Assembly (NCBI GenBank): GCA_005656395.1
Contig: SRSI01000069.1
Span: 62,001-126,000, forward strand
Source: Strongyloides papillosus
Lineage: Eukaryota; Nematoda; Chromadorea; Rhabditida; Strongyloididae
DNA: 64,000 bases
Reading direction: 5' to 3'
Position numbers and translations under genes: made by a program
Notes under the pieces: generated by a model
Seen by the model: the letters and a program-made list of their open reading frames with translations, nothing else
What the model was told of the DNA's origin: nothing
Database searches by the model: none
Shown: positions 1-64,000 of the stretch, in pieces
Layout: each line of letters opens with the position of its first letter
Position numbering within the stretch: the first letter of the stretch is position 1

Positions 1-1335
1 AATAAGAACATATTTAGTGTTATTGTTTGTCCCGGTCCAACCTGGTTAACAGAATTTTCAAATTCTCAATACATTGAAACTGCTAATAATTATCTAATGA
101 ATTCGACATTTGGTACAAATACAAATAGTTACACCTTAAAATATATGTACTGTAACGGTATTGGCGTTAAGACATTTGTTAAGTGTGGTTATCTCAAGCA
201 AAAGTTCATGCCTTCAATTGATGTTGGTTATCAATGCGATGTATATAATGATGAGGAGGCTAATCGGATCCATAACAAGGATGAAAAAGTTAGTGAGATT
301 TCACTTTCTAATAATGAATTAATGTGCGAGGATGTTATTTTGCATAATCCGTCTACAAAAGCTATAGCCTTTCTACCACCAGGAAATAATCATGATAATG
401 TTGAAAGATTTGAAATTAGTCGTTTTGATATAAATACAAAACTTTATTTTGGACACAGATTACACTATTTAAATGATAAGGATTTTTCTAATAAAACTTG
501 GGATATTGAAAGATCTATTGGGTATGCAATTAATTATGAACCCAGATGTAAAGTACCGAATTTAGATGCAAAATTGCGTTTAAGGATTAATGGTATTGTT
601 CAAGAATCTAAAAATAAAACAGACAACAATTCAGGAGGAATGGAAACTTTTACATTTCTTAGTAAAGAAATGAAGAATGCTTCAATTGGTTGTCAGATAG
701 TTCTTGATAAAATGGAACATTCGGCATTCAATAATTTTTATGAACTTCTCTATTCAACATCATTGTCAATTTTTGATGAAACGACAAAACAATACAAAGA
801 AGTACAAAATATTCAAGAATTGGTATCAAATGGAAAATATAGATGTATCCTAAATATAAAAGGCAGCAATTATGAAATTGAAAAACCACGTCATATAAGT
901 GAAAGTGAATTTATTATTAATTTGATCAACGAAAACACCGATAACTCAAGTGATTCAAATATACCAGATGACTCTCTTACTATCTATATGTGGATCGTTT
1001 TTGCAGTTCCCTTGATTATTACGATACTTGTAATAGTTGGACATATAATTATAACAAAATATAAATTAAAAGTGAAGATATCTAAAAAGGATTTGTCCAC
1101 GAGTTCATCAACATCAGCATCCACATCTCAACAAATAACCAAATCTTCAACCGTCATTTCAAAAGTTCCTGAAACAAAAGCTGTTAATAAACCTAAGAAT
1201 ATTTCAAAAAAGATGACTACTATGAATTCGGTAACAAGTAATGAAGTGACTAATTCTGAACAATCGGGAGTGAGTACCGATTCAAGTATGACAAATAAGA
1301 CAAAAAAATCTCCAATTAGGCTAGTGGCCAAATAA
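1..1335 (+). CDS. Type I membrane protein, 5' partial
   Basis: The frame is open from base 1 and ends with TAA at 1333-1335; the first ATG inside the window is at 97, but 32 in-frame codons precede it, so the true start lies upstream. The visible 444 residues form a cysteine-containing ectodomain with several N-x-S/T sites, one hydrophobic helix coded at about 991-1057, then a Lys-containing stop-transfer stretch and a tail of about 90 residues rich in Ser, Thr and Lys. This is the layout of a single-pass surface protein with a short cytoplasmic tail. I recognise no catalytic motif or named domain. A possible polyadenylation signal (AATAAA) lies at 1466-1471. Real coding sequence is likely from length and topology; function unknown. 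Confidence 0.75.
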   Translation, partial: NKNIFSVIVCPGPTWLTEFSNSQYIETANNYLMNSTFGTNTNSYTLKYMYCNGIGVKTFVKCGYLKQKFMPSIDVGYQCDVYNDEEANRIHNKDEKVSEISLSNNELMCEDVILHNPSTKAIAFLPPGNNHDNVERFEISRFDINTKLYFGHRLHYLNDKDFSNKTWDIERSIGYAINYEPRCKVPNLDAKLRLRINGIVQESKNKTDNNSGGMETFTFLSKEMKNASIGCQIVLDKMEHSAFNNFYELLYSTSLSIFDETTKQYKEVQNIQELVSNGKYRCILNIKGSNYEIEKPRHISESEFIINLINENTDNSSDSNIPDDSLTIYMWIVFAVPLIITILVIVGHIIITKYKLKVKISKKDLSTSSSTSASTSQQITKSSTVISKVPETKAVNKPKNISKKMTTMNSVTSNEVTNSEQSGVSTDSSMTNKTKKSPIRLVAK

Positions 1336-2879
1336 TCGAGCCATAATAATATCAATAATGTAGAATATAATGTTTCCAAATTATAGTGAGTTGAGTAGTT
1401 TATTAAATATTATAATGTTTGTATTCTATTTTATTCCCTACTTTACAAAGGTGCACACTTAATGAAATAAAATTAATTTTTTGAATATAATATGAATAAT
1501 GGTCATTTTTTATTGAAAAAATATTTAAAAGAGTGTAGTTGTAGAATTCGAAAATGGAATGAATTTTATGAAGAAATACTAAATATGCATTTTGAAATAA
1601 GTTTGATTTTACTTATTCATTAAATACTCCATTTTATAATTTGAAAAACCTTTAAATAATTTATATGATAAAAAAAAAGTATAAAAAGATGGTTTTTCTG
1701 TTAACAGACATTAGTTAAATTGATCAAAGTTAATGAATAAATAGTCAAAAGACGTTTTCTTATTTAATTTGAGTAATAAGATTACCTACAAATGACTGCT
1801 GCAGAAATTTTCATAAGATATTTCTCAGATAAACCCCTTTTACAAACTTCTTATCCGCAATTCGATTAACATTTTACAAAATAATAAAACAAAGTTCTTT
1901 TTAAATTGTTTGAAAGGTAAAGTCTCAATATTAAGGAAATGCAATAGTATAAATAATTAATTCAAAAATCTAGATTTTTTGTTATGTTAATATACTTTTA
2001 TAAAGGCATTTTAAACTTTGCAAAGTCGAAAGGAAGAAAATAAATTTCGATTACTATATTATCATTTAACTTGTCATTATTAGACATGAAATCTGATCCT
2101 GGTCCACCTTCCTACAATTTTTAAGGATCGATTTCAAATTTTAGGGCCGGTTTTTTTACTATTTGGTGTTAGAAATTGTCATTCTTTTAATTTAGTTACC
2201 ACGAATTTAAACAATATATTTCTTTTTAAATATAACTTATAAATTTTATTATGTAACATTGTTTTTTTTTATAGTAAAGTTTGCTTTAATCTGAATAAAA
2301 TTAAATTTTTCTGTAGGGATATATGCTAGAAAGTAAAATTATGCCTTTAGTTTAACGGGTCGAATCGAATTAAAAAAGTGACACTAAACAAACCGACCTT
2401 GGGTATAATAATTTACCGACCCGCCCATGTCTAATTGTAAAGCAATTTTTCTAAACTTAAATACGCATTACCTTGAGCAGAAATGTATATTTCTATTTTC
2501 TTAGAAAAATTCTAATTCTTAGGTAATCTTTTGCTAAAATTCATTCATATATTAATTAAAGAAGTTAAATAGTTTTATTATAATAGCATTTTACAATCAG
2601 CATATTATAATTTCTAAAATTCATTTTTTTAAAAATGTGAATATTTCAAATATTATTGCATTTTGCATTTCTAAAAATTGGTATTCATACTATCGAAAAT
2701 TTTACCAATTTTCATTATAGCTTATGTAATCACTTACTTTTCCTTAATATACATAAATTATTATTGTATTATTGCAACCTTTAAACTTATATTATTATTG
2801 GAACTTCTTCTTGTATTCTTAAATGCAAATCAGCAAATCTCTTCTACAAGACAAAATTTCATTATTACCTACCATAAAA
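1336..2879. other. AT-rich intergenic stretch
   Basis: No gene is visible. At about 2090-2430 there are short segments with GACCCG/CGGGTC-like words in an otherwise AT-rich background (for example near 2360 and 2420); similar words recur near 48.2-48.8 kb, so this may be a worn dispersed repeat. The rest is low-complexity A/T sequence. Confidence 0.4.
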
Positions 2880-3855
2880 CAATTATTCCAAAATGTAAGG
2901 TGATGCTTTTTTTAATAATATTCACAATCTCTTTAGGATATTATCTTGATTAGTTGACATCAGAAATTTTTGATGGAGGAGTATGATTGAGATGCTCATC
3001 CAAACTGGGGAAAGCAATTTCAACATTCTGAAAATCTCAGTACATTAGAAATCTAGATTGTGAAAAACTTTTAAGAGGTGATAAAACATATATAAATGAA
3101 GCAGGAAAAACAAGGCATAAATATAAATTTGTTTCGTTTCCGATTCCTTCTTAGTAACTTGTAATGATATTCAAATGAGAGGATACTACCCTAATGAATC
3201 AATGTTTAAAAGAAGAAGATGAATATCTTTTAGCATTTGCTATAAATGTTTTCCACGTGTGAAAAAAAACTATGATTTTAAACATTATACTTTAGGATTA
3301 TTCAAAAATTAAACGAAATTTTTTACCTATGTATGGACGACAAAATCAGCTCTGTTACGCAATTGGTGAAAAATCAATTTAATATTTTTTAGAAGGATGT
3401 TAGAAACTTAAATAAATTCTTTAAGGATGTTCTTGTTGTTGAAATAGAATTTCCAATGGACCGTAGCAGTATTAACTGTATTTTAAATATTTATGAATGC
3501 ATGGAGCCATCAAATGACAAAAACTATAAGTATTTATTTCTTCTACAGGTAAATTTTAGTACCTCACAATTTGACATAAATTTTTTTTCTATAGATTGAT
3601 GATGTACTCTTACAGACAGATCGTAGATTGGTTCAAATTATGATGCTTTACAATGGATCTGTGGATATTGATTTTGGTAATCCTTTTACAAGTCGGCCTG
3701 TTAATGTTAGAAAAATTGTTTCATTTAAACACAAAGGTTTAAACATTATTTTCTTTAATGGTATAATAAACTGTAAAATGCAATATAAAATTTATTCTAG
3801 ATCTAATTATTTTAGGTATGAAATGTCATTGAAAAAAAAATTAATAAGAATTTAA
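2880..3855 (+). pseudogene. Core-2/I-branching-type glycosyltransferase (GT14) pseudogene
   Basis: GT14 enzymes are Golgi type II membrane proteins that add GlcNAc branches. Pieces in family order can be read in different frames: a hydrophobic anchor-like segment near 2895-2950, a stretch reading CEKLLRGDKTYINEAGK near 3058-3110, TCNDIQMRGYYP near 3158-3193, EEDEYLLAFAINVF near 3214-3253, QNQLCYAIGEK near 3340-3375, and NYKYLFLLQ ending at 3548. There a 46-bp intron (3549-3594, gtaaat...ctatag) joins in phase 0 to IDDVLLQTD and NGSVDID, the typical family block. An in-frame TAG (3390-3392) and several frame changes, including one just before it, break the gene, and the C-terminal part is missing or unrecognisable. 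Family by motif order and spacing; confident that it is dead. Confidence 0.65.
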
Positions 3856-4061
3856 AATTTAATATTATTAAAATTCATTGTTTCATAATTTTCAGTATAT
3901 TTTCTTTTTTTCTACAAGTCATTCATACATTTTTCTACTTTTTACCATGTAGAAAATAAAAATAATTACTTCTGTAGTATAATCATAAAAACAGAGCATT
4001 AAAACTAATCCCAAACAATACCATCATCTATAGAAAATATCCAAGATTTTTTTGGTGGTGA

Positions 4062-4562
4062 TTATGGAAAATATGGCTCAAAAACTATTGGTGGTTTACC
4101 ATCTTTCTCAGTTGGCTGTGGTTGTGGTCGTGGACGTGTCCAAGGAAATGGAAAAGGAAATAAAGGAAATCTCCCACTTGGTCCTGGAACTTTATCTAAC
4201 AGCTTATTATCCATATTTTCTTTTTTACTTTTTAAATCACCAAAATCCTGAGTAATAAATGGTAGTAGATTATCATTTATTTGAGCAGATAATAGTCCTA
4301 TCATTTTAAGATTTTGACGTAATCTTTCTTTTACAAAAGGTTTATTTTTAACATAATTTTCATTGTTTCCTAACTCGAGAGGAAGATCAATGAATTTCAT
4401 TGTACTTGAGATCATTTTTGCAATCTCTTTTGTTGCGGGATCTTTTACTTCAAGAGGCGCTTCATCCAATTTATTAATTTTGTCCGCAATTAAGTCCTTA
4501 GTTGAGTAAGAATAATTGACAAGGTTGAAAAAAAGAATAACTGAAATTGAAAGCTTGACCAT
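4062..4562 (-). CDS. Small secreted protein, tandem paralogue A
   Basis: Uninterrupted 166-residue frame from an ATG whose complement is at 4560-4562. Residues 1-20 form a clear signal peptide (hydrophobic core ending in SYS). The mature part is charged and helical, then turns into a Pro/Arg/Gln-rich C-terminal tail of about 40 residues. It shares the pattern NKPFV...(R)xNL...LLPFITQDF with the next gene (4784-5275), so the two are tandem duplicates on the same strand, about 220 bp apart. No cysteines in the mature chain and no enzyme motif. Probably a lineage-specific secreted protein; role unknown. Confidence 0.8.
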   Translation of the reverse strand: MVKLSISVILFFNLVNYSYSTKDLIADKINKLDEAPLEVKDPATKEIAKMISSTMKFIDLPLELGNNENYVKNKPFVKERLRQNLKMIGLLSAQINDNLLPFITQDFGDLKSKKENMDNKLLDKVPGPSGRFPLFPFPFPWTRPRPQPQPTEKDGKPPIVFEPYFP

Positions 4563-4783
4563 GACGCTTTCAAATTGAAATTCACATCCATAAAGAACTG
4601 ATTAAATACAATCCTTTATTGTAAAAATTTTCATAATAATTTTTTAAATGTAAATTTCCCAATGTGTTTATAAAATGTCATTGAAAAATACAAAAAAATA
4701 AAATTTAATTAAGAACTAACTTTTTGTATAATTTAAATTCATTTTTCAGAGTCTTTTTTTCAATATGCTCCCGGGTTGCATCA

Positions 4784-5275
4784 TTACATGATCTGGCCCA
4801 AGAGAGTGAATAAACTTATTAAGGGTAAGAATTGTTTTGGTTCTTCGATTGGCCTTTTTTTGTTAACTGGATAAGTGTAATCATCAGCAGCTTTATCTAA
4901 TCCAGGTTGTGCAGCAACATTTGGGGATCTTTTTGGTCTTTTTGACTGATCGAAATCTTGAGTAAGGTATGGTAATAATTTTTCTTCTATCTGGGAGACC
5001 AATGCCTTTACATCTCTTAAATTTTTCTTTATTCCAAGTTCTACGAAAGGCTTCGTCAGAACATATTGTGTGTAGTTTCCCATCTCCATGTTAGGATTAA
5101 CGTCCTTAAATTTATCTTTTAATATTTGAATTTTTTTCATTCTATCAAGTTTTGTTTCCATTTCATTTAAAAGTTTATCACGTATGATTTCGGCTACAGA
5201 ATCCGATGAAGCTTTAAGTGAATAAGAAAAATTGATAAAGCCGAGTAAGCAAAGGAAAGAAATAAAAAATTTCAT
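4784..5275 (-). CDS. Small secreted protein, tandem paralogue B
   Basis: I start at the ATG complementary to 5273-5275, not the in-frame ATG 17 codons upstream, because this puts the hydrophobic signal peptide (MKFFISFLCLLGFINFSYS) at the N-terminus. The product is then 163 residues. It shares TKPFV, a following basic/NL stretch and LLPYLTQDF with the protein at 4062-4562, in the same order and spacing. After that motif comes a basic KRPKR stretch, a possible processing site, and a non-homologous tail. Two secreted paralogues side by side on one strand fit a small local gene family; function unknown. Confidence 0.8.
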   Translation of the reverse strand: MKFFISFLCLLGFINFSYSLKASSDSVAEIIRDKLLNEMETKLDRMKKIQILKDKFKDVNPNMEMGNYTQYVLTKPFVELGIKKNLRDVKALVSQIEEKLLPYLTQDFDQSKRPKRSPNVAAQPGLDKAADDYTYPVNKKRPIEEPKQFLPLISLFTLLGQIM

Positions 5276-6210
5276 TTTGTTATTTTCAATATGATATTCA
5301 ATACTAAAAAGACCTTTTATATACAATTTGTTTTACATTATGCATGATAATTTATCACAAAAATAATCTTAAGAAATAATATTATTTAAATGAAGCAAAT
5401 TCATTAATGTATAATATATAACAAAAAAGTTTATTATAAAGTCTGTTTAATGTTCTCGTTATGTGATAATAAAATATTTCCATTTTTTTTAAAATTATCA
5501 TTTTTATTTAGTCTATCACTAAAAAGTTTTTAAGATATACTTCTGATTCAACTTAAACAATTTTATATATTTCATAAAATTTTCTGTTATTTATTAAAAA
5601 TAATAATTTAAATTAGAATTTCAAAGTAGTTTCTAAAAATATTTTGTAACTATTAAAAAATGCAAAGTTTTATTTTTAAAATATTCAATAGTTGAATTTC
5701 ATTATTTTAAATTTTTATTCTTAGATTGATCATATATTGTTTACGAGCTACTAATGTTTAGACTTTAAAAATATTGTCAGTGGAGAGAGGAATATACTAT
5801 ATGAAAAATTTACAATTAAAAATGTTATAACACCTTTGACGTAACTTAACTTTCTTTAGTTTAGAACCACTAAATTTTTTTCCATTATTTTGTTTGAGAA
5901 ACTACAATTTTAAAACTTTTATTTATTAATTATAAAGTGAATTATGTTAAAGGTAAATACATTTTATCATTAATTTCTAAAAAACGATGCCCAACGAAGG
6001 TTTAAATTATAAATAAATGTTTTTTAAGTAAATAAATAAATATAAGATTTTGTCTTATTATTGAATCCATCACAGGATACTCCGTAATTCTTTCTTTTAC
6101 AAGTCTTCTATATACTTATAGAAGATAATATGATTTATTCTGTATTTTTTGACTTTATTAGTTCTTCGTTTCTAAGGTTAAATTGATGTTATTTGACTTT
6201 TTTCAATACG
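5276..6210. other. AT-rich intergenic stretch
   Basis: Upstream of the minus-strand secreted-protein gene; it should hold its promoter, but no specific motif stands out. No coding potential or repeat structure was seen. Confidence 0.4.
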
Positions 6211-6632
6211 CTAAATATTTCTAAAGGATTTTATAGGATCCTCCTTCTTTACAGTATTGTTTTCTGTATCGTTATTTGTAAATGCTTTTCTCATTATATT
6301 TAAAAATTCATCTATTCGCATATTATCTTCGTCACATTCTGGTTCTTTATCTTTATAACACTCTAGTTCTTTATCTTCATTCCCTTCGTTTTCACTATCA
6401 TCGTCCAATTCTTGTTCTTCATCCCGTTTTTTTCATTATTTTCATTAAATTCTTGTTCTTCATCCCATTGTCTTTCATTGTCTTCATCCGATCCTAGTCC
6501 TCCATCTTTATTAAATTCTTGTCTCTCATCTTCATCCAATTTTAGTTTTATATACGAGTCTCTATTCTTCTTTTTTAAACCACTAAAATTTTCGAATGGT
6601 CTCGCCACGGAAAAAAAAAAGCAAAATAGCAT
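6211..6632 (-). pseudogene. Acidic Glu/Asp/Asn-rich protein with one frameshift
   Basis: Two overlapping minus-strand frames make one acidic low-complexity protein. The upstream frame (from ATG complementary to 6630-6632) runs through DEDERQEFNKDG and DEEQEFNENNEK, and the downstream frame continues with RDEEQELDDDSENEG to a stop at 6211. They join if one base is added to the 7-T run at 6427-6433. Repeated DEEQE[FL] blocks suggest internal repeats. The extreme N-terminus is Phe-rich because it reads through a poly-A tract, so the real start may be a downstream exon. The single homopolymer break could be an assembly error or real decay. It is divergent from the coiled-coil gene starting at 6690. 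Function unknown; acidic low-complexity sequence alone is weak evidence of a gene. Confidence 0.4.
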
Positions 6633-6689
6633 TTATACGTTCATCTAAATTTCTATACTAATTTTTGGTGAAGTAGCGTGTCGCCTATC

Positions 6690-7920
6690 ATGTTTAGCCC
6701 TGGCGTCTTGAAGAAAGAGGATTTTGCTGAAATGATTCATAACAAAGATCGGAAAATCAAACAAAACGACATCGTAAGTTCATAAGTAGTCGAAAATTAC
6801 TTTTACTTTAAGCATATACAATATTTAGAAGCAACAATAAAAGCTCAAAATGCTGAAATTGATAGTTATAGGAATTCTTTAGCTTCATTAACGGATAAGA
6901 ATATTACATTAGAAGAAAAAAATTGTGCTCTTGAAAAATCAAATCAATTCAAACATTCACTTTTGAATGAACTTGAAGATAAGATTAAAGAGTGTACAAA
7001 AAAGGAAAACAAAATAGAAGAACTGACAACTCAAAATATAAATCTGAGGTCCTGGATCGATATTATTTTGAAAGAGTTACAAGATTGTAGATCTTCAGAT
7101 GAGTCCAAAGCATCTTTCAATGAGACTCTAATTGATATTCTCCATTCTTCCATCTGCTCAGAAAGCAATGTGTCAGCATATTATAGTCCTACAGAATATG
7201 ACGATTTGGTAGAACGTTTAGCAAAGAAGGATATTGAGATAAAAGAGTTAACGGGTGAGGTGGAATGCTTAAGATATGAAAAAACTACAATGTCTTCTGA
7301 ATTGAATATGTTAAAGGATAAACTTGAAGAAATTGACAATAACTTTAACTATAATCTACTCCTACGACCATCTCTTGAAAGAATTAACTTAACGAATATA
7401 ATGAATCTTAATGAAGAACATTTTAAAGTTCCACAAAGGGACATAAGTATAGCAACAGAAATGTCTGGAAATATTCAATTTATGGATCCAACCATTCGGG
7501 TTGAGGAGGAACATTTTAAAAAAAAAAATTAAAGAACTTGAAATGCGACTATTTGAATGTAACCAAAAATTACACGAAACTATCGCGACCATGAAATCTC
7601 ATCAATGCCAAATTAGTTATAAAGATGGAATTGAAGAGGATAATACACAATCTTCAATAGAAGAAGGTGTAAATGAGGAATGTTTTATTGACTTGGAGAA
7701 AACTAAGAAGGCACGTGTAGAAAAAATTAAAAGTTTGAAGGATGCTAATGAATACCTTAAAGCTGAACTTCTGCCGTCGACCAAACAGAAAAATGATAAA
7801 ATGGGAGACAGAAAAAGTTCATTCCATTCAAAAAACGCTTTAATCACAATAGTTGACTTCATAGTTGTAGCACTCAAACCTTTTTTTTTAATTCAATTAT
7901 CAGGGAATTACAATACTTGA
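6690..7920 (+). CDS. Coiled-coil protein, two exons, frameshifted in a poly-A run
   Basis: Exon 1 is 6690-6773 (28 codons from ATG). A 39-bp intron (6774-6812, gtaagt...tttaag) joins in phase 0 to exon 2 at 6813, whose frame then reads HIQYLEATIKAQNAEID and stays open to TAA at 7530-7532. Deleting one base of the 11-A run near 7518-7528 would let it continue as KELEMRLFECNQK... in the frame that ends at 7920. The whole is Lys/Glu/Leu-rich with heptad-like leucines, so long coiled coils are expected. The last 40 or so codons (from about 7800) look unlike the rest and may cover an intron ending near 7901 (attatcag). I do not recognise a family. The single homopolymer shift may be a sequencing or assembly fault, so I keep it as a gene. 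Confidence 0.55.
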
Positions 7921-8426
7921 AGAAAAATTTATGTACCTTTCTGAAATTAAACCGGTAATTTATTTTAACATATAGCTATTACACAAAACATAAACATTTA
8001 TTTGAATAAAATTTTACCACTTGTTTACTCTGTATTTTATCATACTAAAAATGTGAATATAAAGAATTAATTAATTAATCACTATTTCATCCTTTAAATA
8101 GACGTTAAATTAAGAGGAATTTCTAGAAGTGTAATCATTACTACAATATTTTCATTGAGAACTCTTGAATTACCAAAAAAAAATCCAATCACTTTGTTAT
8201 CGTGATAAAACATTAAGAGGGACATGTAATACCATTATTTGTCTACGCGTGGATTAACTATGTCATTTGCAACAAATAGTTGTTTTTTTCCCCTGAATCT
8301 CTGCTGTACGTAGCGTGGCAAGATAAGAATGTCGAATCTCTAGCCACTTAATGATGATGAACTTTTTGTTGAAGTTGTCAAAAAGTAAGTTTATTTATTA
8401 CCAATAACAAACAATTATTTAAGAGC
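7921..8426. other. Intergenic, with a possible decayed leader exon
   Basis: Mostly AT-rich. Near 8325-8423 there is an exon-like segment ending at a gtaagt-type donor and an acceptor-like tatttaag just before 8424, but the frame upstream of it contains a stop, so it adds no usable coding sequence to the pseudogene that follows. Confidence 0.35.
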
Positions 8427-9771
8427 ATGGAAAAACATGAGTACTATTGTTGGGAAATTAAAGAAGATTTCTCGAAGCTTCAACGTAAGAAAGTACCGTA
8501 CTCCGAGTTGGAGACAAATTTTAGCGTTGATCTAACTGGTGTGGATCACTTATATGATTTATCAAGAGATGAAATATGTCAATTATATCAACAAGAAAAA
8601 ATATCTAATGATAACAAGACTAGAACTAATGAAATGTTGATACGAAGAAAAAATGAACTTGAAGATAGGTTAGCTGTTGCTGAGACTATTTGTAATGTAC
8701 AGAAGAGTTTGATAAATAGATTAAATGATACTTTGGGTGAAATGTTTAAATCATTATCTGAGCATGAAGCTTCACGAATACAAAAAGCAAGAGAGTGGAA
8801 GAATAAAGTTGTTTCCTTGGAAGGGACTGTCACATTTTTTACCAATGAAAATAATGAGTTAAGAGGTAAAGTCAAAGATCTAATGGATTCACAATGGAAG
8901 AAGGACAAAGAGTTGCTTGATTATAGCAATAAATTACTTAATGAGGAGGGTGAAAAAAGCAATATTCCTGGAGAGTTAAATCTATTGAAAGTTAACCATG
9001 AAGGTAATTTTTAATTAGTCATATATTTTAATAAACATTTTTAGTACTAAAAAAAGAACATGAAAATTTGCAAATTTAGTGTAATGAATCAATGCAAAAG
9101 ATTGTAGATGTAATCAAGCATCTTCTAGAATACATGAGGAACTTGAAGAGATGTCAGAGGAGTTACAAATAGCTCAAGAAAAGATTGATCTTGAGAAACA
9201 AACATGTATTCACATTATTAAAGCAAAAGAACTTGAGTTTGATAAACGACTTTAAAACAGAAAAGGAGAATATTGAGAAAGAGGCAAATAAGCAAATGTC
9301 ACTACTTTAATGGAAGCATGCTGAGGAGATGTCCAAATTTAGGAATGATACTAATCAGGTATTAAGTGAAGCAGCTTTGACAGAAAGATCTGTTGTGAAG
9401 GAAAGGAATATGCTTTCTAGAAGATTATCTGAATGTGAAAGTATCCTTGAAAATCATGAGAAGGTATTTTGTCAGAAGTTTCGGAGGCAGTTGGCAAATA
9501 AGTGCTGTGAAATTGTGACAGACCTTCAGCAGGGTAATGTTAAGCCGCCAAGAATGGAAACAGGAAGATCAAAGGTTCTATCTAGATACGCTGAGACATG
9601 TCTCGGAGAGTTGTGTGGTGAACCCCTCTCTAGAGTAGGTATGTCATCATCAAAAGGAAATGAAGGAGAGAAAAGTTACGTGAGATATTTAATCAAGTGA
9701 TTGAACCTAAACTTCTTCCAAATGGTGGTCGTAAACGTAATTTATCCGCTACCTCAAATATGCGAAGATAA
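8427..9771 (+). pseudogene. Decayed coiled-coil protein gene
   Basis: The frame 8427-9003 reads a Lys/Glu/Asn-rich coiled-coil protein of about 190 residues; a 41-bp intron (9004-9044, gtaatt...ttttag) then continues the frame as LKKEHENLQ before a TAG. Further coiled-coil pieces follow in shifting frames: EEMSEELQIAQEKIDLEKQ near 9147-9203, KTEKENIEKEANKQMSLL then TAA near 9307-9309, WKHAEEMSKFRNDTNQ and on to about 9660, and REKLREIFNQVIEPKL to a TAA near 9771. At least two in-frame stops and two frame changes show loss of function. The general character (coiled coil, similar length) resembles the gene just upstream, but I see no clear residue-level homology between them. Confidence 0.6.
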
Positions 9772-10160
9772 TTTTTGTATTTATATTTGATAATTAACTT
9801 TTTTTTTACTGATATATTGCTGTATAAAATGTATGCTATTTTTTAATATTTAACTAAGAAGTATGTGGTATGGATAATTTTTTTTATTAATATTATAACT
9901 ATTTTGTAGATATTCTTTTTAACGTTGTATATCATTACGATTCTTATCATATTTTCAATTTCTTTTTCTGTACTATATTTTTAAAAAAATTTTGAAAGTT
10001 AATAAATATTATTTCGAAAATAATGTTATTGGATAGCACATTATTTAACAAATTAAATCTCATATTTATTTATAGATATTTTATTTTTCTTGAAGAAGAA
10101 AAGTTTTTAATATGAATGTTTTGTAATAATGCAAGGATCATTTATATATTTTATTTATCA
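9772..10160. other. AT-rich flank of the LTR element
   Basis: No coding sequence or repeat visible. Confidence 0.35.
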
Positions 10161-10164
10161 ATAG

Positions 10165-10312
10165 AGTAAAAATGCAAATTTAGTATAAATTTTATACTAT
10201 ATTAAATTATAAATTTCACATTTTTATCATTATTATATCTTTGTCTTTTGATATTTATTATATTCATTTATTTTAATTATAGATATTAAGAGACAAATAA
10301 ATTAAATTTACT
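10165..10312 (+). repeat. Left (5') LTR
   Basis: 148 bp, identical by eye to the right LTR at 14629-14776, bounded by AGTAAA and TTTACT. It is unusually short for a gypsy LTR and very AT-rich; the sequence directly after it starts CTTACTG, with no TGG. Confidence 0.9.
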
Positions 10313-10425
10313 CTTACTGTTGCCGTTAAGGATTTGATAAAATTCGTTTTACTTGGGAACGAAGAAGTCAAATTCATCATCGATACTGCCGATAAGGTGC
10401 ATCTGGAACAAACCTGGAATCGATA

Positions 10426-13400
10426 GTGGAAGATATCATTTCTAGGATAAATCGTGATTCTGACGTAGAGGAGGTTCCACCTGGGTTAAACTTAGATACT
10501 GACAAAGAAGGGTATCTGTCTGAAGAGGAAGTAAACACTGTTATAGAGAAGGATATCTCTGGGTTAAGTGTTAATACTTTTGTGGAGGAAATTTCATCAA
10601 GTGTTGTAGTGGTAAAGAAGACTGCAAAGATGAATGCATGGTTATGTCATCCTCTGTATGAAGATACCAAAGATGTCGGTGAATGGTTAGATGGTCTGAA
10701 GATGTCATCAATGATCGATGACGTGGAAGAGAGGAAATGTACCTATTTAGCTCATCTACGTGGCAATGATACAATTAAGAAAATTATCAGTTCTTATTGC
10801 AGTGATGTAACTAATTGGAGTGATCTTAAAACTATTCTTGTTAAGCGATGTGGTAAAGGTATCAGTAAAGAGTTGTCAATGATGAAGTTGAAGACCTTTG
10901 AGTTTAAAGTTAATGAAGGTATTAAAGATCAAGTAATTGAGTTCGGAAAGCTAATTGATGTTATTTTACCTGATGAGTTGTCAAGTGATCTTGGTATGGA
11001 TATTAAGAAATTGATGCTTCAAACTTATTTGAGAGATCATAATGTTTTATGGAATCGTTGTAATGATGGGAAACATGATAATATGTATGAACTTGCTGGT
11101 GATTTGGAAATGACATGGGCTAGAAAGAAAAGTTCAAGTGGTAATAATTTTCATGGTAGAAAGAAGTTCATAGATAAGAAGGATAATGTTAAGACTGAGA
11201 TTAAAGGTAGTAATGGTAAATGTTTTGGATGTGGTGAGGCTGGCCACTATAAAAATAATTGTCTAAAGTCTGGTGATAAGGTTAAGAAGATTAACGGTCC
11301 TGTTGAAAATGCTAAAAGAGTTGAACAACTAGAAAATATGATTGAGAAGTTGTTAGAAAAAGAACATTTTGGTGAATTTGTTAGGAGAACGAATGATTTA
11401 AAGAATGGTACTCTTGTTGATGGTTCGAAACTAACGTCTCGTAGGGCAGATTGTAAAGCTGAATTTTATCTGCCAATTGGTATTTCTTATGGTAGTGAAG
11501 ATGTTAAGTTTAAGCCTGTGGTAGGTTTGGTAGATACTGGAAGCACTAAATGCATAATTTCACGTTCAACTGCGAATTTGATTGGTATTTCTTGTAGTTT
11601 CTTACGTCCGAAAACGTATAGTTTAGCCAACAATTCTAGTTGGAAAGTGTTAGGTGAAGTTGAAGTTCAAATTAAAGTTGGTAAAAATGTTGTAGATGTA
11701 CAAGTAGCTGTTGTCCCTGATTCTGAAGTTTCACAGTCTCATAATAAGTTTCAAATGTTATTGGGAAGTGATTTGCTTAAAGCCTGTGGAATTGTTATTG
11801 ACTTTAAGAACATGAAGATGTACATGGATGAGAAACAGTTAGTGTCATTTAATGAAATTAAAGCTAATTTTGTACGGTTGGTTAGAAATGTACGTCGAAT
11901 TAACATAGATATGACTCAGTCCATTGTGAAGAAGTTTCCAGAAGTAATGTCGAGAGAGAAAACTGATATTGGAGAATGTACAATTTCAGCAAGACCTATC
12001 TTGTTTGTAGAAGGGGCGAAATTTCCTAAGATAACAAGATTCAATCATAATTATGAGAAACAGAAGATAATTGCTGCTCAGATTAAGGAGTGGAAAGATA
12101 TGGGTGTCTTAGAAGAAGCTGATGCTCAAATAATTCTCAATGTTACTGTTGTTCGAAAGAAAGAAGCAATTCTTGAAGAAGAGATTGATGGAAATGTCAT
12201 GCAATCACGTGCTGTTAGTGGATGGAGAACTTGTATTGATGGTCGTCCTGCTAATAAGATTCTTCAGTATGTTTCTTATGGTACTAAAGTTTTATCTCAA
12301 CGTTTATCTCAATTGCAAGGTGCTACTAAGTTTAGTAATTTTGATTTAAGACAGTTTTATTTGCAAGTAAAAATGGCAGATGTTAATCTTAATCAATTTG
12401 GTGTTCAATGTCCTATCAGTAACAAGGTTTTTGCATTAAGAAGAATTCCGTTTGGTCTGTCTGTTAGTAGTAGTTTATGTCAAGAAGTATTAGATAAGGT
12501 TTTAATGATGGCAGAGATTGAAATATGCAAGACATTGATGTTAGATGGTGAGATGGAGAAAATTGCTCCGGAAAGGAAATTTGGTTTGTTTTCATATCAA
12601 GATGATATTGTGTTCTTTACAAAGAAAGAGTTGGAGTCTTCACATTTTAAAATGGTCGAGATAATTTTTCAAACGTTTAAACAGATGAATTTGAAAATTA
12701 ATGTAGCGAAGATGTCATTAAACGTGGATGAAATTCAATTTTTGAACTTTATGGTAAGTGCTAAAGGTTTAGCTCCGTGTTTAGAATATGTCAAAGCTAT
12801 TCAAGAAGTCCAAGCTCCAGTAGGAAAGAAGTCGTTGCAAAGATTCATTGGTATGATACAATATTATCGTATTTTTATAGAGAATATTACAAAGAAACAA
12901 TTGCCACTGCTTAAGTTATTGGAAAAGAATTCTATCTGGAAATGGGGAAAGGAGGAACAAAATAGTTTTGAGATGTTAAAGATGGATTTGATTAATGCTG
13001 CACAAATTAAATTACCTGATGTTATGAAAAGATTTTATTTATTCACTGATTGTTCTAAAGATTGTGAGGCAGGAGTTCTTGCTCAAGAAGATGAAGAATT
13101 TGGTAATGCCTTAAGACCATGTGCCTTTTATTCAAAACGTTTACATTGTTCTGGTTATACTCCAAGTGTGTTATTAGAATTACGTGCTCTATGTAACAGT
13201 TTATTGTATTTCAAGAAGTTAGTTGGAAATGCTCAAGTAATTGCTAAGAGTGATCATAAACCCTTGATAAGTATGTTGACTAATGGTAAAGAAAGTAGTT
13301 CTAAGTTTATGAAATATATCAATCTTATAAATGAGTTTGGAAATGTTGAAGTAATGTTTATAGAAGGAAAGAAAAATATACCTGCTGATTTTTTATCTCG

Positions 13401-14547
13401 TGCATTTGTTAGGAAAGTAATGGTTAATGATTCTGTTAAAGATAGCCCTCCAGATCCAAATAAAATGAAAGAAATTTTTCATCAATATCATGATTGTTTA
13501 GGTCACGCTAGTTTAGCAAGATGTACACCTATTGTTTTATTACGTCATAATTGGATTGGTATTAAACGTGATCTAGCTAACTATATTGACCAGTGTTCTA
13601 CATGTAAAGTTGCCGTTGCTAAGTATAAAGAAAGGATGAAAGTAAATGTTATTGTACCTTCTAGACCACTTCAGATGTTGGCTATGGATGTTTCTGGGCC
13701 TCATAAAATAAGTTTGTCTGGTCATAAATATGTTCTAGGAGTTGTAGATGTTTTTTCTAAATATTTATGGTTATTTCCTTTACGTGATATCAAGACAAGT
13801 ACAATAAGTAAAGAGTTAGAAACAAGAATTTTTATCCCATTCTCGTCTCCAATTTACATGCGTAGTGATTGTGCTTCAACTATGTTAGGAGGAGAGGTAA
13901 AGACATTGATGGAAAAGTATAATGTTATTGTTGATCCAGGAATTGTTGGATATAAACAGTCAAATTGTATGATTGAAAGGTGTTTCAGATCTTTAAATAT
14001 TACAATGAGGAAAAGTCTTGATAATTTTGATTTATGGAATGAAGTTGTATGGTCAACAATGTATTCATATAATAGACTAGTTCATGGTACCACTCTGCAC
14101 ACACCGTATGAAATTATGTTTGGTCAAAAGCCAATTCTCAAATCAGATGACAGAGAGGAGGTTGAAAAAATTGCTGATTTTAAAGATAATGAAATAATTA
14201 GAAGTCAAACATACCTTTTAGTTGAACAGTTAATAGAAGCTGTTAGAGGAAAACGTTATGATGAAGATAATTATGAAGTAACACGCTGTGGTAATGATGA
14301 TAAATTAAATGTAACCGACAAACCACTGGGTGATCTTGAAAAGAAAAGTCCTTTGAAAAAACTTAAGGTTGGTGATCGCGTTATCATTCGTGATCATACT
14401 AGTGGTAAATGGGATGTGATCTATTCTGGAGGTAATGATAATGCATATATTGTCAAATCACTTTTAAAGAATGCTGCTTATGTAGTCAAGGAAAAGGAAA
14501 GAGGTCGTCCTAAGAAAGTTCATTTACAAGATATTAAACTTATTTAA
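10426..14547 (+). CDS. Gag-Pol polyprotein of the gypsy-type element
   Basis: Single frame, open from 10396 to TAA at 14545-14547; there is no ATG before 10630, so the start is unclear (GTG at 10426, ATG at 10630, or a spliced leader). Numbered from 10426: zinc knuckle CFGCGEAGHYKNNC (CX2CX4HX4C) at about 266-279; aspartic protease VDTGS near 369; reverse transcriptase with FDLRQFYLQV and catalytic YQDD at 724-727; RNase H with FTDCSKD; integrase HHCC zinc finger from about 1019, and the catalytic triad D1088, D1148, E1184, the last two exactly 35 residues apart. A basic tail (GRPKK) closes the protein. All key catalytic residues are present. Gag and Pol are fused in one frame, with no frameshift or stop between them. 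Second position of the RT box is Gln (YQDD), where Val, Ile or Leu is commoner. Confidence 0.9.
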   Translation: MEDIISRINRDSDVEEVPPGLNLDTDKEGYLSEEEVNTVIEKDISGLSVNTFVEEISSSVVVVKKTAKMNAWLCHPLYEDTKDVGEWLDGLKMSSMIDDVEERKCTYLAHLRGNDTIKKIISSYCSDVTNWSDLKTILVKRCGKGISKELSMMKLKTFEFKVNEGIKDQVIEFGKLIDVILPDELSSDLGMDIKKLMLQTYLRDHNVLWNRCNDGKHDNMYELAGDLEMTWARKKSSSGNNFHGRKKFIDKKDNVKTEIKGSNGKCFGCGEAGHYKNNCLKSGDKVKKINGPVENAKRVEQLENMIEKLLEKEHFGEFVRRTNDLKNGTLVDGSKLTSRRADCKAEFYLPIGISYGSEDVKFKPVVGLVDTGSTKCIISRSTANLIGISCSFLRPKTYSLANNSSWKVLGEVEVQIKVGKNVVDVQVAVVPDSEVSQSHNKFQMLLGSDLLKACGIVIDFKNMKMYMDEKQLVSFNEIKANFVRLVRNVRRINIDMTQSIVKKFPEVMSREKTDIGECTISARPILFVEGAKFPKITRFNHNYEKQKIIAAQIKEWKDMGVLEEADAQIILNVTVVRKKEAILEEEIDGNVMQSRAVSGWRTCIDGRPANKILQYVSYGTKVLSQRLSQLQGATKFSNFDLRQFYLQVKMADVNLNQFGVQCPISNKVFALRRIPFGLSVSSSLCQEVLDKVLMMAEIEICKTLMLDGEMEKIAPERKFGLFSYQDDIVFFTKKELESSHFKMVEIIFQTFKQMNLKINVAKMSLNVDEIQFLNFMVSAKGLAPCLEYVKAIQEVQAPVGKKSLQRFIGMIQYYRIFIENITKKQLPLLKLLEKNSIWKWGKEEQNSFEMLKMDLINAAQIKLPDVMKRFYLFTDCSKDCEAGVLAQEDEEFGNALRPCAFYSKRLHCSGYTPSVLLELRALCNSLLYFKKLVGNAQVIAKSDHKPLISMLTNGKESSSKFMKYINLINEFGNVEVMFIEGKKNIPADFLSRAFVRKVMVNDSVKDSPPDPNKMKEIFHQYHDCLGHASLARCTPIVLLRHNWIGIKRDLANYIDQCSTCKVAVAKYKERMKVNVIVPSRPLQMLAMDVSGPHKISLSGHKYVLGVVDVFSKYLWLFPLRDIKTSTISKELETRIFIPFSSPIYMRSDCASTMLGGEVKTLMEKYNVIVDPGIVGYKQSNCMIERCFRSLNITMRKSLDNFDLWNEVVWSTMYSYNRLVHGTTLHTPYEIMFGQKPILKSDDREEVEKIADFKDNEIIRSQTYLLVEQLIEAVRGKRYDEDNYEVTRCGNDDKLNVTDKPLGDLEKKSPLKKLKVGDRVIIRDHTSGKWDVIYSGGNDNAYIVKSLLKNAAYVVKEKERGRPKKVHLQDIKLI

Positions 14548-14621
14548 TGCTATTTATGGTAATGGAAGTTTTAAGCAGGGAGATATTTGGAAAAAATGTT
14601 TAATTTGTATTTTAAATTTGT

Positions 14622-14628
14622 GGGGAGA
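14622..14628 (+). promoter_or_regulatory. Polypurine tract of the LTR element
   Basis: The run GGGGAGA sits directly against the right LTR, the position expected for the plus-strand primer of reverse transcription. Confidence 0.6.
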
Positions 14629-14776
14629 AGTAAAAATGCAAATTTAGTATAAATTTTATACTATATTAAATTATAAATTTCACATTTTTATCATTATTAT
14701 ATCTTTGTCTTTTGATATTTATTATATTCATTTATTTTAATTATAGATATTAAGAGACAAATAAATTAAATTTACT
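14629..14776 (+). repeat. Right (3') LTR
   Basis: Identical by eye to the left LTR over 148 bp; followed by ATAG, which also precedes the left LTR. Confidence 0.9.
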
Positions 14777-14780
14777 ATAG

Positions 14781-15764
14781 CAAAAATTATTTCTGTAGAA
14801 TGTTATGGGTTTAATTTTATGTTCGAATTATCATTGATTAAATAATTTTAGTAGGTTAATTTTATTTAACAATAAATTCTTAAACTATACTTTTTTTTAT
14901 ATATTTTATTTTCAAAAATAAATTTTTTTATAAGTTATAGTAAAGTATACTCATAAGTGACAAAAAATACTTACTAATGATATAATTTCTCAATAGTTAC
15001 AAAATATCATGATATCAATTAATTAGGATGTATAAATATATCTTGAATATTATCAAGTGTAAACTTTCTCAAGTAATATTTCCTGTTTATCATATTTATA
15101 ATATTAATGATTACCATTAAAATATTACATATGTTTTTGAATGTTAAAAATTTCTAAACATTTTGAAAAATTTTTTTATTATATAGTTTCATGATTCTAA
15201 GATCGTTTGACAATTCAATAATTTTTCGTAAATTTTTAGTATTGAAATAGAAAAAAAATGAATAGAATGCTTACGTTAAACTTCAAATTTGTAATAAAAT
15301 GCTGGGTTTAAGTTACTGATGATGACAGAAATTCAAATATCAATTTCAGATCATTCTTATGCTTATTTTGGCGTCTTGACGTGTTTACACAAAACTTTTC
15401 TACATCTTCCACGTATACTTTTCTCCAAAAAAACTTTCGCATATATTACAATATATGGTGGTAAAATACATCAAAGCACTCAGTGTTATCATTTTTAAAA
15501 GCAAGATGTTGCGCACTTTTATAATGCTCTGATGAGAGTTTTCTTGTTTTTTTTATGGTTGTGGGAATTTTTTTTCTTCCGTAACTTTTTAACATATTTT
15601 TTAACGTCATTTTCATCTTTTTGTTTCAGAAAAATAGTATTGTCAACCAGTAGGAGCTTCTCGTCCACTACAGATTTTTATTTTGAGGTAATCAAATATT
15701 TATGTACATTATGATTGAATATTTTTAGAAAAGTACTTAAATTATTGGAGAAGTTATGGAAGAA
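14781..15764. other. AT-rich stretch leading into the 1-kb array
   Basis: No complete gene. Near 15629-15690 and 15727-15785 there are exon-like segments with acceptor and donor signals (tttcag, gtaatc, tttttag, gtaagt) that resemble the paired short blocks found in each unit of the array downstream, so this is probably a diverged first unit or its leader. An ATG at 15756 opens a short frame to the donor at about 15788. Confidence 0.35.
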
Positions 15765-18700
15765 TTGGAAATGAAACCTGAAGGAATGTAAGTTTTAATT
15801 AAAACAATTAAAAGTATATTAAAATCCGTATATCACTCATTATTACACATTAGGTACCATTTTCCCACATTTTTTTTTGCATTCACACTCTCATACTATG
15901 GTTATTTTTATTTCAAATTAGTACTAGATTCTTTAATGACTTTGCATACGATTCGTGTGGATACACTTAGTTGAACATTTTTTTACATAGAATTTGACAC
16001 TTACAGAATATTTTTGTCCCTGGTATTTCTCTCGTTACATTTGATTAGACTGTTATTTATATTTATAGAGCCTGTGGGTTACATTAACTTCTGTAGTTTA
16101 CTTCATAAACTAGAAATATGTGCTACTAGAATCATCTACAACTTCTTTCTTTAGAATTATTTAGATATTGATGACGATAGTTTGGTTATGTATGTCTTTC
16201 TCAGGAATATCTTAACTACACTAATAAATTCCTTTATTAGTTATCATTCTTCTAGTCAAGATTAAAATCAATAAGCAAATTTATCATTGTTTACGTTCTT
16301 TTATTTCTTAAGTTGACATAAAGTAGAATGTTAGCTTCTTGTAGAATAATAACATTTATAGCTATGCAAAATTTTACTGTAATATAGTTGTTGATTTATT
16401 TTTTAACTTCCTAAACAGTAGATGAATTCTTGTGCTTTCCATTCTTAAGAACGTCAATTTCCATTGATCTACTACTTCAATATTATTATATACCGATGTC
16501 GTTCTAACTGTTCTTTATTCAAGTTTAAAGTAAACTAAGTGAGAGTACTACATTACCAATGAGGGTATTTTTTTTGTAACTTTTATACTTTTGACACATG
16601 GGAAAAAACATATAAATATTAGTAAGTTCCATATTGTACACCATTTCCAATTTAGGATGTTATTTTTTTGGCGCGCTTTATCATTGATTAAAAGTGTTAG
16701 TGTATTTGTCTTTTTAACATTTACTTTTTCTAGTATTTCAATAAACTTCTGAACTGGAGATGCTTCAAAACGGAGTGAATATTGTGATAGTAAAGTTAAT
16801 GTAGATTTTGTTTTGGCATTTCAATTGTACTAGTATTTTTCTGGATGTATTAAAGAAAGTGGAGCTGAAAGAATGTAAGTTTTGATTGAATATATATGTG
16901 AATCCGTATACCGCCCATGATTACATATTATATACATTTTTTCACATTTTTTACTAGGTTGTACATCTTTGTTGGATTAATACTGTGGTAACTTTTATTT
17001 CAATTAAATACTAGATTCTTTAATGACCAAACATACATTCATATAGACGCCCTTGCTTGAATCTTCTTTATACGTAGAATTTGACGTTTAGTGAATATCT
17101 CCATCCTATGTATCTGTTTGAGTCACGGTTGTAGACATATCATTATACATGATTATGTTGTTAATTATAGTTAGAGGGTCATGTAAGTTACACTAACTCC
17201 TATGAGCCATTTTTTATGATAGAATATGTCTTGCTAGGAGCGTCTGGACTTTCCTCTTTCAATTATCATTGATACCATTTTGATTCACTTCCTTCTATTT
17301 CTTAGAATATTGCTAAAATAAAAGGCTAGCTTCATGTAAAATAGCAGTTTTCTAACAACGGACGGTTGTACTTAGTAATGCAATCTTTGATTTATTTTTT
17401 AGTTTTATAAACAGTAGATGAGTTATTGCACACTACATTCTTAGGAACGTCGATTTTCATCAATATTATCACTTATATGCCAATATAGTCTTAACGATTA
17501 TTTTACTCATGTTTGTATTTAAGAAGTTACAGGTTGAGGGTACTACTTTAACCTCGAGGGAATTACTTTGTCAGTTCTTATTTTTGACATATGAAAAACA
17601 AACATATAAATATTAGTAGGTGCCTTTATTATTATCCACCATTTCCCATAGAAAGTGTACTTTTTTTGGCGCGTTTCCACATTGATTATCCTAGTTAATC
17701 ATTAAAGCAATAATGCGTTTCCTTATTCCTATATTTACTTTTTTTAAGTGCTGCTAAAAACTTCGGAGCTGGAGATGGTGCGAAATAGGAGAGAATGTTT
17801 CCAAAATCAAGTTAGCGTAGGTTTTGATATCTCAGTTGCACTAATCTTTTATTTCTAGGTGTTTCATTTTCTATGGACGCAGTTGAAAAGAATGGGGTCG
17901 AAGGGGAGAGTAAGTTTTGATTAAAATATATTTAAATCCGTATACCACCCACAATAACATATTAAGTACTATTTTCCCACGTTTTTTTTATTAGATACCC
18001 TTCCTTGAATTTTATTTATATATAGAAGTTTACATTTACTGAATATCTCCATCCCATGTATTTGTCTGAATCACGGTTATAAAAATATCATTAAACTTGA
18101 TTAGATTGTTATTTACATTTAGAGGGTCTGCAGTTATGCTAACTACCATAGACTGTTTCGTACAATAGAATATATATGTGTTATTCAAAAGCATCTACAA
18201 TTCTTCCTTTAAAATTATTTAGGTGTTGTTAACAACAATTTAATTCTGTAGGCCTTTTTTGGGGTATTTAAACTTGAAGTAGTAAATTTCTTTGGCTGTC
18301 ATTTTTCTGATCAACATTAAAAAGAAAGATCAAATTTATTATTGCTTCACGTCTTTTTATTTCTTATGTTGTTATAGGGTCAAATGTTACCCTCTTGTAA
18401 AATAATTACACTAGTATATGTAGTTCTTGATTTGTATTCTATTTTCATAAGCATTAGATGAGTTTTTTACATTCTTCATTCTTAAGAACGTTAATTTCTA
18501 TTTGATCTATTACCTCGGATATTATTATATGTCGTTATTCATGTTTAAACTAAGTTGTATATTGAGAGTACTACATTTACCCCTCGAGGGAATTACTTTG
18601 CAAGTTTTTACTTTTGACATGTGGGAAAAAACATTTAAATGTATTAGTAGATGCCATATTATACACCATTTCCCATATGAGGTTTTTTTTGGCGCCTTAC

Positions 18701-21700
18701 CTCATTGATTACCATAGTAAATCATGAAAGCATTAAATACATTTTTTTTATTATATCATTATTTACATTTTCTTTAGTGCTGTTAGAAGAAACTGCTGAA
18801 CTGGAGATGCTGCCAAATAGGGAATAATATTATGAGAATCAAGTTAACGTAGGTTTTGTTTTGATACTTCGGTTGTACTAATCTTTTATTTCTTTTTCTT
18901 AGTATTTGAATTTCTCAGGATGCAATTAAAATAATGGAACTAGAGGAATGTAAGTTTTAATAGAAAATATACTTGAATCCTTATACCACACACGAATACA
19001 TATTAGTTCCTGTTTTTTTTCACATTTTTTACCAGAATGTACGTCTTTGTTGTATTTACTACTACCTTTATACCTTGGTGATTTTTATTTTAAGTACATT
19101 AATAACTTTGCACATATTTATTTAGATCACCTTGCCTGAATTTTTTTATACATAAAAGTTTATGTTAACTGAATATCTCCATCTCGTGTATTCATTTGAA
19201 TCGCCGTTGTTGATGTCTCATTGTACGTGATTATACGATTACTTAGAATTTAAAGGATCTGTAGGTTACATTAACTCCTACGGTTTATTTTATATACTAG
19301 AATATGTGTTATCAGGAGCATCTACACTTTTTCCTTCAAAATTACTTAGGTATTGTTGACACCAATTTTGTTTTGCAGGTATTTTCTCAGGAATATCTCA
19401 ATTATACTAGTAAATTTCTATCAGTTATCATTTTCTAATTCAAAATTTGATGTAGTGTAAATTTCTTTTAAAAACTATATATTGCCTTACGTCATCGTTT
19501 TATTGCTTAGAATTGTTACAATAGTAGAATGTTGTCTTGACTTCTTTTTTAATTTTATAAACACCAGATGAATTCTTGTACTCTGCAATCTTTTAAGAAC
19601 GTCAATTTTCAATTATCTATTACCCCGATATTATTATATGCCGATATTATTTTGACTACTTTTTTATTCATGTTTAAACTAATTAAGGGTACTACTTTGT
19701 CCTCGAGAGCATTTTTTTTGTAACTTTTATACCCTTGACATGTGGAAAAAAAACATTATAAATATTACTAGTTGCCATATTATACGCTATTTCCCATAAG
19801 AAGTCTTTTTTTTGGCACGTCTTTCTCATTGATTATCGTGGTTAATCATAAAATTAATTTCCTTATTTTTATATTTCCTTTTTTTTTAGTGCTGGTGAAA
19901 GCTTCTGAGAGTTTGAGATGCTGCAAAATAGAAAACGATGTTATCAGAATCAAATTAGTGTAGGTTTTTCCTTGATATCTCCATTTTGGTAACCCTTTAT
20001 TTCTTAGTATTTGAATTTTCCTGAATGCAGTTGAAAGAATAGAGCTGAAGAAATGTAAGTTTTAATTAAAAAATATATTTCTGTCTTTATACCACCCACC
20101 GTTAGATATTAAATACTACTTTTCACATTTTTTATTAGATTATACATTTATATAAGTAGATACTCTCGCCTGAATCTTCTTTACATGTAGAGGTTGACGT
20201 TTTCTGAATATATATCTCTATCCCATATGTTCATCTTAATCGCGGTTGTGGACGTTTTGTTAATCATGATTATGGTATTATTTAGAACTTTATAGGGTCC
20301 GTAGGTTACGTTATATCTTCTATGGTCTATTTAAGCACTAGAATATGTATTACTGGAACCATCTACCCTTCTTTCTTTAAGATTACTTAGGTATTGTTGG
20401 CAATAGTTTCGTTTTGTAGGTCTTTCTCAGGAATATCATAATTGTACTAGTAAGTTTCTTTGGTTATCATTTTTTCTGATCAAGATTTGATGCTGTGTAA
20501 GTCTTTTTTAAAACTATATTGGTCCACGCTGTCGTTTTATTGTTTATATATTGTTACAAAAAGTGCTTTATCTTGACTTGTTATTTAATTTTATAAACAG
20601 TAGACGAATTCTTATATTCTCCATTCTTAAGAACGTCAATTTTCATTGATCTACTACTTCAATATCATTATATACTGATATTGTTTTTACTATTTTTTTT
20701 ATTCAAGCATAAACTAAGTAAGAGTACTATTTTACCCTTGAGGAAACTTTCTTTATAAGTTTTATACATTTGAAATGTAAGAAAAAACATTTAAATATTA
20801 GCAGGTGCCATATTATACACCATTTCCCATAGGAAGTATACTTTTTTTGGCGCGTTTTCTCATTGATTAAAATCATCCATGCATTCTTCTCTTCTAATAT
20901 TTAATTTTTTTTAATGTTGCAAAGAAACTTCTGTGCTGGAGATGCTGCAAATGGGAGACATTATTGTGAGAATCAGGTTAATGTAGGTTTTGTTTTGTGT
21001 TTCGGCTGTACTAATCTTTTATTTCTTAGTATTTATATTTCTCTGGATGCAGTCTGAAGAATGGAGATGAAAGAGAATGTATGTTTTAATTAAAAAGTAT
21101 ATTTATATCTGTGGTATACTACCCACAATCGCATATTAAGTACTGTTTTCCCATATTTTTTATTAGTTTCTACGTCTCCTTACATCCATACTTTCGTACT
21201 GTGGTGATTTTTATTTAGGTTAGTGTTAGATTCTTTAAAGACTTTGTATACTCCTCTTACTTGAATCTTATTTAGACATAAAAGTTGACGTTTGGTGAAT
21301 ATCTCTAATTATTGTTTGATTTATATTGTTATTAGATAGTAAGAAGGTCCTTGGGTTACATAATTAACTCTTATAGATTATTTTATACATTAAAATATCT
21401 GTTACTAGAATAATCTAAACTTCTTTCTTTGGAATTACTTTGGTATAATTTACACAAATTTGGTTTTATAGGTATTTGATAAAGTAGACCTTTTTAAAAC
21501 TACTAAGCAAATTTACTTTTGATTCACGTTCTTTTTTTCCTTAGATTATTGCTAAAATAAGAAACTAGCTTCATATAGAATAGCAATTTTTTTAACTATG
21601 CACAGTTATACTAGTAATGTGGTCTTTTACTTATTTTTTAGTTTCATAAACAGTAAATAAGTTTTTATACTTTGCATTCTTAAGAACATCAACTTCCATT

Positions 21701-24660
21701 GATCTTATTGCTTCATTATTATTATTTTTATGCTGATATTGATTAAAATACTTTTTATTGATGTATGTAATAAGTTACATGTTGAGAGTAGTACTTTTAC
21801 CCTTGGGAGAATTTGCTTTATATGTTCTATACCTCTGACATGTTGGGAAAAAAAAATTTAAATATGGTAGGTGCCATATTTTATACACTATTTCCCATAT
21901 AAGATGTAGTTTTTTTTGGCGCGTTCCCTCATTGATTATCGTGGTTAATCATTGAAGCATTGATAGATTTTTTTATTTTATATTTACTTTTTTTAGTGCT
22001 GCAAAGAAACTTCTGTGCTGGAGATGCTATAAATAGGAGAAAATATTGTGGAAATCAAATTGATGTAGGTTTTGTTTTGATATTTCGGTTGTACTCAGTT
22101 TTTCTAGGTCTTTCAATTTCTCTGGATGTAGTTGGAAGAATGGAGCTGAAGGAGAATGTAAGTTTTAGTTAAAAAAATATATTTGCATGCATATACCACT
22201 CATGACTATATATTGGATACTATTTCCCCACATTTTTTTTGCTAGGTTATACATTTTTGTTGCATTCCATATTTGATACTAGATTCTTTAGTGATTTTCC
22301 ATACATTCATGTGAATATACACTTATTTGGAACTTTTTATATACAATAATTGACGTTCACTGAGTATCTTCATCTTGATTTATTCGTCTGAATCGCGTAT
22401 GTGGAAATCTTATTATATATGATTGAGATCTGTAGTTACATTAATTCTTACGGGTTATTTTTCACGCAAGATTGAATCTGTATTACCTGAAACATCCACA
22501 CTTCGGTTCTGTATGTCGTTCACAGAAATATATTTTAACTTAAAGTAGTAGATTCCTTTAGTTACCACTTTTCTTATCAAGATTAAAAATAAAAATCAAA
22601 TTTATTATTGCTCACGTCATTTTATCCCTTAAGTTGTTATAAGGTAGAATTTTACCGTCTTGTAGAATAGTAACTTTTTTTAACTACTCAAAATTAAACT
22701 AGTATATATGGAATTCTTGGTTTGTTTTTTAATTTTATGAGCAGTAGATAAGGTTTTAAACTTATGCATTCTTAAGAACGTCAATTTTCATTGATCTTGT
22801 TGCCTCATTATTATTATTTTTATGCCGAGATTGATTTAAATATTTTTTATTCGTCTTTGCAATAAGTTACATGTAGACGGTACTACTTTACCCTTGAGGA
22901 AATTACTCGGTCAGTTTTTACTTTTGACGTGTGGGAAAAAACATTTAAATACTAGTACTTTCCGTATTATACATCATTTCCCATATGAGGTGTAGTTTTT
23001 TTTTGGCGCGTTTCCTCATTGATTATCGTGGTCAATCATAAAAGTATTACTAGATATTTCATCTTATGTTTACTTTTATAGTGCTGCTAAAAGCTTCTGA
23101 GTTGGAGATGCTGCAAATGGGAGACATTATTGTGAGAAGCAGGCTGTAATGTAGGTTTTGTTTTGATGCTTCGGTTGTACTGATATTTTATTTCTTAGTA
23201 TTTATATTTCTCTGGATGCAGTCTGAAGAATGGAGCTGAAGGGGAATGTAAGTTTTAATTAAAAAGTATATTTATATCTGTGGTATACTACCTACAATCG
23301 CATATTAAGTATTGTTTTCCCATATTTTTTATTAGTTTCTACGTCTCCTTACATCCATACTTTCGTACTTTGGTGATTTTTATTTAGGTTAGTGTTAGAT
23401 TCTTTAAAGACTTTGTATACTCCTTTTACTTGAATCTTATTTGAACATAGAAGTTAACGTTTACTGGATATCTAATTATGCTTGATTATATTGTTATTTA
23501 AATAGTTATAAGGTTCTTAGGTTATATTAACTCCTATAAGTTATTTTATACACTAGAATATCTGTTATCAGGAACACCCCTACTTTTTTTATTTAAAATT
23601 ACTTAGGTATTGTTAAACCCATTTTGGTTTTGTACGTATTTGATGCAATGAATCTTTTTAAAACGATTTAAAAAATCTATTTTTAATTCACATCCTTTTA
23701 TTTCTTAACTTATTAAAAAAGTAGAATGTTAGCTTCATATAAAATGATAATATTTTTAACTGTGCATATTCATACTAATGTATGCTATTCTTGATTTACT
23801 CTTTAATTTCATAAATGGTATATAGGTTCTTATAGTCTCTATTCTTAAAAATGCCAATTTTAAATGGTCCATTGCCTCAATATTACTTATCATATACCGA
23901 TATATTGTCTTAACGATTATTTTATTAATGTTTATACTTAGTTACATGTTGACAGTACTATTTTACCCTTGGGGGAATTTTCTCTATAAGTTTTACACCT
24001 TTGACATGTGGGAAAAAACATTTAAATATTAATAGGTGCTATATTATGCATCATTTCCCATATGATATGTAGTTTTTTTTGGCGCGTTTCCTCATTGATT
24101 ATCCTAGTTTTAATCTTGAAAGCATAATACATTTTATTTTTTTTATCATATTTACTTTTCTAGTGCTGTTAGCAGAAACTGCTGAGCCGGAGATGTTGCA
24201 GAATAGGAAAGAATATTGTGAGAATCAAATTTATGTAGGTTTTGTTTCGATATCTCGGTTGTATTAATCTTTTATTTCTAGATGTTTCAATTTCTCTTGA
24301 TGCAGTTGAAAGAATGGAGCTGAAGGAATGTAAGTTTTAGTTAGAGAATATATTTAAATCCGTATATGCCGCCGATGGTCATATGTTAGTTTAGCCATTT
24401 TAACTAGTTTGACATTTGTATGTAGATCCCTTTGCTTGAATCTTCATTATTATATAGAAAGTGAGATCTACTGAATATCTCCATCTCGTATATTTATCTG
24501 AATCACGGTTGTGGACATCTCTTATTACAGTTAATAAGATTGTTATTTTGTAGTTAAGAGGGGATCTTTAGGTTACATTAACCCCCATTTGTTATTTCAT
24601 ATGGTAGAATGAAGATGTGTTATTAGAGGTATCTACACTTATATTTTATCTTACAATTGT
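15765..24660 (+). repeat. Tandem array of about 8.5 diverged ~1.05-kb units
   Basis: The same order of landmarks recurs eight times: gtaagtttt donor, a long spacer, TTCTTAAGAACGTCAAT, GTGGGAAAAAACAT, ATTTCCCAT, TTTTTGGCGCG, ATTGATTA, then acceptor ttttag|TGCTG and donor |gtaggttttg, then an acceptor-like end and a short block ending GAAT|gtaag. The GGCGCG-type box is at 16670, 17668, 18691, 19814 (GGCACG), 20849, 21918, 23005 and 24081, so units are 998 to 1123 bp. Units are diverged by many substitutions and small indels, so the array is old. The two splice-bounded blocks (about 67-71 and about 20-25 nt) vary in length and carry stops in several units, which argues against a long multi-exon protein. 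It may be a noncoding RNA gene family, a satellite, or relics of an amplified gene. Confidence 0.8.
16600..24110 (+). promoter_or_regulatory. Promoter-like block with E2F-type box in the array units
   Basis: Each unit has a block of about 110 bp: GTGGGAAAA, an AT box (ATTTAAATATT or ATATAAATATT), CCATATTATACACC, TTTCCCAT (inverse of the GGGAAA word), then a T-run and GGCGCG. TTTGGCGC fits the E2F consensus TTTSSCGC in seven of eight units (the unit at 19814 has GGCACG). It lies about 80-100 bp before the TGCTG block. The most conserved part of the unit is therefore upstream of the exon-like block, as expected if every unit had its own promoter. This is motif reading only; no binding is shown. 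Confidence 0.4.
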
Positions 24661-24800
24661 ATTAATATAAAATTTATTTCATGGTTCTTCCCATGGAGCA
24701 TTTAACTAGTTTGAGGTACTTAATATCACTTTATTATATTAACTATTAATAAAAAAAACATTACAATAAGTTTTAATATTGTTTATTTATTTCATTTTAG

Positions 24801-25056
24801 TGTATTTCCACGGATCAGACTTTAAATTAATCGGATGCTGAAGGTCGGTGTGTATATCTACATCATGGAGACTGAAACCGCTAAGATGGAGTTTCCTTGT
24901 GCAATGACAACTAATTTATTATTATTATTTTGTTTCGTTTATTTATATTTGGTGTTTTTAATGTCTTCCCTCTTCATTGTATGTATTTCCGTTGTCCGTG
25001 TTCTTGTATTTATAGTATCTTCATTTATATTTGTACTCAGATACAAATGGGTTTAG
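24801..25056 (+). other. Possible terminal exon after the array
   Basis: After an acceptor-like ttcattttag (ending 24800) comes TGTATTTCC..., placed like the TGCTG block of the units. An ATG at 24835 opens 73 codons to TAG at 25054-25056: about 20 mixed residues (METETAKMEFPC is part of it), then an almost wholly hydrophobic stretch. It could be the last exon of a gene that begins in the array or an unrelated short frame in AT-rich DNA. Confidence 0.25.
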
Positions 25057-26908
25057 TATTTTGTTCAGTTATAGAATGTTCATAATCTCCAGTTTTCAAT
25101 TATATATATATACATTACGGATTCTACACAAATAAGATTCTTAGTTTAAATTACTATGGTTTCTGCACGTAAATCCAGTTTTTATTCATATGAGGGTCTC
25201 CAGTTATATGAAAAATTGGGTCTTTGTGTAGACCATACAATCTATAAAAGAAACAATAAATAGTTACACACTAAGTTCTTGATATATATATAATAAAATA
25301 ATAACAACCACTCATTTAGGAAATCTACATACATAAATAAACAAAAGTACATAAGATTGATATAAAATAATTAAGATAGTATGGATATGAAACACCAATA
25401 GTTGACTAATTGAGAACTCCAGTACCATGATTCAAATAAAAAGCTTGTTGATACATAACCGAGTTTTTTGGATTTTCATAAAAGTACAAAACAGTGTTTG
25501 CTATGAAAAAGTCAATTTATATAAAACTTAAACGTGTAACCAAAAGCAGTGATGAAACTTTGGTACTAACTGTTAAAAACAATAATGGATCCTCCCATGA
25601 ATGCGAATGCACAGAAAAAATAACTAGAATAATCTTAAATTCATTCAAAATAATGTTTCTCAATTATGTAGTTTGTTCTACTGGAGTTGGAAATCAAATA
25701 TTTAAGTAGACTTCATATCTTTGTACGATTATTGGATTCTTGGATATGTGGTAAATGGAGAAGTTAGTGTAGATTTTCAGAAATCTTGGGCATATGGCAG
25801 ACCAGTTCATTTCTATGGAGGTTACGAGCGTTTGTTGATTCTTGATAGATGCTGTTTTTAGGAAATTATTTATTAATGGTACTTTTCACTATCGAATCTT
25901 TGCGAGATTTGCTTACTCGCTTTATATTCTGAATCATTTTCATTTTATGTGCATTTTTTTCATTGGCATTGTTTCTTTGTGTATTTTTTTTCAGTTGGTT
26001 GTGTTTTAAATTTTTTTATTGTGGTGTAGAATATACCAATCGTGTTTGGCACCCATCTTTATTTACATTGGGATAAGTTTGTTGTTTTCCATTTCGAATG
26101 AATTGTGGATCGTTTAAAGTTTTGTTATTCTTCTAGTCCCTGTAAAAATTTGCCAGTGTTTCTTTTGGTCGGAATATAGTAATGAGAGCTGGTACAAATG
26201 GTAAAGGAAGGCGATACATCATGATTTACCATCTAAATGTGTTTCTGTGTATTCAAACTTCATCTCTTTGTCAACCGTGGGAATAAATATTGAATGTAAC
26301 ACTGAATTATGAAGGAAGATTCCGTGACGAAGCTAATCACTACAGAAGACAGAAGTATACTGGTGAGTAGCCGTGTTTCCAAGAGTGACACGGGCAATGA
26401 ATGAGATTACATCTGGGACATCCTGGAGCTGGAGTGGCACGTGGTGTAGGAAGAGCCTTGAAGAAAGCACAAGGAAAGAGGAAATGAAGAGTCTCTATTG
26501 AAGGATTACTGCTAAGAATAGTGAGCGTAATTAGTGATTACCTATACAATATAGTTTAGAAAATTTATTTGTTGTATTTTATTTTTTTGGTAGCATTTAT
26601 AAAATTTTATGCACTTTTTATTAAGCCACAATATCAAAATATAGCTTTAAATGTCATTATATTAGTTATATAATCTCTATTTTGTCATTATACTTGATTT
26701 TCAATAACATATTAAAAATATTCACGAAATATCATTGTAAAAATAGTCATATTATTATTAAACATTTGTACTTATTTTAGTTTTTCTGTATTTTTAGCAA
26801 GATTAAATGTTTCTATAATATAAATCACTTAATTAACTAATTATGAAAGCAATATTTAAAATTAATAGCTAATAAATGCACTTAATAAATGGATTATATC
26901 AAGTTTTT
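25057..26908. other. Unassigned stretch with coding-like patches
   Basis: 25503-25706 holds an ATG-started frame of 68 codons. A second frame near 25707-25858 reads GYVVNGEVSVDFQKSWAYG to a stop and looks protein-like, but I recognise no family. Near 26190-26510 the base composition is distinctly less AT-rich than the surroundings, with short protein-like strings in several frames (for example LHLGHPGAGVARGVGRALK), which suggests another dead or imported gene. From about 26530 the sequence is plain AT-rich DNA. Confidence 0.3.
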
Positions 26909-27147
26909 CGCGAGACTTGCTCCGATAGTGTAGTGGTCTATGAGGAATTACGAATATAATATGCCGTTTTCGACATCCTGATAGCACGAATGTTTTTATG
27001 CATTTTTAGTTAATTTACAATAAAAACGTTTTACATATAAAATTGTTAAAAATGCATAAAAACATTCGCGCTATCAGGATGTCGAAACTGGGACAGTATA
27101 TTTGTAAATTCCTCATAGACCACTACACTACCAAAACGGGTTTCGCG
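26909..27147. repeat. tRNA-like fold-back element 1
   Basis: A near-perfect palindrome of about 240 bp. Each arm holds GATAGTGTAGTGGTCTATGAG, where TAGTGTAGTGG fits the pol III A-box TRGYNNARNNG, and some 35 bp on TTTCGACATCC, close to a B-box. The arms meet around a short AT spacer after ATGTTTTTATGCATTTTTA. The left arm reads forward and the right arm is its reverse complement (GACATCC becomes GGATGTC, and so on). Confidence 0.75.
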
Positions 27148-27420
27148 ACCAAAATAATATCAGATTTATATTTAAGTGTTTTAAGTTATTAATTATTTTA
27201 TTAATTGATTAATTAGGCATTTTTATAATTTTTTTAGTTATTGTTTGCCAAAAATAGGTAAAATATGATAAAAATACAACATATTCTGATAAAAATTGCA
27301 CAAATTTAATAAGAAAATAGCTAAATTTTGATAAAAATACCTAATAAATTAATAAATCAAGTAATTAATCAAAATTAATAATTAAGCAGGCACTAAATAT
27401 GAGTATAATATTATTTTACT

Positions 27421-27660
27421 CGCGAAACCCGTTTTGATAGTGTAGTGGTCTATGAGATTATTTACAAATATAATGTGACATTTTCGAGTTCTCACTAGCG
27501 CGAATGTTTTTATGCATTTTTAGTTAATTTACTACAAAAAATTTTTATATAAAAATTGTTAAAATGCATAAAAACATTCGCGCTACCAGGATGTCGAAAA
27601 CGGCATATTATATTCATAATTTCTCATAGACCACTACACTAGCAGAGCGAGTTTCGGGCG
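27421..27660. repeat. tRNA-like fold-back element 2
   Basis: Second copy of the same palindrome: CGCGAAAC...GATAGTGTAGTGG on the left, CCACTACACTAGC...GTTTCG on the right, with a short spacer. It lies at the centre of a larger inverted repeat formed by its flanks. Confidence 0.75.
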
Positions 27661-28001
27661 AAAATTAATATAGTATGCATATTGAGTCTTTTTTTAATTG
27701 TTATTTTTAATTAATTGCTTAACTAACCTGCTAACGAAGTGTTTTTATCAAAATTTAGCTATTATCTTATCAAATATATAAAATTATTGTCAAAAATGTT
27801 GTACTCTTTTATCAGATTTTACCTACTTTTGGTAAAAGTTGGCTGAAATATGGTAAATATACCATAATTTTGAAAAAAAAATAAAATACAATAGAAACAC
27901 CATTTTTTTAATAAAAATATTCCATTTACCAATTAATTAAGTAATTGATTTAAATAAACAAATTAAGAAAACACCTAATATAAATGTTATATTATTTTTT
28001 C

Positions 28002-28240
28002 CGTGAAACTCGCTCTGATAGCGTAGTGGTCTATGAGAAATTACAGATATGGTATGCCGTTTTCGGCATCTTGGTAGCGCGAATGTTTTTATGCATTTTT
28101 AACAATTTTATATATAAAAATTTTTGTAGTAAATTAACTAAAAATGCATAAAAACATTCGCGCTAGTGAGAACTCGAAAATGTCACATTATATTTGTAAA
28201 TAATCTCATAGACCACTACACTATCAAAACGGGTTTCGCG
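28002..28240. repeat. tRNA-like fold-back element 3
   Basis: Third copy, with GTGAAACTCGCTCTGATAGC on the left and CACTATCAAAACGGGTTTCG on the right. Its left arm matches the inverted right arm of element 2, and its right arm matches the inverted left arm of element 2. Confidence 0.75.
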
Positions 28241-28330
28241 AGTAAAATAGTGTTTGATTTATATTAAAGTGTTTTTAATTATTAATTTTAATTAATTACT
28301 TTACTAATTAAGTATTTAAAACTTTAGAAA

Positions 28331-29500
28331 CATAAGACTTTACTAAAGTTATAAAAAAGTATAGTAAAACATAAATACTTTAAAAGTAATATAATCATTT
28401 TTATCACTATTAATTTTATTGAATTCAAACGAAATTAGAGATTTATAATTATTATTTTTAATGATTATACTAATATATTTATAACAATGATTGAAGTTTT
28501 GATTATTTTAGTAATACTATAGTGAGAATAACTTATCATTTTAGAAAAGTAGTTTTTGTTTTATTGATAAAATATACTATCTTTAAATAAAATTTCTTTT
28601 ATGTTCGATTTTTAAAATAATTCAAATAAGTGTATACTTCAGTTATAAAGTTTATTAATTATTTAATTATTACAACATTTCTAAATACTACAAAAATAAA
28701 AAATTACTTAGTGATCAATTAAAGTTCTTTGTGGTTTAATTAGAGTAAATATACTTCATTTTTTAAATACTTTTATTACATTAATAACTTATTATAAAGA
28801 TAATTTAACAACATTTTGAATTAAATTATAAAATTTTAATTAATATTATTACAATTTTTAACTAATTATTGATTTAATTAGCCAGTAGAATAATTTTTCA
28901 ATGCTAGTTATTTTTTTACATTCTCGAAATAAAGTTTGATCTCTTATTTTTTTTTGAATTTTTCAGTTAATTTCTTTTCTTATATACTTTTTCGACTGTT
29001 TGTTCTTCAAATTAAGTTTATAAGTTTATTAATTACTTTTAATTACTAATGCTAACAATAATTTAAAAGCTAACTCAGATTGTAGTTATCTGAACTTCTA
29101 CAATTTTGGGATGAACATCTCCTTACTTCAGTTTTTAAAAAATCCTATTTAACTTACCAGATACATTATTGTAATGGAAATACCCGTAATGGTTTTAATC
29201 CAAAATATAGTATACATATGTGGAATTTTCAATTCTATAAAAAGTTGTTTTGAATTCTGTAAATATACAGCTTCTTGTCTTTTATAAATTCTAGAAACGA
29301 GTATTTAAATTACTTTTGCTACATTACTTAATTTAATAAATAGAGGATATTACTTTGTATAAAATCAAATATATATATAACTATTTTTTATTAAACGAGA
29401 TAAAAAATACCTTTTTCACAGAATAAGAATTAAGGGTTTTTGGTTTCAAGCAATAATGTCAATAAAGTACTAAATATCAGTGTAGTAGGTTTAACCTACA
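28331..29500. other. AT-rich intergenic stretch
   Basis: No gene, RNA or clear repeat seen; A/T-rich throughout. Confidence 0.4.
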
Positions 29501-29501
29501 T

Positions 29502-31105
29502 ACACACAAAAAAAAAAAGGACACAGGTTTGCAAAAAATGTAATAAATTTGTCCCACCAAATAAAATTCAAATTTTCTTTATTTGCGACTAATTTTATCA
29601 TAATTATTTTGTACATGAAAAATTAAAACAATAATTAGTGAATTATTAAAATAAGTTTCTCTTTTTTTAGTATACTATTTTTATTTTAGAACATAAGTTG
29701 TTTTCTGCAATAAATTTTAAAATACAAGGTTAGAATTTAATTCTATGTAAAATTACAAACACATTTATAAAAAAAAACATTTTTAACATATTACAGTACA
29801 TTTTTTAAATATTTTTCAATCGTTTGAATTATTATAAATTGTAATTTATAAAATTTTCACATTTGATGCTCTAAATTGTTTTCATAATGTCTTTTGAACC
29901 CCAGAATTTAAGAGTTATCTACATCAAATATGCTACATCTTATGACATTTTGCGCCATCTTTTTATATCAATTTGCGCCATTTTTGCTATATCTTTTTGA
30001 CCAATTTGCGCCATCTTTTTTCAGACAGTAGACATTCGCTTGTCTATGGTTACTCATGTTTTTTTCATTTTTTTAATGTCATTTCGCTTGATCATAGGTG
30101 ACCACGGGTAAGTTGATTTCCATCGTCTCTTTTTTAATTTAATTAGGGTAGGAGTCGCTGTAAAGTGCGTTGCCGTGTGTAAACTGAATCCAATGAAATA
30201 ATCAAAAAAAAGTTAGTAAAAGATAAAAAAGAATCCTTTTTCGCTTGGCCATATTATGTATGTTTCTTAAAAAAATCATTTTTGTTACCCAATGGACAAG
30301 CGAAAGTCACTTTTTCCAATTCAATTCCACTTTATTTTAATAATATTATTTTACTCTTTAACATACATAAATTATGTTGAAAGATAATTTATTTGGTATG
30401 AAAGATACATGTCGCAAAAATGTATTAAGATGGTGCAAATTGGTAAAAAAAGATGGCGCAAAATGTCATAGGATGTAGCAAATTTTACAAATATGTAGCA
30501 TATTTAATGTAGTTGACTGTCAAATTCCATTTTCCATGTCTTTTAAAGATCATCTTTAAAAATCAAAATTATGAAAAGTTATAAAATAATATAGATTTTT
30601 ATTTATAGTAAAAAAAATAACTTTTACATATTTTAATTTAAAATAAGAACGAATACTAAATTAATATTTTTAAATAATAATACTTTGTGTGAGTAAATAA
30701 TTACTGCTTTTCTTTATTATTGTTGCGAAATTTTTAAACTTTTTGTCGTTAATAGATTGTTTAAAATAATGATTTTTATTAAAACATCAATAATTTTACA
30801 CGAAATTAACTTTTAATATCATATTTTATAAAATAAAAAAACAAGTTAAGATCTAAATGAGCATAATGTCATAAAAAATATCAAAATTTAAAAAAGTCAC
30901 ATTAATTTAAAAAGTTAAACATATGTATCTTTGTAAAAAAACGACAAAATGTATGCAACAACCCAATATTTTGTGTTGTTTAAAAATTTTTGCTATTGCT
31001 TGATAATTTTAAAATTTGAATAATATTCAATTTTTTAAAATGGTGGGACATTTTTTTGCATTATAGATAGATTTGTCAAAATTTGTCCTTTTTTTTTTCT
31101 GTGTA
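29502..31105. mobile_element. Non-autonomous TIR element, copy 1 (with insertion)
   Basis: Left end ACACAAAAAAAAAAAGGACA..., right end a reverse complement of it (...TTTGTCCTTTTTTTTTTCTGTGT). The inner terminal part also pairs (AATTTGTCCCACC against GGTGGGACATT). The interior (about 955 bp once the nested element is removed) is the same sequence as the copy at 52897-54721 and has no coding frame. A 640-bp element is inserted at 29896. Confidence 0.75.
29896..30535. mobile_element. 640-bp TIR element with a 9-bp target duplication
   Basis: The ends pair imperfectly over about 45 bp: left GAACCCCAGAATTTAAGAG.., right inverse GGAAAATGGAATTTGACAG.., then CTACAT[CT]AAATATGCTACA in both. ATGTCTTTT stands on both sides (29887-29895 and 30536-30544). 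The other copy of the host element has the uninterrupted site, which confirms an insertion. The word TTGCGCCATCTTTT is repeated inside both ends. A 9-bp duplication and long TIRs are typical of Mutator-like elements; there is no transposase frame, so it would be a MITE. Confidence 0.75.
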
Positions 31106-31930
31106 AGAATGATATGAATTAAGATTTTTATACAATTAATAATAGTATCCAACAGTGACATAAATTCTTTCTTTCTCTTCATAATTCACAACTGTCTACC
31201 AATGCTACAGTTAGATTATACCATAATATAATGTAAAGAAAAATAATTTAGAACCTTTAGAACAAAAAGAACAAAAAGAAAAAATAGAAAAATTTGAATT
31301 TTAAGACCTTATTCCAAAAAATTTATAAATATAAAAATTCCTTTTGTCATTCATTATTTCATTGTTAGTTTATTTTGAAAGCCTTTTAACCTAATATTAT
31401 AATTTTATTAATATTATTAATTTTAGAAGGTTATTCACCAATTTAAAATAAAATATTTTTAACTCTACTTTTTGATTTTTACCTTAACAAATTTAATATA
31501 ATAAAGTATAGGATAAAAAGTTATAGTGAAAACGAAATTTGCATATTTATTTTACTATAAAAAAATCTTAGTTTTTGGTATTAAATTGTTTAGATAAAAA
31601 ACTATCTATTATAAAAAAACATTTTGTATAAATAACGACATCTTAATCTTTTCACATCTTTTAGGCTGTAACATAAAAGGCAAAATAAATTGGTGGTCAA
31701 AACATTCAAATTAGTATTTTTTTATACCTTTTGGTAAATTCCTTAAGCCATATTTAATAACAGAAGCCATCAAACCTCAAGTATTATGTATATAGGTCTT
31801 TGTGTGAAGAGAAAAGTTATTTTTATTCCTCTTTTTTCATACTATTTTTACTCTCATTTTTTCATAGTATTTTTATTCATCATTCCTCATATTATTCTTT
31901 TTCTTCAATTTTTGATTGATTATTTACCTA
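31106..31930. other. AT-rich stretch upstream of the RING exon
   Basis: No gene seen. From about 31820 the sequence becomes a run of T/C-rich repeats (TTTTTCATA, TTTTTATTCAT) ending at an acceptor-like ttacctacag just before the ATG at 31934. Confidence 0.4.
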
Positions 31931-31933
31931 CAG

Positions 31934-32134
31934 ATGTCTTCATTTGTATGCCGTAAATGCTTGAAACCCTACACTGCTACAGGGACTAGCCACTCAATCC
32001 ACGTATCAGCAGTTTGTGGACACTTGATAGGCTATTCATGCTTAGTTGAAATTAAAGAAAAAAGAAAATGCTATGAATGCTCAAAAGAGTTCAGAGAAGA
32101 TGATTGGCACCCAATCTATGATATCCCTGATGAG
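31934..32134 (+). CDS. RING-finger exon, RFWD3-like
   Basis: Sixty-seven codons from ATG (31934), preceded directly by acceptor-like ctacag, so a cis or trans 3' splice site may abut the start. It ends at DE|gtaaat, a donor at 32135. The cysteine pattern is C-x2-C, then CGHLIGYSC, then KCYEC, with the RFWD3-type order CGHLFGxxC...CPxC; Thr-Gly in the first loop and a following acidic/aromatic stretch (PIYD) also fit. RING domains of this type are E3 ubiquitin ligases. I could not find a downstream exon: the nearby acceptor candidates lead into AT-rich sequence with stops. So it is a single preserved exon, a gene whose other exons I cannot see, or a truncated gene. Confidence 0.5.
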
Positions 32135-32839
32135 GTAAATTTGATTAAACTTAAAATAAGTGTTTTCTTTTTTATTTTGATGATTTTTTTGTCTTAAATG
32201 AAAGTTAATGGAATTTGTTTTACAAAATATTCCACTTTAACAGCAAATTATTAAATTTCTATATTTTTTTTAAATTTTTTGTTTATTACTTGATAATTGT
32301 ATTAGTATTTTAATAATGCTCCATGATGAAAATCCATCTTTTTTGTATGATAAATAACGGAAAGGCTAAACTTTAGTTAGAGACCCCCTCTTTTAAAAAA
32401 TTAAATAAAGCACTTAGTTTGCTACAAAGGGTATTTTTATAATATCTAGCAATAAATAATCATGATTAAGTTTAGTTTTTGGCATTAGAAGAATTTTTTT
32501 TTGTTATATTTTTTTTGCTCAAATATCGGAAAAACATTTTATTTTATTAAGCTTTAGTGGTTAAATAAGGAAGCAATTGATGGAATAATCTATTTTTTGT
32601 AATTAATTGTTATATTTGCAATTATATATTAACGTAAAATAGAGTAAAGATTTTGTCATACTTGTAACGCCTCCAGAAGGTGTTACTCAAAATTCATATA
32701 TAAATACCAAGTTAAAATTATTTTAACTGTCAGATATTTTTGAAATAGAAAGATTGTTATTCATAATATTAATAAAAGGTTCTCTATTAGTTCATTTCAT
32801 ATCACCCGAGGATAGCACCTCGTTAAAAAAGCTTATATG
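32135..32839. other. AT-rich stretch
   Basis: No recognisable exon for the RING gene or any repeat. Confidence 0.35.
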
Positions 32840-33990
32840 TGGACCAAAAGTTTTAAGACCCATTTTCCGCACTAACTTGGAAAAAAATACATCAAATAAC
32901 TATTTGACCATAAAATTTGATCAAGTTTGAAAAGAGTTATGTCTGGAACAAAATTGATTTTTACAAAAAAAATTGAAAAAAGCAAGAAAAATGGCACTAA
33001 AGTTGACATAAATCGTTTTCTAGATAAGCTGTAAACTTCGCAATAGTCTCATTTTTTAAGTTAGACTTAAATCTATAAAAGCAAAAAATAACTAGTTAAT
33101 TTTATGAAGTTTAAATAAGGTAATATTTATCTATCTTTTTAATTTTTACAAAAAAAATAGTCATCACTTATTGGCTCATAACTTTGCTAATTCTTTATTA
33201 ATCTAAATTCTATTAAATTTTCCCCTTATTCCTAACTTTTACATTTCAAATGAGTTAAAAATCAAAAAAATCAGTTCACTTCTACAAAAGTTTTTTGAAA
33301 GACAAAACTATGCAAAAATGTGTCAAAAAAGTGATGTTTTTTAAACATAACTTGGCCGATTATAAATCAAAAGTTTTAAGACCCATTTTCCGCACTAAGT
33401 TGAAAAAAAATACATCAAATGACTACTTGTCCATAAAAATTGATCAAGTTTGAAAAGAGTTATGTCTGGAACAAAGTTGATTTTTACAATAAAAATAGAA
33501 AAAAAACCAAAAAAGTTGACATTCAAATTAAAATAACTTCTTTCGTAGTTGAGCTCTAAACTTCATTAGACCCTTATTTTTTAAGTTAGACATAGATCTA
33601 TAATAAAGGTATTACTTTATTTGTTTTCATCAAGTTATGACTGGGTTATGACTATTTAACTTTTAAAATGTTTTTTCGAAATGGTCACCACTCCTTGGAC
33701 CATAACTCGGCCAATTATAAATCAAATCTAATATCATTAGGCTTCCGCACTATTCTGGAATTATACTCTTCGAATGAGATATAAAGCAATTTATTTCGTT
33801 AACTTTGAGGAGAGTTAGTCGAGTAACAAAACTATGTAAAAAAGGCCCTAAAAAAGGGTGTTTTTTAAAGATAACTTGGCCAATTATGGCTCAAGACATT
33901 TAAGACCTATTTTCCCCCCTAAGTTAGAAAAAAATACATCTTTTGGCTATTTATCCATTAAAATCGATTGACTTTGAAGAGAGTTATGTC
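32840..33990. repeat. Tandem repeat, ~525-bp period
   Basis: The phrase AAAAGTTTTAAGACCCATTT starts near 32847 and 33370 and a worn version starts near 33890, each followed by AATACATCAAAT.ACTA, AATTGATCAAGTTTGAAAAG and AGAGTTATGTC. The first two copies are close to 90 percent alike by eye over 170 bp and the third is more diverged. Words such as ACTTGGCC[GA]ATTATAAATCAA recur in the spacers. It is a noncoding satellite-like block of two and a half units. Confidence 0.65.
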
Positions 33991-34289
33991 AAAGACAAAT
34001 TTTTTTTTCTTATTTCTTTTTGTTATAGAAAATCCAGGATCAAAAAATTAAAATTGCAAAAAACTTAATAATATTGTTATTAATTGATAATTGCCTGTAA
34101 ATCTAGTAGTGAATAGAAATATACAAATAGAATATCATATGTAAAATAGAGGAATAAATATACTTCAAAGATGTAATCACTATCATGTGTATAAGAAATT
34201 TTTTTCTTTGAATTTACGTATGCTAAACATCCACAAGAGAAATAATAAAACATTTTACCTAATTTCTTATCTTAAAAGAGATAAAAAGA

Positions 34290-35400
34290 ATAAAGGAAAT
34301 ATACGGTGCTGAATTTGATAATTGTCTTCAGTCTTTATCAACTAGATGTTTCTATAGTATTAGAAATAAAAATAAGAAAACAAATAAGGTAAGGAGCTAT
34401 ATTATTTATCCATTTATTAAAATACTTATAGAATGTTTCATGTCTTGATGCTACAAGAATTAATCTTACCATAAATGATCAATACGGAAATGACTAAACT
34501 GCATCTATGTTAACTATGTTTCCAAAATCCAAAGGTGGTGAGAGAATAATTATAACACAAGCACTGATGAACTATCAAGCTCATATATATCTTCTAATTC
34601 TCAACTAATTATCATGATAAAACCATCTGATTTCTATCGTATGATAGAAAAAAAATGATATGAATTTGGTATAATTTTGTGCAGGTTTAGTAATAAAAAA
34701 GAAATTATGTGTTGACAGTACATACCAACAAACGGTTCCATGACTATTAAGCAATATTAAGAAAAGAATCATTGCTAAAAGACAACAATATCATCATCTC
34801 AAGAATTTCATACTCTATATAAGAATAGGCAAAAAAAAACCAGAGAAATTTAGTCATCTTCAATATTTATATTGGCCTAGAGAAGAATTTCTACAACCAT
34901 GGGTTTTAACACCAATAAACATCTATCTAAGAATTAAAGACTCTCAGAGACCTGTAATTATCTATTTTACTAGTTGAGTTAGATGACCAAAAACATTGAC
35001 ATTCATTTTTATAACAATATATGAATTTGATAATGGTATACTGCCAAAAAGATTCATTCCAACTGTCAAGAATATTAAATTTTACCTCTTTATAGATGTA
35101 AGGACACCATTTGAGTTTCTTTACATACATCTCAAGTTAATTCGTTACTTCCTCCATAAATGATATATTGTCAATGGTCAAAGGTTCCCGTCCTTCTTCC
35201 ATGACTATGATTCAGCCTGTATTAAACAAGTATTCAGAGAAAAAACTTATCAATATGCATCAGAATATGGCATTAGAACTACCAAAACTTCTCAAATACC
35301 ACAAAATCTCCAACCTCAATTTATTGATGTTTATGGATTAATCGTAACATATAGTAGCAATAGTTTCAAATTATTATACCTATCTTAACTATAACAAATT
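34290..35400 (+). pseudogene. Protein tyrosine phosphatase pseudogene
   Basis: PTP motifs appear in family order but broken by stops and shifts: KNKKTNKV (compare the KNRY motif) near 34370; GGERIIITQALMNYQ near 34536; SDFYRMIEKK then TGA, YEFGIILCRFSNKKEIMC then TGA and QYIP, covering 34627-34732; HLQYLYWPREEFLQPW near 34857; RPVIIYFTS then TGA in place of the HCSAGxGR loop, followed by TLTFI, near 34950-35010; and VRTPFEFLYIHLKLIRYFL near 35096-35147. The catalytic Cys and the P-loop are lost. Order, spacing and the HLQY..WP motif support the family. I infer a nematode-type cytoplasmic PTP now dead; the C-terminal part after 35150 continues in a coding-like composition to about 35390. Confidence 0.65.
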
Positions 35401-38400
35401 TACATTTGATAAGAATAAATAAATTATTAATGAAGAGAATAAAGTTTTGATTAAAAAATCTTCTTGGATTAAATGTGTATATAGACTTTGGTTTTTTACA
35501 TTTAACGTCGTCCATACATCACAAAATTATTGTTAATTATTGTGTTATTTAAACAAGATAACTTAAAATCTGAATTCCCATACACAGAAAACAATAAGGG
35601 TAATTTTCGAACCCGTCATTTATTGATATTTGCACTGTACAAGATGACTCTTTTTAACCTAGACAAATTAATATATTGCATATTTCATTTTTAATATTTT
35701 GTCTATATGTAATATATCAAATTATCATATATAATTTTAAGAAAAAAGCTACTATACAATTATTAAAAAAAGAATATAACAAAATGATAAAATAATATAT
35801 TGATATTTTATTAAAATGATATTTATGACTTTTAAAATAGTAAACTTGTTACTTTTAATTAACATATCAAGGATAATTAAACATATTCATATAATATAGT
35901 TAATAATATTTATAAATTCTAAAATAAAAGTTTTTTTTAATTGTGTTTAATCATTTTTCCATTACCCCTCTTCAACTGATTTACTGTCCTTCTCATAATT
36001 TCTACTATTAGAAACAACGTAAATCTTTGTCATGGTATTTTAATGAAGTTGTTGCATTAACCATTGTTAAAGTGAAATAAAAAAGTGATAAAAAGGCTTG
36101 TTAATATGTACAAATGCCATCAAAAGTTTAGAAAATAAATTATTTACTTATAATGTTAGAAAGTTTAACAAAGTTTCTGTATAATTTCGTATTTTATTAA
36201 GATTTTTAAAAAAGTATATTTGTGTAGAGAAAATTTATATCCTGAGACGTTTGAAATTGACTTTTAATAATGACTGATTAAAAATTTTTTGTTTTAACGA
36301 AAGTATATATTAAATAATCATATAATTTTCGAAAATTATTGATTATACAAGATATTTAAACAAAAAAAACAATAAAAAAATATAATATTTTATATACAAT
36401 TGATGATTTAAAGATCCGTTCATCAATTTGGTCACATCAATAAATTGTATTCAATCACAGATAGTAAATTGTAATATTTTCATAACTGTCGGTTGCAAAT
36501 TTATATGAATCTTATGAGAAAAATTAGTAATAAGATTGCCCAAAAAATCTGAAAAAACTTTTAAAATACATGTGTATGGTGAGATAGTGTTTTTAAAATA
36601 TATTGTTGACGAATAGCAATTGATGTTATAAGTTTTTAAGATATAAAGGTTGGTGAAGTAGATGTAAAATTTTTTTAATTTTATAAAATTTTATTTATAA
36701 ATGATTATTATTAACAACTTTTTTTAATTAGAATAAGAAAAATAAAAATTATACATAAAAACAATAACAAACATTTTAAAATTATAGAATAATTTAAATT
36801 AAGATATCAATTATCGTATCAAAAAACATCTGATTAACTATTTTAGTGAAACGATCTGATCATTCTACCGAATACTCTTGTAGTATATTACAAACAAATT
36901 CATTTTTCTTCAAATAATCAGCAACTTTATAGAATTTTCTGTTCGAAAAAATACATATTCTTTACTATTTTCACCAGATCATTCTGATGTCGAAAGTAAT
37001 ATCAAGAAAGCAGTCTTCTTTGTGTCCACTGAACAAAGTGGCAAAACGATTAGTTGGAAATTATTTCTACATGCTCTGCAATTTAAATCATCTATAAAGT
37101 GCGATTTCTTATAGTAGTAACAGTAGAAGGACTTTGTAAGCAGATCTAAATAAAAACGAAGAAGTTGTTGTTTCAGGAAAAAGTATAACGTCGTGGGCAT
37201 ATATCAAAAAACGGAGAACTGGATGCCAACAAATTATTTTATATGTACAACTAGAACACTTGAGGAACAAAGGAGGTTATTCTTGTTGTATTTTAAAATG
37301 TATTAATTTTTAATATAATTTATTTTTAGTAAAGTTTTCAATTTAATTAAGTGTTAATAAAGTTTTTAATTTAATTAATTGTTAATAAAATTTTAAATAT
37401 AAATACACATTGGAAAGTAACTTTTAAGTTTTAATTTATTTTAAACAAAAAACATTTAAAGAAGTATTACATGAATTATAAAAAGTCGAATAATTGACAG
37501 TACAAACATCTTAAAAACTTCAAATCAAAAAAGCAACTAAATATTCACAATTAGTAAACATAATAGTGATAAATTATAAATATGTGAATGTAATTATTTA
37601 ATTTATCATAATACATATTAACTTAAATAGACATAGCATTATTGAATATTTGTCTAGTCTCATTTTTATATTTCTTGATATTCACAAAAATTAAAAATAT
37701 CATATTTACATATTGTATAGATCTCACTAAATGTCAAAATGACATGACTGTCTCTAGAATTCGTCGTGCATAGTTGCGTTCGTTTAGACACCATTTCGTT
37801 TTCTGTGTATAGAATATTATCTACATTAACACTTTTGAAGTAAATTCTTGACCAATCAAATAATGATATTACAGCGCTTGTCAACGATAAATTGTCTTTA
37901 GTTATTACTACCTAAGTTTAAATTTAATTAAATAAAAAATAAAACAAACCTTATCAGTAATTTAAAAATAATGTTTATGATGTAGATATTTTTGACACTT
38001 CGTAACCACCAACGCATTTTCCTACATAAATTCCGATAAACCCAAATACTTATCCCTTCTAACACGCTAGATTCTCTAATTGACTTTCCTACTAACGCTA
38101 ACTTCTTTTTTGTATGTTCAACTCAATTAAATTCACTTGAAGTAATCAACCCAATATTCTATGAAGGTCACAGCTAAACAGCAACAAAATAATTAAAGAC
38201 TAAAAGGCATATTCTCTCATTTAAATTATTGACTATTTGATGTTTTCTCATTCTTAGATAAGTTTAATCTAGTCTTACATGTTTCAAAAAAGTTTTCAAA
38301 GTTTGGTAAATTAAATGGTTCTAAAAAAATAGAAAAAAAATACTCTCAGTGCACTGTAGATGAAGTCATTTTAAGCAAATCTTCTGTGTAGAACAGGTGC

Positions 38401-38584
38401 ATCTTGTGTAAATCTGCATAAGACGACCTCATTTACCATGCCCTGGGAATGATACGTTGTTTAATAGAAAGTTTATTGATAAAAATGATATTAAAGATGT
38501 TTTTGAAAACTTTCTACTCCAACAACAAACAAAGTAAGTTCCTTCTTCCTTTATTTTATCTAAAAAAATTTAAATTTTAGTTAC
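35401..38584. other. Mainly AT-rich stretch with possible gene relics
   Basis: No complete gene. 36968-37090 reads SDVESNIKKAVFFVSTEQ in one frame with a few more codons before stops, and 37666-37884 has a minus-strand frame of 72 codons; neither has a family match I trust. Near 38440-38535 a coding-like segment ends at a gtaagt donor and may be an exon of the carboxylesterase relic that follows. Confidence 0.35.
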
Positions 38585-38932
38585 GGCTTTGTAAAGGGAA
38601 GAAGATAACAATTGAGAACAACATCACAGGGTATGGCTTCTTTGGATACCATACGCATCACCACCAACAGGAAACCTACTATTCAGGGCATCGGGTTCAC
38701 CAAAAAGTGGTTTAGTATGAAAACAGTACAGATTTCGGTAAAGACTATATATGGAATTCTGCGAGAACATCAAGAATACCAAATAAAAATACTATATCAG
38801 AGAATTGTTTGTTTATAAATATTTTCTCCAATGAAAAGTGTCTTACGAAAGTAACTGTTCTGTAGTTTTATATCTACACGGTGGTAAATTTTCATATGGA
38901 GATTCTAACAGTTTAAACTCTAAAATGTTAAC
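38585..38932 (+). pseudogene. Carboxylesterase (COesterase) pseudogene
   Basis: Recognisable as the N-terminal quarter of an alpha/beta-hydrolase carboxylesterase. After an acceptor-like aattttag, one frame reads TYGFVKG, another ITIENNITGYGFFG, a third IPYASPPTGNLLFRASGS, which is the diagnostic G(I)PYA.PP.G.LRF block. Further on SNCSVVLYLHGGKFSYGDS gives the xxxYxHGGxFxxG oxyanion-hole block. At least three frame changes and several stops separate these, and the catalytic Ser, Glu and His regions are absent, cut off by a 73-bp minisatellite at 38938. The family is secure; the exact member (esterase or cholinesterase) is not. Confidence 0.7.
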
Positions 38933-38937
38933 AAGCA

Positions 38938-39156
38938 GGGCCGGTGTTATTACGCAAAGCCGATGTTTTTTATTGAAGCAACGAGCGAAGCGAGTTGCTG
39001 CTTACTTGCACGGCTGTTATTTTTACACAAAGCCGTTGTTTTTCTTTGCAGCAACTCGCTTCGCTCGTCGCTGCTTACTTATAGGGCTGGTGTTTTTATG
39101 TAAAGCCCATGATTTTCTTTGTAGCATTTCGCTTCGCTCATCGATGCTTGCCTGCA
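38938..39156. repeat. 73-bp minisatellite, three units
   Basis: Three exact 73-bp steps (38938, 39011, 39084), each about GGGCTGGTGTTTTTA...AAAGCC.ATG.TTTTCTTTG.AGCAACTCGCTTCG...TGCTTACTT. It is clearly more GC-rich than its surroundings. The 15-base core of unit 1 is ACGAGCGAAGCGAGT while unit 2 has ACTCGCTTCGCTCGT, its exact reverse complement, with the flanks in the same orientation. A frame of 127 codons crosses the block but is a chance product of the repeat. Confidence 0.85.
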
Positions 39157-39165
39157 AAGCCAGGA

Positions 39166-42100
39166 TCTATTACGTAAATATAAAGTATGTATCTACCCCC
39201 TCTTTTTTATTCCTTTTTTAATTTAATAAGTTTGTATATAGCTACTAAATTAAAAAAAAATTATTAGATAGAAATTTAAAAGAAGATTTACTTTTAGCTG
39301 CTAGATGTATAAAACTAATTTTAAATGTTATTTTCGTTTGATCTTACTTAATCATGATGCTTTTTAAAATTTATTTAAACTTTTTTTTGAGTTATACTTT
39401 CTATGTTATATAATTTGACATATAATTTTCAATATAAAAATCTAATTTTTAGGATTTTTTTGGTACATCTAAGCTTTATCTCCCCTAAAGATATTGACTC
39501 TACTGGTTACTTACGGCAGTTTTTGATTATTTATGAAAAAGTAATGTAAATAAAGCTATTTTAAAATATTTATCGTTAAAAAAATTAATTTTTAAAATTT
39601 CAAACAATTTCTATAAAAATTAAATTTTGGAATTTTTTATTTTTAAAATTTTTAATACAATTTATTAATAATCTATTTTTCATACCCTTTCTGCATATTG
39701 TAAATGATAAGTGTAACCTCATTTATCCTTTTTTTTAGTAGTTCTATAAAGATTGAGGAACACCTATCATTCACAGGCTCAAAGACTTTTAACTTTCTCA
39801 GAGACTTTATCATTAATAATTTTTTTATCGAAAAATCACTTTTTTACTAACAGTTTATTGGTAATGATTCACTTATTAACTTATGTACAATAATTTATTT
39901 GACAATAGTCTGTTTTTTTGTGCTTCATTTTGGAGGGGGATAAAACAGAAAAATACCTTTTTTTGTAAAATCTTAAATTTATTTTTGTATGTGATTAATA
40001 AATGAAAGGTTTGAAAAATTTAGTTTTATATGTTGATTTGTATTAGTTTTTTTTACTTGTCAAAATAAATTTATTCATTATATCAACATTTTTGCAATTA
40101 TCATTAAATATCATTCATAATATATTTAAATAATTATGAATAATAATTAGGGTGGTTGTTTCTACTTTAAAAATTTTGAATGATTAGAGGACGATATGAA
40201 ATTAAGCTTCACATATGAAAGGATTCTCAAGATTATCTTCTTTTTTTTCCATTTCAGAAAAAACTTTATTTGAGTTGTATTAGGCTTGTGCAATGCATTT
40301 TTATTATATAATCATTTTCAATATATCTTTGCATTATTATATTTTTTAAAAGATTTATAAAAAACAGATCAAACATGTTAAAAAAAATATTTATTATTAT
40401 TTTATTTTCAAATATTTTTAAAAAAATTTCTGAGGGGTGAATTGCACTGTCAGTGATATATAAACAGACGGCAATGCTTATTTCAACGGTTAAGATCTTA
40501 AAATTATTATTATTTTATTAAATTTATAAAAAAACAAAATGAAATTATTAAAAAAATATTTAACTTTAATTTCTTTAATTAAAAATTCTTAAAAAAATTT
40601 TCTTGACTGATTTTGGCCCGTCACGGATATCTTGAGAACGGAACATCGTATTTTAACGTGTAAAATCTCAAAATGTTCGCAACGATTAATTCTAGAGAGA
40701 GTTTTTTCCGTTTTTTGATATCTGACCATCTTGGCACTTTTTTTTGGCCACAAATAATAAAATTTGTTTTTTCATTAAAAATTTTACAAAAGTTTAAATT
40801 TTTATATCTCAGCAGTTAATAATCGTAAAGACACGTTCTTTATATCGTTGGATAGAGAATTTTATTCTTCACACTTTTGCTTAAGACATTTTTTAAAAAT
40901 TCTTTCATTTTGGCATTAATTTTTGACAAAAAAAGTCAAAATGTTCAAAAAAAAATTTTTTTTAAAAACTTTTTTTCCATATTTACTATCATTTAATCTT
41001 GTTCAAATTTTCCGTAATTATACTTAAAACGTAGAGAATTTAAAAACCTGGGGGTGTTTTTTTTTGTTTTTATAGATTTCGCTTTCATTATTGAGATATT
41101 TCATTTTGAAGCTCTAAAATTTGGAATGAAAAATAGCATTTTAAAAAAGTGTCTTAATCTTGAGAATAAACTTGAAATGTCATTTTTTTAATATTCCATT
41201 GTAAAGAGCACATAAAATTACGTATATTTGTGTATTTTCAAGTTTTTATCTTTATTTTAAAGGGGAAATAGGGGTACCAAAAGTCAAGATTTTGCAACAC
41301 ATTTAAAGATGTATTTCAAGAACGGGATTTTTTATGGAACTGATATTGCATTTTTGTATTTACCGTTATGGCACAAAAATATTTTTATCAAAATTTTATT
41401 CAAAATCAAAAATTATTTTTTCGAGGTCGACTCTCCTCTATATAATAGTAGGATTTCCCAGGATACTAAACAAATCACTTTTATAAAACTAAGATGGAAA
41501 TATTAGATTTATGAAAATTTCTGTCGCTTTTCCCATTTTTATTGTCAAAAAAATGACTACATGTCGTGGAAAATTAATTTGCTATAATAATTAGACGATA
41601 TCACCTTTCAACTTTATTATTTGTACAATTACAATTTGTTATGTTATTTGCGCTCTATTTTTTTTGCTAAACCATGAATGTAGTTATGAGTTATTTATGT
41701 TATTGCATATTGAACAAGATTCAAATAAGGCATAACACAATTAAAGCTTCTAGAAATCTATGTAGAGCATGAAAGGTAGTAATGTAAATTTTAGAACTCT
41801 TTAAAAAATGTTTTCAAGGTTTCACAGAGAAAAAAATAAATTCTGAAAATAAAACATGCATTTTTGAACATCTGCTTCTAATGATAAATTTTTAAAATTC
41901 TATTACATGCAAGCTATTTTTAACAGCCTCTAGTGTAATACGTTATTCAAATTAAGCAAGAAAATTTTAAAAATAGCAACATTTGAAAACTGGTAAAAAA
42001 GTTGTTTTCTAATATCACAACCATGCATTGAAGACTAAAAAATACTGGATGAATTAAGCTATGAAGTTTTTCTTCACTTAACATACTTTTCAGGTATATC

Positions 42101-42835
42101 TCCACTTGATCACAACCTTATTTTTTTTCCTGTATAGATTTTGATGATAGACGCTTCAGTAAAATTAAAAAATTATTAATATTTTTGAAATTTTTTAAAG
42201 AAGATTTAAAGAACTTTTTTACATTTAAATTCAGTTAGATTTCTGCTAAATGAAGATAAGTTGTAGATAATAATAAATAATATATTATAAATTAAATAAT
42301 TTTTTTATCAAAATTATATTGTTTTGACGTTTCTGTATAAAAATGACAGAACATTTGTATTAATTTAATTTATGTGTTGGTAAATATTAGTTATGAGGCT
42401 CAAAAATATGCAAATTGATCTATCAAATGACTTTTGATAAATTAAATATTTCAAATAAGCAATAAATATAAAAGTTATTTACAATTTATTCAAAATTATC
42501 TTTTTGTATAAAAAATCACTAGTAAAATATTTGTATTCTTATATAAAAAATTTCATCAAACAATGTTACATAAAATTTTACTTTTAATAGATATTTTTTT
42601 AAAACTTAAACTGTATTTGTAAAATTAAACAAAGTAAATTTTATACACTTTTTTAAAATTGCATTTACTCTTCAATGTATTTATAAACTTTATGAATAAA
42701 TGTATTCAGCTATATTTATTTGAAATTAGAAGTTTTTAAATAAAACCTATAGTTAAAAACGAGAATATTTTATATTTATACATTATTCAGCTATAAAAAA
42801 GTAGTAAATATATAATGGTTAAAATTTTGAATAAA
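39166..42835. other. AT-rich gene-poor region with worn repeats
   Basis: No gene. Around 40600-41300 the sequence has the style of a decayed repeat (ATATCTTGAGAACGGAACATC near 40630, TTTATATCTCAGCAGTTAAT near 40800), similar in kind but not clearly in sequence to parts of the inverted repeat at 62.8-64 kb. The rest is A/T-rich. Confidence 0.4.
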
Positions 42836-42837
42836 TC

Positions 42838-42858
42838 ATATCACTCAGTTTTGTCTAA
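42838..42858 (+). promoter_or_regulatory. Conserved element upstream of astacin 1
   Basis: ATATCACTCAGTTTTGTCTA lies about 18 bp before the ATG and is shared, with two changes, by the paralogue at 46423. TCAGTT resembles an initiator, so this may be the transcription start. Conservation may also simply reflect recent duplication. Confidence 0.35.
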
Positions 42859-42875
42859 ATAATTATTATACAATT

Positions 42876-44353
42876 ATGACAAAGGATATAATTTTAATTT
42901 TGCTGTTATTTCTTTGTTTTGCTATTGTTTCATCGGTATGTTAATAATTAAAATCTTATCTAAATGGTTTTAGTTGTCTTCTAAAGAAGAAGATTTTCCT
43001 CTACAAGACAAGCACAATTTTGAAATAACAAAAAAAGCCATGCAAATTGTTGAAGAAGTTGAAGAAATGATAGAAGAAAAAAAAGATAATTATAATATAG
43101 AAACTCATGATAGAAGAACACAAGACAGGATAAGCAATTTTAATGATAAAAATACAATTGTTAAACCTATGGAAAATCCCTATTTATTTCAAGGAGATGA
43201 GATGCTTACTGAAAAGCAAGCAGAAAATCTTGTAAATGAAGTTATTGAAGAAGCCAGAAATTATGAGGTTGATTTATCAAGTTTTTTTAGTGAAAATATT
43301 AGAACTAAAAGGAAAATACAAAAAAATCTTACTTATACTTGGGATTTTCCAATTAAATATGTTGTTCTAGGGGTAGACGTAGATTTAGTTGACAAAGCAT
43401 TAAAGGCAATGCAGAATGAAACATGCATCAGGTTTGAAAAACAAGCAAAAATTCCTTCAGGAGAACCTGGTTTGAAATTCGTCAAAGGAAATGGATGTTG
43501 GAGTTATGTTGGTCGAACAGAGGAAAATAAATTTCAAGATGTTAGCATTGGGTATGGATGTACCACATTTGGAACTGTTCAACATGAAACTATGCATGCT
43601 CTAGGATCAACTCATGAGCAATCTAGGGCTGATAGAGATCAATATTTAACAATTTTGACAGAAAATATGCTGCCTAGTTTATTATACAATTATGAACAAC
43701 TTAACATATCAAATGCTATTACTTACAATGTAAAGTACGACTATGGTTCAGAGATGCAATATCCTAGAGACTCTTTTTCAAAGAATGGAAAGGACACTAT
43801 GATGCCTAAAAACGATATTTTCAATAAAACACTTGGTATTGACAGTGGTCTTAGTTTTCTTGATATTAAATTAGTAAATTTACATTATTGTTCCAAGAAT
43901 TTTACGAAAAAGATAAAGTGTTATAATGGAGGATATGAAGATCCTAACGATAATACCAGATGCAAGTGCGTCGAAGGATATAGTGGGAACAAATGCATTC
44001 AACTACCAAAGCCAAATAAAGGATGTAACACAACATTATATCATGTAACACAAAATTTACAAACATTATCTCTTAGCGGTGCTAAGAATTGTCTTTATCA
44101 TTTAAAAGCTCAACATGGAAAGAAAATTAATATAACTGTTACAAATATAAACATTACACCTTCATATAGAAATTATTGTGTGAAAGACAACAGTCTTGAA
44201 GTTAAATTTATTGGCGACAAAACACCAACTGGAGCTCTCCTTTGCAAAGAAATTAAAAACTTACAAATTTCTTCTGAAAATGATCACGCAATTGTTCATT
44301 ATAGAAGTGCCTATGATATGAATAAGATGGAAATTACTTTTAAGGCAATTTAA
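42876..44353 (+). CDS. Astacin-family zinc metalloprotease 1
   Basis: Two exons, 42876-42935 and 42974-44353, with a 38-bp intron (gtatgt...ttttag) in phase 0; 479 residues. Residues 1-20 are a signal peptide. A charged prodomain follows, ending near the basic motif IRTKR at about 129-133. The catalytic domain has the zinc site HETMHALGSTHE at 224-235 (HExxHxxGxxH plus the following E) and the Met-turn SEMQY near 279. Then come an EGF-like module (CYNGGY...CKCVEGYSGNKC, about 336-361) and a CUB domain to the end. All catalytic residues are present. Astacins of this layout are secreted endopeptidases, much amplified in skin-penetrating nematodes. Neighbouring paralogue at 46458-47930 in the same orientation; AATAAA at 44401-44406. 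I give no symbol, because nematode astacins are not separable by eye. Confidence 0.93.
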
Positions 44354-44653
44354 TCTTTTGTAAAATTAATCGTTTTTAATTTTAATCAGCATATGAGATT
44401 AATAAAATAATATAACATAAAATAATTTACAATGAATAACGTTTAATAAATTTTAAAGATTTATTTAAAATTATTCATAATGTAGTATAGAGGATGAATT
44501 AAAATTTCTAGTAAAAAATAAAAGTAAAATTTAATTTATGCTTTCAATTAAGCGTATATCTATAAAATTTAAAATTAATTATTCTTAATTAAACCATCGT
44601 ATTATATTATTAAACTTGTAACTTGCATTTTTTAGTAAGTTTCTAATAAATTC

Positions 44654-45530
44654 CACAGAAAAATTTTTCGCATCAAAAATAGGCCTGAAAAATTAAAAAT
44701 TTTCGAATATAATTTCAAAAATAGAACTAAGCATTCAAAAATAGAACTATGCTTTCAAAAATAGAACTATGCTTTCAAAAATTGAACTATGCTTTCAAAA
44801 ATAGAACTATGCTTTCAAAAAAAGAACTATACTTTCAAAAAAAGAATTATGATTTCAAAAATGGAATTAAGCTTTCAAAAAAACACCAAGCATTTATTTT
44901 TAATGATTTTAAAAAATAAACTAATTATATTGTCGAAAGATTTTAGGATCAAAATATTAAAGTAAAGAGATTTCGAACAATGGTAACCTTAAAAATTTTG
45001 AAAAATAATATTGTTAAAAAGTATAAAATTTCAAAATATTAGTAAATTAAAAATAACATTTTAGACAACTAAATCCAATGCAACTTTATAATTTGGATTT
45101 TAAAAATACTGTCAAAATTTTTCTTTGATATCTAATTTTCATATATAAGATAAAATTAATTTAATACAATAAAAAAGTAAAAATTTTGTCATATTACATT
45201 TATAAATTGTTTTACAAATGGCATTTGATTTAAAAATTGTCTATATAATTACTGTTCTTTTTATATCAGTACTACTTTTTTCAATTCACAACTGTTTTGT
45301 TCATTCAGTATAGCTTTTTTTCAATACCACTTTTTAATCAGTACTGTTTTTTTGTGATCAGTACTATTTTTTTTGTTCAGTACTATTTTTTTTTGTTCAG
45401 TACTGTTTTTTTTTGTTCAGAACTGTTTTTTTGTGATCAGTACTGTTTTTTTGTGTTCAGTACTGTTTTTGAATATTCAATAAAAATTTAATTTTTCAGT
45501 CCTATTTTTGATGCGAAAAATTTTTCTGTG
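44654..45530. mobile_element. TIR element with subterminal tandem repeats
   Basis: The ends are CACAGAAAAATTTTTCGCAT (left, 44654) and its reverse complement (right, ending CTGTG at 45530); the pairing continues through CAAAAATAGG.CTGAAAAATT. Inside the left end are about eight 20-bp repeats, TTTCAAAAATAGAACTATGC (about 44714-44885); inside the right end are about ten 20-bp repeats, TTCAGTACTGTTTTTTTTTG (about 45260-45480), a comparable array in mirrored position. No coding frame. Subterminal arrays like these are where transposases bind in several DNA-transposon families. It lies between the two astacin genes. Confidence 0.75.
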
Positions 45531-46422
45531 TCGTTTATATATAAAAATCCACTTTGTTTTTAATTTCATTTTTTTAAATGAAGATTTTACAATATCTCTT
45601 TTTTGAAATCTTCAGTCATAAATGTTCACAAAATAAAGGAATTGCATAACGTGCTAAAAATGATATATAACTTTTCAGAATCTATATTTATTGGCACGTT
45701 GTATAAATATATATCAGTTTATATTGCTTATCATCGTTTATCATTAAAGTTGTTTTACTTATCAACTAACTTATTGTATGTTAGAATATAATAATCCTGT
45801 TCAATTTTGCTATAAAATAGTTTGATGTATTAGTTGCAAAAAAGCTTTTATGAATTATGATAAATTAAAGAAATTTTGTTTGATAGAATTTAAAGATTAT
45901 TTTATTGAGTTTTTATATATTATGTCATGTGTTGTCTTGAAACTAAATGAATCCATCGATGGCTGGAATAGATAAGCTTATAAATATTATGCTTGATATT
46001 GGAAATATATAAATTGATCTATCAAACGATCGTAAAATGATTAAACTTTTTATATTATCTTATAAATATAAAAATGTATAATTATCTGAATCTTGTTTAA
46101 AGTTTCTTTTGATACAAAAAAGTTATTTGTACTGTAAGATAAAAAAATTCCAAAAAAAGCAATGTTACATAATATTTTATTTGCAATACATAGTTTCTTG
46201 CTTTTCAGGCAATGTTTGTCAAATGAAGCAAAGTAAACATCATGATTTTTTTGAAATTTCGTCTATTTCTTATAAACTTTGATAAATAAATTTATCAAAC
46301 TATCTTTATTTGATATTGAATTTTTTAAACATTATTTTGTAACAAAAAATAATAATACTTAATATTTATACGTTCTTGAGTAATAGAAAAAATGAATATA
46401 TAAGTTCAATTTTGATTAAATT
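45531..46422. other. AT-rich spacer between astacin genes
   Basis: No coding sequence. The final 60 bp resemble the region before the first astacin. Confidence 0.4.
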
Positions 46423-46442
46423 ATATCATTCAGTTTCGTCTA
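46423..46442 (+). promoter_or_regulatory. Conserved element upstream of astacin 2
   Basis: ATATCATTCAGTTTCGTCTA stands 16 bp before the ATG, matching the first astacin gene's element at 42838 with two substitutions. Confidence 0.35.
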
Positions 46443-46457
46443 CATAATATTATAATT

Positions 46458-47930
46458 ATGACAACGAATATGATTATAAATTTTCTGTTGTTTCTCTTTT
46501 TTACTATTGCTTTATCAGTATGTTAACGTTTAAAAATTTTATTTACATAGTTTTAGTTACTCACTCAAGAGAATAATGTTCCAAAAGAAGATAAAGAAAA
46601 CTATGAAATGACAAAACTTGCTATGAATGTTGTTGAAGAATTGATAGAAGAAAGAAATGGTAATTATAGTATAGAAAAACATGCCGAAGGAACACAAAAA
46701 AATGTGTTTTATTCCAATAACGAAAATCCAAGTGTCAAAGCGATGGAGGAATCTGGTTTGTTCCAAGGAGATGAGATGCTTACTAAAGAACAAGCAGAAG
46801 ATGTTATAGAAGACGCTGTTAAAGAAGCAAGAGAATATGGACTCGATTTATCAAATTTATTTAGTGATAGTGATATTATCAGAAAAAAGCGTAAAATAGA
46901 AGTAAAAGAAAATGCAAAATGGGAATTTCCTATCAAATACTATGTTAAAGATGTAAACGAGACCTTAGTAGATATGTCACTAAAATTAATAGAAAATGAA
47001 ACATGTATCAGATTTCAGAAACTATACTTTCCTTCTTTTGGAGTACCAGGGTTAAAATACTTTAAAGGAAATGGATGCTGGAGTTATGTCGGCAGAAAAT
47101 CACCTAATCAGTTTCAAGATGTTAGCATTGGATTTGGATGCACCACAATTGGAACCGTTCAACATGAAACTATGCACGCTTTAGGATCAGTTCATGAACA
47201 ATGTAGAGCTGATAGGAATCGATACTTAAAAATTATCCAAGAAAATATAAGATATGGTTCAGAGAGAAATTTTAGGGAACTTAATATCTCAAATGCTATT
47301 ACTTTTAATATAAAATATGACTATGGTTCAGATATGCACTATGCTGTTGACTCTTTTACCAAAAATGGTAAACCTACTATGATACCTAAGGATCTACTTT
47401 TTGCTAAAACTGTTGGAGTTAATAGTGGTCTTACCTTTCTTGATGTTAAGTTGTTAAATTTATATTATTGTTCACAGAACTTTACAAAAATCCGATGCTA
47501 TAACGGTGGGTACCCAGATCCTAACAACAAAACCAAATGCAAGTGTGTCGAAGGATATGCTGGAGACAAATGCATTCAACTACCAGAACCAAATAATGAA
47601 TGTGATGCAACATTATATCATGTAGAAGAAAATGCAAAAAATATAAGTATTGATGGGGAAAAAAATTGTCTTTATCATTTAAAAGCTCCACATGGAAAGA
47701 AAATTAATATAACTGTTATATATACAAAGTTAGAGTATTCGTATGAACATACTTGCAAAAAAGAAAATAGTCTTGAAATAAAATTTATTTCAGACAAAAC
47801 TCCAACTGGAGCTCTTTTCTGCTCAGAAAATAGAAATATCTCAATTATTACTGAAAATGATCATGCAATTGTTTACTATAGAAGTACATTTTCGTGGAAT
47901 AAAATGAACATGACCTTCCATGCAATTTAA
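46458..47930 (+). CDS. Astacin-family zinc metalloprotease 2
   Basis: Two exons, 46458-46517 and 46557-47930, with a 39-bp intron in the same place and phase as its paralogue; 477 residues. Same order: signal peptide (1-20), prodomain with a KKRK-type basic motif, catalytic domain with HETMHALGSVHE and Met-turn SDMHY, EGF module (CYNGGY...CKCVEGYAGDKC), CUB. It is about two-thirds identical to the 42.9-kb protein by eye, with the most divergence in the prodomain and CUB and near-identity around the zinc site. Both copies keep every catalytic residue, so both are probably active proteases, duplicated in tandem. AATAAA at 47979-47984. Confidence 0.93.
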
Positions 47931-47989
47931 TTTTATGTTAAATTAATCAATTTTAAATTATAATCAATATATTTGGTTAATAAAATAAT

Positions 47990-48139
47990 CTTATAAATTT
48001 TAATTTCTTTTATAAAATCTTATATGTATTGTAAAAAATAAAAATGTGCTAGAAATTCCGTCAATATATGAATTTTAAGCGTTACGTTATATGTATACAA
48101 AACCATCACTTTATGTTAATGCCACCTAAAAAAGTACAA
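47990..48139. other. Short AT-rich spacer
   Basis: No feature seen. Confidence 0.3.
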
Positions 48140-48780
48140 ACTAACATGTATCACCGGGTTATACTTACCCGGCAAAGAAAAAAAATTGGAATTTTTTTTT
48201 CGACCCGGCATGAGTTAATTTTTTTGCCGGGTTGACTTTTTTATTTCCTCACACGAATTACAGAGAAAATTTTATAGAGAATTGAATTATTTATACCATA
48301 ATGTTTTTTGCACTGGATTTTAGTAATCACTAAAGCAAAAAAGTAGGTTAGTACTTTTTAAATGATTAAATATCATTAATGCATTTGAAACAACTAGCTG
48401 TAAAAAAATTTACATGTCAAGTTACAAGTTTATCTTGTGAACGTTAAATTCATTTTTTAAAGGAAGACTATTATCTAGACCCTTACTATTAAACAACCAA
48501 TTACATTCTGAAACTCTTGTATCACGAAATAATTTTTAATTTTACTTAAATTTTTTTTTATTATTATAAAACAAACTCATTTAAATTATTTGTTTAAAAA
48601 TTACATACATTTAGCTTTTTTTATATTACTTAAACATAAATTCTATTAATTAATTTGTTAAAAAAGTGTATATAATTAAGTATAGTTAGCAATAAATATT
48701 TCAGGGAAAATATTTTTTATGACCCGGCAATACATGGAAATGTTCGTGACCCGACCCGGCACTAAAATTTTTTATTTTGA
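48140..48780. repeat. Dispersed repeat with GACCCGGC words
   Basis: GCCGGGT/ACCCGGC words occur at about 48155-48240 (CACCGGGTTATACTTACCCGG, GACCCGGCATGAG, GCCGGGTTGAC) and again at about 48720-48770 (GACCCGGCAATAC, GACCCGACCCGGC), on both strands, in an AT-rich filler. It has the look of a small transposon with inverted ends, but I cannot fix its boundaries. Related words occur near 2360-2430. Confidence 0.4.
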
Positions 48781-48922
48781 TGCATGCTATTACACGGAAC
48801 AAGAATTTTGTATCTTTCTTTCAATATTTGTAATTGATGAATTCAAGAAAATGGTGTTAATTGATGTGGGAATGCAAAGAAATGCTTATATAAATTCTCT
48901 TACAATCGAAGATTTTTTGTAG
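48779..48922 (+). pseudogene. Chemoreceptor C-terminal fragment
   Basis: One frame reads CYYTEQEFCIFLSIFVIDEFKKM to a TAG, the same layout as YYVGQGFCIFLSMIVIKEF in the receptor remnant at 49745-50887. Only the last transmembrane helix and tail are left, and the rest is replaced by the GACCCGGC repeat upstream, so this is a second, truncated copy. Confidence 0.5.
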
Positions 48923-49744
48923 GAATATTTTTCATTTATCTTTAATACCAGATTATGTAGAAAAATTATTTAATTTAGAGAATTTTTATCTAACGAGATA
49001 TGTATTATATTTGAAAAAATGTTTTAACATGATGTACAATAGTATTATTAATTTAAAAAGATTTTTTGTATATTAATTTTGTTTTAAAATAAGTATGACT
49101 TTTAATATATTATTTTTAATAAATATTTTGTTTTTCGTATTGTCATTTATTCCTAAAACTTATTTTAGAAGTAAATATTTTATATAATTTTTTATTCAAA
49201 TTAAAGAAAGTGTTGTTTAAAAATTTTGAAAGAAAGTAAAAGTTCACATTTGCATTTTACTTCTAGAAATTTTAATTAGAAAATGTCAGGAGACATGATG
49301 ATACAATTTTAAAGATTCCATTGGAATAATGAAAAATGTTATATAATCTTTTATATGATTCAAAATTACACACTAGGATAATTCATCTGGAGGAAATTTA
49401 GAAATAAAAAAAAATTATAAGAAGTTGATTAATAGTACATGAGTGCTTTACACGTCACGGTCATGGAAAATATTTGGCATTTTTTATTTGATACTTCAAA
49501 AATAAAATGCGAAAATATGTGTTTTTCATTTGGTAATTCCCATAACCATATTCACCTACCTGTGTTTCATATTGCTGCTCCCACGACCATATTATAAGAA
49601 ACTTTCTCCAGCAGATTTAAATAAAAGTCGCAATGAAAAATTTTTATTAACAAATATTACTTTTAATAATAATTTTTGAAGAAAATAAATAGATCTATTT
49701 ATAAAAGTTAATTAACCTACAAAATTGAAAATATTAAAATTAAA
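48923..49744. other. AT-rich intergenic stretch
   Basis: No feature seen; presumably includes the old promoter of the receptor pseudogene. Confidence 0.35.
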
Positions 49745-50887
49745 ATGAATAAATCAACTGTTGGAGATTACCATACTCCTTTTGTTTCTTATAAAATGTA
49801 CCAAATAATTTCTATTAACTTAATAGCAATTATACCTAATATCTATTTTTTATTTCGAAGTATAACTTATGGAGGATTCAATCAAAGAAAACTTTTTAAG
49901 TATATGACAATGATTATGTCAATTGAATACATTTGTTCATGCTTACTACATTTGATATACTATGAATATCTCCTCACCTATCGTCTTATGAATTTGCTGC
50001 GTCAAACATGATGTTTGACACAAAAAAATAACTATTATATATATAACATGTCTTTATTGTATCTTTAGTTCTTATAATAAAATCATCTTAAGTAACTCAT
50101 CATTATCATTATAAGGTGTTGTTAACACCACAGAATGCAATGGTAGAAATAAATTTATGTAGCAAGCTTGATACACTTCACCTTAATGTAAACCAATTTA
50201 TAATAGTTACTCCATTGTACTTTAGTGTTGTGAAATTCTATAAAATAGTTTTATTTCGTAGACTAAATATTCCTACAATGACAATAGTAATTTTTATCAC
50301 ATTGGGACTACTTATGTATATGATGATTGGACAGTATTTTGAAATAAATATTTATTAAATACCAAATGATGGCTGTGGATATGAAATTTTTAGTAATATA
50401 CCATTTTATGCAGTAATTTTATATGTCAATCTTTGTGTTGTACTTATAGTACCATTTATTATTAATTTAATAATATATAAGAATATTACTAAAAATGAGA
50501 AAAGAATAAAAATTTCAGGAGTAATGGAAAATAAAAATTTATTCAAAAGTATAGTTATCCAAAGTACATTTCCATTTCTCTCTCAATTTCCGATTACATT
50601 TTATCTTATTTATTACTCTATAGGTAAGTTTAGAAAAATTCTCATTATTTTTAAAATCTAATGTTTGAGCTAGAGAAAGTTTCTATGAAATTGAAATAAT
50701 ATTAAATACACTATATTATGTTGGACAAGGATTTTGTATTTTTCTATCAATGATTGTAATTAAGGAATTCAAATTTATGATGTTAAAAGATATTGGAATT
50801 AGAAATATTTTACATCAAACTAGAAATAACAAGACACTCCATGGAAATTCACATATAAGAATAAAAAATACTACTGTATCTAAATGA
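49745..50887 (+). pseudogene. Serpentine-type chemoreceptor (7TM) pseudogene
   Basis: Exon-like pieces carry the hydrophobic helices of a nematode chemoreceptor: 49745-50011 (from ATG, two to three helices), 50113-50628 (VLLTPQNAMVEINLCSKL, then further helices; a gtaagt donor follows at 50623), and about 50685-50887 (NTLYYVGQGFCIFLSMIVI, then a polar tail). Defects: the first piece ends in TGA with no donor, an in-frame TAA at 50356-50358 sits mid-helix, and the last piece is out of frame with the preceding donor. Chemoreceptors of this type sit in sensory cilia. The PFL.Q.PITFY block resembles several serpentine families (srd-like is my best guess), but assignment is not firm. Confidence 0.6.
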
Positions 50888-51214
50888 ATAGTTATTTGAA
50901 TTTAAACATTTTTTAAACTTCAATAAATAATTGTTTTTAAATATTTGTTTATTTCAAAATTAGTAATAATCAAAAAATATTTAATAAATTCAAATTGTTT
51001 TGACATTTAAAAAAGTTTGATTTCTTACATAATTTTGAATAATTAACGATTGTTAAACAGATTGTTTAACAAATTGTATTTCTAAACAGTATACATAGCT
51101 TTTTTTACCTAATGTTTAACAGAATGAACAAATTGATATTCTAAAATGAATTGAAATTATATGACAAGAATATTAATTTAATTACCACGTCCACCAGTTG
51201 GCCTAACAGCAGGC
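50888..51214. other. Short AT-rich spacer
   Basis: Contains small inverted words (TGTTTAACAAATTG and similar, about 51050-51120), too short to interpret. Confidence 0.3.
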
Positions 51215-51955
51215 TTAACGTTTGAGAAATCTGCTTGATACATGAATTGGAGTTTTTTGTGCAGCCACTCCTTCAAATCTACTTAATGGACGAGTTGCAG
51301 GTTTTGATTCAGTAGAGATAGTTCTTCTTGTTGTTGTAGGAACATATTTTTTTGTGGTAGTGGTAGTAGTTGGTTTAGGAGTAGTCGGTATAGGAGTAGT
51401 TGATGATTTTGTCGTTGTACTAGTAGAAACAGTAGATGATTTTGTAGTCAATGAAGATTCCAAAGGAATAGATGGATTAGAATGATTACTTGGCAAATCT
51501 AAAAAAAAGTATTTTAAAATCAAAAATCGGTAAGTTATGTAATTTTATTACCTTTTATTAAAACTCCAGTTACATTTGACAAATCTTTAACAATTGTAAT
51601 ATTTGTTGGATTTCTATATGTAAAGTTTACTATTTTTCTTGCAAAATTTTCCTTAAAAAATTAATTTGTAAAAATAACTAAAACTTACAACTATAGTTTT
51701 ATTTATTTCGTCGATAATAAGTTCATTAACAGTATTAAATGGATCAACATCGGGTTCATTTCCTTCGAAAGCATAATCCATTGCTAGTTCAATCATAGGG
51801 TCTATCAATGTAAGGAAAACGCTTGAGTAATAAGTTTCATTAGGAGTCATCCAAATGGTACATGTTTGTGTATCATTTTTATCGCAATTAGTCTTGAGTC
51901 CAAAAGAAAGTGTTGTAGAAAGAGCAATAAGAAGTAAAGTACAAATGAATTTCAT
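51215..51955 (-). CDS. Secreted Thr-rich (mucin-like) protein, three exons
   Basis: Exons on the minus strand: 51955-51689, 51651-51552 and 51498-51215; introns of 37 and 53 bp have clean GT-AG ends (gtaagt...tttaag and gtaata...ttttag) and keep frame (phase 0, then phase 1). The 216-residue product has a signal peptide (1-20, ending LSFG), a moderately charged part with two cysteines, then from about residue 124 a region rich in Thr/Ser/Pro (TTKSSTVSTSTTTK and similar), which would be heavily O-glycosylated, and a basic tail ending in KR. It looks like a surface or secreted mucin-like molecule. It has no family motif. Open frame across all three exons supports a live gene. Confidence 0.82.
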
Positions 51956-52896
51956 GACTTCGTATGATGTAATGAAGCATCTCCATCACTTTTTAAATAC
52001 TATTTTCAACATTATTTGCTATACCAAAACAAACAACATTTTTCTATTTTGGATGCTTTATTTAATTTAATATATTATAATACTTTTTCTAACTGCAAAA
52101 AATCTTATAAGATAAAAAAAATTATTTATACGATTTGTTAGATATATATAAAAATTATAAATTTCATAAAACATACATTTTTTTATATCGCATACTTTTT
52201 TTACATCAATTATAAATCAAAGTCAATATATTTTATATATTTAAAAAATGTAAAATCAATTCACTCTTCAAATATATTTAACAATAGATTCATTTGTATT
52301 GGATACTTAAGTTTAAAAATTATTTTTAAATATAAAGTCAAATTTTTGGATACAAATATAAGTATTCAGTAGACTTTACATGACATTCATATAAAAAACT
52401 AACTAATATTCAATATAATAGTCCAATTACTACTATCATTTGATTATGATTAGTGAAAATATACAGCGAAAGAAAAAAAGAAAATAAAAATACTAATATT
52501 TATGTATAAATACTAAAAACATTCTAAAAACATAAAATTATATGTAGAAAAAGTAGAACTTTATTAAGAAATAAACACAAAAATTTTTTGCAATAAGAAA
52601 TAAATCAAATAATTTTTTCTGCATAATATTCAATAATATACAATGATAAAAATTTTAAAAAAAAGTTTCTTATTATGAAAATTAATTAGATAACTATTTT
52701 TACATAATAATAGTTTGTTATATTAAAAATATTAAGTTTTTTTTCCTCTATTCTTGTGCCAATTTATAAGGTCTTTGCTTTCTTGGTCATCTTAAACAAT
52801 AGTGAAAGATGAATTAAACGTATAGTTTAATCAGTCATTTGATTGAGTCTTCCTTACCATCATGCTTTTGAACTTCATAACTTTCACTTCCAAACT
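51956..52896. other. AT-rich upstream region
   Basis: No gene seen; immediately upstream of the secreted-protein gene, so it includes its promoter. Confidence 0.35.
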
Positions 52897-54721
52897 ACAC
52901 ACAAAAAAAGAACACAGGTTTACATAAAATGTAACAAATTTGTCCCACATAAAAAATTTTAATTTTCTTAATTTACGACTAATTCTATCGCAATTATTTC
53001 GTTTATAAAAATTAAAACAATAATTGGAGAATTATTAAAATAAGTTTATATTAGGTTGGTGCAAAAGTTCTGTCGTTTTTTTAATCGAAACTTTAGAAGG
53101 TTATAATTTTTATATGAAAATTACTTAATTTGTAATATACTATCCATTATTATCAACAACTTGTTTTCAATTAGTAACTACCCTACCGATTCCAAATTTG
53201 AAGGATTTCTTAACCTTTTTGAAGAAAGTTTCAAAAAAGCCAATAATTACTTCATCAACTTTACAGAAGTGTCTACCATCCTAGAATTTATGTAGAGATA
53301 AGAGTAGATAGTGAATAGATAGAGAAACATCTGGAGAATATGTTGTGTGCGAGAGAAATTCATAGCTTCTCTCATCCAGATTTTTCCGAGTCTTCAATGA
53401 TATATGTCGTCATACTGAAGAACAACTTTTTTATCATTTTCTGAATTTTGTAATTTTTTTAAATATTTCTTGTCTAATTTTAATAGCATTTTACATTAAA
53501 GGTCATTAAAAGTAGTTTGAAATTGATAAAATCTCAAAAAATCTTCATTGGAAGCTGAAGCCATACAAATGAATGCTCTATCTTCAAGATTCACTTATTT
53601 GTCTTAAATCTTTTAAAAAGATTTTTATATAGTTTCAACATTTACTACACATCTCCCCAATGCTACACATAAATTTTTAGAAGCATAAGTTGTCATTTGT
53701 CTTAGTTAGAGCTCTTAGAAGACATAATGTCAAAAATGACTTTTGACTGCCTTCATGTTTAGCAAAAGAAAATGTAGCATAGATAATATAACAACTTGCT
53801 ATTATGCAAATTTTAAAGTAAAGAAGTGGTACAATCTATCTATTTTAATGATTTAATTTTTTGTCAATTGTGAACATACTTTTTTGATGATAGAAAGTGA
53901 TATTGAAAAAAACGACAGAACTTTTGCACCAACCTAATATTTTTCTAGTATACTATTTTTATTTTAGAACATAAGTTGTTTTCTACAATCCATTTTAAAA
54001 TACAAGGTTAAAATTTAATTCTGTGTAAATTTACAAACACTTTTATAAAAAACATTTTTAACATATTACAGTACATTTTTTTAATATTTTTCAATAGTTC
54101 GAATTATTATAAATTGCATTTTATGAAATTCTCACATTTGATACTCTAAATTTTTTTCATAATGTATTTTAAAAATCAAGCTTATGAAAAGTTCTAAAAC
54201 AATATAGATTTTTACTTATAGTAAAAAAATAACTTTTACATATTTTAATTTAAAATAAGAACGAATATTAAAATAATATTTTTATTAATAATACTTTGTG
54301 TGAGCAAATAATTATTGCTTTTCACTATTATTTTTGTGAAATTTTTAAACTTTTGTTGTTAGTAGATTGTTGAAAATAGTGATTTTTATTAAAACATTAA
54401 TAACTTCAAACAAAATTGATTCTTAATAACGTATTTTTTAAAATAAAGATAAAAAACAAATTAGGATCTAAAATGAGCATAATGTCATGAAAAATATCAA
54501 AATTAAAAAAAGTCACATTAATTTAAGAGTCAAACATATATATCTTTGTAAAAAAACGGCAAAAAGTAAGCGACAACCTAATATTTTGCGTCCTTTTAAA
54601 ATTTTTGCTATCACTTGATATTTTTAAAATTTGAATAATATTCAATTTTCTAAAATGGTGGAACATTTTTTTGCATTATAAATAGAATTGTCAAAATTTG
54701 TTCTTTTTATTTTTTGTGTGT
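52897..54721. mobile_element. Non-autonomous TIR element, copy 2 (with mariner inside)
   Basis: Same family as 29502-31105: ACACACAAAAAAAGAACACAG at the left, and the inverse (TTGTTCTTTTTATTTTTTGTGTGT) at the right; the interior aligns over its length once the mariner (53051-53937) is removed. The uninterrupted form in copy 1 confirms the mariner insertion. About 10 percent diverged from copy 1 by eye. Confidence 0.75.
53051..53937 (-). mobile_element. Mariner element, inactive
   Basis: 887 bp between perfect 31-bp TIRs starting TTAGGTTGGTGCAAAAGT, each flanked by TA (53049-53050 and 53938-53939), the mariner target duplication. On the minus strand the 3' part of a mariner transposase can be seen in broken frames: TYSPDVSLSIHYLLLSL (compare PPYSPDLAPSDYHLF), DGRHFCKVDEVIIGFFETFF, then KFGIGRVVTN with a stop. 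The N-terminal part and most of the catalytic D,D34D region are gone or unreadable, and there are several stops, so it cannot make transposase. The terminal repeats are perfect, which suggests recent mobilisation in trans. Confidence 0.9.
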
Positions 54722-54739
54722 GGTTGAATTAATCATTTT

Positions 54740-54928
54740 AATTAAATTGATATATTCATTTTTATTATAAATTTAGTCGATTTAATCATTTTAATAAAAT
54801 TGATATTTTCATTTTTATTATAAAATTGATCAAATTCATCATCTTAATAAAAATCGTTTTCTTCATTTTTATTATAAAATTGATAAAATTCATCATTTTA
54901 ATAAAATTGATTTTTTTCGTTTTTATTA
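54740..54928. repeat. Minisatellite, first block
   Basis: Repeats of about 60-65 bp of the type TTTTTATTATAAAATTGATAAAATTCATCATTTTAATAAA...; it is the same unit as 55445-55905, cut by a 510-bp insert. Confidence 0.7.
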
Positions 54929-55440
54929 TAGTAAAAAAATATAACAGTTGGTAAACTGTTTGGAAAATTCGAGAACATTTCTTTTGTTATTATATAAGGT
55001 GAAAAAGTCATCAAAACAGTCATTTTATTAGCTTAGGTAGTAGTTGTAGTTATGTTTTTTTTATTATCATCAAAATTAACGTGTGACGTGTTTCTTATTA
55101 TATCATATTAATTAGTTGTATACCTTAATTATATTGTAATTTTAATATATATTGTTTTTGTAGACTACTAGGGGTTTCAGAAAAGTTGAGGGAGATCTTA
55201 GAAGTCGATAAGAGATCAAAGAGTTAGTGATAAGTAAGTAAATTGTTGTAGTTTTTCTAATGTTATCCCTAGGTGGCCACTTTGTGTTAATCTTATTTGT
55301 GTGAATTATTGTAATAAAGTTTGGATAAATAAAAGTGAATTGTTGATAAAGACTTCAATAATCAGTCGGAGATTCAGAGGGCATTGGGAATTGTCTGAAA
55401 AGGGGGACACCAAAAACTATATCTAATAAATATATTTTCT
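54929..55440. other. Possible solo LTR inserted in the minisatellite
   Basis: About 510 bp with more G and C than the flanks and LTR-like character: it contains AATAAAGTTTGGATAAATAAAA (poly-A-like) near 55311, followed by a short GC-richer tail (GGGCATTGGGAATTGTCTGAAA) as in U5. It splits the minisatellite into two blocks. No target duplication or second copy was found in the window, so it is only a candidate. Confidence 0.35.
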
Positions 55441-55444
55441 TTAT

Positions 55445-55905
55445 AAAATTGATAAAATTCATCATTTTAATTAAATTGATTTTTTTCGTTTTTATTATAA
55501 AATTCATCATTTTAATTAAATTGATTTTTTTCGTTTATATTATAAAATTCATCATTTTAATAAAAATCGTTTTTTTCATTTTTATTATAAAATTCATCAT
55601 TTTAATTAAATTGATTTTTTTCATTTTTATTATAAAATTGATAAAATTCATCATTTTAATAAAAATCGTTTTTTTCATTTTTATTATAAAATTCATCATT
55701 TTAATTAAATTGATTTTTTTCGTTTTTATTATAAAATTCATCATTTTAATTAAATTGATTTTTTTCGTTTATATTATAAAATTCATCATTTTAATAAAAA
55801 TCGTTTTTTTCATTTTTATTATAAAATTCATCATTTTAATTAAATTGATTTTTTTCGTTTTTATTATAAAATTCATCATCTTAATAAAAATCGTTTTTTT
55901 CATTT
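55445..55905. repeat. Minisatellite, second block
   Basis: About nine units of the 54740 repeat. The unit length alternates (mostly 57-60 bp), and a 166-codon frame (IILIKLIFFVFIIKF and similar) is an artefact of it, with no sign of a real protein. The gypsy element starts within a few bases after it. Confidence 0.8.
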
Positions 55906-55907
55906 AT

Positions 55908-56234
55908 TTTAATTTTAATGGGTTAAATTGGTGGATCGCCAGTAGATAAAAGAATCCTTGCCACCAATAAAGACGTCAGTGAATAAAAGGACTTTATTTA
56001 AAACTTTGAGATTTATATAAAAAAAACTAAACAAAGACAATAGACATTATACAATAATTAAAATGTACTAGACCTACCAAAGTATTTACTTGGTTTACAG
56101 AAATCTCCTTAGTTAGTAATGAAGTGTTAAGAAATATTGGGAGAGAGAAAATAAAGAGTCATCACAATTTAACCCTATTTATACTCAACATCTTATACGT
56201 TTGATTGGTATTATGTCAATCAAACTGTATACTA
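55908..56234 (-). repeat. 3' LTR of the minus-strand gypsy element
   Basis: Left copy (3' LTR in element orientation), aligned to 60646-60974 from TTTAATTTTAAT to TGTATACTA. It overlaps the last codon of pol. Confidence 0.8.
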
Positions 56235-59200
56235 CCCGTTATCTTCAAAATTTATACTTGATAAATTTCCATTAACTTTTTTCACATCCGAGAAGTGTGT
56301 CTTAAACAGTTTTCTCCCATTTTTTCTATACCAGACATGGAATGGGTCAGTACCAACAATTTTGAAAAGACCATCATTTTTAGTGTCCCATTTATGACCA
56401 TCATCTTTAAATCCCTTTTTAACTATTATAGTATCACCAATCTTAAATGGGTTATGCTTGAATATTTGACCATCTTTACTACGAAGTTTTCTAAAAGCTT
56501 CATCCGTGAAGATACTATTATACACCAGTTGTCGTTTATAGATGTAATTATCCAAACTATTTGATTCATTAAATTGTCTATTTAAAATACCAGATTCTAA
56601 CATTTCAGCTGGTTGATAAGTATATATTTGGAAAAAAGAAAATCCGCACGGTTGAATACCCTTGTTGATGTAAAAAGTTACTATTTCGAGACATTCATCT
56701 AAAGACTTAGATTTTAAATAAGAATCTTGACGAACTTTCGCAACCATATCTTCCAGAAGTTTAATGTATATTTCGGCGTATCGGTTATCATGCCTATGTG
56801 CAGTAGTAGTCTTGTGAATGATAGCTGATGATTGAAAGAAATCCGTTATTAAAGTTGACATAAGATTTGAAGCATTATCCGTAACAATATATATTGATTT
56901 AACATATCGATAGATAAAAGTAGAGATACATTTTATAATTTCAACATCGTTGGTTTCTTTGATTGTACTCGTCATTAGAAATTTACTGAATCCATCTACA
57001 CATACAATTACAGCTTGTCTTGTAGAATTGAAAGTATAATAACCAGTTAGATCAATTGACCATATTTGATTAAGAAAATCAGGTGCTATAGTGGATTCAT
57101 AATTACTTGTCCTTTTGATAGGATTACATGATTGGCATACAAAACATTGATTACATATTTTTTGGCATATTTGACGGAGATTTTCAGAACAGTATTTTTG
57201 AGATGCAGATCTGTATAGTTTTTCAACACCATAATGTCCCTGCATATGCATATAATTAACCACATCATTGATAAGAGTATTAGGCACATAAACTTTGAAA
57301 CTTTTGTTTTCAACAACTCCAAATAGTCCATCAATACAAGTCAATTTGTTCTTTTCAATGAAATCTTCACATTTTAAATTTTCATCGTTCATTTGACTTT
57401 CTTTAATGTATTCAAAAGTCATTTCACGTAGAGCTGTATTATCTGTCATCATTATTTTGTCATTGATTTCCTTTTCAGTTAACTCAACGACTTTCTTAGC
57501 TGTTTGATTCTTCTGATTCTTCTTAGGTCTTCCTCTTCCACGTTTGGCAGGCTTCTCTTGATTATTAGTAATACTTGGATTTAGATGACAAGTATCACCC
57601 TCCTTCTTTTCTTTCTTTGAAGAATTTCCCTTTAATATTTGTTGATGGCGTGTTAAAACATTAACAGCAAGTTCTTCATTATCGAGATTATCAGCCTCCT
57701 CAATCCAAGGATCATCACAAGTATAATTTTCCTCGTGATTCAGACCTTCTACTTCAGGAATTTCAAATTTTTCAACCTTTGTAAAGTGAGCATTAAATAA
57801 TTCTTCTCTTTTATCATTTTCCTCCAACCTTGAGATGAAATCAGCTGGATTCTTTTCTCCCTTTATGTAAATTAAGTCATAGCTATAGCTGTCTATTTGA
57901 GATAGTAGTCTAATATATTGGTTGTTTGATGTATTTTGAAAGATTGATAATAATGGCGAATTATCAGTATAAATTGTTGTGTGTTGTCCAAATAACCATG
58001 GTCCAAAATTCAATACCGATTTAACAACTACTACAAGTTCTCTGAATGTAGCACTTTGTCTTGAAGTTTTGTTTAATTTTCTTGAGAAGTAGTTGATTGG
58101 TTTGAAGTTTTGACATAAAATTGCGCCTATGGCGAAATCACTAGCATCACAGAACAGTTGATACGGCTTTGAGAAATCCACATGAAATATTCTATTTTCA
58201 TTCATCATACATTCTACCAGTCTATTCCAGCAGTTTAAAGTGAGATCATTCCATGACAACTTCTTTTCCTGTGAAATAAGCATGTCATCCAATGGAGCAG
58301 TAATATCCGCAAACATGTTGATGTGATTTCTAAAATAATTTGCACTAGCCAAAGCACTCTTTAGTTGTTTTTTATTTTTTGGTTTTTCCCTAGATAGAAA
58401 TTTTTGCTTGCTAGTTAAACATGGTTTTGTTGTGTAAGAGTCAATAGAAAATCCAAGAAATGTACATTCTGATCCAGCAAAAGAACTTTTTTCAAAACAT
58501 ATTTTCATTCCCACAAAGCGGAATTTTGACAGAACTGTAGATATAATTTCTATGTGTTGTTCAAGTGTTCCTTCACTCATGATAAGTATGTCGTCTATGA
58601 AATTTACGACACCCTTTATATCCTTCAATAGTTCTGAGATAATGGATTGATATTCAGCAGATGCATTAACATAACCTTGTGGCATCCTCTTCATCACCCT
58701 TATTCCACGTGTAGTATAGATAGCGAAGTATTTTTGACATGACTTTGGAATTCCAATTTGCCAGAATGCTGAATTCTGATCCAATTTTGTAAATCATTTC
58801 ATACCATGACATTGTCCTAACAATGTTTTAAGCAAAGGCATAGGGAAATGAAATTTCTTTACGCATTTGTTCAACTTTCTTAAGTCACATACCATTCTTA
58901 CTTTTCCACAACTTTTATTTACCAGCATAGTTGGACTTATAAATTTATATTCTTCAACATCTTTACCAGGTATACCAAGAACACCAGCCTCAGTAAGTAG
59001 ATCCATGAGTTTATTACTGCTTTCCCGTAGACACTCCTGCACCGGATAATAATTTGGCTTTTCAAATTCATGACCATTTAGTTCAACAGGTGCCATTTCA
59101 ATTTTGGCTTCTCCAATATCATAATCGGATTTAGCGAGAACATCACTGAATTCCTTTTTTAAATTTTCAATCAATTTGTGCTTTTGGTTGATTTCATTTT

Positions 59201-59400
59201 TTATAACAAGATTATTTGCTTCATCCCATGATAACTTTTTCATTTCATTAAAGTGGGGAATACTTTTTAATATATCATTACCAATGATTAATTGATACTC
59301 GCGGCATTTTGAAAACTTTTCTTGACTTATAAGTATATGTTTGGTGAATGAGTATCCTTTCAGTTTAATGTTAACAGGATCTATAGATTTTCACATTTTT
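56232..59400 (-). pseudogene. pol region: protease end, RT, RNase H, integrase
   Basis: Reading from 59.4 to 56.2 kb: end of protease (KCREYQLIIGNDIL), RT N-terminal half (VRMVCDLRKLNK, 58794-59243), then an in-frame TGA (58794-58796), then the rest of RT with FIDD in place of YxDD and DQNSAFWQI, RNase H (LFCDASDFAIGAILC), a long spacer with a Lys/Arg-rich GRGRPKK stretch, an integrase zinc finger (CNQCFVCQSC), and the integrase triad: SIDLTGYY, VTDNASN about 57 residues on, and YAEIYIK about 34 further. The 58794 stop and another TGA near 59372 (KM-TGA-KS) together with a frameshift near 59400 inactivate it. Apart from those, the frame is well kept. Confidence 0.82.
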
Positions 59401-60540
59401 AGAAGTTCTTCATTCCCAGTGTTTTCATTTCAAATTCTTTCCTAGGATCTATAACCAAACCCAGATTACTAGCTGTATCACCACAAATAATAGTCTTTGT
59501 AGCTCCAGTATCCAGAAGAGATTGTACATCAAATCCGTTTAAATTAACAACAAGAAGATTAGAAGAAATATCTTTATTTTGATAAACATTATTGATAGTA
59601 GCTTTTTGTTCAGATACGTAGTTTTTATTTTTCTTGGTATAGTCACCAGAAGGTAATCCTTTTTTCTTAAATCTGCAGTTTTTCACCATATGACCTTTAT
59701 GTTTGCAGTGAGAACATTCCTCATTATCACTTTTTTTCTCCCTTCTTGCAAGTTTTCTAGCTTTACTAGTTTTTAGCAAATTTTCACATTGTAGTACAGC
59801 TTCATTATATGATGCATATTTGTCGCAATCCAGTGATAGCTTGTTGAACACCAGATCACTATCAACAACACCCATTAGTTTAGCTATTTTATCATTTTCA
59901 GATAAGTTATCAACTTGATCGAGCAGCTTAGAATATTCTTGACATTCCTTCTTGAACGTATCAAGATTGTCCCTTACACGATAGCTCCTGAGAAGTAGAC
60001 GTGCAGTTTCAATTTGCATTTTTCCACTGAATCAATCGAGTAGTTTTTTTTGAGAGTAGCGAATTGAGTCTTCTTATCATCACTCAACTTTTCTATAAAG
60101 TTTAACGTTTCATCACAACACTTCATTATAAGGATTCCAATTTTAGTTTCATTATCATTTATGCGGTCAAGTTTATAAGCTATTTCTAATCTCTTTATAG
60201 TCTTATCAATGTTTATACCAGATGATGCTTGAAATTTTTCAACTTCTTGCCAAGTCTTAGACATTGTTGAATCTTCTCTGAATGAGGTTTCGATTAAGTC
60301 ACACAGTTGGTTAACTGTAGTATTAAATGAGGTATCAGATAGGCTTATTGACTGATTGAGTATAGTGGTATTAAATGTGTCATCAATATTGTCATCAAAA
60401 TCTAAATTTGATGACTCTTTGGTATCCCTTTGAATAGTTAGGAATTTTTCTAGTTGTTGAACTTGGTAGGAATGAGTCTTTTGATCCAGATACAAATTCT
60501 TTTCGATCCAACCCTCCAACTCGTCTTGAGAGTATTCCAA
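59399..60540 (-). pseudogene. gag and protease region of the minus-strand element
   Basis: Two overlapping frames, 60540-59974 and 60019-59399, are one Gag broken by a single shift near 60000 (VEKxKL against EKMQIETARLL). The upstream frame is the capsid-like helical part; the downstream one has the zinc knuckle CSHCKHKGHMVKNC (CX2CX4HX4C) and the protease LLDTGATKTI. A second shift near 59400 separates it from pol. Start not certain; the first ATG complement at 60538-60540 is plausible. Confidence 0.75.
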
Positions 60541-60628
60541 GTCCGGAAATTTACGTTGTAGTAGAGTTAATAAGATTGTCCTTATAGTGAGCCTCTCCAG
60601 TGTTACAGGTCTGTAGTGTGTGCAATCA

Positions 60629-60645
60629 CCAATCCACAGGTCCAG
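60629..60645 (-). promoter_or_regulatory. Primer-binding site of the minus-strand element
   Basis: TGGACCTGTGGATTGG, one base inside the 5' LTR, would pair with a tRNA 3' end ending CCA. I cannot name the tRNA. Confidence 0.5.
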
Positions 60646-60974
60646 TTTAATTTTAATAAGTTAAATTGGTGGATCGCCGGTAGATAAAAGAATCCTTGCC
60701 ACCAAGAAAGACGTCAGCGAATAAAAGGACTTTATTTAAAAAACTTGAGATATATATATAAAAAAACTAAACAAAGACAATAGACATTATACAATAATTA
60801 AAATGTACAAGACCTACCCAAGTATTTACTTGGTTTACAGAAATCTCCTTAGTTGGTAATGAAGTGTTAAAAATATTGGGAGAGAAAAAAATGAAGAGTC
60901 ATCACAATTTAACCCTATTTATACTCAACATCTTATACGTTTGATGGGTATTATGTCAATCAAACTGTATACTA
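60646..60974 (-). repeat. 5' LTR of the minus-strand gypsy element
   Basis: Right copy; first LTR in element orientation. Roughly 95 percent like 55908-56234. Confidence 0.8.
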
Positions 60975-62128
60975 TTTGACAATGCTTATGTTGACATTCT
61001 TTTCTCGCTATATAATAATCAAAATAAAGATATTTTTAGTTGGATAAACAAAATTAATATATCTAGTCTATAGAATTGTCCATAACAAAAAGAAATAGGA
61101 AAAGAAATCTGTCTTCATCACAAACTTTTTTATTTCTACCGATTTCTATGAATAAATAGCCAACAGATATATTTTTTTCTAACTTGAAGGGCAAATGGAT
61201 TTTAAGAGTTTCTGACCATGATTGTCCAAGTTATATTAAAAAAAACTAACTTTTTAAACACTTTTTTTGTAAATTTGTTTCATTAATAATTTTCCTCAAA
61301 GTTAATAAAAGCTTTTGGTTTCTAACTCATTTGAAAGATACAGTTCAAGAATAAGGAGAAAAGCATAATAATTATTAAGATTGTTTTTATAAAAAGTCAA
61401 GCTACAGACAGAAGAGTGATGATGATTATTGGAAAAACATATAAGTATAACGTTCTGAAAGGTTAAACAAAGCCATGGAAAGGCAATGGCTTCGGTTGAC
61501 GTTTCTAATAAGAAAATATTATGCAATAATATTTGTTTTACTTACACAGAAAAAAAAAACGTGCATTTTCCGTCCTCTAAAAATTTGAATAATAATGAAC
61601 AGTTCATTTTTCGTCCACTGAATTTTTTATATTCATTTTTTATTCATTTTTTTTGACGCATAATTTGTTGTTAAATGTTGTCGCACATTATCATCTCCTG
61701 CGAATTTTTTTAAGAGTAACTTATTTTAACATTCTTAAGATAAACATGATACTTTTTTTGTATAATTTTTTTAATGTAGGTGTATAATTAATAATTTTTT
61801 TATAGTACATTCTACATTGCTCAAGTTCTGTTGTTTTTAAAGGTTGGTTTAAAATGTTGGTCAATTAATTCTGAAACATGTATAGTTTTTTAATATTTTT
61901 TTTATAAATACTACAATAATTATTTAATTATACAAAGTTGAACTACCAGATTATTAGAATCTAACATTCGATGTTTTAAAATGAATTAAATGAAACTTTT
62001 AATGAGAGTTGGCAAAAATAATACAATTATATTATATGATATAAAATATTTAGATTTATAAATGAGAATAAAAATTGTTTTACACTATTTTCAAAAATTA
62101 AATTTAATCAAATTATTTTGAAATAATA
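60975..62128. other. AT-rich stretch
   Basis: No gene seen. The word TTACACAGAAAAAAAAAAC near 61543 resembles the terminal repeat of the TIR family at 29.5 and 52.9 kb, but no second end was found. Confidence 0.35.
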
Positions 62129-62407
62129 AAGCTTTATCTATGTTTTTATGCAATGACACATGTTTCAAAATTCGTTCTATCTGATGCCTTCATAATAGAT
62201 AGTGTAACGGAAAATAAAATAAATGAATTTGATTTTGTTGCTTTTAAAAATACTGATGAAAGTAAAGTTTTAATTATTTTAAATAAGAATGAAGGAGATT
62301 TAAACATTAAAATTAATTCTATAAATTCTAATGCTGTGAATATTGGAATTGTTAGAGTAGAAAAATATTCATTTAAGGCAATTGTTGATATTTTAAACAC
62401 TAGATAA
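62129..62407 (+). pseudogene. Glucosylceramidase (GH30) C-terminal fragment
   Basis: One frame, from an acceptor-like ataaag (ending near 62131), reads FYAMTHVSKFV (compare YYxMGHFSKF, the last strand of the GH30 barrel), then the beta-domain: FDFVAFKNTDESKVLIILN, and ends with SFKAIVDI near the TAA at 62405-62407. About 90 residues, complete at the C-terminus. GH30 glucocerebrosidases are lysosomal enzymes cutting glucosylceramide; the catalytic barrel is not in the window upstream (no match down to the LTR at 60974). It is therefore a displaced last exon or gene fragment. The family is well supported; whether it is expressed is unknown. Confidence 0.6.
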
Positions 62408-62777
62408 TTTCATTTTTTTATAGTTTGTGATATTTACTTTAAACTTCTTTATTATTAATATTGTTTTCTATGTATCCCTTTTTATTGTGAAATAAAATAT
62501 ATAATTATTTATCATTATGGTATTGAATTTTAATTTTATAAAATAAAAAAACATTAGACTTTCTCAATAAATTTTTAAATAGACACATAGCAAAACTTTT
62601 TTTAATGATCACATTTAAAACACTTCACCTTCTCATTAAATTTTTAAAAGTACATAGGAAACATTTTATGGTATCTATGTGATGAGAGTAACAAAAACTT
62701 TGTACCGTTTTTAACATATCGCGGTTTTTTTACCACAATTTGGTATCCACACTATGTTGTTTAGTATTAAATTCCTC
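62408..62777. other. Short AT-rich spacer
   Basis: No feature seen. Confidence 0.35.
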
Positions 62778-64000
62778 GGTCGAATACTTTGACCCCTGCC
62801 GCAGCGACGTTTTTCTAAACTTGTAAATAACCCATTTGAAGCTAATAAAAGTTTATAAAACTCTTACAGGACATTGTTTATGTTGTGTAGAGGTAGATTA
62901 TTTAAAAAAATTTTTAAAATTTCCAAAAATGGAAATTTTTTATTTTGAAGCTTTATATCTCGACCGTTAAACGTGATATCTTATATGAAACTTATATATT
63001 CTGAAAGCCCTTGATCTACCCTACAAGAATATACACATGACATATCGAAGTTACTGAACGTTTTCGAGATATTTAGATTTAAAGTTAATTACCCATAATT
63101 TTTTAATATTTATGATATTAAAAGTCAATTTTTTAAATTATTAGGACTTTAAAATTTTTCTAGCATAGATTACATTTTATACTATATTAAAAAAAATAAA
63201 GTTACTACAAAATACTATCTATAAATGATCATTTTAGCCAAATATTTTAAGTAATAACGTTTAAAGAAAAACTTATTTAAACTTCTAAATATGAACCTTT
63301 ATAAGTTGATATTTGTATATTACTATCAGATCATGCTTCAACTGTACATATTTTTATTATTCCTTCCAAAAAAGGCATTCATTTTATGTCTTGAACACAT
63401 CTCAAATGTGCTCTTTTATACCTCAGAAACATATAATAATATTTATATTTTTTATTTAGAAAACAATTCTAGCACTTTAGAAAGTTTTCTAATGCTAAAA
63501 CCAAAGTATTTTATCATTTTTTTAAAAGTGAAAGTAAAATTTTTTTTAATATAAATTAATCATTTAAGGAATTTTTCTTTACTTTTAACTCATTTACATA
63601 GCTTATAATATGTATTAACAGAATTTTTGAATTCTTGTAATTAAAAAAATTGGCTTTTAGTATTATAATTATTGAAAAATTATGGGTAATTAACTTTAAA
63701 TCTAAATATCTCGAAAACGTTCAGTAACTTTGATATGCCATGTGTATATTCTTGTAGGGTAGATCAAGGGCTTTCAGAATATATAGGTTTCATATAAGAT
63801 ATCACGTTTAACGGTCGAGATATAAAGCTTCAAAATAAAAAATTTCCATTTTTGAAAATTTTAAAAATTTTTTTAACTAATCTACCTCTACACAGCATAA
63901 ACAATGTCCTGTAAGAGTTTCATAAACTTTTATTAGCTTCAAATGGGTTATTTACAAGTTTAGAAAAACGTCGCTGCGGCAGGGGTCAAAGTATTCGACC
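62778..64000. repeat. Large inverted repeat, arms ~360 bp, to window end
   Basis: The left arm, starting GGTCGAATACTTTGACCCCT at 62778 and ending near 63140, is the reverse complement of 63635-64000 (ending ...GGGGTCAAAGTATTCGACC at the very last base), at well over 90 percent identity by eye. The spacer of about 495 bp has no gene. Both arms carry TTTATATCTCGACCGTTAAACG and CTCTTACAGGACATTG. It is either a TIR DNA element with very long terminal repeats or a fold-back element; because the right arm reaches the window edge, its outer end and any target duplication cannot be seen. Confidence 0.8.

What the first reader, a model, noticed from the sequence alone, without database searches (positions are those of the whole stretch)
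15765..24660. Tandem ~1.05-kb array with splice-bounded mini-blocks and an E2F-type box per unit
Eight diverged units repeat the same order: promoter-like block, GGCGCG box, acceptor ttttag|TGCTG, a 67-71-nt block, donor |gtaggttttg, a second short block ending GAAT|gtaag. Seven of eight units match TTTSSCGC. The block lengths (67, 68, 71, 71, 70, 68...) are not kept modulo three, and several have stops, so a long repeated protein is unlikely. What stays constant is the order and the splice-site frame. This would suit a family of short spliced noncoding RNAs, each with its own cell-cycle-type promoter, or relics of a gene amplified by unequal crossover.
Basis: partly seen in the sequence, partly recalled or inferred. 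Interest (0 to 1): 0.85.

Follow-up and report, generated by a model that had tools for sequence, protein, structure and literature searches.

The report
Amplified noncoding gene array in threadworm
In the livestock threadworm Strongyloides papillosus, a small spliced locus has been copied about eight times in a row and keeps its splicing signals but not a readable protein, so it is most likely an amplified gene relic or a source of noncoding RNA.

Summary
Eight diverged units (998-1123 bp, mostly 70-75% identical) repeat promoter-like block, GGCGCG box, T-rich acceptor, 67-71-nt block, 33-54-nt intron, 41-51-nt block, GTAAG donor. I add a partial ninth unit (15336-16664), a third conserved acceptor, and array copies in the Strongyloides papillosus genome on C26 (twice), C3 and C1. 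One C26 copy is palindromic; the other appears to run into C1 as a palindrome. The window copy and the copy at the C26 end lie beside a duplicated segment with astacin genes. Between units, box and splice sites differ less than spacers. Reading frames drift, no codon periodicity appears at the mini-exons, and between recent copies promoters change as fast as spacers. A database gene model, A0A0N5C7P2, uses these mini-exons across two units; that does not show expression. Units share gene-conversion tracts. Six of nine lack AATAAA; one lies just after the array. Best reading: a spliced gene fragment amplified by unequal exchange, now noncoding, possibly still transcribed as one repeated-exon RNA. 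The E2F label is weak. No RNA data could be examined.

The parts
15336..16664 (+). Partial terminal unit U0 (GGCGTC box variant, two exon-like blocks; the third acceptor is missing in this copy)
   Evidence: Alignable with C3 and C26 copies from about 15336 on, 75-77% identical
16590..16664 (+). Promoter-like block before the box of unit 1 (TTTGACACATGGGAAAAAACATATAAATA...); a like block precedes every box
   Evidence: Ungapped identity between units 0.81; sequence
16665..17662 (+). Unit 1, box to box
16734..16800 (+). Exon-like block A, unit 1 (67 nt)
16834..16874 (+). Exon-like block B, unit 1 (41 nt), donor GTAAG at 16875
17663..18685 (+). Unit 2
17749..17816 (+). Block A, unit 2 (68 nt)
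17859..17909 (+). Block B, unit 2 (51 nt)
18686..19808 (+). Unit 3
18778..18848 (+). Block A, unit 3 (71 nt)
18903..18949 (+). Block B, unit 3 (47 nt)
19809..20843 (+). Unit 4 (box GGCACG)
19890..19959 (+). Block A, unit 4 (70 nt)
20008..20054 (+). Block B, unit 4 (47 nt)
20844..21912 (+). Unit 5 (acceptor A lost; shares a conversion tract with unit 7)
20915..20982 (+). Block A, unit 5 (68 nt)
   Evidence: like the first exon of gene model P0069
21030..21078 (+). Block B, unit 5 (49 nt), donor GTATG
   Evidence: like the second exon of P0069
21913..22999 (+). Unit 6
21997..22064 (+). Block A, unit 6 (68 nt)
   Evidence: like the third exon of P0069
22108..22157 (+). Block B, unit 6 (50 nt)
   Evidence: like the last exon of P0069
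23000..24075 (+). Unit 7
23082..23150 (+). Block A, unit 7 (69 nt)
23199..23247 (+). Block B, unit 7 (49 nt)
24076..24662 (+). Unit 8 (truncated)
24164..24234 (+). Block A, unit 8 (71 nt)
24282..24329 (+). Block B, unit 8 (48 nt), donor GTAAG at 24330
24748..24753 (+). AATAAA after the array, candidate shared 3' end (inferred)

Best explanation
A small spliced locus (promoter-like block, T-rich leader, two mini-exons around a short intron, further intron) was amplified in tandem by unequal exchange. Its units diverged to mostly 70-75% identity, with gene conversion between them. The whole segment was then copied to other places of the Strongyloides papillosus genome, partly as palindromes and in part beside astacin genes. 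The mini-exons no longer hold a conserved protein. What is left is a relic gene array that may still yield one long, repeated-exon noncoding RNA read on the + strand and ending after unit 8. Shown: unit order, copies, a converted tract, lost frames, retained splice signals. Inferred: unequal exchange, past function, direction and present transcription.
For: Same order in eight units and in array copies on C26 (two places), C3 (short) and C1 (start of the array only). Ungapped identity between units 1-7: box 0.90, donor B 0.87, promoter 0.81, intron A 0.79, against 0.63-0.75 in spacers. Consensus GT/AG dinucleotides are retained in 0.64 of cases on average over 110 sites, but acceptor A 7/8, donor A 8/8, donor B 8/8 and the third acceptor 6/6. 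In 33 unit copies above 200 bits, donor A, acceptor B and donor B have their GT or AG in 33 of 33; acceptor A is AG in 28 and AA in 5, the 5 being copies of unit 5. No codon periodicity at either mini-exon; A+B not kept modulo 3; stops in most frames. Tract shared by units 5 and 7: 0.98 identical over 100 columns where the C36 and C26 copies of unit 5 are 0.87. T-over-A skew in all nine units, -0.15 to -0.20, against a mean of -0.01 in 53 other 1-kb stretches. Database gene model A0A0N5C7P2 is made of A-B-A-B of units like 5 and 6 at the same junctions.
Against: The mini-exons (0.745 and 0.752) are no more alike than several spacers. Splice sites stand out less against their neighbours: dinucleotide retention is 0.72-0.83 in the blocks, intron A and donor B region; and 11 of the 110 GT/AG sites are fully retained, several with no splice role. 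Acceptor B is in register in only 4 of 7. Many of the 33 copies are near-identical, so 33 of 33 is not 33 independent tests, and one weaker copy left out (192 bits, at the end of C26) reads GGTAG at donor B. Between recent copies promoters change as fast as spacers, 13 of 656 against 83 of 4540, p 0.76; the A-intron-B block is only slightly slower, 18 of 1311, p 0.33. No transcript evidence could be examined.
Confidence: 0.6

Rival explanations
1. An active family of short spliced noncoding RNAs, one promoter per unit, or alternative promoters feeding a shared 3' end after unit 8.
For: Box and promoter-like block are among the best kept parts (0.90 and 0.81); splice sites kept in nearly all of 33 copies; a TATA-like word with RTGGGAA-type sites around it (RTGGGAA 27 in the window against 10.3 expected, 16 of them in 15336-24662); uniform strand skew.
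Against: No AATAAA in six of nine units; promoter not slower than spacers between recent copies; box altered in units 3 and 4 of some copies; no clear conserved RNA fold, best z -2.4; no Rfam family at gathering score.
Confidence: 0.22
2. A plain complex satellite or tandem repeat with accidental gene-like words.
For: Tandem order, gene conversion, few loci, no transcript shown; promoters not slower than spacers between recent copies.
Against: Splice sites and box more conserved than spacers between units; GTAAGTTT on one strand only; a database gene model uses the same junctions.
Confidence: 0.12
3. A repeat protein gene: two exons per unit (68+49 = 117 nt, 39 codons in unit 5) spliced through the array.
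For: Unit 5 A+B is 117 nt and open in one frame in the window copy, and the gene model P0069 continues in frame into a unit like unit 6.
Against: A+B modulo 3 is 0, 2, 1, 0, 0, 1, 1, 2 in units 1-8 and stops appear in most frames; the first half of block A is read in different frames in different units; no Pfam match for P0069; one database relative, from the same species, among 780 candidates.
Confidence: 0.06

Closest known systems
Repeated-exon noncoding RNA loci (Firre, SNORD115/116 host genes; recalled, not tested here)
   Same: Tandem units, each with short noncoding exons and kept splice sites
   Different: No conserved small RNA or clear fold was found in the units, and no transcript is known to me
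Ampliconic tandem gene arrays and palindromes, such as Stellate/Suppressor of Stellate or mammalian ampliconic genes (recalled)
   Same: About 1-kb units in tandem, copied between places, inverted arms, gene conversion
   Different: No intact protein, and no sequence like the unit was found outside the arrays by the search made
Strongyloides papillosus predicted gene A0A0N5C7P2
   Same: Its 69 residues are blocks A and B of two neighbouring units like units 5 and 6
   Different: Covers only two units, matches no held copy exactly along its whole length, and is a prediction without known function

Membership tests
E2F-regulated promoters | TTTSSCGC at a promoter | tested here: inconclusive
   The word is at 7 of 8 promoter-like blocks, 1.24 expected in the whole window, but that these blocks are promoters is not shown
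E2F-regulated promoters | The same site marks replication genes in this genome | tested here: inconclusive
   Strict site on the upstream side of 1 of 7 MCM loci (L039). Minus-strand loci appear not to be turned by the tool, so I assigned sides by hand; the script's own upstream count did not turn them and is not used
Spliced noncoding RNA gene family | Splice sites kept while frames drift | tested here: met
   closely related copies, so not independent
Spliced noncoding RNA gene family | Spliced transcripts exist | not testable with these tools
   no reads available
Spliced noncoding RNA gene family | Own 3' end per unit | tested here: inconclusive
   AATAAA absent from 6 of 9 units, but A[AT]TAAA is in excess, 22 against 15.5
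snRNA or spliced-leader type genes | Promoter element shared with U1 and U2 genes of this genome | tested here: not met
   TAACCCAACT lies upstream of U1 and of one U2 gene; 3 matches with one mismatch in the window, 3.94 expected, one inside the array on the other strand. Spliced-leader genes themselves were not looked for
snoRNA host array | Conserved small RNA in the introns | tested here: inconclusive
   No Rfam match at gathering score; three weak ones at E 1.1-1.4, one of them outside the array; no clear fold signal. An undescribed small RNA would be missed
Repeat protein gene | Frame kept from unit to unit | tested here: not met
Plain satellite | Signals change as fast as spacers | tested here: inconclusive
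   Slower between old units, promoters not slower between recent copies

The most novel reading that the evidence does not exclude
The array is a promoter-per-unit noncoding locus in which inverted copies face each other (one palindrome within C26, and probably one across the C26 end and C1 start), so that convergent transcription yields double-stranded RNA and small RNAs, possibly acting on the amplified astacin-bearing region beside it.
Probability: 0.08. Interest if true: 0.75.

Novelty: new member of a known kind. Interest (0 to 1): 0.36.

Why it matters
If transcribed, it would be a case of a locus whose splicing skeleton outlives its reading frame in many tandem copies. Two of its copies lie beside a duplicated segment with astacin genes, a family expanded in Strongyloides (recalled), so it can serve as a marker for how that region was duplicated and inverted. 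If silent, it is an instructive relic: exchange between units keeps gene-like order without a gene.

Tried and rejected
Dispersed transposon: the unit search hit only C26, C36, C3 and C1 (that tool scores the best candidates only); the LTR element 10165-14776 is an insertion absent from the C26 copies. snRNA-type promoter. snoRNA host or structured RNA. Protein repeat. Parent locus elsewhere: the only exact TTTTTTGGCGCG outside the arrays (1 of 24) lies on C35, and 301 bases around it showed no further likeness by eye. Male chromatin diminution of S. papillosus was considered; nothing here tests it. A first count of recent changes mixed in the converted unit 5 and was replaced.

Literature: nine searches gave no listing that names this array. 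Only listings and starts of abstracts were seen, and some lists were cut (15 of 16, 10 of 11, 12 of 46,266, 8 of 22 and 12 of 19 papers shown). Of PMC10676810 I saw part 1 of 6 and passages; of PMC10676819 passages. Only openly licensed PMC papers are held.
Full report
Source. An astacin encoded at 46608-47930 is 100% identical to Strongyloides papillosus A0A0N5BKJ7. The window is C36:62001-126000 of a 58.2-Mb assembly in 79 contigs. S. papillosus is a livestock parasite (passage of PMC10676819).

Observation. TTTSSCGC occurs 7 times in 64 kb, all at these boxes. GTAAGTTT is found 8 times on the + strand of 16665-24662 (7 at donor B; 0.53 expected, none of 200 shuffles reach 8) and not on the - strand. 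These counts are not independent, because the units are copies. Unit lengths are 998-1123 bp; pairwise identity in gapless columns is 0.68-0.82 among units 1-8 and 0.63-0.69 for the partial unit 0.

Copies. A unit query found 47 matching pieces, a lower bound: on C36, at two places of C26, a short copy on C3 and a small piece at the start of C1. The exact 12-mer TTTTTTGGCGCG occurs 24 times in the genome, 23 in these arrays; about what composition alone would give elsewhere, by my own estimate. The copied segment is window about 5705-24902 (from about 6001 in the copy at the C26 end), without the LTR element at 10165-14776, whose two 148-bp ends are identical and whose empty site is present on C26. 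At C26:437049-447794 the array is palindromic, arms 93.6-96.9% identical; the right arm leads into sequence like that of C3. At the end of C26 a second palindrome begins (5.0-kb arms 99.88% identical), and the start of C1 matches C26:735480-753947 inverted at 99.7%. I infer that C26 and C1 join there; an assembly duplication is the alternative. C26:713179-740840 matches window 61544-32838 inverted, in pieces, at 94-99%, the piece with the two astacin genes at 99.3%. No such segment was looked for around the other C26 copy beyond the 50 kb fetched, nor around C3 beyond 20 kb.

Constraint, old. Between units 1-7, ungapped identity is 0.90 in the box, 0.87 at donor B, 0.81 in the promoter-like block, 0.79 in intron A, 0.745 and 0.752 in the two exon-like blocks, 0.63-0.75 in spacers. 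Of 110 consensus GT or AG sites the mean retention is 0.64; donor A and donor B are 8 of 8, acceptor A 7 of 8, the third acceptor 6 of 6; acceptor B is 4 of 7 in register. Against this, 11 of the 110 sites are fully retained, several without a splice role, and dinucleotide retention around the splice sites is itself 0.72-0.83. In 33 unit copies above 200 bits the GT or AG of donor A, acceptor B and donor B is present in 33 of 33 and acceptor A in 28 of 33. Weaker pieces were left out; one of them, at the contig end of C26, reads GGTAG at donor B. Many copies are near-identical to each other.

Constraint, recent. Between C36 and the left-arm copies of the two C26 arrays, leaving out unit 0 and the converted unit 5, promoters differ at 13 of 656 sites, spacers at 83 of 4540, the A-intron-B block at 18 of 1311; neither contrast is significant (p 0.76 and 0.33). 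With all units the numbers are 17 of 840, 127 of 5330 and 25 of 1500, p 0.62 and 0.11. So there is no evidence of present selection on the promoter, with modest power.

Coding. No 60-column window at the exon-like blocks shows codon periodicity; among 37 overlapping windows the smallest p values lie elsewhere (0.0005 at columns 1020-1080, 0.007 at 450-510, 0.009 at 1050-1110). A+B is 0, 2, 1, 0, 0, 1, 1, 2 modulo 3 in units 1-8. A database search with five reading-frame pieces (units 3, 4, 5, 6 and 8) found one protein among 780 candidates, A0A0N5C7P2 of the same species. The published S. papillosus annotation used AUGUSTUS and MAKER with manual models, RNA-seq data and genes of close relatives (passage of PMC10676819). 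That this model stems from it is my inference; whether reads support it is unknown.

How it stays in order. Units 5 and 7 of C36 are 0.95-0.98 identical over about 200 columns, whereas C36 and C26 copies of unit 5 are 0.87-0.91 there. I infer a conversion since C36 and C26 parted. Likeness between units is therefore not selection alone; the box lies outside that tract (0.69 in the first 100 columns).

Transcription. All nine units are T-rich on the + strand, skew -0.15 to -0.20, against a mean of -0.01 in 53 other 1-kb stretches, 4 of which are below -0.14. AATAAA is absent from six of nine units; in units 1-8 there are 3 against 5.99 expected, and 26 of 200 shuffles have as few. The looser A[AT]TAAA is in excess, 22 against 15.5. 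One AATAAA follows at 24748. I read this as weak support for one long + strand transcript.

E2F. A strict site is on the upstream side of 1 of 7 MCM loci, so the word is not shown to mark cell-cycle genes in this genome.

Verdict. A real, ordered, gene-like tandem array, noncoding now, most likely an amplified gene relic that may still be transcribed; whether it is an active RNA family is open.

Noticed in passing
10165-14776: Probably young LTR retrotransposon with protease, reverse transcriptase, RNase H and integrase domains; identical 148-bp ends; absent from the C26 copies of the segment.
   Followed up: partly
15058-15337: A 280-bp dispersed repeat: 24 further pieces at 76-81% identity listed, a lower bound; its right edge coincides with the left edge of the array.
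   Followed up: partly
6690-9750: Coiled-coil gene copied with the array on C26 (twice) and C1, each with a stop in its second part, and also on C12 at 90% without the array; database models P0067 and P0068 cover parts, and the search made found them in S. papillosus only.
   Followed up: partly
32838-61544: Astacin-bearing segment found inverted on C26 in pieces at 94-99%; C1 matches part of that C26 stretch at 98.6% or more.
   Followed up: partly
L030 and L033, upstream of a U2 and the U1 gene: Shared element TAACCCAACT beginning 58-59 bases upstream, a likely snRNA promoter element of this genome.
   Followed up: no
16598-24061: RTGGGAA-type sites in opposite directions flank a TATA-like word in several promoter blocks; such words resemble CSL (LAG-1) sites (recalled).
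   Followed up: no
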